Shown here in pieces: positions 1 to 33,290 of a DNA stretch of 33,290 bases. This DNA is from a virus: positions 1-33,290 of the IMG/VR virus record IMGVR_UViG_3300032086_000936; one strand, 5' to 3'. The translations under genes and the position numbers were made by a program. Each line of letters begins with the position of its first letter. The first letter of the stretch is position 1. Below the pieces are notes generated by a model, which worked only from the letters and a program-made list of their open reading frames with translations, was not told the DNA's origin and did not search any database.

Positions 1-222
1 TTAAAGTCTTATATTTCAGCTTATTGGGGTCCTTCCCATTGGGAGGAATTAGTGCGGCTAGAGGGCCAGATACGCAAGGAACGCAAAGAGCAGCTATATC
101 GCAAGCAAGAAGCCATTGACGCCATTCTAAGCTGGATAATTGGTAGTATTTTTGCTGTTTTGGGTTCTGCTATTATTGGCGGCATAATATGGCTCATAGG
201 AGCCTCACAGGGGCGTTGGTGA
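1..222 (+). CDS. Small membrane protein, 5' end outside window or GTG start at 52
   Basis: The frame is open from base 1 to a TGA at 220-222 (73 codons). The translation has a charged, probably helical stretch rich in Lys, Arg and Glu, followed by one long hydrophobic segment near the C terminus (about residues 48-68), then a short polar tail. It should therefore be a membrane protein with one, possibly two, passes. The start is uncertain. Either the gene begins before the window, or it starts at GTG 52, which has a strong Shine-Dalgarno (GGAGG at 42-46, 5-base spacing). Residues upstream of that GTG still look like protein (Trp-rich, no stop), so a truncated longer gene is plausible and may pair with the fragment at 33137-33290. 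The stop overlaps the next ATG (TGATG). Its place just before the lysis genes suggests a spanin or holin-accessory role, but nothing proves it. Confidence 0.6.
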   Translation, partial: LKSYISAYWGPSHWEELVRLEGQIRKERKEQLYRKQEAIDAILSWIIGSIFAVLGSAIIGGIIWLIGASQGRW

Positions 223-398
223 TGTTGTATATACTTGTGTTTATACAATACATTCCATCAGCAACATTAAAGTATTACCAAATAGGGCCATCATATAGCA
301 CGTTTGAAGAATGCGAAACAGAGCGCAGAAAGGCAAAAGAGGGCTTGATAGTTCACAACAGCCAAACGGTGGCTTGCCTTGAGGTTAGTGGAAAATAA
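222..398 (+). CDS. Small hypothetical protein with N-terminal hydrophobic segment
   Basis: 58 residues from the ATG at 222, which overlaps the upstream TGA as TGATG and so is probably translationally coupled. An upstream in-frame ATG at 189 would extend into the previous gene and lacks a clear ribosome site. The N terminus is hydrophobic (about residues 1-16) and could be a signal peptide or anchor. The rest is polar with two cysteines, one in a Phe-Glu-Glu-Cys-Glu motif and one near the end, which might form a disulfide outside the cytoplasm. A similar Cys/aromatic spacing occurs in the leftward 76-residue protein at 1836-2066. I do not recognise the family. Its position next to holin and endolysin makes a lysis-accessory or envelope role possible. 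Confidence 0.5.
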   Translation: MLYILVFIQYIPSATLKYYQIGPSYSTFEECETERRKAKEGLIVHNSQTVACLEVSGK

Positions 399-417
399 GT
401 TGGGTCAGTGGGTTGTT

Positions 418-446
418 TTGACGCAGGCAAATAAAGTCGTTATTAT
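418..446 (+). promoter_or_regulatory. Sigma70-type promoter for the lysis cassette
   Basis: TTGACG at 418-423 and TATTAT at 441-446 are separated by exactly 17 bases. Both hexamers match five of six consensus positions. The site lies in the only gap of the left-end gene group, 33 bases before the ATG at 479. It would drive the EF-hand protein, holin and endolysin independently of the upstream genes. Confidence 0.6.
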
Positions 447-478
447 CACCACAAACAAACGTATTGCGGAGCATTACT

Positions 479-781
479 ATGGTAGAGGACTACGATCTCA
501 ACAAAAACGGGACGCTAGAGGATGATGAGAGAGCGATCATGCTTGAAGATCGTCGCCGCAAAATGCTGGACGCAGATCATAAGCGTGATGCTCAACTTAA
601 AATGACATGGTTCGCTTTGTCAGGAATGTTGGGGTATCCGTTTTTAATCATCTTGGCTTCATATTTAGGTTTAGTCCAAGCCTCTGAATTACTTGCTGAC
701 ATAGCAGCAGTTTATGTCGTTGCGGTGTCTGGTGTGACTGCGGCATACTTTGGATTTTCTGCAATGGGGGATAGAAAATGA
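479..781 (+). CDS. EF-hand motif membrane protein, candidate holin or holin regulator
   Basis: 100 residues from ATG 479 (GGAG at 468-471, 7-base spacing); a TTG at 464 gives a longer but less likely start. Residues 6-17 form a textbook EF-hand loop: Asp at position 1, Asn at 3, Asn at 5, Gly at 6, Leu at 8, Glu at 12. A charged helix follows, then two hydrophobic segments (about residues 44-64 and 73-95), then a short tail. The topology is that of a two-pass holin with a cytoplasmic acidic N terminus. The stop overlaps the start of the next holin gene (ATGA), so the two are probably co-translated. The EF-hand would suggest calcium binding, but only one loop is present, and EF-hands normally act in pairs. 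Function as holin, antiholin or calcium-sensitive partner is inference. Confidence 0.6.
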   Translation: MVEDYDLNKNGTLEDDERAIMLEDRRRKMLDADHKRDAQLKMTWFALSGMLGYPFLIILASYLGLVQASELLADIAAVYVVAVSGVTAAYFGFSAMGDRK

Positions 782-1245
782 TGACGTTACTGGGAAGCCT
801 ACTTGGGTTTGGCACATCGTTTCTGCCAGAGGTTTTAAACTTTTTTAAAGCTGGACAGGAACACAAACATAGCTTGGAACGAATGCAGCTAGAAATGGAT
901 TTAATGGCGCGACGTTCTGAGTTGAAACTTCAGGAATTAGATAAACAAGCGGAGATAAAAGAAACAGAGGGGTTATACAAACATGACAGTATTGACGCTG
1001 GTGGATTTGTTAACGCGCTCAGAGGTTCAGTCCGTCCTGTTATCACTTATGCTTTTTTTGGCTTATTCGTTGCCATCAAAACGGTGGCTGTGATGACTTT
1101 AATGAACGAACAGGGTGCTGACCTAGCTGGCGCACTAAACGTAATCTGGGATGACAATACAGCGGGTCTGTTCGCAGCTATTATGTCGTTTTGGTTCGGC
1201 AATCGTGCTGTTTCTAAATATTATGCGGTGAAAAACAATGGCTAG
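778..1245 (+). CDS. Holin, GTA/3TM type
   Basis: 155 residues. The N terminus is hydrophobic, followed by a charged helix of about 50 residues rich in Glu, Lys and Leu, then two further hydrophobic segments (about residues 88-110 and 125-145). The C-terminal part, with an Arg-Pro-Val-Ile-Thr-Tyr stretch and a Phe-Trp-Phe-Gly-Asn-Arg motif before a basic tail, resembles the three-TM holin family described for gene-transfer-agent release (GTA_holin_3TM). A holin forms the inner-membrane lesion that lets the endolysin reach the wall. It overlaps the preceding gene by ATGA and the endolysin gene by 8 bases, the usual compact lysis order. Confidence 0.75.
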   Translation: MMTLLGSLLGFGTSFLPEVLNFFKAGQEHKHSLERMQLEMDLMARRSELKLQELDKQAEIKETEGLYKHDSIDAGGFVNALRGSVRPVITYAFFGLFVAIKTVAVMTLMNEQGADLAGALNVIWDDNTAGLFAAIMSFWFGNRAVSKYYAVKNNG

Positions 1246-1864
1246 AGGTGATGCACTAAAAATGCTGCAAAAGACTTGTGGCGTTACACCAGATGGCGAG
1301 TTTGGGCCTAATACGGCAAGAGCTATCGCAGAACACTATGGATTGAATGCTAACCGTGGCGCACACTTGTTGGGTCAGGCAGCGCACGAAAGCGGCAACT
1401 TTATGATTTCTGAGGAAAACTTAAACTACCGTGCAGAAACCATGTGTCGTGTATGGCCCTCACGGTTTAAGTCAGAGGTAGATGCGGAACCATACGCGCG
1501 TAATCCAGAGAAACTTGCAAACAAAGTCTACTCAGGACGCATGGGGAACGGCTCAGAAGCGTCAGGAGATGGGTGGAAGTATGCGGGCAAGGGTTTTATC
1601 CAGCTAACAGGTAAAGACAACATACGCGCTTTTGCGGAGCATATTGGGCGCGATAGCTTGGTAGATGATCCCTCACCGATTGCTGATGAACTCGCGATGG
1701 ATAGTGCCATATTCTTCTTTGAGAAAAACGGCTTGTTTGCAATGGCAGACAAAGGTGTCACTGATAGCATTATCAAAAGCATCACAAAGCGTGTAAATGG
1801 TGGCTATCACGGCCTAGAAGATCGCATGGAAAAGACTAAAAAGATTTATCGGTGGTTGGCCTAA
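1238..1864 (+). CDS. Endolysin, GH19 chitinase-like lysozyme
   Basis: 208 residues. The first 35 residues resemble a short peptidoglycan-binding-like helix pair with an Asp-Gly-Glu-Phe-Gly-Pro motif. The catalytic part carries the GH19 signature His-Glu-Ser-Gly-Asn-Phe (E51 as general acid), a second Glu in Glu-Glu-Asn-Leu-Asn-Tyr (E59/E60), and the substrate-groove motif YAGKGFIQLTG at about 115-125. Length is normal for phage GH19 endolysins. There is no signal peptide, so it would need the holin encoded just upstream. The 3' end overlaps the convergent leftward gene by 29 bases; a weak inverted repeat (CCTA/TAGG) followed by TTTT sits at the stop, too short to call a terminator. Confidence 0.9.
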   Translation: MARGDALKMLQKTCGVTPDGEFGPNTARAIAEHYGLNANRGAHLLGQAAHESGNFMISEENLNYRAETMCRVWPSRFKSEVDAEPYARNPEKLANKVYSGRMGNGSEASGDGWKYAGKGFIQLTGKDNIRAFAEHIGRDSLVDDPSPIADELAMDSAIFFFEKNGLFAMADKGVTDSIIKSITKRVNGGYHGLEDRMEKTKKIYRWLA

Positions 1865-2066
1865 GTTTAGGTTTTATTGATCTAGATAGCGTGTTGGTGC
1901 GTATACACCACATATTAACATCGCTATCCACGTTGAAATACACCCCCATATCTTCATTGTCGCGGATCGCTATTTGACAAGCCTCGTAGTCTGGCAAAAT
2001 CAAATATGTTTCTATGTCAATCCCACGCAGTGTATATTCTATGTATAACGCTGTAAAAAATTCCAT
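1836..2066 (-). CDS. Small hypothetical protein, last gene of leftward operon
   Basis: 76 residues from ATG 2066, preceded by a purine-rich GGAAAGTGAG ribosome site; a GTG at 2075 is in frame but lies inside that site. The protein is moderately hydrophobic at the N terminus, then has an acidic middle with an Asp-Tyr-Glu-Ala-Cys-Gln motif and a second Cys after a Met-Trp pair, ending in a basic Ser/Thr-rich tail. The two-cysteine arrangement recalls the protein at 222-398. No family recognised. It is convergent with and overlaps the endolysin gene, so the two transcripts are antisense at their 3' ends. Confidence 0.5.
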   Translation of the reverse strand: MEFFTALYIEYTLRGIDIETYLILPDYEACQIAIRDNEDMGVYFNVDSDVNMWCIRTNTLSRSIKPKLRPTTDKSF

Positions 2067-2086
2067 TGCACTCACTTTCCGTTTTG

Positions 2087-2176
2087 TTATTTTGTCGCGG
2101 TGGGCGGTTTTTTACCCAGTTTTTGTTGGTAATCCCCTAGCTTATCCCGATGCCAAGCAGCCGCCCACACGATCAT
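2087..2176 (-). CDS. 29-residue small ORF
   Basis: An ATG at 2176 overlaps the TGA of the upstream 119-residue gene (ATGA), and the frame stays open to TAA at 2087-2089. The peptide starts with a short Trp- and Ala-rich hydrophobic segment, then becomes basic (several Lys and a Lys-Lys-Pro-Pro motif). The coupled start and the fact that it fills an otherwise empty 106-base gap between leftward genes support it. Its length gives little statistical support, and no function can be assigned. Confidence 0.4.
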   Translation of the reverse strand: MIVWAAAWHRDKLGDYQQKLGKKPPTATK

Positions 2177-2532
2177 TCTTCTGTTTCTATTTTTGGCAAA
2201 TCCCATTGCCTGATTTCTTGCATAATCCTTGACTGCGTAACATCCTCAATGAATGCGATGTTCTCTATCGTAGTTTGACGCAGCAAGGCGCGGTTTATGC
2301 GTAGAGCCATCTGTGTCGCTCTCTTAGGCCATCTATACTGCCTGTCGTTGGTGTTGATCCCTGTAGGCTGTTTCGGCTCTCTCAGGCGCGTCTGTGGCCT
2401 CTCAGGGGGTGTTGGAGCGTTGGGTTTCTTCCAGCCCTCTTGTTCGCGTTTCATCTGCATCATTGCACCAATTTCTTGTTCTGTTGGCTTGCGTTGCAAT
2501 ACTCGCGTCAAAGTATCGTAATAGTTCACCAT
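2173..2532 (-). CDS. Hypothetical phage protein, charged and helical
   Basis: 119 residues, ATG at 2532 immediately after the stop of the 59-residue gene upstream. The N-terminal third looks helical, with a Leu-Gln-Arg-Lys-Pro-Thr-Glu-Gln-Glu-Ile pattern. A Pro-, Arg- and Lys-rich linker occupies about residues 35-70, followed by another amphipathic helical part. It is net basic and has no cysteines or membrane segments. It could bind nucleic acid or a host protein, but I recognise no domain. It sits in the cluster of short overlapping leftward genes, a typical place for host-takeover or anti-defence genes in phages. Confidence 0.6.
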   Translation of the reverse strand: MVNYYDTLTRVLQRKPTEQEIGAMMQMKREQEGWKKPNAPTPPERPQTRLREPKQPTGINTNDRQYRWPKRATQMALRINRALLRQTTIENIAFIEDVTQSRIMQEIRQWDLPKIETEE

Positions 2533-2711
2533 TATATGTTGTATCCTTTTTTCCTCAATTCTGCTGTAAACCGCCGCAGTTCTTGTTGTGCTGCAAATAT
2601 TTCATTGTTGATGCTAGGTCTTGCATCTGTGCGGTATCGCTCATCTTGCAACCGATCTACCTGCTTGCGCAAGTATTTTAGTATCTGCTCATCGGCTGGG
2701 CTTAGTTTCAT
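2532..2711 (-). CDS. 59-residue helical protein
   Basis: Starts at ATG 2711, overlapping the TGA of the small membrane protein upstream (TGATG), with an AAGGA ribosome site 8 bases away. Longer in-frame starts (2720, 2798) run across that upstream gene and are rejected. The protein is almost entirely charged and amphipathic helix (Leu heptads with Lys, Arg, Gln, Glu), suggesting a short coiled coil. No family recognised. It ends next to the start of the 119-residue gene. Confidence 0.55.
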   Translation of the reverse strand: MKLSPADEQILKYLRKQVDRLQDERYRTDARPSINNEIFAAQQELRRFTAELRKKGYNI

Positions 2712-2812
2712 CACCACCATCCTTTCATTGTGCCTAAAGTCCATGTTGCTACTGCGGCTGCAAATAGAACTGCAATAATTGTATCTTCCCAAGTCCACTT
2801 ACCGTAATTCAT
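2711..2812 (-). CDS. 33-residue single-pass membrane protein
   Basis: ATG 2812 has an excellent ribosome site (GGGGAGAGGAAG just upstream) and overlaps the upstream stop by ATGA. The stop overlaps the next start by TGATG. The peptide has a short polar, Trp-containing N terminus, one hydrophobic segment of about 18 residues (about 11-28), and a tail with Lys-Gly-Trp-Trp. The strong ribosome site and double overlap make this tiny gene convincing despite its length. A role at the host membrane is likely; the exact job is unknown. Confidence 0.6.
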   Translation of the reverse strand: MNYGKWTWEDTIIAVLFAAAVATWTLGTMKGWW

Positions 2813-2985
2813 TCTTCCTCTCCCCACATTTGCTTTTCTAGTTTATCAATGTTTGCTTTTGTCTTGGCGATCATATTGTCCAGGTTATCAACACCCTCGC
2901 GGTCTTTTGCGTAGAACGCTTTAGCGCGTTGCTGCTTTAGGTTTGCTAGGGTCTTTTCGTAGGCGGTGTGCATCTTATCAAGCAT
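2809..2985 (-). CDS. 58-residue coiled-coil protein
   Basis: Starts at ATG 2985, overlapping the end of the 76-residue upstream gene by 8 bases, and ends in TGA overlapping the next start (ATGA). The sequence is Lys/Glu/Gln/Ala-rich with regular Leu, Met and Ile spacing across the whole length, as in a short two-helix coiled coil, and ends with a Trp-Gly-Glu-Glu-Glu tail. No ribosome site stands out, so translation probably depends on coupling. No family recognised. Confidence 0.55.
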   Translation of the reverse strand: MLDKMHTAYEKTLANLKQQRAKAFYAKDREGVDNLDNMIAKTKANIDKLEKQMWGEEE

Positions 2986-3208
2986 CGTGTTTATCCATTA
3001 TGCACTCTACAATGTAATCGTGTGAGAACTTATAGAAGTTGTCGCGGTTTGGGTGGTCAATGTCCTGGGCGTTAAAATCTACCTCTGCCCATGCGGGTTC
3101 GTCTGAGCCGTGCCAGTTAGAACCGCCTGTTGTGTAGTCGTATGCTACGTCAAACGTTATGGTTTCGTCGTTGTAGTCTATTTCTATTTCTGCGCTGTAG
3201 CTTCTCAT
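2978..3208 (-). CDS. Small acidic hypothetical protein
   Basis: 76 residues from ATG 3208, chosen because GGAG lies 7 bases upstream; a longer frame to 3262 would run through the hairpin at 3228-3243. The protein is acidic and aromatic, with alternating polar/hydrophobic residues at the N terminus that suggest beta strands, then a Gly-Gly-Ser-Asn-Trp-His-Gly turn and an Asp- and His-rich C-terminal part. Acidic, compact and early-type small phage proteins are often inhibitors or DNA mimics. That is only a general possibility here. Confidence 0.6.
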   Translation of the reverse strand: MRSYSAEIEIDYNDETITFDVAYDYTTGGSNWHGSDEPAWAEVDFNAQDIDHPNRDNFYKFSHDYIVECIMDKHDA

Positions 3209-3227
3209 TGGTTTGCTCCGTGTTGGT

Positions 3228-3243
3228 GGGGGCCGTAGCCCCC
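3228..3243 (-). terminator. Intercistronic UNCG-type hairpin
   Basis: Read leftward the sequence is GGGGGCTACGGCCCCC: a 6-bp GC stem closed by a UACG tetraloop, an exceptionally stable fold. It follows the stop of the 41-residue gene by 5 bases. No T-run follows in the leftward direction, so it is more likely an RNA-stabilising or partial-attenuation element than a full terminator. The identical 16 bases occur after the capsid gene at 32568-32583. Confidence 0.55.
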
Positions 3244-3248
3244 TGTTG

Positions 3249-3374
3249 TTAAATTTTTGCAAGTTCCGCTATTAGTGCTTTTTTTGTTTTTGCTCTGCAA
3301 ACAACCATCTGCATTCCGTTATGGCTTTCTACCGCGATCCAGTTTTTGCCAGCTTTAAAAATTTCTACGTTCAT
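3249..3374 (-). CDS. 41-residue small protein, first gene of leftward operon
   Basis: ATG 3374 to TAA 3249-3251. The upstream sequence is A-rich with a GGAAG ribosome-like site about 6 bases away. The peptide reads as beta strand, Gly-Lys-Asn turn, beta strand (Trp-Ile-Ala-Val), a second strand with Met-Val-Val-Cys, then a Lys-rich helix, so it could be a tiny compact fold. It is the promoter-proximal gene of the leftward small-gene cluster and is followed by the UNCG hairpin. No family recognised. Confidence 0.55.
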   Translation of the reverse strand: MNVEIFKAGKNWIAVESHNGMQMVVCRAKTKKALIAELAKI

Positions 3375-3483
3375 TTTTGCTTCCTTTCTTACTGTATATG
3401 TAAACATTAGCGTATATTTTTGTAAGTGTAAAGCATAAAAAGTATTTATTTGCGTTTTTATTTACAGGTGATAGTCTGCCGCC
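3375..3483. promoter_or_regulatory. Divergent promoter/operator region between leftward cluster and rusA
   Basis: AT-rich 109-base gap between divergent genes. Read leftward, TTTACA at 3434-3429 region and TAATGT 17 bases on form a plausible promoter for the 41-residue gene. For rusA only a weak pair (TTGTAA 3420-3425, TATTTA 3443-3448, 17-base gap) is visible. The 13-bp TGTAAAGCATAAA (3427-3439) and TGTAAACA (3399-3406) both recur in the region at 6701-6788, suggesting common operators or a shared promoter architecture. Confidence 0.5.
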
Positions 3484-3927
3484 ATGTATAAGGTAGAGAT
3501 AGAAGTATCGGGACAACCGCAGGGCAAGGGCAGACCGCGTTTTACGCGCACTGGACACGCTTATACGCCACCAAGGACTGTTGAGTATGAACAGCGCATT
3601 AGGGCGGCTGCGTGGGCCGAAATGCAGCGTTTAAACCTGGATGCCACCGATAGGCCAGTAGCGGTTGATGTCATAGCGTTTATGAACATCCCGAAGTCTT
3701 GGACTAAGAAAAAGAAGCTAGAGGCTGAATATGGTGCGATCAGTGCTGTTGGTAAGCCCGATTTGGATAACATCGCAAAAGCGGCTTTAGACGGCATAGT
3801 AGGAGATACAGGCGTTATATTTGACGACACCCAGGTAGTTAGCCTCAAATGCAAAAAGACGTTCTGCCACCCTGACCGTGGGCCTGTTCTCTACATATCA
3901 GTGTCTTGGACTGAACCAGAAGAATAA
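3484..3927 (+). CDS. rusA: RusA-family Holliday junction resolvase
   Basis: 147 residues, close to the usual RusA length of about 120-150. The N-terminal Gly-Gln-Pro-Gln-Gly-Lys-Gly-Arg-Pro-Arg motif and the central KPDLDNIAKAALDGI block (91-105), with D93 and D95, are family hallmarks; the downstream Asp pair at 114-115 supplies the further acidic residues of the catalytic set. RusA enzymes are dimeric, metal-dependent nucleases that cut four-way junctions and resolve branched DNA before packaging. The gene is the only rightward gene between two leftward operons and is convergent with the HNH gene, overlapping it by 37 bases. The ribosome site is weak (AGGTGA about 13 bases upstream), but the start matches the family N terminus. 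Confidence 0.9.
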   Translation: MYKVEIEVSGQPQGKGRPRFTRTGHAYTPPRTVEYEQRIRAAAWAEMQRLNLDATDRPVAVDVIAFMNIPKSWTKKKKLEAEYGAISAVGKPDLDNIAKAALDGIVGDTGVIFDDTQVVSLKCKKTFCHPDRGPVLYISVSWTEPEE

Positions 3928-4229
3928 GACCAATCTGGGCCGTATTTCTCACGCCATTCTAGCGGCGATTTGTGTATAGCCAATTTGCTGCTGTCCCATA
4001 AACCCTGGTGATGCCCTTCGCAAAGCGGGATCGCAGTGCTGTCAGATCGTTTTCTAGTTCCGTGGCGATCATGTATAGGGTGATGGGCTGTTGTTGGTGA
4101 TCTTTGGATTTCGCCAAACTTGCGACAAACGCAGCAAGGTTTTTCCCGAACTTCGTTAAGGTATTTTTCATTCTTCTTTGCCTTTGGTTGTTTGAGGCCA
4201 AGAGGTGGCTTGTTTGCGAGGTTGCTCAT
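3891..4229 (-). CDS. HNH-type nuclease, DUF968/Ref-like
   Basis: 112 residues. After a Lys-rich N terminus come Cys-Cys-Val-Cys (C32-C35 spacing), Ala-His-His at 48-50, a His-Gly-Thr-Arg-Lys-Arg-Ser-Asp segment, and Cys-Glu-Gly-His-His at 70-74, ending with Trp-Arg-Glu-Lys-Tyr-Gly. This is the zinc-bound HNH arrangement of the DUF968/Ref group, which includes the phage P1 RecA-dependent nuclease Ref. The likely role is DNA cleavage during recombination. The start overlaps the stop of the upstream nuclease gene (ATGA). Last gene of the leftward recombination operon, overlapping rusA tail to tail. Confidence 0.75.
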   Translation of the reverse strand: MSNLANKPPLGLKQPKAKKNEKYLNEVREKPCCVCRKFGEIQRSPTTAHHPIHDRHGTRKRSDSTAIPLCEGHHQGLWDSSKLAIHKSPLEWREKYGPDWSYSSGSVQDTDM

Positions 4230-4657
4230 AGCTTTTTAAAATCGTTTACTGGTATCTTGCATAATAACTCTGATATTTCTGGGTTATCGCGTCTGCTCCA
4301 TTTTTTGCCTGACCTCGTTAGTTCAAAGGTTTGGTCTAGGTTTACAAAGCCCAATCTATCTTCCCATGATACCACAAAAAAGCACGGTAATCCTGTTGCT
4401 TTTGTTAGTTCGTCAGCTCTTATTTTTTTAGTGAGTGACATAAAGCAATCTTCAAAAGTGCCAAACTTATGTGTGCGGCATCGGATTTCCACGAAAGCTG
4501 TTATTTTATCATCGCGCACCGCTAAATAATCAAATTTATCGTAATGTCCCTGCTTTACCATCTGGCATTTCCATCTGTATTCCAGGTATGCGCTTATTTC
4601 CGTTTCGTTATCTTCGTCGCCCTTCTTGTATATGCCATCATACTGAGAGTGGGTCAT
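4226..4657 (-). CDS. PD-(D/E)XK-like nuclease with Arg in place of the motif Lys
   Basis: 143 residues from ATG 4657; a TTG at 4663 is an alternative. A helix with Glu residues is followed by Phe-Asp-Tyr-Leu-Ala-Val (D43) and Phe-Val-Glu-Ile-Arg-Cys-Arg (E57, R59), then Gly-Thr-Phe-Glu and a Lys-rich helix, then a Pro-Cys-Phe-Phe-Val-Val-Ser-Trp strand. The D...E-X-(K) spacing and the strand-helix-strand order match small PD-(D/E)XK enzymes such as phage recombination nucleases. The canonical Lys is Arg here, which may lower activity or be a tolerated variant. It sits between the DUF1367-like and HNH genes with short overlaps and could be the nuclease partner of the annealing protein. Confidence 0.55.
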   Translation of the reverse strand: MTHSQYDGIYKKGDEDNETEISAYLEYRWKCQMVKQGHYDKFDYLAVRDDKITAFVEIRCRTHKFGTFEDCFMSLTKKIRADELTKATGLPCFFVVSWEDRLGFVNLDQTFELTRSGKKWSRRDNPEISELLCKIPVNDFKKL

Positions 4658-5039
4658 AACCAAGTGTCTCCGCTAGTTTAGCCATAGCCATTTCAAAGTA
4701 GCTGTTAAATTCGTCTTGCTCCATATCTTCAAAGCTAATGCTGTCTATGACGCGCATGTGGCATCCCGCCAGGTTATTCCAACGCATTTTAACATACCCA
4801 CACGCCCACTTTAGATCGTTGTGTAAGTGATCGTCCGTGGGCCACTTTCCAGTAGCCTCACGCACTTTGCGCAGCGTTGCCCAATACAAGTTATGCTGTG
4901 GGTTGGAACGCTTCTTTGTTTTCTGCATGTTGAAAACGGTGCCTTGTGAGCAATCTTCTAGCTGTATTGCATCATATTCCGTTAGTGGAACCAAAGCACC
5001 TTCAACCTTCATTACTTGTATCTTAGTCATAGTCGCCAT
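4638..5039 (-). CDS. DUF1367/NinB-like recombination-associated protein
   Basis: 133 residues from ATG 5039 (alternative ATG 5030); both overlap the upstream gene and neither has a strong ribosome site. The block Ser-Asn-Pro-Gln-His-Asn-Leu-Tyr-Trp at about 45-53, the Trp-Pro-Thr-Asp-Asp-His-Leu-His motif, and the C-terminal Met-Ala-Lys-Leu-Ala-Glu-Thr-Leu-Gly-Tyr-Asp-Pro-Leu match phage DUF1367 proteins, which resemble the NinB recombination group. These proteins are usually encoded beside SSB, resolvase and annealing genes, as here. A DNA-binding role in recombination is likely; the biochemistry is not established by the sequence. Confidence 0.65.
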   Translation of the reverse strand: MATMTKIQVMKVEGALVPLTEYDAIQLEDCSQGTVFNMQKTKKRSNPQHNLYWATLRKVREATGKWPTDDHLHNDLKWACGYVKMRWNNLAGCHMRVIDSISFEDMEQDEFNSYFEMAMAKLAETLGYDPLSV

Positions 5040-5520
5040 GCGGGTTTAGAAATTCTTGACCATGTGATTGTGCTTGCACAAATATAAATCTTGCTCTGCT
5101 TGGCGTTATTCCGTGCCGCTTTCCAATTGCTGTAAACTTTTCTCCGTTTAATCGTTCTTCATATATTTTTCTATTACGAGCGACTTTTTCTTTGGGAATG
5201 GTTTGAAATCGTTTTTTTATTTTCCGTCCTTGACCGTGGCGTTCTTGCCAAGGCCAGTGTTGCTCAATAAAAAACATAATCTCGTTATATGTTCTGCGAC
5301 CTATGTTTTGGACTTTTAACCAATTGTGCCGTGCAATCCTGTCTCTATCTCCAGGATTATTTAAATCTGCTCCTGCGCCAAATTCACACTTAATCATGTT
5401 TGTTGCACGAACTGACAATTGGTTTTTCCAATCTATCGGTTCTCTTTGTTTTTCGTATTCTTCAACGGACATCATAGTGCCGTCTTTTAACGTGACCACA
5501 TGATAAATTTCATATTTCAT
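5023..5520 (-). CDS. RNA polymerase alpha-CTD-like plus sigma-region-4-like HTH protein, putative transcription regulator
   Basis: 165 residues from ATG 5520; an in-frame start at 5553 would overlap the SSB gene. Residues 35-87 closely resemble the alpha subunit C-terminal domain of bacterial RNA polymerase. VRATN (37-41) aligns with E. coli VRSAN (R265, N268), and QNIGRRTYNEI (71-81) aligns with PNLGKKSLTEI (N294, G296, K298, S299, E302). The DNA-contact positions are kept or conservatively changed (K to R, S to T). Residues 112-150 contain an Ile-Gly-Lys-Arg-His-Gly-Ile-Thr-Pro-Ser-Arg-Ala-Arg helix-turn-helix like sigma region 4 or LuxR-type HTHs. A basic linker joins the two. I infer a regulator that binds UP-element-like DNA or host RNA polymerase partners. 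It lies between SSB and the DUF1367-like gene in the leftward operon. Confidence 0.65.
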   Translation of the reverse strand: MKYEIYHVVTLKDGTMMSVEEYEKQREPIDWKNQLSVRATNMIKCEFGAGADLNNPGDRDRIARHNWLKVQNIGRRTYNEIMFFIEQHWPWQERHGQGRKIKKRFQTIPKEKVARNRKIYEERLNGEKFTAIGKRHGITPSRARFIFVQAQSHGQEFLNPHGDYD

Positions 5521-5536
5521 AGGTTTGCCTCTGTTC

Positions 5537-5932
5537 TTAGAACGGTATTTCATCGTCCATGTTGTTTGTCATATTTGCACCTTCTGGCATGCGATCATGT
5601 TCGGTGTAACTGTTACTAGCTTGGGACTGTTCAGGTTTGCGCTGATTGGTAAAGTCAATGTCGCTTGCTCTTACGTTGAAGTAAGTGCGCTTTTGTCCGT
5701 CCTGACCTTCGCGCTCAACAATTTGAAGGCTACCTGATGCGGTTATTTTTGTGCCTTTTTTGATAAATTCGGCAACTTTTGTGTTCCAATAGTAGACGGT
5801 AAACCAATCTGTTCCGTCCTCACGTTTATAGCCTCTGTTAACTGCGACAGATATGGCGACAGACTGCCCTTTCGCGTTCTCTTGAATTTCACTGTCTTTG
5901 CCGACAGTCCCGACAATTGTAATAGCTTTCAT
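5537..5932 (-). CDS. ssb: Single-stranded DNA-binding protein
   Basis: 131 residues. The N terminus reads as an OB-fold first strand (Ile-Val-Gly-Thr-Val-Gly-Lys-Asp), with a Val-Ala-Val-Asn-Arg strand, a Trp-Phe-Thr-Val-Tyr-Tyr-Trp strand that aligns with the conserved Trp region of bacterial SSB, and a Gly-Ser-Leu-Gln strand. A Gln/Asn/Met-rich flexible tail ends in Met-Asp-Asp-Glu-Ile-Pro-Phe, the acidic tip that in SSBs recruits partner proteins. It is a little shorter than bacterial SSB because of a short linker. The start overlaps the stop of the annealing protein gene (ATGA), a pairing common in phage recombination modules. Confidence 0.9.
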   Translation of the reverse strand: MKAITIVGTVGKDSEIQENAKGQSVAISVAVNRGYKREDGTDWFTVYYWNTKVAEFIKKGTKITASGSLQIVEREGQDGQKRTYFNVRASDIDFTNQRKPEQSQASNSYTEHDRMPEGANMTNNMDDEIPF

Positions 5933-6522
5933 GTCATTAACTCCACTTTGCGTTTTTCATGTGCTTCTAAAACTTGCTCATATTGTGCCTCTGTAAGATC
6001 AGGGCTGTTGATGATTTTGGTATATTTGCTCTCCGCTTTGTCAAACTGTTCTTGGGTGCAGTTTTCATAGAAGGTCAGCATAGCATCTACGCGATCTTCT
6101 AAGTTTAGCGTCATTGGTGGCGTGGCTTCTTTTGGTTTTGCAGCCTTGAAGTCGTCGGCTTCTTCCTCTGAGTAAACATCACCGTGCAAGCCTACCAGTT
6201 TAAGTATTACCCTATCCTTGGCGCGTTTCTCTGCCATAGCAAAGGGGTAACTGTTTTTGTTGTTGTATGGTGCCGCTTCGCCAATAGACCATTCTGTAGC
6301 CTCTGCCATGTGGCCTGTTACGCATATAACCGCCTCTTTAGCGGCTACGTCACATGCTATGATCTGCGGTTGGTCAAATACTACGTTGTAATGTGCAGCT
6401 ACCTTTTCCAAAGCCTTGTGCAATACAACTGGTGTTCCGTGGCAATCCCAAACCGCTTGGCGTTCTGTTAGGCCAATGTCTTTTAGGATTTCTTGCAAAC
6501 GTGCTGGTAGTTTCTTAGCCAT
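5929..6522 (-). CDS. Single-strand annealing protein, Rad52/Erf-like
   Basis: 197 residues. The first 125 residues show a Trp-Asp-Cys-His-Gly segment, a beta-rich middle (Ile-Ile-Ala-Cys-Asp, Ala-Val-Ile-Cys-Val-Thr-Gly), a Trp-Ser-Ile-Gly-Glu-Ala-Ala-Pro motif, and the helix Tyr-Pro-Phe-Ala-Met-Ala-Glu-Lys-Arg-Ala-Lys-Asp-Arg-Val with Gly-Asp-Val-Tyr-Ser-Glu-Glu-Glu-Ala-Asp (92-122). This pattern is found in phage proteins placed in the Rad52/Erf annealing groups. A Pro linker and a helical C-terminal domain follow. It would anneal complementary strands during recombination and concatemer formation. Its place beside SSB, nucleases and RusA supports this. The family assignment is from memory of motifs and is moderate. 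Confidence 0.55.
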   Translation of the reverse strand: MAKKLPARLQEILKDIGLTERQAVWDCHGTPVVLHKALEKVAAHYNVVFDQPQIIACDVAAKEAVICVTGHMAEATEWSIGEAAPYNNKNSYPFAMAEKRAKDRVILKLVGLHGDVYSEEEADDFKAAKPKEATPPMTLNLEDRVDAMLTFYENCTQEQFDKAESKYTKIINSPDLTEAQYEQVLEAHEKRKVELMT

Positions 6523-6700
6523 CTTTCATCGCCTCTTTTAGTGCATCGTGTTCTCTATTTGCTTCCGCAAAGCCCTCATCAATAGCGTTCATTATATGGA
6601 CAATATCGCTAGAAAGCATGTTTTGTTTGGTGGCTGCTAGGCAAAGCTGTCTATATACTGCTGCCTTTATTACCAACGGTGTTGGGTGCTTGTGTGTCAT
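6515..6700 (-). CDS. Small helical hypothetical protein, first gene of leftward recombination operon
   Basis: 61 residues, ATG 6700 with GAGG 6 bases upstream. It has a His-rich N terminus, then helices with Ala, Met, Ile and Glu (Ile-Val-His-Ile-Met-Asn-Ala-Ile-Asp-Glu-Gly-Phe). No Cys pairs, membrane segment or recognised domain. It overlaps the annealing protein gene by 8 bases, so it is translated with it. As the promoter-proximal gene it should be the most abundant product of the operon. Function unknown. Confidence 0.6.
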   Translation of the reverse strand: MTHKHPTPLVIKAAVYRQLCLAATKQNMLSSDIVHIMNAIDEGFAEANREHDALKEAMKDG

Positions 6701-6788
6701 TGTTTACCTCATTTATTGCTATTTACTGTTTACATAATTATTTTTAACCTGTAAAGCATAAATATACAAATTGTTAATGAGGATGATA
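6701..6788. promoter_or_regulatory. Divergent promoter/operator region between recombination operon and HTH regulator
   Basis: Very AT-rich gap between divergent genes. It holds TGTTTACC (6701-6708), TGTTTACA (6727-6734) and the 13-bp TGTAAAGCATAAA (6750-6762). The last two also occur in the 3375-3483 region, TGTTTACA there in reverse. Rightward, TATACA at 6763-6768 is a possible -10 for the HTH gene. Leftward, TTTACA at 6755-6750 with TAAACA 17 bases on is a weak pair. The HTH protein encoded beside it is the obvious candidate binder. Confidence 0.5.
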
Positions 6789-6974
6789 ATGGAAAAGAAA
6801 ACAATGTTACGCGCAGATGAAATACGCCGCCGATTGCGTGACCGTAATTTGTCGGCTGTAGCGCGTGAGGCTAAAGTATCGCGTCCTGTTTTATATCAGA
6901 TTATGCGTGAGGATACCGACCCACGTTATAGCACTGTGGAACGGTTATCGGATTACCTGGAAGATTTGTCATGA
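6789..6974 (+). CDS. Small HTH transcriptional regulator, Cro/XRE-like
   Basis: 61 residues from ATG 6789, chosen for GAGGA 5 bases upstream; an in-frame ATG at 6771 precedes the ribosome site. Helix Ile-Arg-Arg-Arg-Leu-Arg-Asp-Arg is followed by a clear helix-turn-helix: Leu-Ser-Ala-Val-Ala-Arg-Glu-Ala-Lys-Val-Ser-Arg-Pro-Val-Leu-Tyr-Gln-Ile, then a Thr-Val-Glu-Arg-Leu-Ser-Asp-Tyr-Leu helix as in Cro/XRE proteins. It is divergent from the recombination operon and borders the region with repeated boxes, so autoregulation and control of the leftward operons is a natural inference. Its stop overlaps the start of the zinc-ribbon gene. Confidence 0.75.
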   Translation: MEKKTMLRADEIRRRLRDRNLSAVAREAKVSRPVLYQIMREDTDPRYSTVERLSDYLEDLS

Positions 6975-7219
6975 CTGTTACAAAACACACACGCGCTGGG
7001 CAGAATGGGAAACAAATCATTTGCACACACTGCGGCAAAATGAATACCGTTTATCACTTTTCTTGGGCAGCAATAACCTGTGGTGGCTGTGACCGCATGG
7101 TAAACAAAGAAAACTTCTTAGACGCTGAAAAAATGTCTAGGCTAGAGGAACGTTGGTATAATTACACATGCTTGCATGACGGTGAGATAGTTTCGTTTGA
7201 TACCTGGTTAAACCGATGA
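6971..7219 (+). CDS. Small zinc-ribbon protein
   Basis: 82 residues starting at ATG 6971, overlapping the HTH gene stop (ATGA). Cys-Thr-His-Cys and Cys-Gly-Gly-Cys, about 15 residues apart in the N-terminal half, make a classic zinc ribbon. The C-terminal half is helical and acidic with several aromatic residues. Zinc ribbons of this size in phages bind nucleic acid or protein partners, sometimes as transcription factors. Pairing with an HTH gene in one transcript suggests a regulatory or replication-accessory function; no closer match is recognised. Confidence 0.6.
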   Translation: MTVTKHTRAGQNGKQIICTHCGKMNTVYHFSWAAITCGGCDRMVNKENFLDAEKMSRLEERWYNYTCLHDGEIVSFDTWLNR

Positions 7220-7224
7220 AAAAA

Positions 7225-7250
7225 CCCCCAGTCAAAAGACTGAGGGCTTT
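7225..7250 (+). terminator. Weak intrinsic terminator after the HTH/zinc-ribbon pair
   Basis: A 9-bp stem (CCCCCAGTC with GACTGAGGG, one C-A mismatch) closes an AAAA loop; an A-run precedes it and CTTTAG follows. The T-tract is short, so termination is probably partial. Confidence 0.45.
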
Positions 7251-7276
7251 AGCAATAAGTAAGGATGCTGTATAAT
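7248..7276 (+). promoter_or_regulatory. Promoter for the replication genes
   Basis: A perfect TATAAT at 7271-7276 lies 47 bases before the initiator gene ATG. The best -35 at 17-base spacing is TTTAGC (7248-7253), three of six matches, so it may need an activator or rely on its strong -10. Confidence 0.5.
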
Positions 7277-7322
7277 GTTTGTGTCTAACCAGCATTGAAC
7301 CCTTTGATGAAAGGCTCACTAT

Positions 7323-7982
7323 ATGAGTAACAAAATATCCAACTTAGTTCAAACAAAAAAAATTGGTTCGCTGACCAAGAAGGCCATACTGATGTATATG
7401 GCTGACAAGGCTAGTGACGATGGATCAGGTATTTGGGTCAGCAAAAAGAACATGGCGGCTGACTTAGAAATGACTGACAGAGCCGTGCGCATACATATCA
7501 AAGACATGATTGCGATGGGTGTTTTAGTAGAAGCAGGCCAACGTCAATGCAAAACAGGCTACACGGTGGATTACACGATCAATATAGACGTTGTGGGAAG
7601 CCTTGGGTCTACACGGGAAGCTACTGAACAACATGCACCCCTGAATGACGTTCACCCCTACCCCTGCATGACATTCACCCCTACCCCTGAACCACGTTCA
7701 CCCAAACCATCCATAGAACCATCCAAAGAACCTAATACATCATCAAAAGATGATGAGGTGAATTATTACTTTGATCAATTATGGTCTTTGTATCCTAGAA
7801 AGGTAGGCAAGGGACAAGCGCGCAAGGCATTTAAAGCAGCTTCTAAGAAGGCAGACTTCTATGATCTACTTCCCAAGCTGATGGATTATGTGCAAACGTT
7901 AGAAGGCAAAGACAAACAATTTATACCGCACTTAGCCACATGGCTAAACGGTGAACGCTGGGAAGATGAGATAGAAGCATGA
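7323..7982 (+). CDS. Replication initiator / replisome organiser, lambda O-like
   Basis: 219 residues. The N-terminal 85 residues are a winged-helix domain (Leu-Thr-Lys-Lys-Ala-Ile-Leu-Met-Tyr-Met, Ser-Lys-Lys-Asn-Met-Ala-Ala-Asp-Leu, Ala-Val-Arg-Ile-His-Ile), as in phage replication organisers. A low-complexity Pro/Ser/Thr linker spans about 100-145. The C-terminal domain begins Phe-Asp-Gln-Leu-Trp-Ser-Leu-Tyr-Pro-Arg-Lys-Val-Gly-Lys-Gly and ends with a His-Leu-Ala-Thr-Trp-Leu-Asn-Gly-Glu-Arg-Trp block, a recurrent C terminus of these proteins. It would bind origin repeats and recruit the host helicase. The linker-coding DNA holds candidate iterons, as in lambda O. It overlaps the next gene (ATGA), the O-P style arrangement. 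Confidence 0.75.
   Translation: MSNKISNLVQTKKIGSLTKKAILMYMADKASDDGSGIWVSKKNMAADLEMTDRAVRIHIKDMIAMGVLVEAGQRQCKTGYTVDYTINIDVVGSLGSTREATEQHAPLNDVHPYPCMTFTPTPEPRSPKPSIEPSKEPNTSSKDDEVNYYFDQLWSLYPRKVGKGQARKAFKAASKKADFYDLLPKLMDYVQTLEGKDKQFIPHLATWLNGERWEDEIEA
7646..7703 (+). repeat. Candidate origin iterons inside the initiator gene
   Basis: Two 21-bp direct repeats at 7646-7666 and 7669-7689 differ at one base, with a 23-bp period, and a partial third copy (ACGTTCACCC core) follows at 7694-7703. The shared core is TTCACCCCTACCCCTG. Since 23 is not a multiple of three, the copies encode different peptides, so the repetition is conserved as DNA, not as protein. Lambda-type origins lie in the same place in the initiator gene. 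Confidence 0.55.
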
Positions 7983-8485
7983 CACACGAAGAAAGAATTA
8001 GAGTTATTTTAGGTGAACTTATTAAGATAATGGAAGGCTACGCTACTCCAAAGCACCTGGATACTCGCGCCAAAGAAGAACAAGAATGCCGCAACATTGT
8101 TCGCATGATAAACCAGAAGTTTCCTAACGACACGACAGTAGAGCATATTCGCGGCACAATGGATCGGGCGATGCTGAAGCTGAAAGAGGCGCATAAGTCA
8201 CGCACTTGGCCTTCTGCCGCAGATATAGCCGCAGCCGTTTCAAAGTCTATGAATATGCAACGGTCAAACATCCAAGCAAGCAAGGGGCCGTGGAAGCCTG
8301 ACACCCTGGCACTAAACGCCAAGCGTATCATTGCAGGGGAACCAGTGGGTGAGATGTATATACGCGGTAAGCTGGCAGATAAGATGGTGCAAATGGGTTT
8401 GATTACAGACGCGCATCTACAGCCGTATTTAGAATACTTGTCAGCTAACAATATCCCTGCTAGAGTTGACCCACCTATATCATAG
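7979..8485 (+). CDS. Hypothetical protein following the initiator, possible helicase-loader-like partner
   Basis: 168 residues, mostly helical and charged, with a Trp-Pro-Ser-Ala-Ala-Asp-Ile-Ala-Ala-Ala-Val motif at about 76-86 that is frequent in proteins encoded just after phage replication organisers. No Walker A, so it is not a DnaC-type ATPase. A lambda-P-like loader without ATPase, or an initiator accessory factor, would fit the position. Evidence is positional plus the motif. A strong intrinsic terminator follows, ending the replication transcript. Confidence 0.5.
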   Translation: MTHEERIRVILGELIKIMEGYATPKHLDTRAKEEQECRNIVRMINQKFPNDTTVEHIRGTMDRAMLKLKEAHKSRTWPSAADIAAAVSKSMNMQRSNIQASKGPWKPDTLALNAKRIIAGEPVGEMYIRGKLADKMVQMGLITDAHLQPYLEYLSANNIPARVDPPIS

Positions 8486-8502
8486 GTTTGCCTCACTGAA
8501 CT

Positions 8503-8540
8503 GCCCCCTCGCGTGATCGCTCCGCAGGGGGTATTTTTTT
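8503..8540 (+). terminator. Intrinsic terminator after the replication genes
   Basis: GCCCCCT at 8503-8509 pairs with AGGGGG at 8526-8531 (extended by partial pairing inside), followed by seven T bases at 8534-8540. It ends the replication operon and separates it from the small gene at 8602. Confidence 0.7.
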
Positions 8541-8541
8541 A

Positions 8542-8570
8542 TTTACAGCGCAGCTTATTAATACTACAGT
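8542..8570 (+). promoter_or_regulatory. Candidate promoter for the 96-residue gene
   Basis: TTTACA (8542-8547) and TACAGT (8565-8570) are 17 bases apart, matching five and four of six consensus positions. It follows the terminator directly and precedes the ATG at 8602 by 31 bases. Confidence 0.45.
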
Positions 8571-8601
8571 TAATGCATTAGTTAATTATGGAGTTACTAA
8601 A

Positions 8602-8892
8602 ATGGGAAAGCTAAGAGCTATTATCGTTGCAGACATAGAGGTGAAGGACTTGGATGCAGCGCGAGAGCATGAAAAGAAGTTGCAAGCGTTGGCTAAAGAA
8701 ATAGAAAAGTGGGGGCCACCTGATGGCGTTGAAGATGGTGAGGAAATCAGCGTTGAGCAAGTTCAGGCCAAGATAACATTGCAAGAAAGACGTGGTGCAA
8801 CAGGCCCAATAGAGCAAATCATATTTCGTGGGACGCGAGGGCCATACAACGTAAGAAAGTTGACTAGAGGCGTTAGAACGGCTAAGATGTAA
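8602..8892 (+). CDS. Hypothetical 96-residue protein
   Basis: ATG 8602 with GGAG upstream. It starts with a short hydrophobic beta strand (Ala-Ile-Ile-Val-Ala-Asp-Ile), then a charged helix of about 30 residues, an acidic loop, and a basic C-terminal third with repeated Arg-Gly and Arg-Lys. The basic tail suggests nucleic-acid contact. It is a monocistronic gene with its own promoter and terminator, an arrangement often seen for a regulator or host-directed factor. No family recognised. Confidence 0.6.
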   Translation: MGKLRAIIVADIEVKDLDAAREHEKKLQALAKEIEKWGPPDGVEDGEEISVEQVQAKITLQERRGATGPIEQIIFRGTRGPYNVRKLTRGVRTAKM

Positions 8893-8931
8893 AAGCTCCG
8901 AGGGGTTGGTCTTCTTCGGTTCGCTGGATCG

Positions 8932-8974
8932 AAAAAGCCCTTGCAGTTGAGGTTGCTCCTGTGAGGGTTTTTTT
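8932..8974 (+). terminator. Intrinsic terminator after the 96-residue gene
   Basis: A 9-bp stem (8938-8946 with 8959-8967, two wobble pairs), 12-base loop and a following run of seven T bases (8968-8974); an A-run at 8932-8936 could extend the stem. Confidence 0.6.
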
Positions 8975-9002
8975 GTGCGCAAAATTGTGTTATCTTCATA
9001 GC

Positions 9003-9104
9003 AAGAGCCGACCTTTCTCCCTCCCTGTTGGTTGTGTAGCTCCATGCACTAGGCTCTCCTTCACTGGCCCTCTGGACGCGGGCATGTCCAGGGGGTCTTT
9101 ATTT
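9003..9104 (+). ncRNA. Candidate small RNA or attenuated leader between two terminators
   Basis: About 100 bases without a credible ORF lie between an extended -10 element (TGTTATCTT at 8988-8996, weak T-rich -35 at 17 bases) and a strong terminator at 9068-9104. The region is pyrimidine-rich (stretches of CTTTCTCCCTCCC and CTCTCC) and GC-richer than nearby gaps. It could be a free small RNA or the leader of the methyltransferase transcript with an attenuator. Evidence is purely structural. Confidence 0.25.
9068..9104 (+). terminator. Strong intrinsic terminator before the methyltransferase gene
   Basis: CCCTCTGGAC (9068-9077) pairs fully with GTCCAGGGGG (9086-9095) allowing one G-T wobble, with an 8-base loop and a TCTTTATTT tail. 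It lies 50 bases upstream of the methyltransferase start, with TATATT and TGTTTACA (9121-9133) between them. Confidence 0.75.
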
Positions 9105-9154
9105 CCTAAAAGAAAACCTCTATATTGTTTACAAATCACATAGAGGGCGCACCC

Positions 9155-10414
9155 ATGAAAGATGGACGGTCTTGGCCTGCGGATAAGGTTGAGCGTAGAA
9201 ACATAAAAAGCATTATACCTTACGCACGAAACAGTCGCACCCACAGCGATGAGCAAGTGGCGCAGATAGCCGCAAGCATAAAAGAGTGGGGCTTTACCAA
9301 CCCGATCCTGGTTGACGTAGATGGCGAAATCATCGCAGGGCATGGGCGTTTACTCGCAGCACAAAAGCTAGGTTTAGACGAAGTTCCATGCATAACGGCT
9401 GTTGGTTGGTCTGACGCACAAAAGAAAGCCTATGTCATAGCAGATAACAAACTAGCCCTAAATGCAGGGTGGGATAACGATATGTTGTCCATTGAGTTTG
9501 CGGAACTGAAAGACATGGACTTTGATCTTGGCCTTACAGGTTTTGACGCGGACGAACTGGCGAAGCTGCTGCAAGAGCCAGAAAAGGATGGTTTAACGGA
9601 CGAGGACGATGTTCCAGAGGCACCAGAGCAACCTGTAACGGTAGAAGGAGACGTTTGGATACTAGGTAATCACAGGCTAATGTGCGGCGATAGCACAAGC
9701 ATTGATGCTCTAGAAAAGCTGTGCGAAGGGCAGTTAGTAGATATGTGGCTCACCGATCCACCCTACAACGTGGCTTACGAAGGCAAAACAAAAGACGCCC
9801 TTACAATTGAAAACGATGCGATGGGCAATGATGAGTTTCGTCAGTTTCTAAGGGATAGCTATAGCGCAGCTGATGCCGTTATGAAATCAGGAGCTGTCTT
9901 TTACATCTGGCACGCCGATAGCGAGGGTTATAACTTTAGGGGCGCAGCTTTTGATATAGGTTGGCAAATACGTCAGTGCCTGATTTGGAAAAAGCAAACG
10001 ATGGTGATGGGTCGCCAAGACTACCATTGGAAGCACGAGCCTTGTCTATACGGCTGGAAAGATGGCGCAGCGCACCTTTGGTCAACGGATAGAAAGCAAA
10101 CAACTATCCTAGAGTTTGATCGTCCTAGCAGAAACGCTGAACATCCAACAATGAAACCAGTAGAGTTGTTTGCGTATCAAATGCAAAACAATACGAAGGG
10201 CGATGACCTGGTTCTAGATAGCTTTGCGGGTTCAGGAACCACAGCTATAGCCTGTGAAAAGTTTAATCGCCGCGCAAGACTAATGGAACTAGACCCTGTT
10301 TACTGCGATGTTATAGTAAAGCGGTGGCAAGACTTCACTGGCAAAACAGCCAAGCATGAAGAAACAGAACAGACCTTTGCAGAAATGCAAGAGTCACGCG
10401 GCATCGGTGGGTGA
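9155..10414 (+). CDS. ParB-domain / DNA methyltransferase fusion (beta-class N6-adenine or N4-cytosine)
   Basis: 419 residues from ATG 9155 (GAGGG 7 bases upstream; the frame extends to 9125 but without a ribosome site). Residues 15-135 are a ParB/Srx-like nuclease-type domain: Pro-Tyr-Ala-Arg-Asn-Ser-Arg-Thr-His, then Ile-Ile-Ala-Gly-His-Gly-Arg (59-65) and an Ala-Asp-Asn-Lys-Leu-Ala motif. After an acidic linker, the methyltransferase has DPPY (201-204, motif IV), HPTMKP (330-335) and FAGSGTT (357-363, motif I, AdoMet binding). Catalytic motif before AdoMet motif is the beta-class order. Such fusions are common in phages, protect DNA from restriction or mark it, and have no partner endonuclease here. 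The recognition site cannot be read from sequence. Confidence 0.85.
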   Translation: MKDGRSWPADKVERRNIKSIIPYARNSRTHSDEQVAQIAASIKEWGFTNPILVDVDGEIIAGHGRLLAAQKLGLDEVPCITAVGWSDAQKKAYVIADNKLALNAGWDNDMLSIEFAELKDMDFDLGLTGFDADELAKLLQEPEKDGLTDEDDVPEAPEQPVTVEGDVWILGNHRLMCGDSTSIDALEKLCEGQLVDMWLTDPPYNVAYEGKTKDALTIENDAMGNDEFRQFLRDSYSAADAVMKSGAVFYIWHADSEGYNFRGAAFDIGWQIRQCLIWKKQTMVMGRQDYHWKHEPCLYGWKDGAAHLWSTDRKQTTILEFDRPSRNAEHPTMKPVELFAYQMQNNTKGDDLVLDSFAGSGTTAIACEKFNRRARLMELDPVYCDVIVKRWQDFTGKTAKHEETEQTFAEMQESRGIGG

Positions 10415-10425
10415 GGTAATTTGGA

Positions 10426-10668
10426 ATGAGCCAGACCCTCAAGGAAGCCCCATCGGTGTCGCTAAAACAAACCAAGCTAATGAGCATGGTAGAAGCGGTC
10501 ACAAACGTCCTTATAGGATACACAATCGCAACCGCAGCAACTTATGTTATACTACCTATGCACGGTTATGACGTAACAACACAAAAGGCTTTGTCTATTT
10601 CCCTAGCGTTTACTGGCATATCCTTAGCGCGTTCTTACATTTTACGCAGGTTTTTCAATAGGTTATGA
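10426..10668 (+). CDS. Small membrane protein, DUF7220-like
   Basis: 80 residues. After a polar N terminus come two hydrophobic segments (about 27-45 and 54-70), with a Gly-Tyr-Thr-Ile-Ala-Thr stretch, and a C-terminal Ser-Leu-Ala-Arg-Ser-Tyr-Ile-Leu-Arg-Arg-Phe-Phe-Asn-Arg motif. This last block is typical of the DUF7220 phage membrane proteins that lie near small terminase genes. The function of the family is unknown. It follows the methyltransferase by 11 bases and precedes the terminase small subunit by one base. Confidence 0.6.
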   Translation: MSQTLKEAPSVSLKQTKLMSMVEAVTNVLIGYTIATAATYVILPMHGYDVTTQKALSISLAFTGISLARSYILRRFFNRL

Positions 10669-10669
10669 T

Positions 10670-11047
10670 ATGACGGAAAAAAACAAAGGCGGTAGACCAC
10701 TTATAGAACTAACCGAAGAACAGAAAGCAGAAGTAGAAACACTTGCGGCTGTTCTAAGCACCGAGCAAATAGCAGACTACTTTGGTATCGGTAGAACAAC
10801 ATGGTTTGCAATACTAGACCGCGACCCAGAGGTTTCTGAACTATATAAAAAGGGTAAAGCTAAAGCAGTGGGCTTCGTAGCACAAAACCTTATTCAAAAA
10901 GCTAGAGGCGGCGATCTTGGCGCACAGATATTTTACCTAAAGACACAAGCGGGTTGGAAAGAAACGCAAAAGGTAGAAGGCCCAGGTAGTGACGGCGAGC
11001 ATGTCCACATCTACAAATGGATGGATGATGACGACGAGGACGATTAG
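10670..11047 (+). CDS. terS: Terminase small subunit
   Basis: 125 residues. A Gly-Gly-Arg-Pro motif at the N terminus leads into a helix-turn-helix (Ala-Ala-Val-Leu-Ser-Thr-Glu-Gln-Ile-Ala-Asp-Tyr-Phe-Gly-Ile-Gly-Arg-Thr-Thr). It continues with Tyr-Lys-Lys-Gly-Lys-Ala, an Ala-Arg-Gly-Gly-Asp segment, and Phe-Tyr-Leu-Lys-Thr-Gln-Ala-Gly-Trp-Lys-Glu, the usual end of the oligomerisation core of these proteins. The C terminus is very acidic. It recognises the packaging site and regulates the large subunit, whose gene overlaps it. Confidence 0.85.
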   Translation: MTEKNKGGRPLIELTEEQKAEVETLAAVLSTEQIADYFGIGRTTWFAILDRDPEVSELYKKGKAKAVGFVAQNLIQKARGGDLGAQIFYLKTQAGWKETQKVEGPGSDGEHVHIYKWMDDDDEDD

Positions 11048-12287
11048 ATATAAGCCTCGCAAGCTGTTAAAACCATTTCACAAGCGCACCGAACGCTATG
11101 CTGTTATCGTAGCACATAGACGTTTTGGCAAAACCGTTGCAGCGATAAACGATCTAATCAGGGACGCACTAACAATACCGCGCAAGAATGTCCGTGTAGC
11201 TTACATTGCACCATACTACCGACAGGCTAAGGCTATCGCCTGGGACTACTTGCTAGAATACACCAAAGATATTGAGGGCAGCGTAGCAAACGCAAGCGAA
11301 CTGCGCGTGGACTTTCCCAACGGTGCGCGGATACGTTTGTTCGGTGCGGATAACTACGATGCTATGCGTGGGCTATACTTTGACGCCGTTGTCCTAGACG
11401 AGCCTGCCGACTTCCCTGCAAATGCTTGGCCTACTGTTATCCGTCCTAGCTTATCAGATCGCAAAGGACGTGCTACATTCATAGGAACACCCAAAGGCAA
11501 AAACGAGTTCTGGGACATATGGCATGAAGCACAAGAAGATCCAAACTGGTATGCAGAAATGTTCCGCGCTTCTGAAACATCAATATTGGATCAAGAGGAA
11601 CTTGACGAAGCCCGACAGACAATGGGCGATGACCGCTACGACCAAGAATTTGAGTGTAGTTTTGAAGCGGCAATCCAAGGGGCTTATTACGCAAAAGAAA
11701 TGAAAGCGGCTGGCGAGGACGGTAGAATATGCGCCGTGCCTTATGATCGCGCTGCATCTGTTGTAACCGCCTGGGACTTAGGAATAGGCGACAGCACTGC
11801 AATTTGGTTCGGTCAGTTTGTAGGCCGCGAAGTTAGGATTATAGACTATTACGAAAACAGCGGAGTAGGATTAGATCACTATGCAAAAGTTCTATTGGAC
11901 AAAGACTATCAATACGAGCAACACATTCTGCCGCATGATGTCCAAGTCAAGGAACTGGGAACAGGAAAAAGCAGGCTTGAAACGCTTGACGCGCTGGGCA
12001 TACGGAACATTGAGATTGCGCCGAAACTAGCGGTTGAGGATGGAATACAAGCTGCGCGTAGCATGATCCCTCGCTGTTGGTTTGATGAAAGTAAATGCAC
12101 AAGGGGCATAGAGGCACTTAGACAATACCGCAGGGATTACGACGAAAGGCTAAAAACCTGGCGTGGTAGACCGTTGCACGATTGGACTTCGCACGGTGCG
12201 GATGCGTTCCGCTATTTAGCTGTTGGATATAAGCCTGCGGCTGATTGGGGTGAGCCTATTAGAAGGAATTTGCGCGGCATTGCGTAG
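11025..12287 (+). CDS. terL: Terminase large subunit, ATPase/nuclease
   Basis: 420 residues from ATG 11025 (ATG 11028 and an upstream frame to 10989 are alternatives; the overlap with terS is 23 bases). Walker A is AHRRFGKT (30-37), Walker B AVVLDEPAD (121-129), coupling motif TFIGTPKGKN (151-160). The RNase-H-like nuclease domain has Trp-Asp-Leu-Gly (D251), an Asp near 304 and a Ser-His-Gly-Ala-Asp-Ala-Phe-Arg motif (D393). These are the residues expected of the motor that cuts and pumps phage DNA into the capsid. Length is normal for short-tailed phages. Packaging type (headful or cohesive/terminal-repeat) cannot be decided from this alone. Confidence 0.95.
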   Translation: MMTTRTIRYKPRKLLKPFHKRTERYAVIVAHRRFGKTVAAINDLIRDALTIPRKNVRVAYIAPYYRQAKAIAWDYLLEYTKDIEGSVANASELRVDFPNGARIRLFGADNYDAMRGLYFDAVVLDEPADFPANAWPTVIRPSLSDRKGRATFIGTPKGKNEFWDIWHEAQEDPNWYAEMFRASETSILDQEELDEARQTMGDDRYDQEFECSFEAAIQGAYYAKEMKAAGEDGRICAVPYDRAASVVTAWDLGIGDSTAIWFGQFVGREVRIIDYYENSGVGLDHYAKVLLDKDYQYEQHILPHDVQVKELGTGKSRLETLDALGIRNIEIAPKLAVEDGIQAARSMIPRCWFDESKCTRGIEALRQYRRDYDERLKTWRGRPLHDWTSHGADAFRYLAVGYKPAADWGEPIRRNLRGIA

Positions 12288-12298
12288 TGTGATATGTT
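12270..12298 (+). promoter_or_regulatory. Candidate late promoter at the terminase end
   Basis: TTGCGC (12270-12275) and TATGTT (12293-12298) are 17 bases apart, and TGA directly before the -10 makes an extended TGn element. It is positioned to transcribe the small basic genes and structural block downstream. Confidence 0.35.
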
Positions 12299-12321
12299 GC
12301 CTTTAACTCTAGAGGTTATGA

Positions 12322-12468
12322 ATGGCAAAGCTAACACCTTCACAGAAAGCCAGAGCAAAGGCTATGTCAAAGCGGCGTGGCGTTAAGTATCCCAATGCGT
12401 GGGCAAACTTAACTGTTGCTCGTGGCAAAAAGAAAACCACCAAAAAACGTAAAACGAGGACTGCATAA
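12322..12468 (+). CDS. 48-residue basic protein
   Basis: ATG 12322 with AGAGG 6 bases upstream; stop TAA overlaps the next start as TAATG. The peptide begins with a Lys-Leu-Thr-Pro-Ser-Gln-Lys-Ala-Arg-Ala-Lys motif, has a Lys-Tyr-Pro-Asn-Ala-Trp-Ala-Asn centre and ends in a cluster of about ten Lys/Arg. Small proteins of this pattern recur between terminase and head-tail genes in marine phages. Its charge suggests binding to packaged DNA or RNA. It is not covered by usual length cut-offs but is well supported by coupling. Confidence 0.65.
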   Translation: MAKLTPSQKARAKAMSKRRGVKYPNAWANLTVARGKKKTTKKRKTRTA

Positions 12469-12518
12469 TGGCTTGCGGATATAAGAAAAAGGGTCGCAAA
12501 GGCGGGAAAAAGAAATAA
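12468..12518 (+). CDS. 16-residue very basic peptide
   Basis: ATG 12468 overlaps the preceding TAA by one base and its own TAA overlaps the next ATG by one base, forming a TAATG chain of three genes. The peptide is Met-Ala-Cys-Gly-Tyr followed by a run of Lys, Arg and Gly (9 of 16 residues basic). A ribosome site GAGGA lies 7 bases upstream of the start. The precise coupling on both sides argues for a translated peptide, though length alone gives no support. Function unknown. Confidence 0.45.
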   Translation: MACGYKKKGRKGGKKK

Positions 12519-13168
12519 TGGCTTATGGTTATTACGATGATCGTCCTCGCTACACTAGCTTGATGGATATGATTGACGGTGGCGGTGCTGGGCGCAGCGG
12601 TGATCGCTTTGAGGGCGGTGGACTTCTAAGCCTTTTAGCAAACGAGCTATTTAGACCCGCAGGCTATGAAGATCGCTTACGCCAACGCAAGAATGACACT
12701 GGACGCGCTGTTGCTACGGTGGTGGATGAATTGATGCGTGAACGTGCCGCCATGAAGGAAATGGAACGTCAGCGCGGTTTGCAGCAAGATCGGTTTGATA
12801 CACGCGATCAGCAAGGGGCATCATCATTCCGCGCACCTGTGCAACCAGGGCCACCAATGCCTGCGACAGCGTTTTCCCCAGTAATGCCAAATCAACCAAT
12901 GTCATCATACGATGAAGTTCCTGTTATTCGTGGCACGGCAGGCACACCAACTGCGCCATATGAGCAAACTGGTGCTATTACAGACATTCGCTTTGGGCCG
13001 CGTGGGTCATTGACAGATCGGCTAGATATATCACAGGCAATGCCATCTGAGGCAGAGCAGCGTGTTCTTGAAACAATACAAGACGCAAACTTGATGGATC
13101 AGTTTATTAACATGAGGCCAGATCAACAGCGCGAGTATATTAACCGCCTAATAGAGATGGGTTACTAA
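12518..13168 (+). CDS. Hypothetical virion-associated protein
   Basis: 216 residues, ATG overlapping the upstream TAA (TAATG). A Gly/Tyr/Asp-rich N terminus with a Gly-Gly-Gly-Ala-Gly stretch leads to helices (about 36-110) with Arg, Glu and Gln, then a Pro/Met/Gly-rich low-complexity middle, and a helical C terminus with Gln-Gln-Arg-Glu-Tyr-Ile-Asn-Arg-Leu-Ile-Glu-Met. Low-complexity spacing between helical ends suits a structural or internal virion protein. Its stop overlaps the DUF6321-like gene. No family recognised. Confidence 0.6.
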   Translation: MAYGYYDDRPRYTSLMDMIDGGGAGRSGDRFEGGGLLSLLANELFRPAGYEDRLRQRKNDTGRAVATVVDELMRERAAMKEMERQRGLQQDRFDTRDQQGASSFRAPVQPGPPMPATAFSPVMPNQPMSSYDEVPVIRGTAGTPTAPYEQTGAITDIRFGPRGSLTDRLDISQAMPSEAEQRVLETIQDANLMDQFINMRPDQQREYINRLIEMGY

Positions 13169-13449
13169 TGGCTAAAGACCCTCGCCTATCTAAAATCGGT
13201 GCTTCTAGGTTTAACCAGTGTGTAAGAACACCAAGTCATCCTAGCAAATCCCACGCAGTTGTGGCAAAAGAGGGTAGTAAGACTAAGCTAATACGGTTTG
13301 GTCAAAAAGGTGTAAGTGGTTCGCCACCTCGCAAGGGCGAGAGTGAAGCCGCCAAAAAGCGCAGAGCATCATTCAAGGCAAGACACGCTAAGAATATTGC
13401 AAAGGGTAAAATGAGCGCAGCATATTGGGCTGATCGCTGTAAATGGTGA
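13168..13449 (+). CDS. DUF6321-like basic protein
   Basis: 93 residues. Ala-Lys-Asp-Pro-Arg-Leu, Arg-Thr-Pro-Ser-His-Pro-Ser-Lys-Ser-His, a Lys-Glu-Gly-Ser-Lys-Thr-Lys-Leu-Ile-Arg-Phe-Gly block, and the C-terminal Phe-Lys-Ala-Arg-His-Ala-Lys-Asn-Ile-Ala-Lys-Gly-Lys with Ala-Tyr-Trp-Ala-Asp are the signature of the DUF6321 phage family. Strongly basic; probably virion- or DNA-associated. Family function is not known. It overlaps the preceding stop and lies 5 bases before the adaptor gene. Confidence 0.75.
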   Translation: MAKDPRLSKIGASRFNQCVRTPSHPSKSHAVVAKEGSKTKLIRFGQKGVSGSPPRKGESEAAKKRRASFKARHAKNIAKGKMSAAYWADRCKW

Positions 13450-13454
13450 ACTAA

Positions 13455-14075
13455 ATGGCTATTACGACCTATTCAGAGCTAAAAACCGCAGTTGCCAACT
13501 GGTTAAACCGCGATGATTTAACATCTGTTATTCCTGATTTCATAACGCTTGCAGAGGTAGATATTAACCGCAAGCTGCGTCACTACAAAATGATTGAACG
13601 TGTGGATGCAACGCTAGACAGCCGCTACGTCCAAGTGCCTGCGGATTGGTTAGAGACAGTTCGGTTTAATATTACGGCTACGTTTACGCGCCGTTTAGAC
13701 CTTATCGGCACAGAGGATATGTTAGAAAAGCGTGAAGCAAACGGCGACACAACAGGCATACCACAATACTACGCGCAGATCGGAGAGGCCATTGAGGTGT
13801 TTCCAACTCCAGCGGCAGAGTATCCTATGCAGCTTGCATACTACGCAGAAATTCCAAGTCTAAGTGACAGCAACACCTACACTTGGCTATTGCAGTCTGA
13901 CCCAGATGTTTACTTGTATGGTGCGCTTATGCATTCCGCGCCTTACTTGCTGGATGACGCGAGAACACAAAACTGGGCGAGTTTGTATCAGAACGCACTA
14001 GCTTCTTTGCAAAAATCCTCAGATGACACCAGGTTTGGTGGTTCTGGTCGCAGAATTATCATATCTAGTTATTAA
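13455..14075 (+). CDS. Head-tail adaptor protein, SU10/P22-gp4-like
   Basis: 206 residues. The N terminus Thr-Tyr-Ser-Glu-Leu-Lys-Thr-Ala-Val-Ala-Asn-Trp-Leu-Asn-Arg-Asp-Asp and the helix Ile-Thr-Leu-Ala-Glu-Val-Asp-Ile-Asn-Arg-Lys-Leu-Arg match the phage adaptor family typified by SU10. The middle has the Val-Gln-Val-Pro-Ala-Asp-Trp-Leu-Glu segment and a Tyr-Tyr-Ala-Glu-Ile-Pro-Ser-Leu-Ser motif, and the C-terminal helices end in Arg-Ile-Ile-Ile. The protein would dock twelve copies beneath the portal and join head to tail hub. The portal gene itself is 14 kb away. Confidence 0.8.
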   Translation: MAITTYSELKTAVANWLNRDDLTSVIPDFITLAEVDINRKLRHYKMIERVDATLDSRYVQVPADWLETVRFNITATFTRRLDLIGTEDMLEKREANGDTTGIPQYYAQIGEAIEVFPTPAAEYPMQLAYYAEIPSLSDSNTYTWLLQSDPDVYLYGALMHSAPYLLDDARTQNWASLYQNALASLQKSSDDTRFGGSGRRIIISSY

Positions 14076-14123
14076 CAGAAAAATGGTGTATATTGCGCCA
14101 AGATATATCTAACGGAGAAATCC

Positions 14124-14513
14124 ATGTCATTTACAAACACCTACGAAAACCACGTTATGAATTATGTGTTCACAAGCACAAGTGTAACGCGCCCAACAGC
14201 GTGGTATATCGCTTTGTTCACATCTGACCCAACCGATACTGGCTCTGCTGGCACAGAAGTATCAACAGGCACAGGTTATGCAAGAACATCGGTCACGTTT
14301 TCTGTGACAGGTGACACAGCATCTAACTCTGCTGCGGTTGAGTTCCCTGCGGCATCAGGCGGCAACTGGGGAACAATTAGCCACATTGGGGTTATGACTG
14401 CATCCTCTGGCGGTGACATGATTGTGCATTCCGCATTGACTACTTCCAAAGCAATCAATGACGGTGACGTTTTCCGCATTCCAACTGGTGATCTGGATAT
14501 TACGCTAAGTTAA
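14124..14513 (+). CDS. Tail fibre-type structural protein, Gp80-like
   Basis: 129 residues. Trp-Tyr-Ile-Ala-Leu-Phe-Thr-Ser-Asp-Pro-Thr, Gly-Thr-Glu-Val, Gly-Tyr-Ala-Arg, Phe-Pro-Ala-Ala-Ser-Gly-Gly-Asn-Trp-Gly and His-Ile-Gly-Val-Met-Thr-Ala occur in the order of the phage Gp80 family, often annotated as tail fibre or minor structural. Beta-rich and free of Cys and Lys clusters. A GGAG ribosome site and a 48-base gap precede it, with TATATT at 14089-14094 as a possible but weak -10. Its stop overlaps the next gene (TAATG). Confidence 0.65.
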   Translation: MSFTNTYENHVMNYVFTSTSVTRPTAWYIALFTSDPTDTGSAGTEVSTGTGYARTSVTFSVTGDTASNSAAVEFPAASGGNWGTISHIGVMTASSGGDMIVHSALTTSKAINDGDVFRIPTGDLDITLS

Positions 14514-15298
14514 TGGCTGTCTACCGCGCATATTACGGTGATGCGTTCTATGGGCAAGATACCTACGGTTTATCTGGCTCAATAACGGACGGTGCGGCAA
14601 TTGTCACACCTGGCGCAACGGTTGCTGTTAGCGCGGTAAGAGTTATTAGCTTTGATGCAGCGATTACACCATCTGCAAGCGTCACATCTTCTGGGCAAGT
14701 TATAAAGTTAGGCGCAGCGGCTATCACGCCAAGCGCAAGCGTAACATCAAGCGCAGATCGTATAATTGGCGGTGCAGCATCAGCAACAACATCCAGTGCG
14801 ACTACATCAGCGGGTATTATCGTTAAAGATGGTGCCTCGAGTGTTACAACAGCGGGTGTAGTTGTTTCCATAGCAGAAACATATGCTGAGACAGATGGCT
14901 ACCGCAGCGGGTATGGCTTGCGCACTTATGGCACAAGCATCTACGGCGAAAACCACTCTGTAGAAGAAGCATCAGCAACAATAACAGCGAGTGCAACGGC
15001 TGTTTCTGCTGGTCAGCGCATTGCCATTGGAAGCGCAACAATAACACCAAGTTCAACGTTTGTATCTAATGGAGTTATAGACGTTGTGGGCCGCGCAAAC
15101 GTGGCACTATCATCTAGCGTGAATATAAGCTACAATCGCGTTAGATTGATGTCGGCAGCAGATGCTACGAGTTCAACAGTTGATGTTCTGTCTCGTTACA
15201 AATGGCTAGATGCGGCTGATCCGACAACAACATGGACTGCTGTCACTGATCCTACGGACACCTGGACAGAGGCAGACTATTTAGAAAGGGCCGCGTAA
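14513..15298 (+). CDS. Repetitive beta-rich structural protein
   Basis: 261 residues. It contains several degenerate repeats of about 20 residues centred on Ala-Ala-Ile-Thr-Pro-Ser-Ala-Ser-Val-Thr-Ser-Ser, found around residues 45-110 and again, more diverged, at about 145-190. Two Tyr/Gly-rich segments, at the N terminus and near residues 125-143, resemble each other and may start two homologous halves. Composition is Ala, Ser, Thr and Val with hardly any Lys, as in fibre shafts. It ends with a Trp-Thr-Glu-Ala motif. No family recognised; position makes it part of the fibre or tail block. Confidence 0.6.
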   Translation: MAVYRAYYGDAFYGQDTYGLSGSITDGAAIVTPGATVAVSAVRVISFDAAITPSASVTSSGQVIKLGAAAITPSASVTSSADRIIGGAASATTSSATTSAGIIVKDGASSVTTAGVVVSIAETYAETDGYRSGYGLRTYGTSIYGENHSVEEASATITASATAVSAGQRIAIGSATITPSSTFVSNGVIDVVGRANVALSSSVNISYNRVRLMSAADATSSTVDVLSRYKWLDAADPTTTWTAVTDPTDTWTEADYLERAA

Positions 15299-15649
15299 AT
15301 GGCGACTACGACAACAACATATAGCTTTAACAAGCCTACCGTTGGCGGCGATGAGGACGCTTGGGGTGGCTATCTAAATGGCAACTGGGACAGCATTGAT
15401 GATCTGCTAGACGGAACAACGGCTGTCACTGGTATTGATATTAACTCTGGTTCTATTGATGGCACACCGATTGGCGCAACTACTGCATCAACTGGTAACT
15501 TTTCTACGTTATCCATCGGCGGCACTGCGATCACAGCAACTGCGGCAGAGCTTAACTATGTGGATGGCGTAACATCCAACATTCAAACGCAGCTAAATAG
15601 TGCTGCTACAACTGGTAAGGCCATAGCTATGGCAATCGTGTTCGGCTAA
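15299..15649 (+). CDS. Tail fibre-like protein
   Basis: 116 residues directly after the preceding TAA. Thr-Tyr-Ser-Phe-Asn-Lys-Pro-Thr-Val-Gly-Gly-Asp-Glu-Asp-Ala-Trp-Gly and Asn-Gly-Asn-Trp-Asp-Ser-Ile-Asp are a common N-terminal fibre anchor in phages. The motif Ile-Thr-Ala-Thr-Ala-Ala-Glu-Leu-Asn-Tyr-Val-Asp-Gly-Val-Thr is widely seen in fibre proteins. It is short, so the receptor part is probably carried by other proteins of the block. The C terminus is hydrophobic. Confidence 0.7.
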   Translation: MATTTTTYSFNKPTVGGDEDAWGGYLNGNWDSIDDLLDGTTAVTGIDINSGSIDGTPIGATTASTGNFSTLSIGGTAITATAAELNYVDGVTSNIQTQLNSAATTGKAIAMAIVFG

Positions 15650-15661
15650 GGAGATTTAACA

Positions 15662-16039
15662 ATGGCTGCACCTAATATCGTAAATGTCGCAACGATTACG
15701 GCGAAGACAACAACGCTTGCTCTTTCGTCAACATCACAAACGACACTAGTAAGCAATGCTGCGGCAAGCGGCAAGGTTATCAAAATAAACATGATCCAAG
15801 TCGCAAATGTCGATGGCACAAATGCATGTGACGTGACTGTAGACCTGCACAGCGCAGCGTCAGGTGGCGGCACAGCATTCTCGCTTGTATCGACAGCCTC
15901 TGTCCCTGCTGATGCGTCTTTGATTGTTGTTGATAAAAACACAGCACTTTATCTTGAAGAAGATCGTTCAATCACGGTAACGGCTGGCACTGCGAACGAT
16001 TTGGAAGTGATCGTTAGCTACGAGGAAATCTCTGACTAA
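15662..16039 (+). CDS. Small beta-rich virion protein
   Basis: 125 residues, ATG with GGAG upstream. Alternating Thr, Ser, Ala, Val pattern suggests a single beta-sandwich: a Lys-Val-Ile-Lys-Ile-Asn-Met-Ile-Gln-Val strand, Val-Thr-Val-Asp-Leu-His, Ala-Ser-Leu-Ile-Val-Val-Asp-Lys, Leu-Tyr-Leu-Glu-Glu-Asp-Arg-Ser-Ile-Thr-Val-Thr-Ala and Leu-Glu-Val-Ile-Val-Ser-Tyr-Glu-Glu. This pattern is common in small marine phage structural proteins. No cysteines after processing of the N terminus other than one in the middle. Precise role (decoration or fibre cap) is unknown. Confidence 0.55.
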   Translation: MAAPNIVNVATITAKTTTLALSSTSQTTLVSNAAASGKVIKINMIQVANVDGTNACDVTVDLHSAASGGGTAFSLVSTASVPADASLIVVDKNTALYLEEDRSITVTAGTANDLEVIVSYEEISD

Positions 16040-16050
16040 GGAGAACCGTT

Positions 16051-17493
16051 GTGCGATACATTGGCAACGTAGAAAAAGATGCTCAAGTCAGGGCGGTAGC
16101 CTCTGGTGTGCTATCTAACGGCGATACTGTTATTGTGAACTCAGACGGCACTGTGAGTGCTGTAAGTGGCGCAAGCGCGGCTACTGGAACAGAGGTTGTT
16201 TATCAATCTGGACAAGCGGAATATTCTGTTTCAGCATATGATGCCTCTAATGATAAAGTTGTCGTTTTTTACAGAATTTTTTCGGGTGGCGCGACATACG
16301 GCGCAGTAGGAACAATTAGCGGAACTTCTATAAGTTTTGGCTCTGGTGTTAGCACTGGATTAAGTGGTGAACCTCTTGCTTGTGTTTATGACAGCACGAA
16401 CAATAAAGTTGTTATTTTTGCCGTAACAGGCGGGGGTGCGGGAAGTTCTGTCGTTGCAACGGTATCTGGCACAAGTATGTCGTTTGGTTCAGTAGCCAAC
16501 TTTACATCGTCGTCTGTTAATCCAACATATTATAACCCTGTATTTGATACTAATACTGGCAAGGTAGTTCTTTTTTATGCTGACAGCAGTAATAGTTATT
16601 ACGGTAATGCAGTAGTCGGCACAGTAAGTGGCACTTCTATTAGCTTTGGGACACCTGTTGTATTTAATAGCGCAAGTACGTTTAGTGTACATGGGCCAGA
16701 TGCGGCTACATTTGATAGCTCAAACAATAAAGTAGTTATCACTTACCGTGATGCTGGGTATGCAAATTCAAAAGTTGGAACCGTTAGTGGGACTTCAATT
16801 AGTTTTGGCTCTGCTGCTGCGTGGACGTCAAATGTTATTGCCGAACCAGTTTCTTCTTATGACGCAGATCAGGGTAAAGTATTTGTGTTCTACAGGGATC
16901 AAACTGATAGCAATATAAATAAAGGTGTTTTGGGGACTGTAAGCGGAACCTCTATTAGTTACGGGACACCAGCCACAGTTTATGACTCAGCATCGTCGTA
17001 TGGCAGAGATAATAGAATTTCATACAATGCCGCTGCTAAAACTCATCTGATTTCGTTTAAAGATGATACAACTGAAAATTTATATTTTGTTGAGGTTGTT
17101 GTTTCGGGCAGTTCATTTACTGCAAGTTCTGATAGTGTTTATGCAACCACATCAAGTGCGGCTGGTACAATAGCTTATGACAGTGGTTCTGAAGCAAATG
17201 TTATATTCTTTCAAGACGGCGACAATTCACTTTATGGGACAGCTTTTGTTAAAGTAATTGGCTCCACCAACCTCACCTCAGACAACTTCATAGGCTTCGC
17301 TGATAGCGGATACGCAGACACGCAGAGTGCGGCTATCAACACAACTTGCTCGGTAGACCGAAATCAAACGGGCTTAACCGCAGGGCAAAAGTATTATGTG
17401 CAAACAGATGGGTCGCTTGGATTAAGCGCAGATACACCATCGGTAGAAGCTGGCACCGCAATATCATCTACGGAAATCTTGGTGAAAGGATAG
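16051..17493 (+). CDS. Seven-repeat propeller-like fibre/adhesin A
   Basis: 480 residues, GTG start at 16051 with AAGGAG upstream. A 45-residue N-terminal domain (Val-Asn-Ser-Asp-Gly-Thr-Val-Ser) is followed by seven repeats of about 50 residues. Each opens with Tyr/Phe-Asp...Lys-Val-Val...Tyr-Arg-Asp and closes with Val-Gly-Thr-Val-Ser-Gly-Thr-Ser-Ile-Ser-Phe-Gly. The last two repeats have diverged. The C-terminal domain has Thr-Asn-Leu-Thr-Ser and GLTAGQKYYVQTDG. Seven such four-strand units fit a seven-bladed beta-propeller, a frequent sugar- or protein-binding fold. It is the first of three tandem paralogues, so probable receptor binding. No enzymatic motif seen. Confidence 0.7.
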   Translation: MRYIGNVEKDAQVRAVASGVLSNGDTVIVNSDGTVSAVSGASAATGTEVVYQSGQAEYSVSAYDASNDKVVVFYRIFSGGATYGAVGTISGTSISFGSGVSTGLSGEPLACVYDSTNNKVVIFAVTGGGAGSSVVATVSGTSMSFGSVANFTSSSVNPTYYNPVFDTNTGKVVLFYADSSNSYYGNAVVGTVSGTSISFGTPVVFNSASTFSVHGPDAATFDSSNNKVVITYRDAGYANSKVGTVSGTSISFGSAAAWTSNVIAEPVSSYDADQGKVFVFYRDQTDSNINKGVLGTVSGTSISYGTPATVYDSASSYGRDNRISYNAAAKTHLISFKDDTTENLYFVEVVVSGSSFTASSDSVYATTSSAAGTIAYDSGSEANVIFFQDGDNSLYGTAFVKVIGSTNLTSDNFIGFADSGYADTQSAAINTTCSVDRNQTGLTAGQKYYVQTDGSLGLSADTPSVEAGTAISSTEILVKG

Positions 17494-17497
17494 ATAA

Positions 17498-17752
17498 ATG
17501 AAAACCATCGTAGAAACATCAACTGGTCTAAGCAAATACTTGCTTGCTGATGACGTAACAATCGTAAGCAACGCAGATAACATCGTTGTTGGCGATCCTG
17601 CGCAGTTCATTATTGGCGACCTAAACAGTGGCACAGTGACAATCACAGAGAACGTGACAAACGCCCCTGCGGATTGGTCAGGCAACAAGTATACCTTCGA
17701 CGGAACAACATGGACGCTAAACCCTAACTGGGTTGACCCTGACGCTGAATAA
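17498..17752 (+). CDS. Small virion protein between adhesins A and B
   Basis: 84 residues. The N terminus is Lys-Thr-Ile-Val-Glu-Thr-Ser-Thr-Gly-Leu-Ser-Lys-Tyr-Leu-Leu, followed by beta-like Val-Thr-Ile-Val-Ser and Ile-Thr-Glu-Asn-Val, and a Trp-rich acidic end (Thr-Trp-Thr-Leu-Asn-Pro-Asn-Trp). Such proteins are found beside fibre genes in marine phages and may be fibre-assembly or fibre-base components; the role is inferred. It lies 5 bases after A and 10 before B, so it is co-transcribed with them. Confidence 0.6.
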   Translation: MKTIVETSTGLSKYLLADDVTIVSNADNIVVGDPAQFIIGDLNSGTVTITENVTNAPADWSGNKYTFDGTTWTLNPNWVDPDAE

Positions 17753-17762
17753 GGAATAGCAC

Positions 17763-19214
17763 ATGCGTATCATTGGTAATGATCCCAATACACCAAGACA
17801 GACACGAGTTGTCGCCAGTGGTACGCTGTCCACGGGGGATACTGTAGTCGTTAATTCCGACGGTACTGTGAGTGTTGTCGGTGGTGCTTCTCAATCAATC
17901 GGGTCAGCCGTAAACTTTAATGCTGGCATTACGGACACACCTCACTCTACATTTGACGCAAATGCTGGTAAAATTGTAGTTGCATATCGTGATGAAAGTA
18001 ATTCAGATTACGTTACGGCAATCGTTGGAACGGTATCAGGGACATCTATTAGTTTTGGTACAGAGGTTGTTGTTGAGAGCGTAGCGGTAAATGGCGAAAT
18101 ACCAATAGTCTATGATGCTAACGCTCAAAAAGTTGTTGTGTTTTACTATGACAGTGTCGGAAACTCACAAAAAGCAAAAGTGGGCACTGTAAGTGGGACT
18201 TCAATTAGTTTTGGGTCGTCTACCCAAGTCACAACGGAAAACCCAACATTTGCCGCTGCTACCTACGATGCTAATGCGCAAAAGGTTGTGTACTTTCTTG
18301 CTGACGCTGGCGGCTTTCAAAATGGCGGCTACCCAACAGCGGTTGTGGGAACTGTATCTGGGACATCAATTAGTTTCGGGAGTTCTACTGCTGTAAAAAG
18401 CAGTGCGTCTGATTATTTATCTATTGCCTACGATAGTAATGCTCAAAAAGTTGTTGTCTGTTGGCAAGATAACGGAAATTCGAATTATGGTACGGCGGCT
18501 GTCGGTACGGTTTCTGGGACTTCAATTAGCTTTGGTTCTTCGGTCGTGTTTCAAAGCGCCTCGACAGAATACACATCCGTTGCATTTGATAGTAACAGCA
18601 ATAAGGTCGTAGTCGCTTATCAAGAGGGCGGTGCAAATAACGACAGCTATGCAATAGTGGGAACAGTTAGTGGCACAAGTATTAGCTTTGGAACTAGAGT
18701 GCAGATCACTACTAACACTGCGCAAAATCACAATGTTGTCTACGACAGTACTGCAAAAAGAATAGTTATTACATATAGAGACTTTGGAAATAGTAGCTAT
18801 GGGACTTACGTTATAGGCGAGGTAAGCGGCACAAGCATCACCTTAGGAACTCCTGCGGTTTTTTCAGCAGGCGAAACTCAATTTCCCTCTCTGGCCTTTG
18901 ATAGCTCCAACAATAAAGTTGTCATATCCTACAGAAATGGCAGTAGCTCAAACTATGGCCAATCAATAGTTTTACAGGTTGGCTACACCAACCTCACCTC
19001 TGAAAACTACATCGGCACAGCCAAGTCAGGCGCAGCGGATGGCGATGGCGTTGTTGTGAATACGCAGGGTGCGATAGACGATAACCAGACAGGCTTAACC
19101 GCTGGCCAGAGTTACTACGTTCAAACAGATGGCACACTAAGTACAACGGCTGGTGATCCAAGCGTATTCGCTGGCACGGCTGTATCTGCAACTAAACTTA
19201 TCGTGAAAGGGTAG
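17763..19214 (+). CDS. Seven-repeat propeller-like fibre/adhesin B
   Basis: 483 residues. Same order as A: N-terminal domain with the Val-Val-Asn-Ser-Asp-Gly-Thr-Val-Ser-Val motif, seven repeats, and C-terminal TGLTAGQSYYVQTDGTL. The repeats are the most regular of the three, with Tyr-Asp-Ala-Asn-Ala-Gln-Lys-Val-Val in several blades and the Val-Ser-Gly-Thr-Ser-Ile-Ser-Phe-Gly closure in most. A 23-base stretch at 18192-18214 is identical to one in gene A at 16785-16807, which could allow recombination between paralogues. The surface loops between repeats vary, as expected if they contact a receptor. Adhesin role is inferred. Confidence 0.7.
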   Translation: MRIIGNDPNTPRQTRVVASGTLSTGDTVVVNSDGTVSVVGGASQSIGSAVNFNAGITDTPHSTFDANAGKIVVAYRDESNSDYVTAIVGTVSGTSISFGTEVVVESVAVNGEIPIVYDANAQKVVVFYYDSVGNSQKAKVGTVSGTSISFGSSTQVTTENPTFAAATYDANAQKVVYFLADAGGFQNGGYPTAVVGTVSGTSISFGSSTAVKSSASDYLSIAYDSNAQKVVVCWQDNGNSNYGTAAVGTVSGTSISFGSSVVFQSASTEYTSVAFDSNSNKVVVAYQEGGANNDSYAIVGTVSGTSISFGTRVQITTNTAQNHNVVYDSTAKRIVITYRDFGNSSYGTYVIGEVSGTSITLGTPAVFSAGETQFPSLAFDSSNNKVVISYRNGSSSNYGQSIVLQVGYTNLTSENYIGTAKSGAADGDGVVVNTQGAIDDNQTGLTAGQSYYVQTDGTLSTTAGDPSVFAGTAVSATKLIVKG

Positions 19215-19217
19215 CAC

Positions 19218-20684
19218 ATGCTTAAAGTATTAGGCGAAGACAGCGGCAAGTTTAAGGCAGTAGCAAGCGGCACGTTACCCAACGGCAAGCCTGTGGTTGT
19301 GAATAGCGATGGGACTGTGAGCGTTATTAGTGAAACAAGTGTGTCGGCGCAAACAACAACGCCAACGACTTTCACAACGAACACCATAAACTTCTTTTTA
19401 GATGCTGCATATGACAGCGGAAACGATAAGGTCGTTGTTGTTTACAGTGATGGCTCTAACAGCAATTACGGAACAGCAGTTGTCGGAACAGTAAGTTCTT
19501 CCAATAATTCAATTACATTTGGAACGCCAGTAGTTTTTGATAGCTTAAATGCCCGTAATACCGTTGTGGCATATGATGCAAATGCTGGGAAGGTAGTGGT
19601 TGCTTACTATGGATTTTCTTCACCAAACACAGGTTTGGCTATTGTTGGGACTGTAAGTGGGTCTAGCATTAGTTTCGGTTCAAGAGTCACCATGAATGCA
19701 ACAGGCCCAAGCGGAGAAATAGGCATTGTATATGCGCCAGATCAGCAAAAAATAGTTTGTTCGTATAGGGATCAGTATAACTCAAATTACGGTACAGCTA
19801 TTGTTGGCACTGTAAGTGGAACATCCATCAGTTTCGGTACTGAGGTCGTCTTCAATAGTGGCACAACTTATCAAAATACTTTGGGGTATGACACAACAAA
19901 GAACAGAGTATTGTGCGCCTACAGAGACAATAGCAATTCAAACTATGGAAACATAGTTGCGGGTACAATAAGTGGCACATCTATTACTTTTGGCAGTGAA
20001 TATAATTTCTCTAGTTCGGCATATGCGGCTCCCTTTGAGATTGTTCATGATAGTGTAAATAACAAAAATGTTATTTTTTATTCGGGTAGTCCACAGTACG
20101 GCAAATCTATAGTCGCAACTTTAGATGAAAGTGATAATTCATTAACTTTTGGAACTGAAGTCCAATTTAAAGGTGCATCTATAGGTAGCTCTGGTGCTGC
20201 TGCTTTTAACGCTGCCGCTGGCAAGATAGATGTTATCTATATGGACGAAGGTGACAGCAACAAAGCTAAGTTTGTCACTGGTACGGTAAGCGGGACAAGC
20301 ATATCCTATAGCAGTGAAACTACAGTAGACACAAATGTGACTGACTATTTCTCTGTTGCGTATAACACTACGCTCAAAAATAATTTCATTGCCTATAGTG
20401 ATGAAACCAATACTCAAGGTGAGGCATTTGTTAATCAGTTGGCCTATACTGAAACCAACCTAACCTCTGAAAACTACATTGGCATATCCTCTGGCGGGGC
20501 TGTCGCTGACACAGGTAACGCAACGGTTGATATTATCGGCACAGTCAACAAAGACCAGACAGGCTTAACGGCGGGGCAGAAGTATTATGTGCAAAATGAC
20601 GGCACACTTAGCACCACTGCGGGAAGCCCTAGTGTGTTGGCGGGAACCGCAATATCTGCTACAAAGTTAGTAGTGAAAACATAA
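19218..20684 (+). CDS. Seven-repeat propeller-like fibre/adhesin C
   Basis: 488 residues, 3 bases after B. The N-terminal domain is shorter but keeps Val-Val-Val-Asn-Ser-Asp-Gly-Thr-Val-Ser. Seven repeats follow; blade 5 uses a Ser-Leu-Thr-Phe-Gly closure and blade 1 an Asn-Asn-Ser-Ile-Thr-Phe-Gly closure instead of the common form, so C is the most diverged paralogue. The C-terminal domain again has TGLTAGQKYYVQNDGTL and ends Ala-Thr-Lys-Leu-Val-Val-Lys. It is likely to form a trio with A and B in the tail tip or side fibres, possibly as homologous or mixed oligomers. Confidence 0.7.
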   Translation: MLKVLGEDSGKFKAVASGTLPNGKPVVVNSDGTVSVISETSVSAQTTTPTTFTTNTINFFLDAAYDSGNDKVVVVYSDGSNSNYGTAVVGTVSSSNNSITFGTPVVFDSLNARNTVVAYDANAGKVVVAYYGFSSPNTGLAIVGTVSGSSISFGSRVTMNATGPSGEIGIVYAPDQQKIVCSYRDQYNSNYGTAIVGTVSGTSISFGTEVVFNSGTTYQNTLGYDTTKNRVLCAYRDNSNSNYGNIVAGTISGTSITFGSEYNFSSSAYAAPFEIVHDSVNNKNVIFYSGSPQYGKSIVATLDESDNSLTFGTEVQFKGASIGSSGAAAFNAAAGKIDVIYMDEGDSNKAKFVTGTVSGTSISYSSETTVDTNVTDYFSVAYNTTLKNNFIAYSDETNTQGEAFVNQLAYTETNLTSENYIGISSGGAVADTGNATVDIIGTVNKDQTGLTAGQKYYVQNDGTLSTTAGSPSVLAGTAISATKLVVKT

Positions 20685-20696
20685 AAAGGTGGTGCT

Positions 20697-22175
20697 ATGC
20701 CGCTCATCCCACTGCAAATTCCAAAGGGCCAATATCGCAACGGAACAGATTACATGTCCCAAGGACGCTGGCGTGACATTAACTTGGTGCGCTGGCATGA
20801 AGATGCTTTACGTCCTATCGGCGGGTGGCGTCAGCGAGGCAGTGTTGACCTAAACGGCGTTGTGCGCAGCATGATTGCGTGGGAAGAAAACGATGGCACA
20901 CGTCAGATCGCAGCGGGAACATATAACAGCCTCTATGCAATCAATGCCAACGGCACAGCCACAGACATAACGCCGACAGGATTAACTGCGGGCCGCGTTG
21001 ATGCAACGATCAACTCTGCGTTTGGCGGTGGGTTCTACGGAAACGAAGAATACGGCATTCCGCGCTCTGACACTGAAACAATCCAGACAGCTACCACATG
21101 GTCGTTGGAAAACTGGGGTGAATACCTCTTGGCTATGTCTGATGAGGACGGAAAGCTATACGAGTGGCAGCTAGACACGGCAACTGATGCTGCGCTTATC
21201 TCTGCCGCACCCACAAGCTGCACTGGCATGATGGTTACTGAGGAACGCTTTGTTGTGTGCTTTGGCGCGGGCGGTGATCCTCGCAAAGTCCAGTGGTCAG
21301 ACCAAGAGGACAACACAACGTGGACTGCGGCGGCAACAAACCAAGCTGGTGACATTAACATCCAGACAAACGGTAAAATCCTAGCGGGATTACGCACACG
21401 CGGTCAGTCGCTTATCCTAACAGATCAAGATGCGCACAGCATGACATATCAAGGCCCACCGTTTGTGTATGGCTTTGAGCGTGTTGGCACGTCATGCGGA
21501 TTAATCGCGGCAAAGGCTGCGGCATCCGTTGATAACGGCGTGTTCTGGATGGGCCGCAGAGGCTTCTTTGTGTATTCTGGTGGTCGCGTTCAGGACTTGC
21601 CATGCGAAGTTGCTGATTATGTCTTTAGCGATATGAACAACGATCAGCGTTCAAAAGTATCTTGCACGGTCAACAGCGCGTGGAATGAAATCTGGTGGTT
21701 CTACCCTAGCGAAAACAGCACAGAGTGTGATCGTTATGTGGCCTATGATTATGCGGAAAACATTTGGATGACAGGCACAATGGATCGCACTGCGGGTGTT
21801 GATCGCGGCGTGTTCCGCTTCCCGATGTTTATTGCAAGCGATGGGACGCTGTATGAGCATGAGATTGGCTACAACTACGGATCAGACACGCCATACGCAG
21901 AAACAGGCCCGATTGCCATTGGCACAGGCGACAGCATTATGAATGTCGTTGAGCTTATACCTGATGAAAAAACGCAGGGCGATGTAAACGCTAAGTTTAA
22001 GACGCGCTACTACCCCAACGCAGAGGAGCGCGAATACGGGCCGTTCACCATGAGCAACCCAACGTCTGTGCGTTTCCAAGGTCGCCAAGTTCGTATGCGG
22101 GTCGAGGGCGTAGAGGATGCAGATTGGCGCGTAGGCATTATGAGACTTGATGCGCGGCAAGGTGGGCGGCGATGA
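20697..22175 (+). CDS. Tail hub / nozzle protein, P22 gp10-like
   Basis: 492 residues. The N terminus has Gly-Gln-Tyr-Arg-Asn-Gly-Thr-Asp-Tyr and Asn-Leu-Val-Arg-Trp-His-Glu-Asp-Ala-Leu-Arg-Pro-Ile-Gly-Gly-Trp, motifs of the packaged-DNA stabilisation (gp10) type of phage protein. The remaining sequence is strand-rich with repeated Trp and Gly, consistent with the propeller-like fold of gp10 hubs, and ends with an Arg-rich tail. The hub plugs the tail channel and bears the fibres; the gene sits between the fibre block and the C1q-like protein. Overlaps the next gene by ATGA. Confidence 0.65.
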   Translation: MPLIPLQIPKGQYRNGTDYMSQGRWRDINLVRWHEDALRPIGGWRQRGSVDLNGVVRSMIAWEENDGTRQIAAGTYNSLYAINANGTATDITPTGLTAGRVDATINSAFGGGFYGNEEYGIPRSDTETIQTATTWSLENWGEYLLAMSDEDGKLYEWQLDTATDAALISAAPTSCTGMMVTEERFVVCFGAGGDPRKVQWSDQEDNTTWTAAATNQAGDINIQTNGKILAGLRTRGQSLILTDQDAHSMTYQGPPFVYGFERVGTSCGLIAAKAAASVDNGVFWMGRRGFFVYSGGRVQDLPCEVADYVFSDMNNDQRSKVSCTVNSAWNEIWWFYPSENSTECDRYVAYDYAENIWMTGTMDRTAGVDRGVFRFPMFIASDGTLYEHEIGYNYGSDTPYAETGPIAIGTGDSIMNVVELIPDEKTQGDVNAKFKTRYYPNAEEREYGPFTMSNPTSVRFQGRQVRMRVEGVEDADWRVGIMRLDARQGGRR

Positions 22176-22819
22176 GAATTGTCCCACCGTTTACGCCAGA
22201 CATTCAAGCATGGGCAGAGAATATCCGTAAGTTTTTAGGCAAAGCTCTCAATCAGCTAGACGCCAAGGATCAGTATAGCTCTGCCTCTGAGGATGGCATT
22301 ATTCTATGGGATCGCACCAACAAATATCCTGTTGTATCTAAGGATGGTGCATTTGTGCAGATCGTTCTTGAGGATGGTCAATATGCAGGGGCTGTCACAA
22401 CTGATCAAACTGCGGCGGTAATAAACACGGCGTATGCCTTGACATACACTTCCAGCATTGCTGACGGAGTTTCCAACGGAACACCCGCATCACGTTTGGT
22501 TTTTGCAGAGGCTGGTCAATACATGATTAGCTTTTCTGCGCAGATCGCATCAACTTCTAGCAGCACGGTAAACTTCTGGTTTTGGCCTCGCGTAAATGGC
22601 ACAGACGTTACTGGCTCAACTATGAAGAACGCGCTGCATCAGAACGGCGCAACACTTGTTGTGTCACGCTCTGCGATATTTGATTTGCAGGCTGGCGATT
22701 ACCTTGAGGCTATGTGGGCGGTGGATAGCACTAGCGGCTTTTTGGATGCGACAACGGCAACAGCATTTGCACCTGCTGCGCCTGCATCAACGATTGCCAT
22801 AACGAGGCTGCACGGCTAG
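22172..22819 (+). CDS. Fibre protein with C1q/TNF-like jelly-roll domain
   Basis: 215 residues. The first 45 residues are helical with Trp-Ala-Glu-Asn-Ile-Arg-Lys-Phe-Leu. From about residue 95 on it has a pattern of strands (Leu-Val-Phe-Ala-Glu-Ala-Gly-Gln-Tyr-Met-Ile-Ser-Phe-Ser-Ala, Phe-Trp-Phe-Trp-Pro-Arg-Val-Asn-Gly, Gly-Asp-Tyr-Leu-Glu-Ala-Met-Trp) typical of the trimeric C1q-like head found in phage fibres. It ends Thr-Ile-Ala-Ile-Thr-Arg-Leu-His-Gly. Probably a trimeric fibre or tail-tip knob attached to the hub. Confidence 0.65.
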   Translation: MRIVPPFTPDIQAWAENIRKFLGKALNQLDAKDQYSSASEDGIILWDRTNKYPVVSKDGAFVQIVLEDGQYAGAVTTDQTAAVINTAYALTYTSSIADGVSNGTPASRLVFAEAGQYMISFSAQIASTSSSTVNFWFWPRVNGTDVTGSTMKNALHQNGATLVVSRSAIFDLQAGDYLEAMWAVDSTSGFLDATTATAFAPAAPASTIAITRLHG

Positions 22820-22821
22820 GG

Positions 22822-22850
22822 GTGTCAAGGAAAAGAAAATGTGCTATAAA
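22822..22850 (+). promoter_or_regulatory. Late promoter for internal virion and head genes
   Basis: GTGTCA (22822-22827) and TATAAA (22845-22850) are 17 bases apart, and TGC directly before the -10 makes an extended element. It lies in the 56-base gap after the C1q-like gene and would boost transcription of ejection proteins, portal, scaffold and capsid. Confidence 0.5.
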
Positions 22851-22875
22851 GCATTAAGGATTTCGGAGTAAAACA

Positions 22876-23571
22876 ATGGGCGTTTTTGATTTTTTGTTTG
22901 GGAAGTCAGGCCAATCAGGGCAACTTGACCCAGAAACAAAACGAGCAAGGGACTTTTTACTAAACCAAATGCTGATGCAATACTCAGCAGGGCCAGTAAA
23001 TGTTCCACAATACATGGCGGTTGCCCCGCAAGCACAATACAGCGGCACAAACGCTTTGCTTAGTTCTCTGGGTTTAGAAACCGTTGCGCCCCCTTCTATG
23101 CCTACAACTACAGTCGGCGGGATGGAAGTTTACACAAGTCAACCGTTCCAAGAGCAAATGGAAACCTCTTATGCAGAGCGTTATCCTGGGCAATACGATT
23201 ATTTACGTTCTTTCTACATGGACCCAGTAACTGGTGAGTTTGGTGAGCGTTCCTATGGCTATGCTGATCCGATGACTACGCAGACTGTGGCACCAACTAC
23301 CAGTGGCGGCGGTGGCGGGGATGACGATGATCCGTTAGAACGCCATTACTCTATTTTTCCTGAAACACGACCTTCAAGTGGGCCTTATGCAAGGAACTAC
23401 AGTTCTACAGGACGTGCGCCCACAGTAAGGCCACGTTTGAGGCCAACAAGCGCGGCAGATACAGAAACCACATTTGGTGCGGATTTGTCGCGATCATTAT
23501 CGGATCGCTCTTATAACCCAGAAGGCACAGTTGTTTCACGCGCCTTAGACCGCATGTTTGGAAGGGGTTAA
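22876..23571 (+). CDS. Hypothetical virion protein
   Basis: 231 residues, GGAG 8 bases upstream. A short Phe-rich N terminus (Gly-Val-Phe-Asp-Phe-Leu-Phe-Gly) could be a membrane-interacting segment, as in proteins ejected into the cell. A Met/Gln/Pro-rich middle, a Gly5-Asp4 linker (about 148-156), and an Arg/Ser/Thr/Pro-rich C-terminal third follow. Low complexity and position before two other internal-type proteins suggest it is ejected or lies inside the tail. No family recognised. Confidence 0.55.
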   Translation: MGVFDFLFGKSGQSGQLDPETKRARDFLLNQMLMQYSAGPVNVPQYMAVAPQAQYSGTNALLSSLGLETVAPPSMPTTTVGGMEVYTSQPFQEQMETSYAERYPGQYDYLRSFYMDPVTGEFGERSYGYADPMTTQTVAPTTSGGGGGDDDDPLERHYSIFPETRPSSGPYARNYSSTGRAPTVRPRLRPTSAADTETTFGADLSRSLSDRSYNPEGTVVSRALDRMFGRG

Positions 23572-23574
23572 GCC

Positions 23575-24537
23575 ATGATACCCAATACATCAAATATCTT
23601 TGGACAAGCCCAACAGTATCAAACGCAAGCGGGTGATATTTATGGACGGTTAGGCAGCTTCACACCTACTGGAATGCAGGCGGCACAGGTAGGCCCAGCG
23701 CAAACCATGCAGGGTGTCGGTGCAGTTCAGGCAGCACAAGCACCTGGGCAAATACAGGTCGGTCAGTTGGCAACAACAAACCTGAACCCTTACATGTCGC
23801 CCTACCAACAGCAAGTTATCGAAGCGGGGCAGGCTGATATTGAGCGTCAGCGTCAGTTGGCTTCTGAGAACCTAGCGGCACAAGCGCAACGCGCAGGGGC
23901 ATTTGGTGGATCACGCCAAGCCGTGCAAGAGGGTGTTTTAGCGGGTGAGGCTCTACGTCAGGCGGGTGCATTGTCAGCGCAGCAACGGCAACAAGCATTT
24001 GAAACAGCATTACGCTCTGGTCAGTTTGACATTGGGCAGACACAAGCAGCGCGAACAATGGCCTCACAGCAACAGTTCCAAGCGGAACAGCTAGGTCAAC
24101 AAGCGCGTGAAGCTGCGGCAGCGAGAGAGCAAGCGGCCCGCATGGGTAATATGCAAGCGGCTAATCAGTTTGCGCTACAGCAAGCACAACTTGAGCAAGC
24201 GGCAAATCAAGCCAATTATCAAGGTCAATTCCAAGCGGCTAACATCCAACAGTCTGCGGCAGGCGGTCTAGGTGGTTTGGGCGGTCAGATGTTTGGGCAA
24301 GGTATGCGTGGGCTAGAGCAACAACAGCGTGCAGCGGCAATGGCTCAACAGCAACAACAGCAGATGCTAAATGCAGCGCGTCAGCAAACACTAGCTAACC
24401 TTGGTTATCCTGGTCAGGCACTACAGACAGGCACAGGCATTTTAGGCCAACTTCCTAGCGCAAGAATGTCAACGTCAGGAACGCCAGGTTTGTTTGGCAT
24501 ACTTTCAGGACTTGGTAGCTTACCAGGATTTGGCTAA
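23575..24537 (+). CDS. Internal virion / DNA ejection protein, Ala-Gln-rich
   Basis: 320 residues. Very rich in Ala, Gln and Gly. The block Asn-Pro-Tyr-Met-Ser-Pro-Tyr-Gln-Gln-Gln-Val-Ile-Glu (about 64-76), the Ala-Gly-Ala-Phe-Gly-Gly-Ser-Arg-Gln-Ala-Val motif, and a long Ala/Gln helix follow the pattern of ejection-type internal proteins in short-tailed phages. The Gln-rich part (about 130-285) should form long helices; the C terminus is Gly/Leu-rich and may insert in membranes. The stop overlaps the next gene (TAATG). Confidence 0.6.
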   Translation: MIPNTSNIFGQAQQYQTQAGDIYGRLGSFTPTGMQAAQVGPAQTMQGVGAVQAAQAPGQIQVGQLATTNLNPYMSPYQQQVIEAGQADIERQRQLASENLAAQAQRAGAFGGSRQAVQEGVLAGEALRQAGALSAQQRQQAFETALRSGQFDIGQTQAARTMASQQQFQAEQLGQQAREAAAAREQAARMGNMQAANQFALQQAQLEQAANQANYQGQFQAANIQQSAAGGLGGLGGQMFGQGMRGLEQQQRAAAMAQQQQQQMLNAARQQTLANLGYPGQALQTGTGILGQLPSARMSTSGTPGLFGILSGLGSLPGFG

Positions 24538-25979
24538 TGGCAACATGGCAAGAAATACAGCAGGGCATTTTCGCGGGTGAAAGCGGCGGTGATTACAATG
24601 CTTTGTTTGGTTATCAAAACAGACCAGGTGGCATTTTCTCAGACGTAAAAGTGTCTGAAATGTCTATTGCTGATATTTTGGATTTTACTAATCCAAGCGG
24701 AGCATATGGTCAGTTTGTTGCCAATACACGCCCAGACCCAGAAATGGGTGTTGCTACGCCAGTAGGTGCATATCAAGTTGTTGGGACTACGCTACGCGAT
24801 GCGGTGAAAAAGCTAGGCATTGATCCTAGCCAGAAGTTTAACAAAGCCACGCAAGATCGCATTGGTAAATATATTTTTGAGACGCAGGGCGCGAAAGCCT
24901 TTGCTGGATACAAGGGGCCGAAGATGGACGGACAGCAACCTACAGCACAGCAAATGCAGCAAATGCAACAACAGCCAAGGGGCTTGATGGGCTTTCTACG
25001 CGATCCCCGCACACGGCAGACACTAGCGTCTATGGATGTTTCAGGCTTGTTTGAAGGCGTTGCAGAACAAGCGGGCCGCGATATTACACGACAAGAACAG
25101 CAGCGTGAACAGCAACAACTACAAAATCGCACGGCAGAATGGTTGAAGTCGCAACCTGGCGGTAAGCGTTACGCACAAGCTATTTTGGCGGGTGTTCCAG
25201 CGGCAGAAGCATATCGTCAATATCAAAACGAAATGGGTGGCCCAACAGTTGGTGCTAGAAAGATTTATGGAAACGGCACAATCGTGCAATCCACAAACCA
25301 AGGGCAACGTGTATTTGATCCGACTGGTAAGTTGGTAACAGGTGCAGAAGCTGCAAAGGTTATTGATGAAGCTAACAAATATGAAGCGGAACAAGCGCAG
25401 CGCGTAGCTGGAAGCAAAAAGATCGGCACGGTAACTGCGGATCAAGCTGTTAAGGCGTTTGAAAAGGCTGCAAATGTCACAACAAGTATTGAAACAATTG
25501 ACCGCGCTGTTGCCGCAATTGACGATGGAGCGATGTCAGGTTTTGTTGCAAATTACCTTCCTAATATCACTAAGGCATCTGCTGAATTGCAAAGTGCCAT
25601 GAACCAAATGGGCTTGGATGTTATTTCAACGGTTACGTTTGGTGCATTGAGTGAAAGCGAAATGCGAGTAGCTATGGAGACTGCTGTTCCTCGCAACTTG
25701 TCAGGCCCACAATTGAAAGAGTGGTTGATTGAAAAACGCGCTGCGCAAGTTAAGGCGCGTCAGGCTTTGGAACGTGCAGCATCATACTTGTCGGTTCCTG
25801 GTAATACGATTGCAAGTTGGCTTGAGTTGAAAAGCGGTCAGCGTCAAGAAACAACGACCAACCCATACATGAGCAAATCCTTGCAAGAGTTAAATGAGAT
25901 TTTTGCGAGGCGCAATGAATTAACGCAGTCCCAGAGGGACGATCTTATTGAAGCGTTGAAAGCAAAGAAAGGTAGCTAA
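24537..25979 (+). CDS. Internal virion protein with lysozyme-like domain
   Basis: 480 residues. Residues 10-115 look like a peptidoglycan hydrolase: Gly-Glu-Ser-Gly-Gly-Asp-Tyr-Asn-Ala-Leu-Phe-Gly (E15 as probable acid), Ala-Thr-Pro-Val-Gly-Ala-Tyr-Gln at about 73-80, and Phe-Asn-Lys-Ala-Thr-Gln-Asp-Arg-Ile-Gly. This is the order in GH104/transglycosylase-like lysozymes such as lambda R. A Gln-rich linker and a long helical C-terminal region follow. In short-tailed phages such virion-borne enzymes locally open the wall during DNA entry. Distinct from the GH19 endolysin used in lysis. Exact glycosidase family is uncertain. Confidence 0.6.
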   Translation: MATWQEIQQGIFAGESGGDYNALFGYQNRPGGIFSDVKVSEMSIADILDFTNPSGAYGQFVANTRPDPEMGVATPVGAYQVVGTTLRDAVKKLGIDPSQKFNKATQDRIGKYIFETQGAKAFAGYKGPKMDGQQPTAQQMQQMQQQPRGLMGFLRDPRTRQTLASMDVSGLFEGVAEQAGRDITRQEQQREQQQLQNRTAEWLKSQPGGKRYAQAILAGVPAAEAYRQYQNEMGGPTVGARKIYGNGTIVQSTNQGQRVFDPTGKLVTGAEAAKVIDEANKYEAEQAQRVAGSKKIGTVTADQAVKAFEKAANVTTSIETIDRAVAAIDDGAMSGFVANYLPNITKASAELQSAMNQMGLDVISTVTFGALSESEMRVAMETAVPRNLSGPQLKEWLIEKRAAQVKARQALERAASYLSVPGNTIASWLELKSGQRQETTTNPYMSKSLQELNEIFARRNELTQSQRDDLIEALKAKKGS

Positions 25980-28202
25980 ATGGCAACCGTTGATGAAATG
26001 CTACAAACGCTGCAACAAGAGCAGCAATCTATAAAGCAGGGACAGGATCAGACCCAATCACAGTTGCTAACGATTGAGCAAATGTTGGGGGAACTTCAAG
26101 CCCCTGCGCCAACTGCGGCGGCACCAGAGCCAGAAAAACAATCACTTTTTGAGTGGTTTAAGGGTGGCAAGCGTGAAGAAAACATCCCACTTATTCAGGG
26201 CGCATATTTAGGTTTGCCATCTGAAAAAGCTGCGCAAATGACTGCGTTACTTACAACAACTGCAAGCGATGATCGTCTTCGTTCAGGCATCAAAAAGATT
26301 TTGCCAAATGCGCAATTTGATAAAGACCAATATGGAAACTTGGTGGTGATTGCTCCTGTCTATCGCGATGGGAAAGAGACACAGCAATACACACGCTTCT
26401 ACCCCAACCCTAAAGGCTTAAACGCTGTTGATCTGATGCAAGCAGCGGGCGCAGTTACTTTAGGCCAGGGGATTGCTCTTACAGGTGGTGCGCTGGGTGT
26501 TCCGACTGCTGGCGTTTTAGGTGGTGGTCTTATTGGTATGACCGAAGCCGCTATTGTTGAAGCAGCAAGTAGCGCGTTAAGCGATGACCCATTCCAAGTG
26601 TTTGATGTTCCTATCGGGTTTGTGGGTGGTGCTGCTGGTGCTAAAGCTGCACAAGTTCTTGGCGACATTATTGCGAAAGTTAAAAGCAAGCCGTCTGCTG
26701 TTCTTGATAAAGAAGGCAATCTAAAGCAAAGCGTTCGCACACAGCTTACGGAGCTAGGTTTAGACCCAGACAACATTTCTGCTGAATTAGCGTCTAAAAT
26801 ACGGCAGCAAGTGCGCCAAGTTGGACAACCAGAAGCATCAGCAAGATTGGCTGAAGCAGAAAGTTTACCAACGCCCGTGCCGTTAACAAGAGGCGAGGCA
26901 TCTGGATCACGCGCACAACAGTTGTTTGAGGATCAAGTAGAAAGCGGCATGTTTGGCGAGCCAGCGCGATTGACGATGGAAGCAAGACGCGCACAGCAAC
27001 AAGCAGCAGTGCAAGAAAACCTAGCTCAAATGCAAAGAGGTTTAGGTGGCGAGGAAGTCGTTGACTTAGGCCAAGGGGGCCGTGCTGCACAAGAGGCTTT
27101 AGCACAGCAACGCCAAGCGGAGCGACAAGCTGCCACACAAGCATTTAGGGAAGCAGAGCAAGCGGGTTATGCGTTTGTATCGCCAGACCTAGCTGGTGGC
27201 GTTTCTGACGACTTGCGCGGGGTTCTACGCAATTACAACCCAAGCGAAGTTTCAGCGACTACAAGCATTGTTGATGAAATGGACGAAATACTAGCCACTG
27301 GTGGAGATGTTAAACGTCTATTCCAGTTGCGTCAGCGTCTTGTAAATACTGGTGCGGCGGGAACGCCAGAGCAATCGGCAGCAAGCGCAATTCGTAGACA
27401 GCTAGATAATTCACTAGAAGCGGCAATTGATAATCAGCTTCTAACAGGAAACCCAGAGGCAGTAACTAAACAGCTTGCAGCTATCCGTAATTATGCCGAT
27501 TTTGCGCAAAAGTGGAAAAAGGATGGCATTCTAAAGAAACTGACCGAAGTCACAACACGCGATGGTGATCGTGTATTTAAGCAAGACCCTGCGAGTGTTG
27601 CCAATTACTTATTCGGTGCAAAAGGTGCTAAATTGGTAGGCGCACCGCAAATGGCGCGTGACTTAGCTACGCTAAAAAGAACTTTGCCTGCGGATCAATG
27701 GAACACACTTCGTCAGGAAGCGTTCTTGCTCATGGCAAACCGTGCGCAGAATGTTGGTCGCAGTGGAGACATTGAAGTATCTGGCACGAAATTCCGTAAT
27801 TTCTGGAATGAAATGCAGAACAACAATCCCGACTTAGTGAATGGTTTGTTTACTAAAGAGGAAAAGCAATTGATTTCGCGCTTTGCGTCTGTTGCTTCAA
27901 GGGTAACAGGTGGTGCTAAAAACTACTCTAACACAGCAACAGCGGCTGGCGGTTTAATTCAGCGCATTGCAAACTCTCTAGGCAACACCACAGTTGCACG
28001 GTTGGCATTACGCGCACCTATCATCAAAGGTATTACCGAAGCAGTTGCAGGCACCAGAGCAGATCAGGCATTTAAAATACCTCTGGGGCGCGCTACACAA
28101 CCAATTAGCGGTGCTGCGGGTGCGGCTACTGCGGGCGAAATAGGTGGCGAGCCTTTCTATGACCTTTACGAAGGCATAACTGGCGTAGATATACCGCGAT
28201 AA
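25980..28202 (+). CDS. Large internal virion / ejection protein
   Basis: 740 residues. The N terminus is a Gln/Glu-rich coiled coil, then a Pro/Ala linker, a globular region with a Gly-rich hydrophobic stretch (Gly-Gly-Ala-Leu-Gly-Val-Pro-Thr-Ala-Gly-Val-Leu-Gly-Gly-Gly, about 165-182, possible membrane insertion), long Ala/Gln/Arg helices (about 270-400), and a globular C-terminal half. This fits the large ejected proteins of P22- or T7-type phages that form the channel across the envelope. No enzyme motif visible. Third in the run of internal-protein genes preceding the portal. Confidence 0.6.
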   Translation: MATVDEMLQTLQQEQQSIKQGQDQTQSQLLTIEQMLGELQAPAPTAAAPEPEKQSLFEWFKGGKREENIPLIQGAYLGLPSEKAAQMTALLTTTASDDRLRSGIKKILPNAQFDKDQYGNLVVIAPVYRDGKETQQYTRFYPNPKGLNAVDLMQAAGAVTLGQGIALTGGALGVPTAGVLGGGLIGMTEAAIVEAASSALSDDPFQVFDVPIGFVGGAAGAKAAQVLGDIIAKVKSKPSAVLDKEGNLKQSVRTQLTELGLDPDNISAELASKIRQQVRQVGQPEASARLAEAESLPTPVPLTRGEASGSRAQQLFEDQVESGMFGEPARLTMEARRAQQQAAVQENLAQMQRGLGGEEVVDLGQGGRAAQEALAQQRQAERQAATQAFREAEQAGYAFVSPDLAGGVSDDLRGVLRNYNPSEVSATTSIVDEMDEILATGGDVKRLFQLRQRLVNTGAAGTPEQSAASAIRRQLDNSLEAAIDNQLLTGNPEAVTKQLAAIRNYADFAQKWKKDGILKKLTEVTTRDGDRVFKQDPASVANYLFGAKGAKLVGAPQMARDLATLKRTLPADQWNTLRQEAFLLMANRAQNVGRSGDIEVSGTKFRNFWNEMQNNNPDLVNGLFTKEEKQLISRFASVASRVTGGAKNYSNTATAAGGLIQRIANSLGNTTVARLALRAPIIKGITEAVAGTRADQAFKIPLGRATQPISGAAGAATAGEIGGEPFYDLYEGITGVDIPR

Positions 28203-28214
28203 AAGGAAACAGAT

Positions 28215-30353
28215 ATGCGCATTGAACCAATGGACGAAATGACGGTTGAAGGCATCATCCAAAAGGCTGTGCAAGATGCTGTGGACTTTATTGAGGCTGA
28301 AATATCTGAGCCAAGGCTAAAAGCCCAACGCTACTTTGATGGCGAAACCGACATTGGCTACGAAGATGGTCGGTCTAAGGTTGTTGCTACAAAGTGCCGT
28401 GACGTTGTTCGCGGTATTAAACCATCTATTCAGCGCGTATTTCTAAGCACAGAAAACCCTGTAGAGTTTGTGCCTCGTATGCCAGAGGACGTGCAAGTTG
28501 CAGAGCAAATGACACGTTATGCAAACTATAAGTTTATGCAGAACAATGGTTATCGTTTGCTGAGTGACGTATTCCAAGATGCGATGGTTAAGAAAACAGG
28601 CATTGCCAAGGTAATGTTTGAGGACAAAACCCGCAGCGAAATCTACACTGTTACTAACCTAACAGACGAAGAATACCAGTATATGGTAGAGCCTGATGAT
28701 ATTGAGGTTCTAGAGCATACGGTAACTGCAAGCATAGAAATTGATGAAATGGGCGTTGAGATTGAGCGTCCTATTCACGATGCAAAGGTTAGCCGCCAAA
28801 TCCCTGATGGCGATATTTTGATTGAAAGCATCCCGCCAGAGGAGTTCTTCATAGATAGAAACGCGCGTTCTATTGATGACTTCTTTGTAGTAGGCCACCG
28901 CACAGACATGACCGTGGGCGATCTAATCGCAATGGGTTATGACGAGGACGAGTTGTTTGGCTTGCAAGGCTCTATGGCTACGTTTGAAGCAGAGGCAGAA
29001 TATGAACGCCGTGGCTATGCTGTAGACGAAGATGACGACGAAAGCGCAGACCCAACTTCTAAGAAAGTTGTGGTAACTGAGGCTTATATGAAGGTGGACG
29101 TGGAAGGCACAGGCATTCCGCAGCTTTACCAATTCATCCTGGGCGGCACGAACTACAAGATGCTATCGTATGAACTAGCAGATGAAGTGCCGTTTGCAGT
29201 GTTTGAGTGTGATCCAGAGCCACACGCATTCTTTGGGCGCAGCCTTGTTGACCTAGTTATGGACGATCAGGACGCAGCGACAGCTATGTTGCGCGGTGTT
29301 CTTGATAACGTAGCACTAACCAACAACCCAGGCTTGGAAATTGTAGACGGTCAAGTTTCCGTAGATGATCTTTTAAATAACGAGATTGGGCGCATTGTTC
29401 GGGTTAAGCAACCTGGCAGCATTCGTGAACAAGTTGTGCCTTTCACAGCGGGTTCTACGCTCCCTGCACTACAATACTTTGATATGTTGGTAGACAACAA
29501 AACTGGTGTATCCAAGGCATCACAGGGTCTTGATCCTGATGTATTGCAGAGTGCTACGGCTACAGCGGTTGCGGCTACTATGGAAGGTGCTGCGGGTCAG
29601 GCAGAGGTGATTGCGCGTAACTTTGCAGAGGGCGGCATGAAACGCCTGTTTAAGCTGATTGCGTCAACGATCATTAAAAACACAGACAAAGAAGAAATCA
29701 TCCGTCTAAATAACCAGTTCGTTGCAGTTGATCCGCGCGTCTGGAATGCGGATATGGATTTGATTGTAAACGTAGGTGTTGGCACAGGGCGCGAAAACGA
29801 AAAGGCTGCGGTCTTGCGCGAAACCCTACAGATGCAAATGAGTGTGTGGCAGCAATACGGCCCGAACAATGGGTTGGTGACAATGACGAATGTTCGTAAT
29901 ACGCTTGCGGATATGTTGGCGGCTGTAGGCTTGAAAAACGCAGAGCGTTATTATTTGCCAGTTACGTTTGAAAGCGAACAACAGCTAATCGCACAGAAAC
30001 AGCAAGAGGCTGCAATGCAAGCGCAACAACAACAGCAAGCGGGAATGCCTGCAAGCGATCCTAACCAGGCGTTCTTGGCAGCGGAACAAATGAAAGCTCA
30101 AGGCAAGATGCAAGTGGATATGGCTAAGTTGCAGCTAGACGCACAAAAGGCACAAGCTGACCAACAGTTTAAGATGCACGAATTAGCGATGAAAGACGAT
30201 CTATCACGCGATGAAATGGTGCAAGACTTGGCTGTTAAGGTTGCTGAGATACTTGGCAAATACGGATCAGCTATTGATGTCGCAGCGGTAAAGGCAGAGC
30301 AAGACGCGCCAAGACCGCATAACGAAGAAATGATGGGTGGCTATGGATTATAA
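28215..30353 (+). CDS. Portal protein
   Basis: 712 residues, near the 725 of the P22 portal. The N-terminal part has Arg-Tyr-Phe-Asp-Gly-Glu and Asp-Gly-Arg-Ser-Lys-Val-Val, then Asp-Val-Val-Arg-Gly-Ile-Lys-Pro-Ser and Arg-Val-Phe-Leu-Ser-Thr-Glu-Asn-Pro-Val-Glu-Phe, which recur in large portals of this type. Ile-Pro-Pro-Glu-Glu-Phe-Phe-Ile-Asp occurs near 212-220, followed by His-Ala-Phe-Phe-Gly-Arg-Ser-Leu-Val-Asp. A Gln/Ala/Lys-rich C-terminal helix (about 595-670) matches the barrel of such portals. It forms the dodecameric DNA gate. The next gene starts within its last codons. Confidence 0.85.
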   Translation: MRIEPMDEMTVEGIIQKAVQDAVDFIEAEISEPRLKAQRYFDGETDIGYEDGRSKVVATKCRDVVRGIKPSIQRVFLSTENPVEFVPRMPEDVQVAEQMTRYANYKFMQNNGYRLLSDVFQDAMVKKTGIAKVMFEDKTRSEIYTVTNLTDEEYQYMVEPDDIEVLEHTVTASIEIDEMGVEIERPIHDAKVSRQIPDGDILIESIPPEEFFIDRNARSIDDFFVVGHRTDMTVGDLIAMGYDEDELFGLQGSMATFEAEAEYERRGYAVDEDDDESADPTSKKVVVTEAYMKVDVEGTGIPQLYQFILGGTNYKMLSYELADEVPFAVFECDPEPHAFFGRSLVDLVMDDQDAATAMLRGVLDNVALTNNPGLEIVDGQVSVDDLLNNEIGRIVRVKQPGSIREQVVPFTAGSTLPALQYFDMLVDNKTGVSKASQGLDPDVLQSATATAVAATMEGAAGQAEVIARNFAEGGMKRLFKLIASTIIKNTDKEEIIRLNNQFVAVDPRVWNADMDLIVNVGVGTGRENEKAAVLRETLQMQMSVWQQYGPNNGLVTMTNVRNTLADMLAAVGLKNAERYYLPVTFESEQQLIAQKQQEAAMQAQQQQQAGMPASDPNQAFLAAEQMKAQGKMQVDMAKLQLDAQKAQADQQFKMHELAMKDDLSRDEMVQDLAVKVAEILGKYGSAIDVAAVKAEQDAPRPHNEEMMGGYGL

Positions 30354-30585
30354 GAAACGTGCAATTAGGGCTAAAGAGCTACTGCGCAACGATGACTTCC
30401 TAGCCATCTTACAAGATTTGCGTGATCGCCAGATGGAGATTTTCGCGAATACCGCCGCCCAAGAAGTGGATAAACGTGAGGATGCTCACGCCATTTTGCG
30501 GGCATTAAATCAAATTAAGTATCTTTTGCAGGCTGATGTAGATGCAGAGAAACTTATAGAGAAAAAAGGATCGGCACCGCAATGA
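30343..30585 (+). CDS. Small helical protein between portal and scaffold
   Basis: 80 residues from ATG 30343 (GTG 30337 is alternative), overlapping the portal stop by 11 bases. Entirely helical and charged: Lys-Arg-Ala-Ile-Arg-Ala-Lys-Glu-Leu-Leu-Arg-Asn, then Glu-Ile-Phe-Ala-Asn-Thr, and a final Ala-Leu-Asn-Gln-Ile-Lys-Tyr-Leu-Leu. Such small genes between portal and scaffold are common in marine short-tailed phages and may assist capsid assembly. Function unknown. Confidence 0.6.
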   Translation: MDYKKRAIRAKELLRNDDFLAILQDLRDRQMEIFANTAAQEVDKREDAHAILRALNQIKYLLQADVDAEKLIEKKGSAPQ

Positions 30586-31580
30586 CGACTGAACCCAACC
30601 CAAGTAGCATTGATGCTATTGCAAATTCACTTATGGCGGCAGAGCCTACCAGTGAAAGTAATCTGAACGAAGTTGCAGACGATTTGATCTTGGAACCTCA
30701 AGACGTTGAACCTGAGATTGAAGAAGAAGCAGCCGAGAGTGAAGATGTCGCTGACTACGACAGCGATGATGATGAGTTCGTAGATGAGGATGAATACGCA
30801 GACGAAGCAGCCGTTCCGTTGGAGCTTTCTGATGATCTGGAGCTAGAGGTTAAATCCGATGGCGCAGTGAAGAAAGTGACCCTAGCGGAGCTAAAGCGTG
30901 GCTACGCTGGACAAGATTACATCCAAAAGACGATGGAACAGAACGCCCAACAGCGCAAAGAGGTTGAGCAACTTTCCGAAGTCATGCAGCAAGATCGCCA
31001 ACGATTGGCTGAACTTGTTAATGCACTTGAGCAAGGCAACGCTCCCATGAGGCCACAACAACCATCAAAGGAGCTGCAAAACAGTGACCCTTTAGGTTAT
31101 TTGGAAGCGATGGAGCAATACCGTGAAGATGTCGCAAGATACGACCAATTCCAACAACAAACACAAGCTGAGTTGGAAAAGGCGCGGCAGCAAGAATACG
31201 CATTATCTCAGCAATATGCGCAACAACAAGCCGAGTTACTTCGCCAAGAGATACCAGAGTTAAATGATCCTGAAAAAAGCAAACAGCTTATGACGGACAT
31301 TACAGATGTAGCTACAAACTACTACAAGGTGCCTCAAGAGGTATTAGGGGCGTTGACGCATGGTTGGGAGTTTAAAATTATGCGTGATGCGGTGGCTTAT
31401 CGCAAACTTCAGGAGAAAAAGGGCAAGGTAGAGGAAAAAACCAAAGCCGCGCGTCCTTTAGTCAAGCCAGGTGCTAAACAGTCCAAAACCCAATCGTCCG
31501 AAAGGAAACGCCAACAGGCACGGGCGAAAATGCGTAAAGATGGCTCACCCGATAGTGTAGCCAATTTTCTCTTGTCATAG
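30582..31580 (+). CDS. Scaffolding protein
   Basis: 332 residues. The first 105 residues are strongly acidic, with runs of Asp/Glu, then a Val-Lys-Lys-Val-Thr-Leu-Ala-Glu-Leu-Lys-Arg-Gly-Tyr segment (common in phage scaffolds), then a Gln/Glu/Lys coiled coil from about 120 to 225, and a basic C terminus (Lys, Arg, Gln) that could contact the coat protein. Acidic N terminus, central coil, basic C-terminal tail and location directly before the capsid gene are the standard scaffold profile. Overlaps the previous gene by ATGA. Confidence 0.85.
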   Translation: MTTEPNPSSIDAIANSLMAAEPTSESNLNEVADDLILEPQDVEPEIEEEAAESEDVADYDSDDDEFVDEDEYADEAAVPLELSDDLELEVKSDGAVKKVTLAELKRGYAGQDYIQKTMEQNAQQRKEVEQLSEVMQQDRQRLAELVNALEQGNAPMRPQQPSKELQNSDPLGYLEAMEQYREDVARYDQFQQQTQAELEKARQQEYALSQQYAQQQAELLRQEIPELNDPEKSKQLMTDITDVATNYYKVPQEVLGALTHGWEFKIMRDAVAYRKLQEKKGKVEEKTKAARPLVKPGAKQSKTQSSERKRQQARAKMRKDGSPDSVANFLLS

Positions 31581-31595
31581 TGAAAGGACACTACA

Positions 31596-32561
31596 ATGGC
31601 TGTAACAGCTAATACAAACGAGACATATGATGTCTCTACAATTCGTGAAGACCTCAGCGATGCGCTGGCGTCTATCACACCAACAGAAACTATCTTCATG
31701 TCTACAATCGGCACACGCAACGTAGACAACACTTACTTTGAGTGGAGTGAAGTAGATTTGGCAGCGGCTGGCGCAAACCGTCAGATCGAAGGTGACGTTG
31801 GTCTATCTAACTCAGCACCTACAAATGCTGTGAGAAAAGGAAACTACAGCCAGATCAGTGCCAAGGTTGTAGAAGTGAGTTCAACCGCAACGGCTGTGAA
31901 CGGCGTAGCGGATGCACAAACAGTTGCGCGTCAAGTCGCCTATAAGTTGAGCGAAATGAAACGTGACATGGAAAAAATGTTGTTGGACAACGTAGCAGCG
32001 TCAGCGGGTGCTTCTGGCACAGCGCGTCAAACTGCGGGTCTACCAGCGTTTTTGACATCTAACGTTGCTCGCGGCACTGGTGGTGCTAACGGCACAACAT
32101 CTGGTTCTGGTGAAGCAGGCTACCCAGATGCGGCAGCTACAGACGGCACACAACGTGCAATCACAGAAAGCATCCTAAAAGATGTTATTGCTGATTGTTG
32201 GGACAACGGTGCAGAACCATCAGTTGTTCTATGTGGATCGTTCAATAAGCAAACTATTTCTGGCTTTACAGGTAACGCAACACGTTACAAAGAGGCAGAG
32301 GATAGCAAGCTAAATGCTGCGATTGATGTCTATATTTCGGACTTCGGTGAACTTCAAATTGTCCCTGCACGCCATATCCGTGCGCGTGACGTGTTCGTTC
32401 TTGATCCGAACTATGCAGCGGTTGCTTACCTACAAACAGCGAAGCAAGAGCCTCTTGCAAAAACTGGTTTGTCAGAGCGTCGTTTGATTTCTGCGGAATA
32501 TGGCCTACAGGTCACTTCACAGAAAGCACACGGTGTCGTTGCGGACTGCACAACATCATAA
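31596..32561 (+). CDS. Major capsid protein, SU10/DUF5309-like
   Basis: 321 residues. The N-terminal Tyr-Asp-Val-Ser-Thr-Ile-Arg-Glu-Asp-Leu-Ser-Asp-Ala-Leu, Ser-Ile-Thr-Pro-Thr-Glu-Thr-Ile-Phe-Met-Ser, Trp-Ser-Glu-Val-Asp-Leu-Ala-Ala-Ala-Gly-Ala-Asn-Arg-Gln-Ile-Glu-Gly-Asp and Arg-Lys-Gly-Asn-Tyr-Ser-Gln-Ile segments, with the helix Ala-Tyr-Lys-Leu-Ser-Glu-Met-Lys-Arg-Asp-Met-Glu, match the SU10-type major head protein family. It should adopt the HK97 fold. AAGGA precedes the ATG by 8 bases. It is followed by a stable hairpin. Confidence 0.85.
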   Translation: MAVTANTNETYDVSTIREDLSDALASITPTETIFMSTIGTRNVDNTYFEWSEVDLAAAGANRQIEGDVGLSNSAPTNAVRKGNYSQISAKVVEVSSTATAVNGVADAQTVARQVAYKLSEMKRDMEKMLLDNVAASAGASGTARQTAGLPAFLTSNVARGTGGANGTTSGSGEAGYPDAAATDGTQRAITESILKDVIADCWDNGAEPSVVLCGSFNKQTISGFTGNATRYKEAEDSKLNAAIDVYISDFGELQIVPARHIRARDVFVLDPNYAAVAYLQTAKQEPLAKTGLSERRLISAEYGLQVTSQKAHGVVADCTTS

Positions 32562-32567
32562 TAGATT

Positions 32568-32586
32568 GGGGGCTACGGCCCCCTTT
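32568..32586 (+). terminator. Hairpin terminator with UNCG tetraloop after the capsid gene
   Basis: GGGGGC-TACG-GCCCCC (32568-32583) is a 6-bp GC stem with a UACG loop, followed by TTTCACTTT. The T-tract is short, so it may be a partial terminator that keeps capsid message high. The same 16 bases occur in the leftward operon at 3228-3243. Confidence 0.6.
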
Positions 32587-32603
32587 CACTTTGAGGTGGT
32601 AGT

Positions 32604-32870
32604 ATGGCTAAAATTAAAATCACAACAGATAAAACCTGGGTCGGCGGCAAGAAAGCTGAAAAGGGCCAGACATATGAAGTGACAGCGGCAGAGGCTAAAG
32701 CACTTATTGCCAATGGCTTCGGTGAAGAAATTACAAAGGCTGCGCCAAAACGTGCGCGTGATACCAAGGGAAAGTTAAAAGCTGATGACCCTTCTACGCC
32801 AGAAGTGAACGAAGCGTGGGAAGGCGGGAAAGCACCTAAGAAACGCGGAAGGCCAAAAAAGAATGTCTGA
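32604..32870 (+). CDS. Small protein with AT-hook-like C terminus
   Basis: 88 residues, GAGG upstream. The N-terminal 45 residues form a compact beta-beta-alpha unit (Lys-Ile-Thr-Thr-Asp-Lys-Thr-Trp-Val-Gly-Gly, Gln-Thr-Tyr-Glu-Val-Thr, Ala-Lys-Ala-Leu-Ile-Ala-Asn-Gly) of the type seen in small phage head proteins. The C terminus ends in Lys-Lys-Arg-Gly-Arg-Pro-Lys-Lys, the core of an AT-hook that binds the minor groove of AT-rich DNA. It overlaps the following gene by 8 bases. A capsid-associated DNA-contact role is possible. Confidence 0.6.
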   Translation: MAKIKITTDKTWVGGKKAEKGQTYEVTAAEAKALIANGFGEEITKAAPKRARDTKGKLKADDPSTPEVNEAWEGGKAPKKRGRPKKNV

Positions 32871-33147
32871 CACTATTCTAAATACTGAGTGGCACACAGA
32901 GGACGACAAGGTTGTTGTAAAGCGCACCCAGGATATTCAAAAGATTTTGGACTTTAACAAAGAGCGCAACATTGACGGTCACAACCGTAAATCTGACATG
33001 CGTTTGGCTGGTTCAATACCTTTTGTGGTTGCTGAAATGTGGTCACGGGAATGCGGAGCCAAAATCGGGTCGCAAGAGTTCGCAGAATATGTTAAAAAGA
33101 AATTGATGAGTGGCGAATTTAGCAAGCTGATTGCAAATGGATACTAA
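32863..33147 (+). CDS. Conserved-type small phage protein
   Basis: 94 residues. Val-Val-Val-Lys-Arg-Thr-Gln-Asp-Ile-Gln-Lys-Ile-Leu-Asp-Phe-Asn, a Met-Arg-Leu-Ala-Gly-Ser-Ile-Pro-Phe-Val-Val-Ala-Glu-Met-Trp segment and a C-terminal Lys-Leu-Met-Ser-Gly-Glu-Phe pattern resemble a small gene often found after capsid genes in marine short-tailed phages. Function unknown; possibly virion assembly. Its last codons overlap the candidate start of the membrane protein at the right edge. Confidence 0.6.
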   Translation: MSDTILNTEWHTEDDKVVVKRTQDIQKILDFNKERNIDGHNRKSDMRLAGSIPFVVAEMWSRECGAKIGSQEFAEYVKKKLMSGEFSKLIANGY

Positions 33148-33290
33148 AATGGCGACACCTATAAAAGTAAATCTACAGGCCATGTCTTTTGGCTTGGCTT
33201 TAATTGTTCAGACTATCCTATTGGTTGGTTATATCACTGGCATTGCTTCTGATGTTGAAACAGCAGTGCGTGATATTGACCGCAACATGA
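33137..33290 (+). CDS. Membrane protein, 5' part only (runs off the window)
   Basis: Open frame from ATG 33137 (or ATG 33149, one base after the upstream stop) to the end of the window, 51 codons plus one base. A polar N terminus is followed by one hydrophobic segment (about residues 17-37, with Leu, Ile, Val and Gly) and an acidic helix (Asp-Val-Glu-Thr-Ala-Val-Arg-Asp-Ile-Asp-Arg). It would have an anchor and a charged coil, as in small holin-like or spanin-like proteins. The open frame at bases 1-222 could be its other end, although direct joining is two bases out of frame. Confidence 0.55.
   Translation, partial: MDTKMATPIKVNLQAMSFGLALIVQTILLVGYITGIASDVETAVRDIDRNM

Follow-up and report, generated by a model that had tools for sequence, protein, structure and literature searches.

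The promoter on which the phage activator Mor works contains an UP subsite for the alpha-CTD as well (PMC4390567). In phage T4, AsiA/MotA and Alt/ModA are factors that act on sigma region 4 or on Arg265 of the RNA polymerase alpha subunit (PMC2988021). Jumbo phages have minimal single-HTH sigma factors, and a text search of a review of these factors (PMC7824862) returned no mention of the alpha-CTD. In the open-access papers searched, no description of phage alpha-CTD fusions was found. Here, we analyse a virus record of 33,290 bases (the window, taken at its full length), whose recognized genes include terminase, portal, major head protein and endolysin. An earlier note on this DNA had remarked on one small protein that pairs an alpha-CTD-like domain with a helix-turn-helix (HTH), and this observation is confirmed. 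Alpha-CTD/HTH fusions seem to be viral gene regulators of a type that has been overlooked, because at least a dozen other phages have built similar ones.

The fusion gene and its neighbourhood

The fusion gene belongs to a leftward operon that comprises orf61, a gene in the position of a recombinase, SSB, the fusion gene itself, NinB/Orf, a PDDEXK nuclease and an HNH/DUF968 protein. The genes that concern us are as follows.

5929-6522, minus strand: recombinase-position gene (recombinase by position and relatives), used as the anchor for finding relatives
5537-5932, minus strand: SSB gene, just upstream of the fusion gene in the operon (Pfam SSB, 1.1e-14; phrog_44, 3.9e-25)
5023-5520, minus strand: alpha-CTD/HTH fusion gene (165 residues, pI 9.7, net charge +9)
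4638-5039, minus strand: NinB/Orf-like recombination mediator gene, which shares 17 bases with the end of the fusion gene

The fusion gene starts with an ATG at 5520, preceded in the window sequence by AGAGG seven bases upstream, and a 16-base spacing separates this start from the SSB gene. The recombinase-position gene gave no convincing family match in Pfam or PHROG; its relative in a Pseudanabaena phage is annotated 'recombination protein'. No phage RNA polymerase-like ORF was seen in the ORF list of the window on inspection by eye. Elsewhere in the window, one ORF (9125-10414) joins a ParB-like domain to a DNA methyltransferase (phrog_498, 1.4e-177), and three mutually similar ORFs of 480, 483 and 488 residues (16051-20684), apparently near-tandem paralogues, are rich in VGTVSGTSISFG repeats.

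The placement of the fusion in a recombination operon, as first described, stands: SSB and NinB flank the gene, and the combination recurs in other phages, three of which also have it in a recombination operon. In these three (L083, L091 and L189), Sak4 stands on one side of the fusion gene, and on the other are a phrog_2480 gene, SSB and a Cas4-type exonuclease (family search carried out on L091). Of the five genes compared across the three loci, the fusion gene diverges fastest: aligned identities of its protein are 37-57%, against 83-96% (Sak4), 72-83% (exonuclease), 61-66% (SSB) and 60-78% (phrog_2480 gene). Two ORFs at L083:6095-7002 resemble QueE and QueD (7-deazaguanine DNA modification) by eye.

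The recombinase-position gene led to 29 relatives of the window in IMG/VR, many of them fragments, and most retain the SSB-NinB order. None of the 29 contains a match to the fusion protein, either in this slot or elsewhere in these often fragmentary records, and a PF03118 search of 19 of them gave no match. The slot between SSB and NinB is occupied by a 118-residue ORF in L008 and by other small ORFs in L025 and L027, and elsewhere holds little; in L002, L006 and L007 it encodes a 284-residue protein with a DGQHR motif (DGQHRLEA). The fusion gene is accessory and sits in a variable slot; it is inessential to the core programme, since relatives with the same operon do without it.

The two halves of the fusion protein

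Three segments can be distinguished in the protein.

5437-5520, minus strand: N-terminal segment, residues 1-28, a predicted beta-hairpin and helix without an assigned family (pLDDT block means 71-86)
5257-5430, minus strand: alpha-CTD-like domain, residues about 31-88 (top match in Pfam and NCBIfam, profile score against shuffles, alignment and model helices)
5065-5193, minus strand: C-terminal HTH, residues about 110-152 (profile matches; pLDDT block means 94-98 over 111-150)

Residues 30-88 alone retrieve RNA_pol_A_CTD as their sole Pfam family (E = 0.021 among 24,736 families); the same family is found with the whole 165-residue protein at E = 0.2, and the best NCBIfam match of the domain is RNA polymerase alpha (E = 0.085). 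The profile searches favour the family originally proposed over an unrelated one, at E-values that are weak (0.02-0.2). Scores against PF03118 (11.8-15.0 bits) fall under the Pfam gathering cut-off of 23.8 bits. When scored with a profile made from 45 other phage alpha-CTDs, the window protein reaches 16.5 bits, compared with 8.0 bits for the best of 20,000 shuffles. Weak as it is, the profile evidence for residues 35-82 points to one family, the alpha-CTD.

The domain was aligned with alpha-CTDs of other phages, 49 rpoA sequences taken from bacterial genomes and E. coli alpha, the last of which was entered by hand, as were the pieces of alpha and sigma used in seed alignments A1 and A7. In this alignment, R38, N41, N72, G74, R76, T77 and E80 correspond to alpha 265, 268, 294, 296, 298, 299 and 302, so that all seven residues originally named as DNA contacts are kept. 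The pattern that fetched the phage alpha-CTDs drew partly on letters of the window protein around 294-302, a small circularity from which R265 and N268 are free, since neither was selected on. Of the 41 other phage alpha-CTDs that lack an HTH, 40 have R265, as do all 12 with an HTH; the corresponding counts for N268 are 29/41 and 11/12. The protein-contacting positions have changed. Alpha in the alignment is acidic at 261 and 286 and mostly at 288. In the window protein, position 261 is Q and 259 is K32 or a gap, with loss of the acidic determinant that contacts sigma region 4, and 286-288 read R/H/N, with loss of the acids that contact the activator CRP. The earlier suggestion that the protein replaces alpha contacts is weakened, because neither 259/261 nor 286/288 is acidic. 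About five extra residues separate the first two helices of the domain.

The presence of an HTH at residues 110-152 is firmly indicated by profile comparison. In a tblastn search, residues 109-151 matched L083, a locus that had been fetched by its alpha-CTD motif, with 40% identity. The HTHs from L083, L091, L189, L088, L097 and L123 were combined into a profile, against which the window HTH scores 34.6-35.3 bits (E = 7e-9 among 17,333 ORFs at 35.3 bits), with 12.3 bits for the best shuffle. Seven of the 17,333 ORFs score higher, namely the six from which the profile was made and L093, which is nearly identical to L097; the window protein is eighth, and the ORF that follows it reaches 30.6 bits. 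The pattern RN..I...R..G.......GI...R is common to the window and fusion HTHs. Of the label 'sigma-4-like' given to this half, the HTH itself stands and the sigma-4 part is loose: with a sigma-4-type profile the window HTH reaches 17.4-17.6 bits, and the window protein has no Pfam match to PF04545 (Sigma-70 region 4). It likewise lacks a match to the Mor/C families PF08765 and phrog_836/532. The HTH is nearer to a Mor/HTH_23-like type than to canonical sigma region 4.

AlphaFold, run with a 36-row alignment of alpha-CTD domains and the whole L083 and L091 proteins, gave a model with a mean pLDDT of 83.5 and a pTM of 0.52; the blocks of the alpha-CTD region average 85-93 and those of the HTH 94-98. 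Helices 37-47, 56-63 and 75-88, together with a short helical turn near 67-69, agree with the four-helix HHH-type fold of the alpha-CTD, which is in part imposed, as the alignment consists mostly of alpha-CTDs. The lone sequence gave a poor model (pLDDT 38.5). Foldseek searches with the whole chain against the PDB and viral models returned nothing at E <= 0.001; short alignments of the HTH to a phage sigma-4 protein and a Mor protein had probabilities of 0.99-1.00 and r.m.s.d. values of 0.6-0.7.

Recurrence of the fusion in phages

Pattern scans of IMG/VR yielded 55 distinct phage alpha-CTD proteins, all of which match PF03118 at E <= 0.01. A fused HTH is present in 13 of the 55, in either domain order, a proportion that is not a natural frequency because the count depends on the motif used. 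They are arranged as follows.

Alpha-CTD first: L083, L091, L189
HTH first: L088, L097, L123, L129, L194, L198, L200, L201, L202
L191: alpha-CTD followed by a sigma-4-like end, possibly with another HTH in front

The Pfam cut-offs for PF03118 and PF04545 are both cleared by L129, L194 and L200, and that for PF03118 by L083 (39.7 bits), L091 (25.8 bits) and L189 (24.7 bits). The L083 protein has 131 residues and matches RNA_pol_A_CTD at 4.1e-10 and Sigma70_r4 at 0.017. The HTHs of L083, L097, L123 and L198 match Mor/C profiles weakly, and that of L201, which has no Pfam match, is assigned from the HTH profile (5.4e-5). In the human-gut phage scaffold MT835636, a sigma-4-like HTH and an alpha-CTD, the latter recognized by eye and by one sequence match, share one frame. 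The window protein fits the proposed grouping, with both domains in one chain and an HTH of the RN..I..R.NG type. In L119, an HTH gene (1446-2075) and a separate alpha-CTD gene (2053-2439) overlap, like a split fusion.

A four-member family profile was compared with all PDB sequences. The first 43 matches are RNA polymerase alpha chains, aligned over positions about 5-75 (best 7e-10), and ten weaker matches (E = 0.044-0.87) are mostly sigma-factor region 4, at about 102-137. This profile, made from the four alpha-CTD-first proteins, also hit 365 of the 385 alphaproteobacterial genomes; among the matches listed, most are rpoA-sized frames confined to the alpha-CTD part of the profile, and the few that reach profile positions 107-139 all contain stop codons. 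The L083 protein had 54 matches in species genomes, all of rpoA length or longer; three of the six inspected (L135, L136 and L140) are something other than rpoA. L135:3497-4459 (Afipia) and L136:376-1371 (Nitrobacter) show, by eye, a GIY-YIG/T5orf172-like N-terminal part and two alpha-CTD copies. Used as a query on its own, the window protein retrieved no relative from viral contigs, GenBank phages or species genomes and no match among PDB sequences; a scan with alignment A2 also gave no match. Our tentative view, held at a little short of even odds, is that phages have repeatedly and independently joined an alpha-CTD to a sigma-4/Mor-like HTH to make portable promoter adaptors for the host polymerase, with the window protein as a divergent example of this class, of a type found in recombination operons.

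Predicted function and comparison with known systems

We predict, with a probability of roughly 0.6, that the window protein is an accessory, early-acting phage regulator of transcription that binds DNA. The computed support consists of the two domains, the kept DNA-contact residues, the lost acidic protein-contact residues and the recurrence in phages; against it, relatives with the same operon lack the gene, Foldseek gave no significant whole-chain match, and the neighbours are recombination genes and not known regulators. The C-terminal HTH would read a specific sequence in the major groove, while the alpha-CTD-like domain, connected to it by a basic linker, would hold the adjacent A/T-rich minor groove, as the alpha-CTD does on UP elements. 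Placed near the -35/UP region of selected promoters, the protein could alter their use by the host RNA polymerase. Activation of phage promoters may be slightly preferred over repression, because Mor, which the HTHs of some members resemble, is an activator.

A binding site of the fusion protein was not found in this analysis. The earlier note had suggested 3375-3483 and 6701-6788 as targets, and both intergenic regions contain an identical 13-bp motif.

6750-6762, plus strand: 13-bp motif TGTAAAGCATAAA; second copy at 3427-3439

Copies of TGTAAAGCATAAA occupy corresponding places in L003 and L006, relatives that have the adjacent repressor and lack the fusion gene. The motif was rejected as evidence of binding by the fusion protein, since relatives without the gene carry it, and for the same reason is better explained by something common to the relatives, such as the adjacent 67-residue HTH repressor, of which it is a candidate operator.

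The neighbourhood would suit an accessory recombination factor, a DNA-binding HHH and HTH protein acting alongside SSB and the annealing protein rather than at promoters. HHH domains are common in repair proteins, and two unrelated phage types have such a fusion gene in a recombination operon, flanked by SSB and NinB in the window and by Sak4 and SSB/Cas4 exonuclease in the three other loci. We nevertheless consider this role unlikely: the profiles choose the alpha-CTD over generic HHH families, the window protein retains alpha-CTD-specific residues, and other phages fuse the alpha-CTD to bona fide sigma-4 or XRE-type HTHs. The combination of retained DNA-contact residues and missing protein-contact acids would also be expected of a repressor or UP-element competitor that displaces the host alpha-CTD from A/T-rich promoters and shuts down host or early phage transcription, and T4 attacks the same Arg265 function by ADP-ribosylation (PMC2988021); a general competitor would have no need of a specific HTH, however, which makes this improbable. 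It is very improbable that the alpha-CTD resemblance arose by chance in an ordinary HTH protein with an unrelated N-terminal half, as the modest individual E-values and the absence of an alpha-CTD from the best 50 PDB Foldseek matches listed might suggest, given the margin over shuffled sequences, the grouping of the window HTH with those of other alpha-CTD fusions and the fact that L083, fetched by its alpha-CTD motif, then matched the window protein through its HTH.

Should the class prove real, phages would possess ready-made modules for promoter reading that resemble pieces of the host polymerase, and these would be natural probes of the cooperation between alpha-CTD and sigma region 4 and new candidate regulators among phage proteins annotated without function. 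A regulator of the predicted kind should have bipartite sites, in which an HTH half-site adjoins an A/T-rich minor-groove site.

Among known systems, the bacterial alpha-CTD (PF03118) shares with the window protein the profile match, the helix spacing and the equivalents of R265, N268, N294, G296, K298, S299 and E302; the window protein differs in having no alpha N-terminal domain, in its roughly five extra residues, in the loss of the acids at 261 and 286/288 and in its fused HTH. The GITxSRxRxIF stretch of that HTH resembles sigma 4.2 of Sigma-70 region 4 (PF04545), for which three other phage fusions pass the cut-off, but the window HTH scores better with HTHs of the RN..IY..R.NG type. The Mor/C activators (PF08765, phrog_836/532) are likewise phage HTH regulators, but Mor, unlike the window protein, has no alpha-CTD domain. 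The jumbo phage factors are also small phage HTH promoter factors and, as far as PMC7824862 describes them, are without an alpha-CTD. AsiA/MotA and Alt/ModA of T4 bind or modify the host polymerase, whereas the window protein resembles parts of the polymerase itself.
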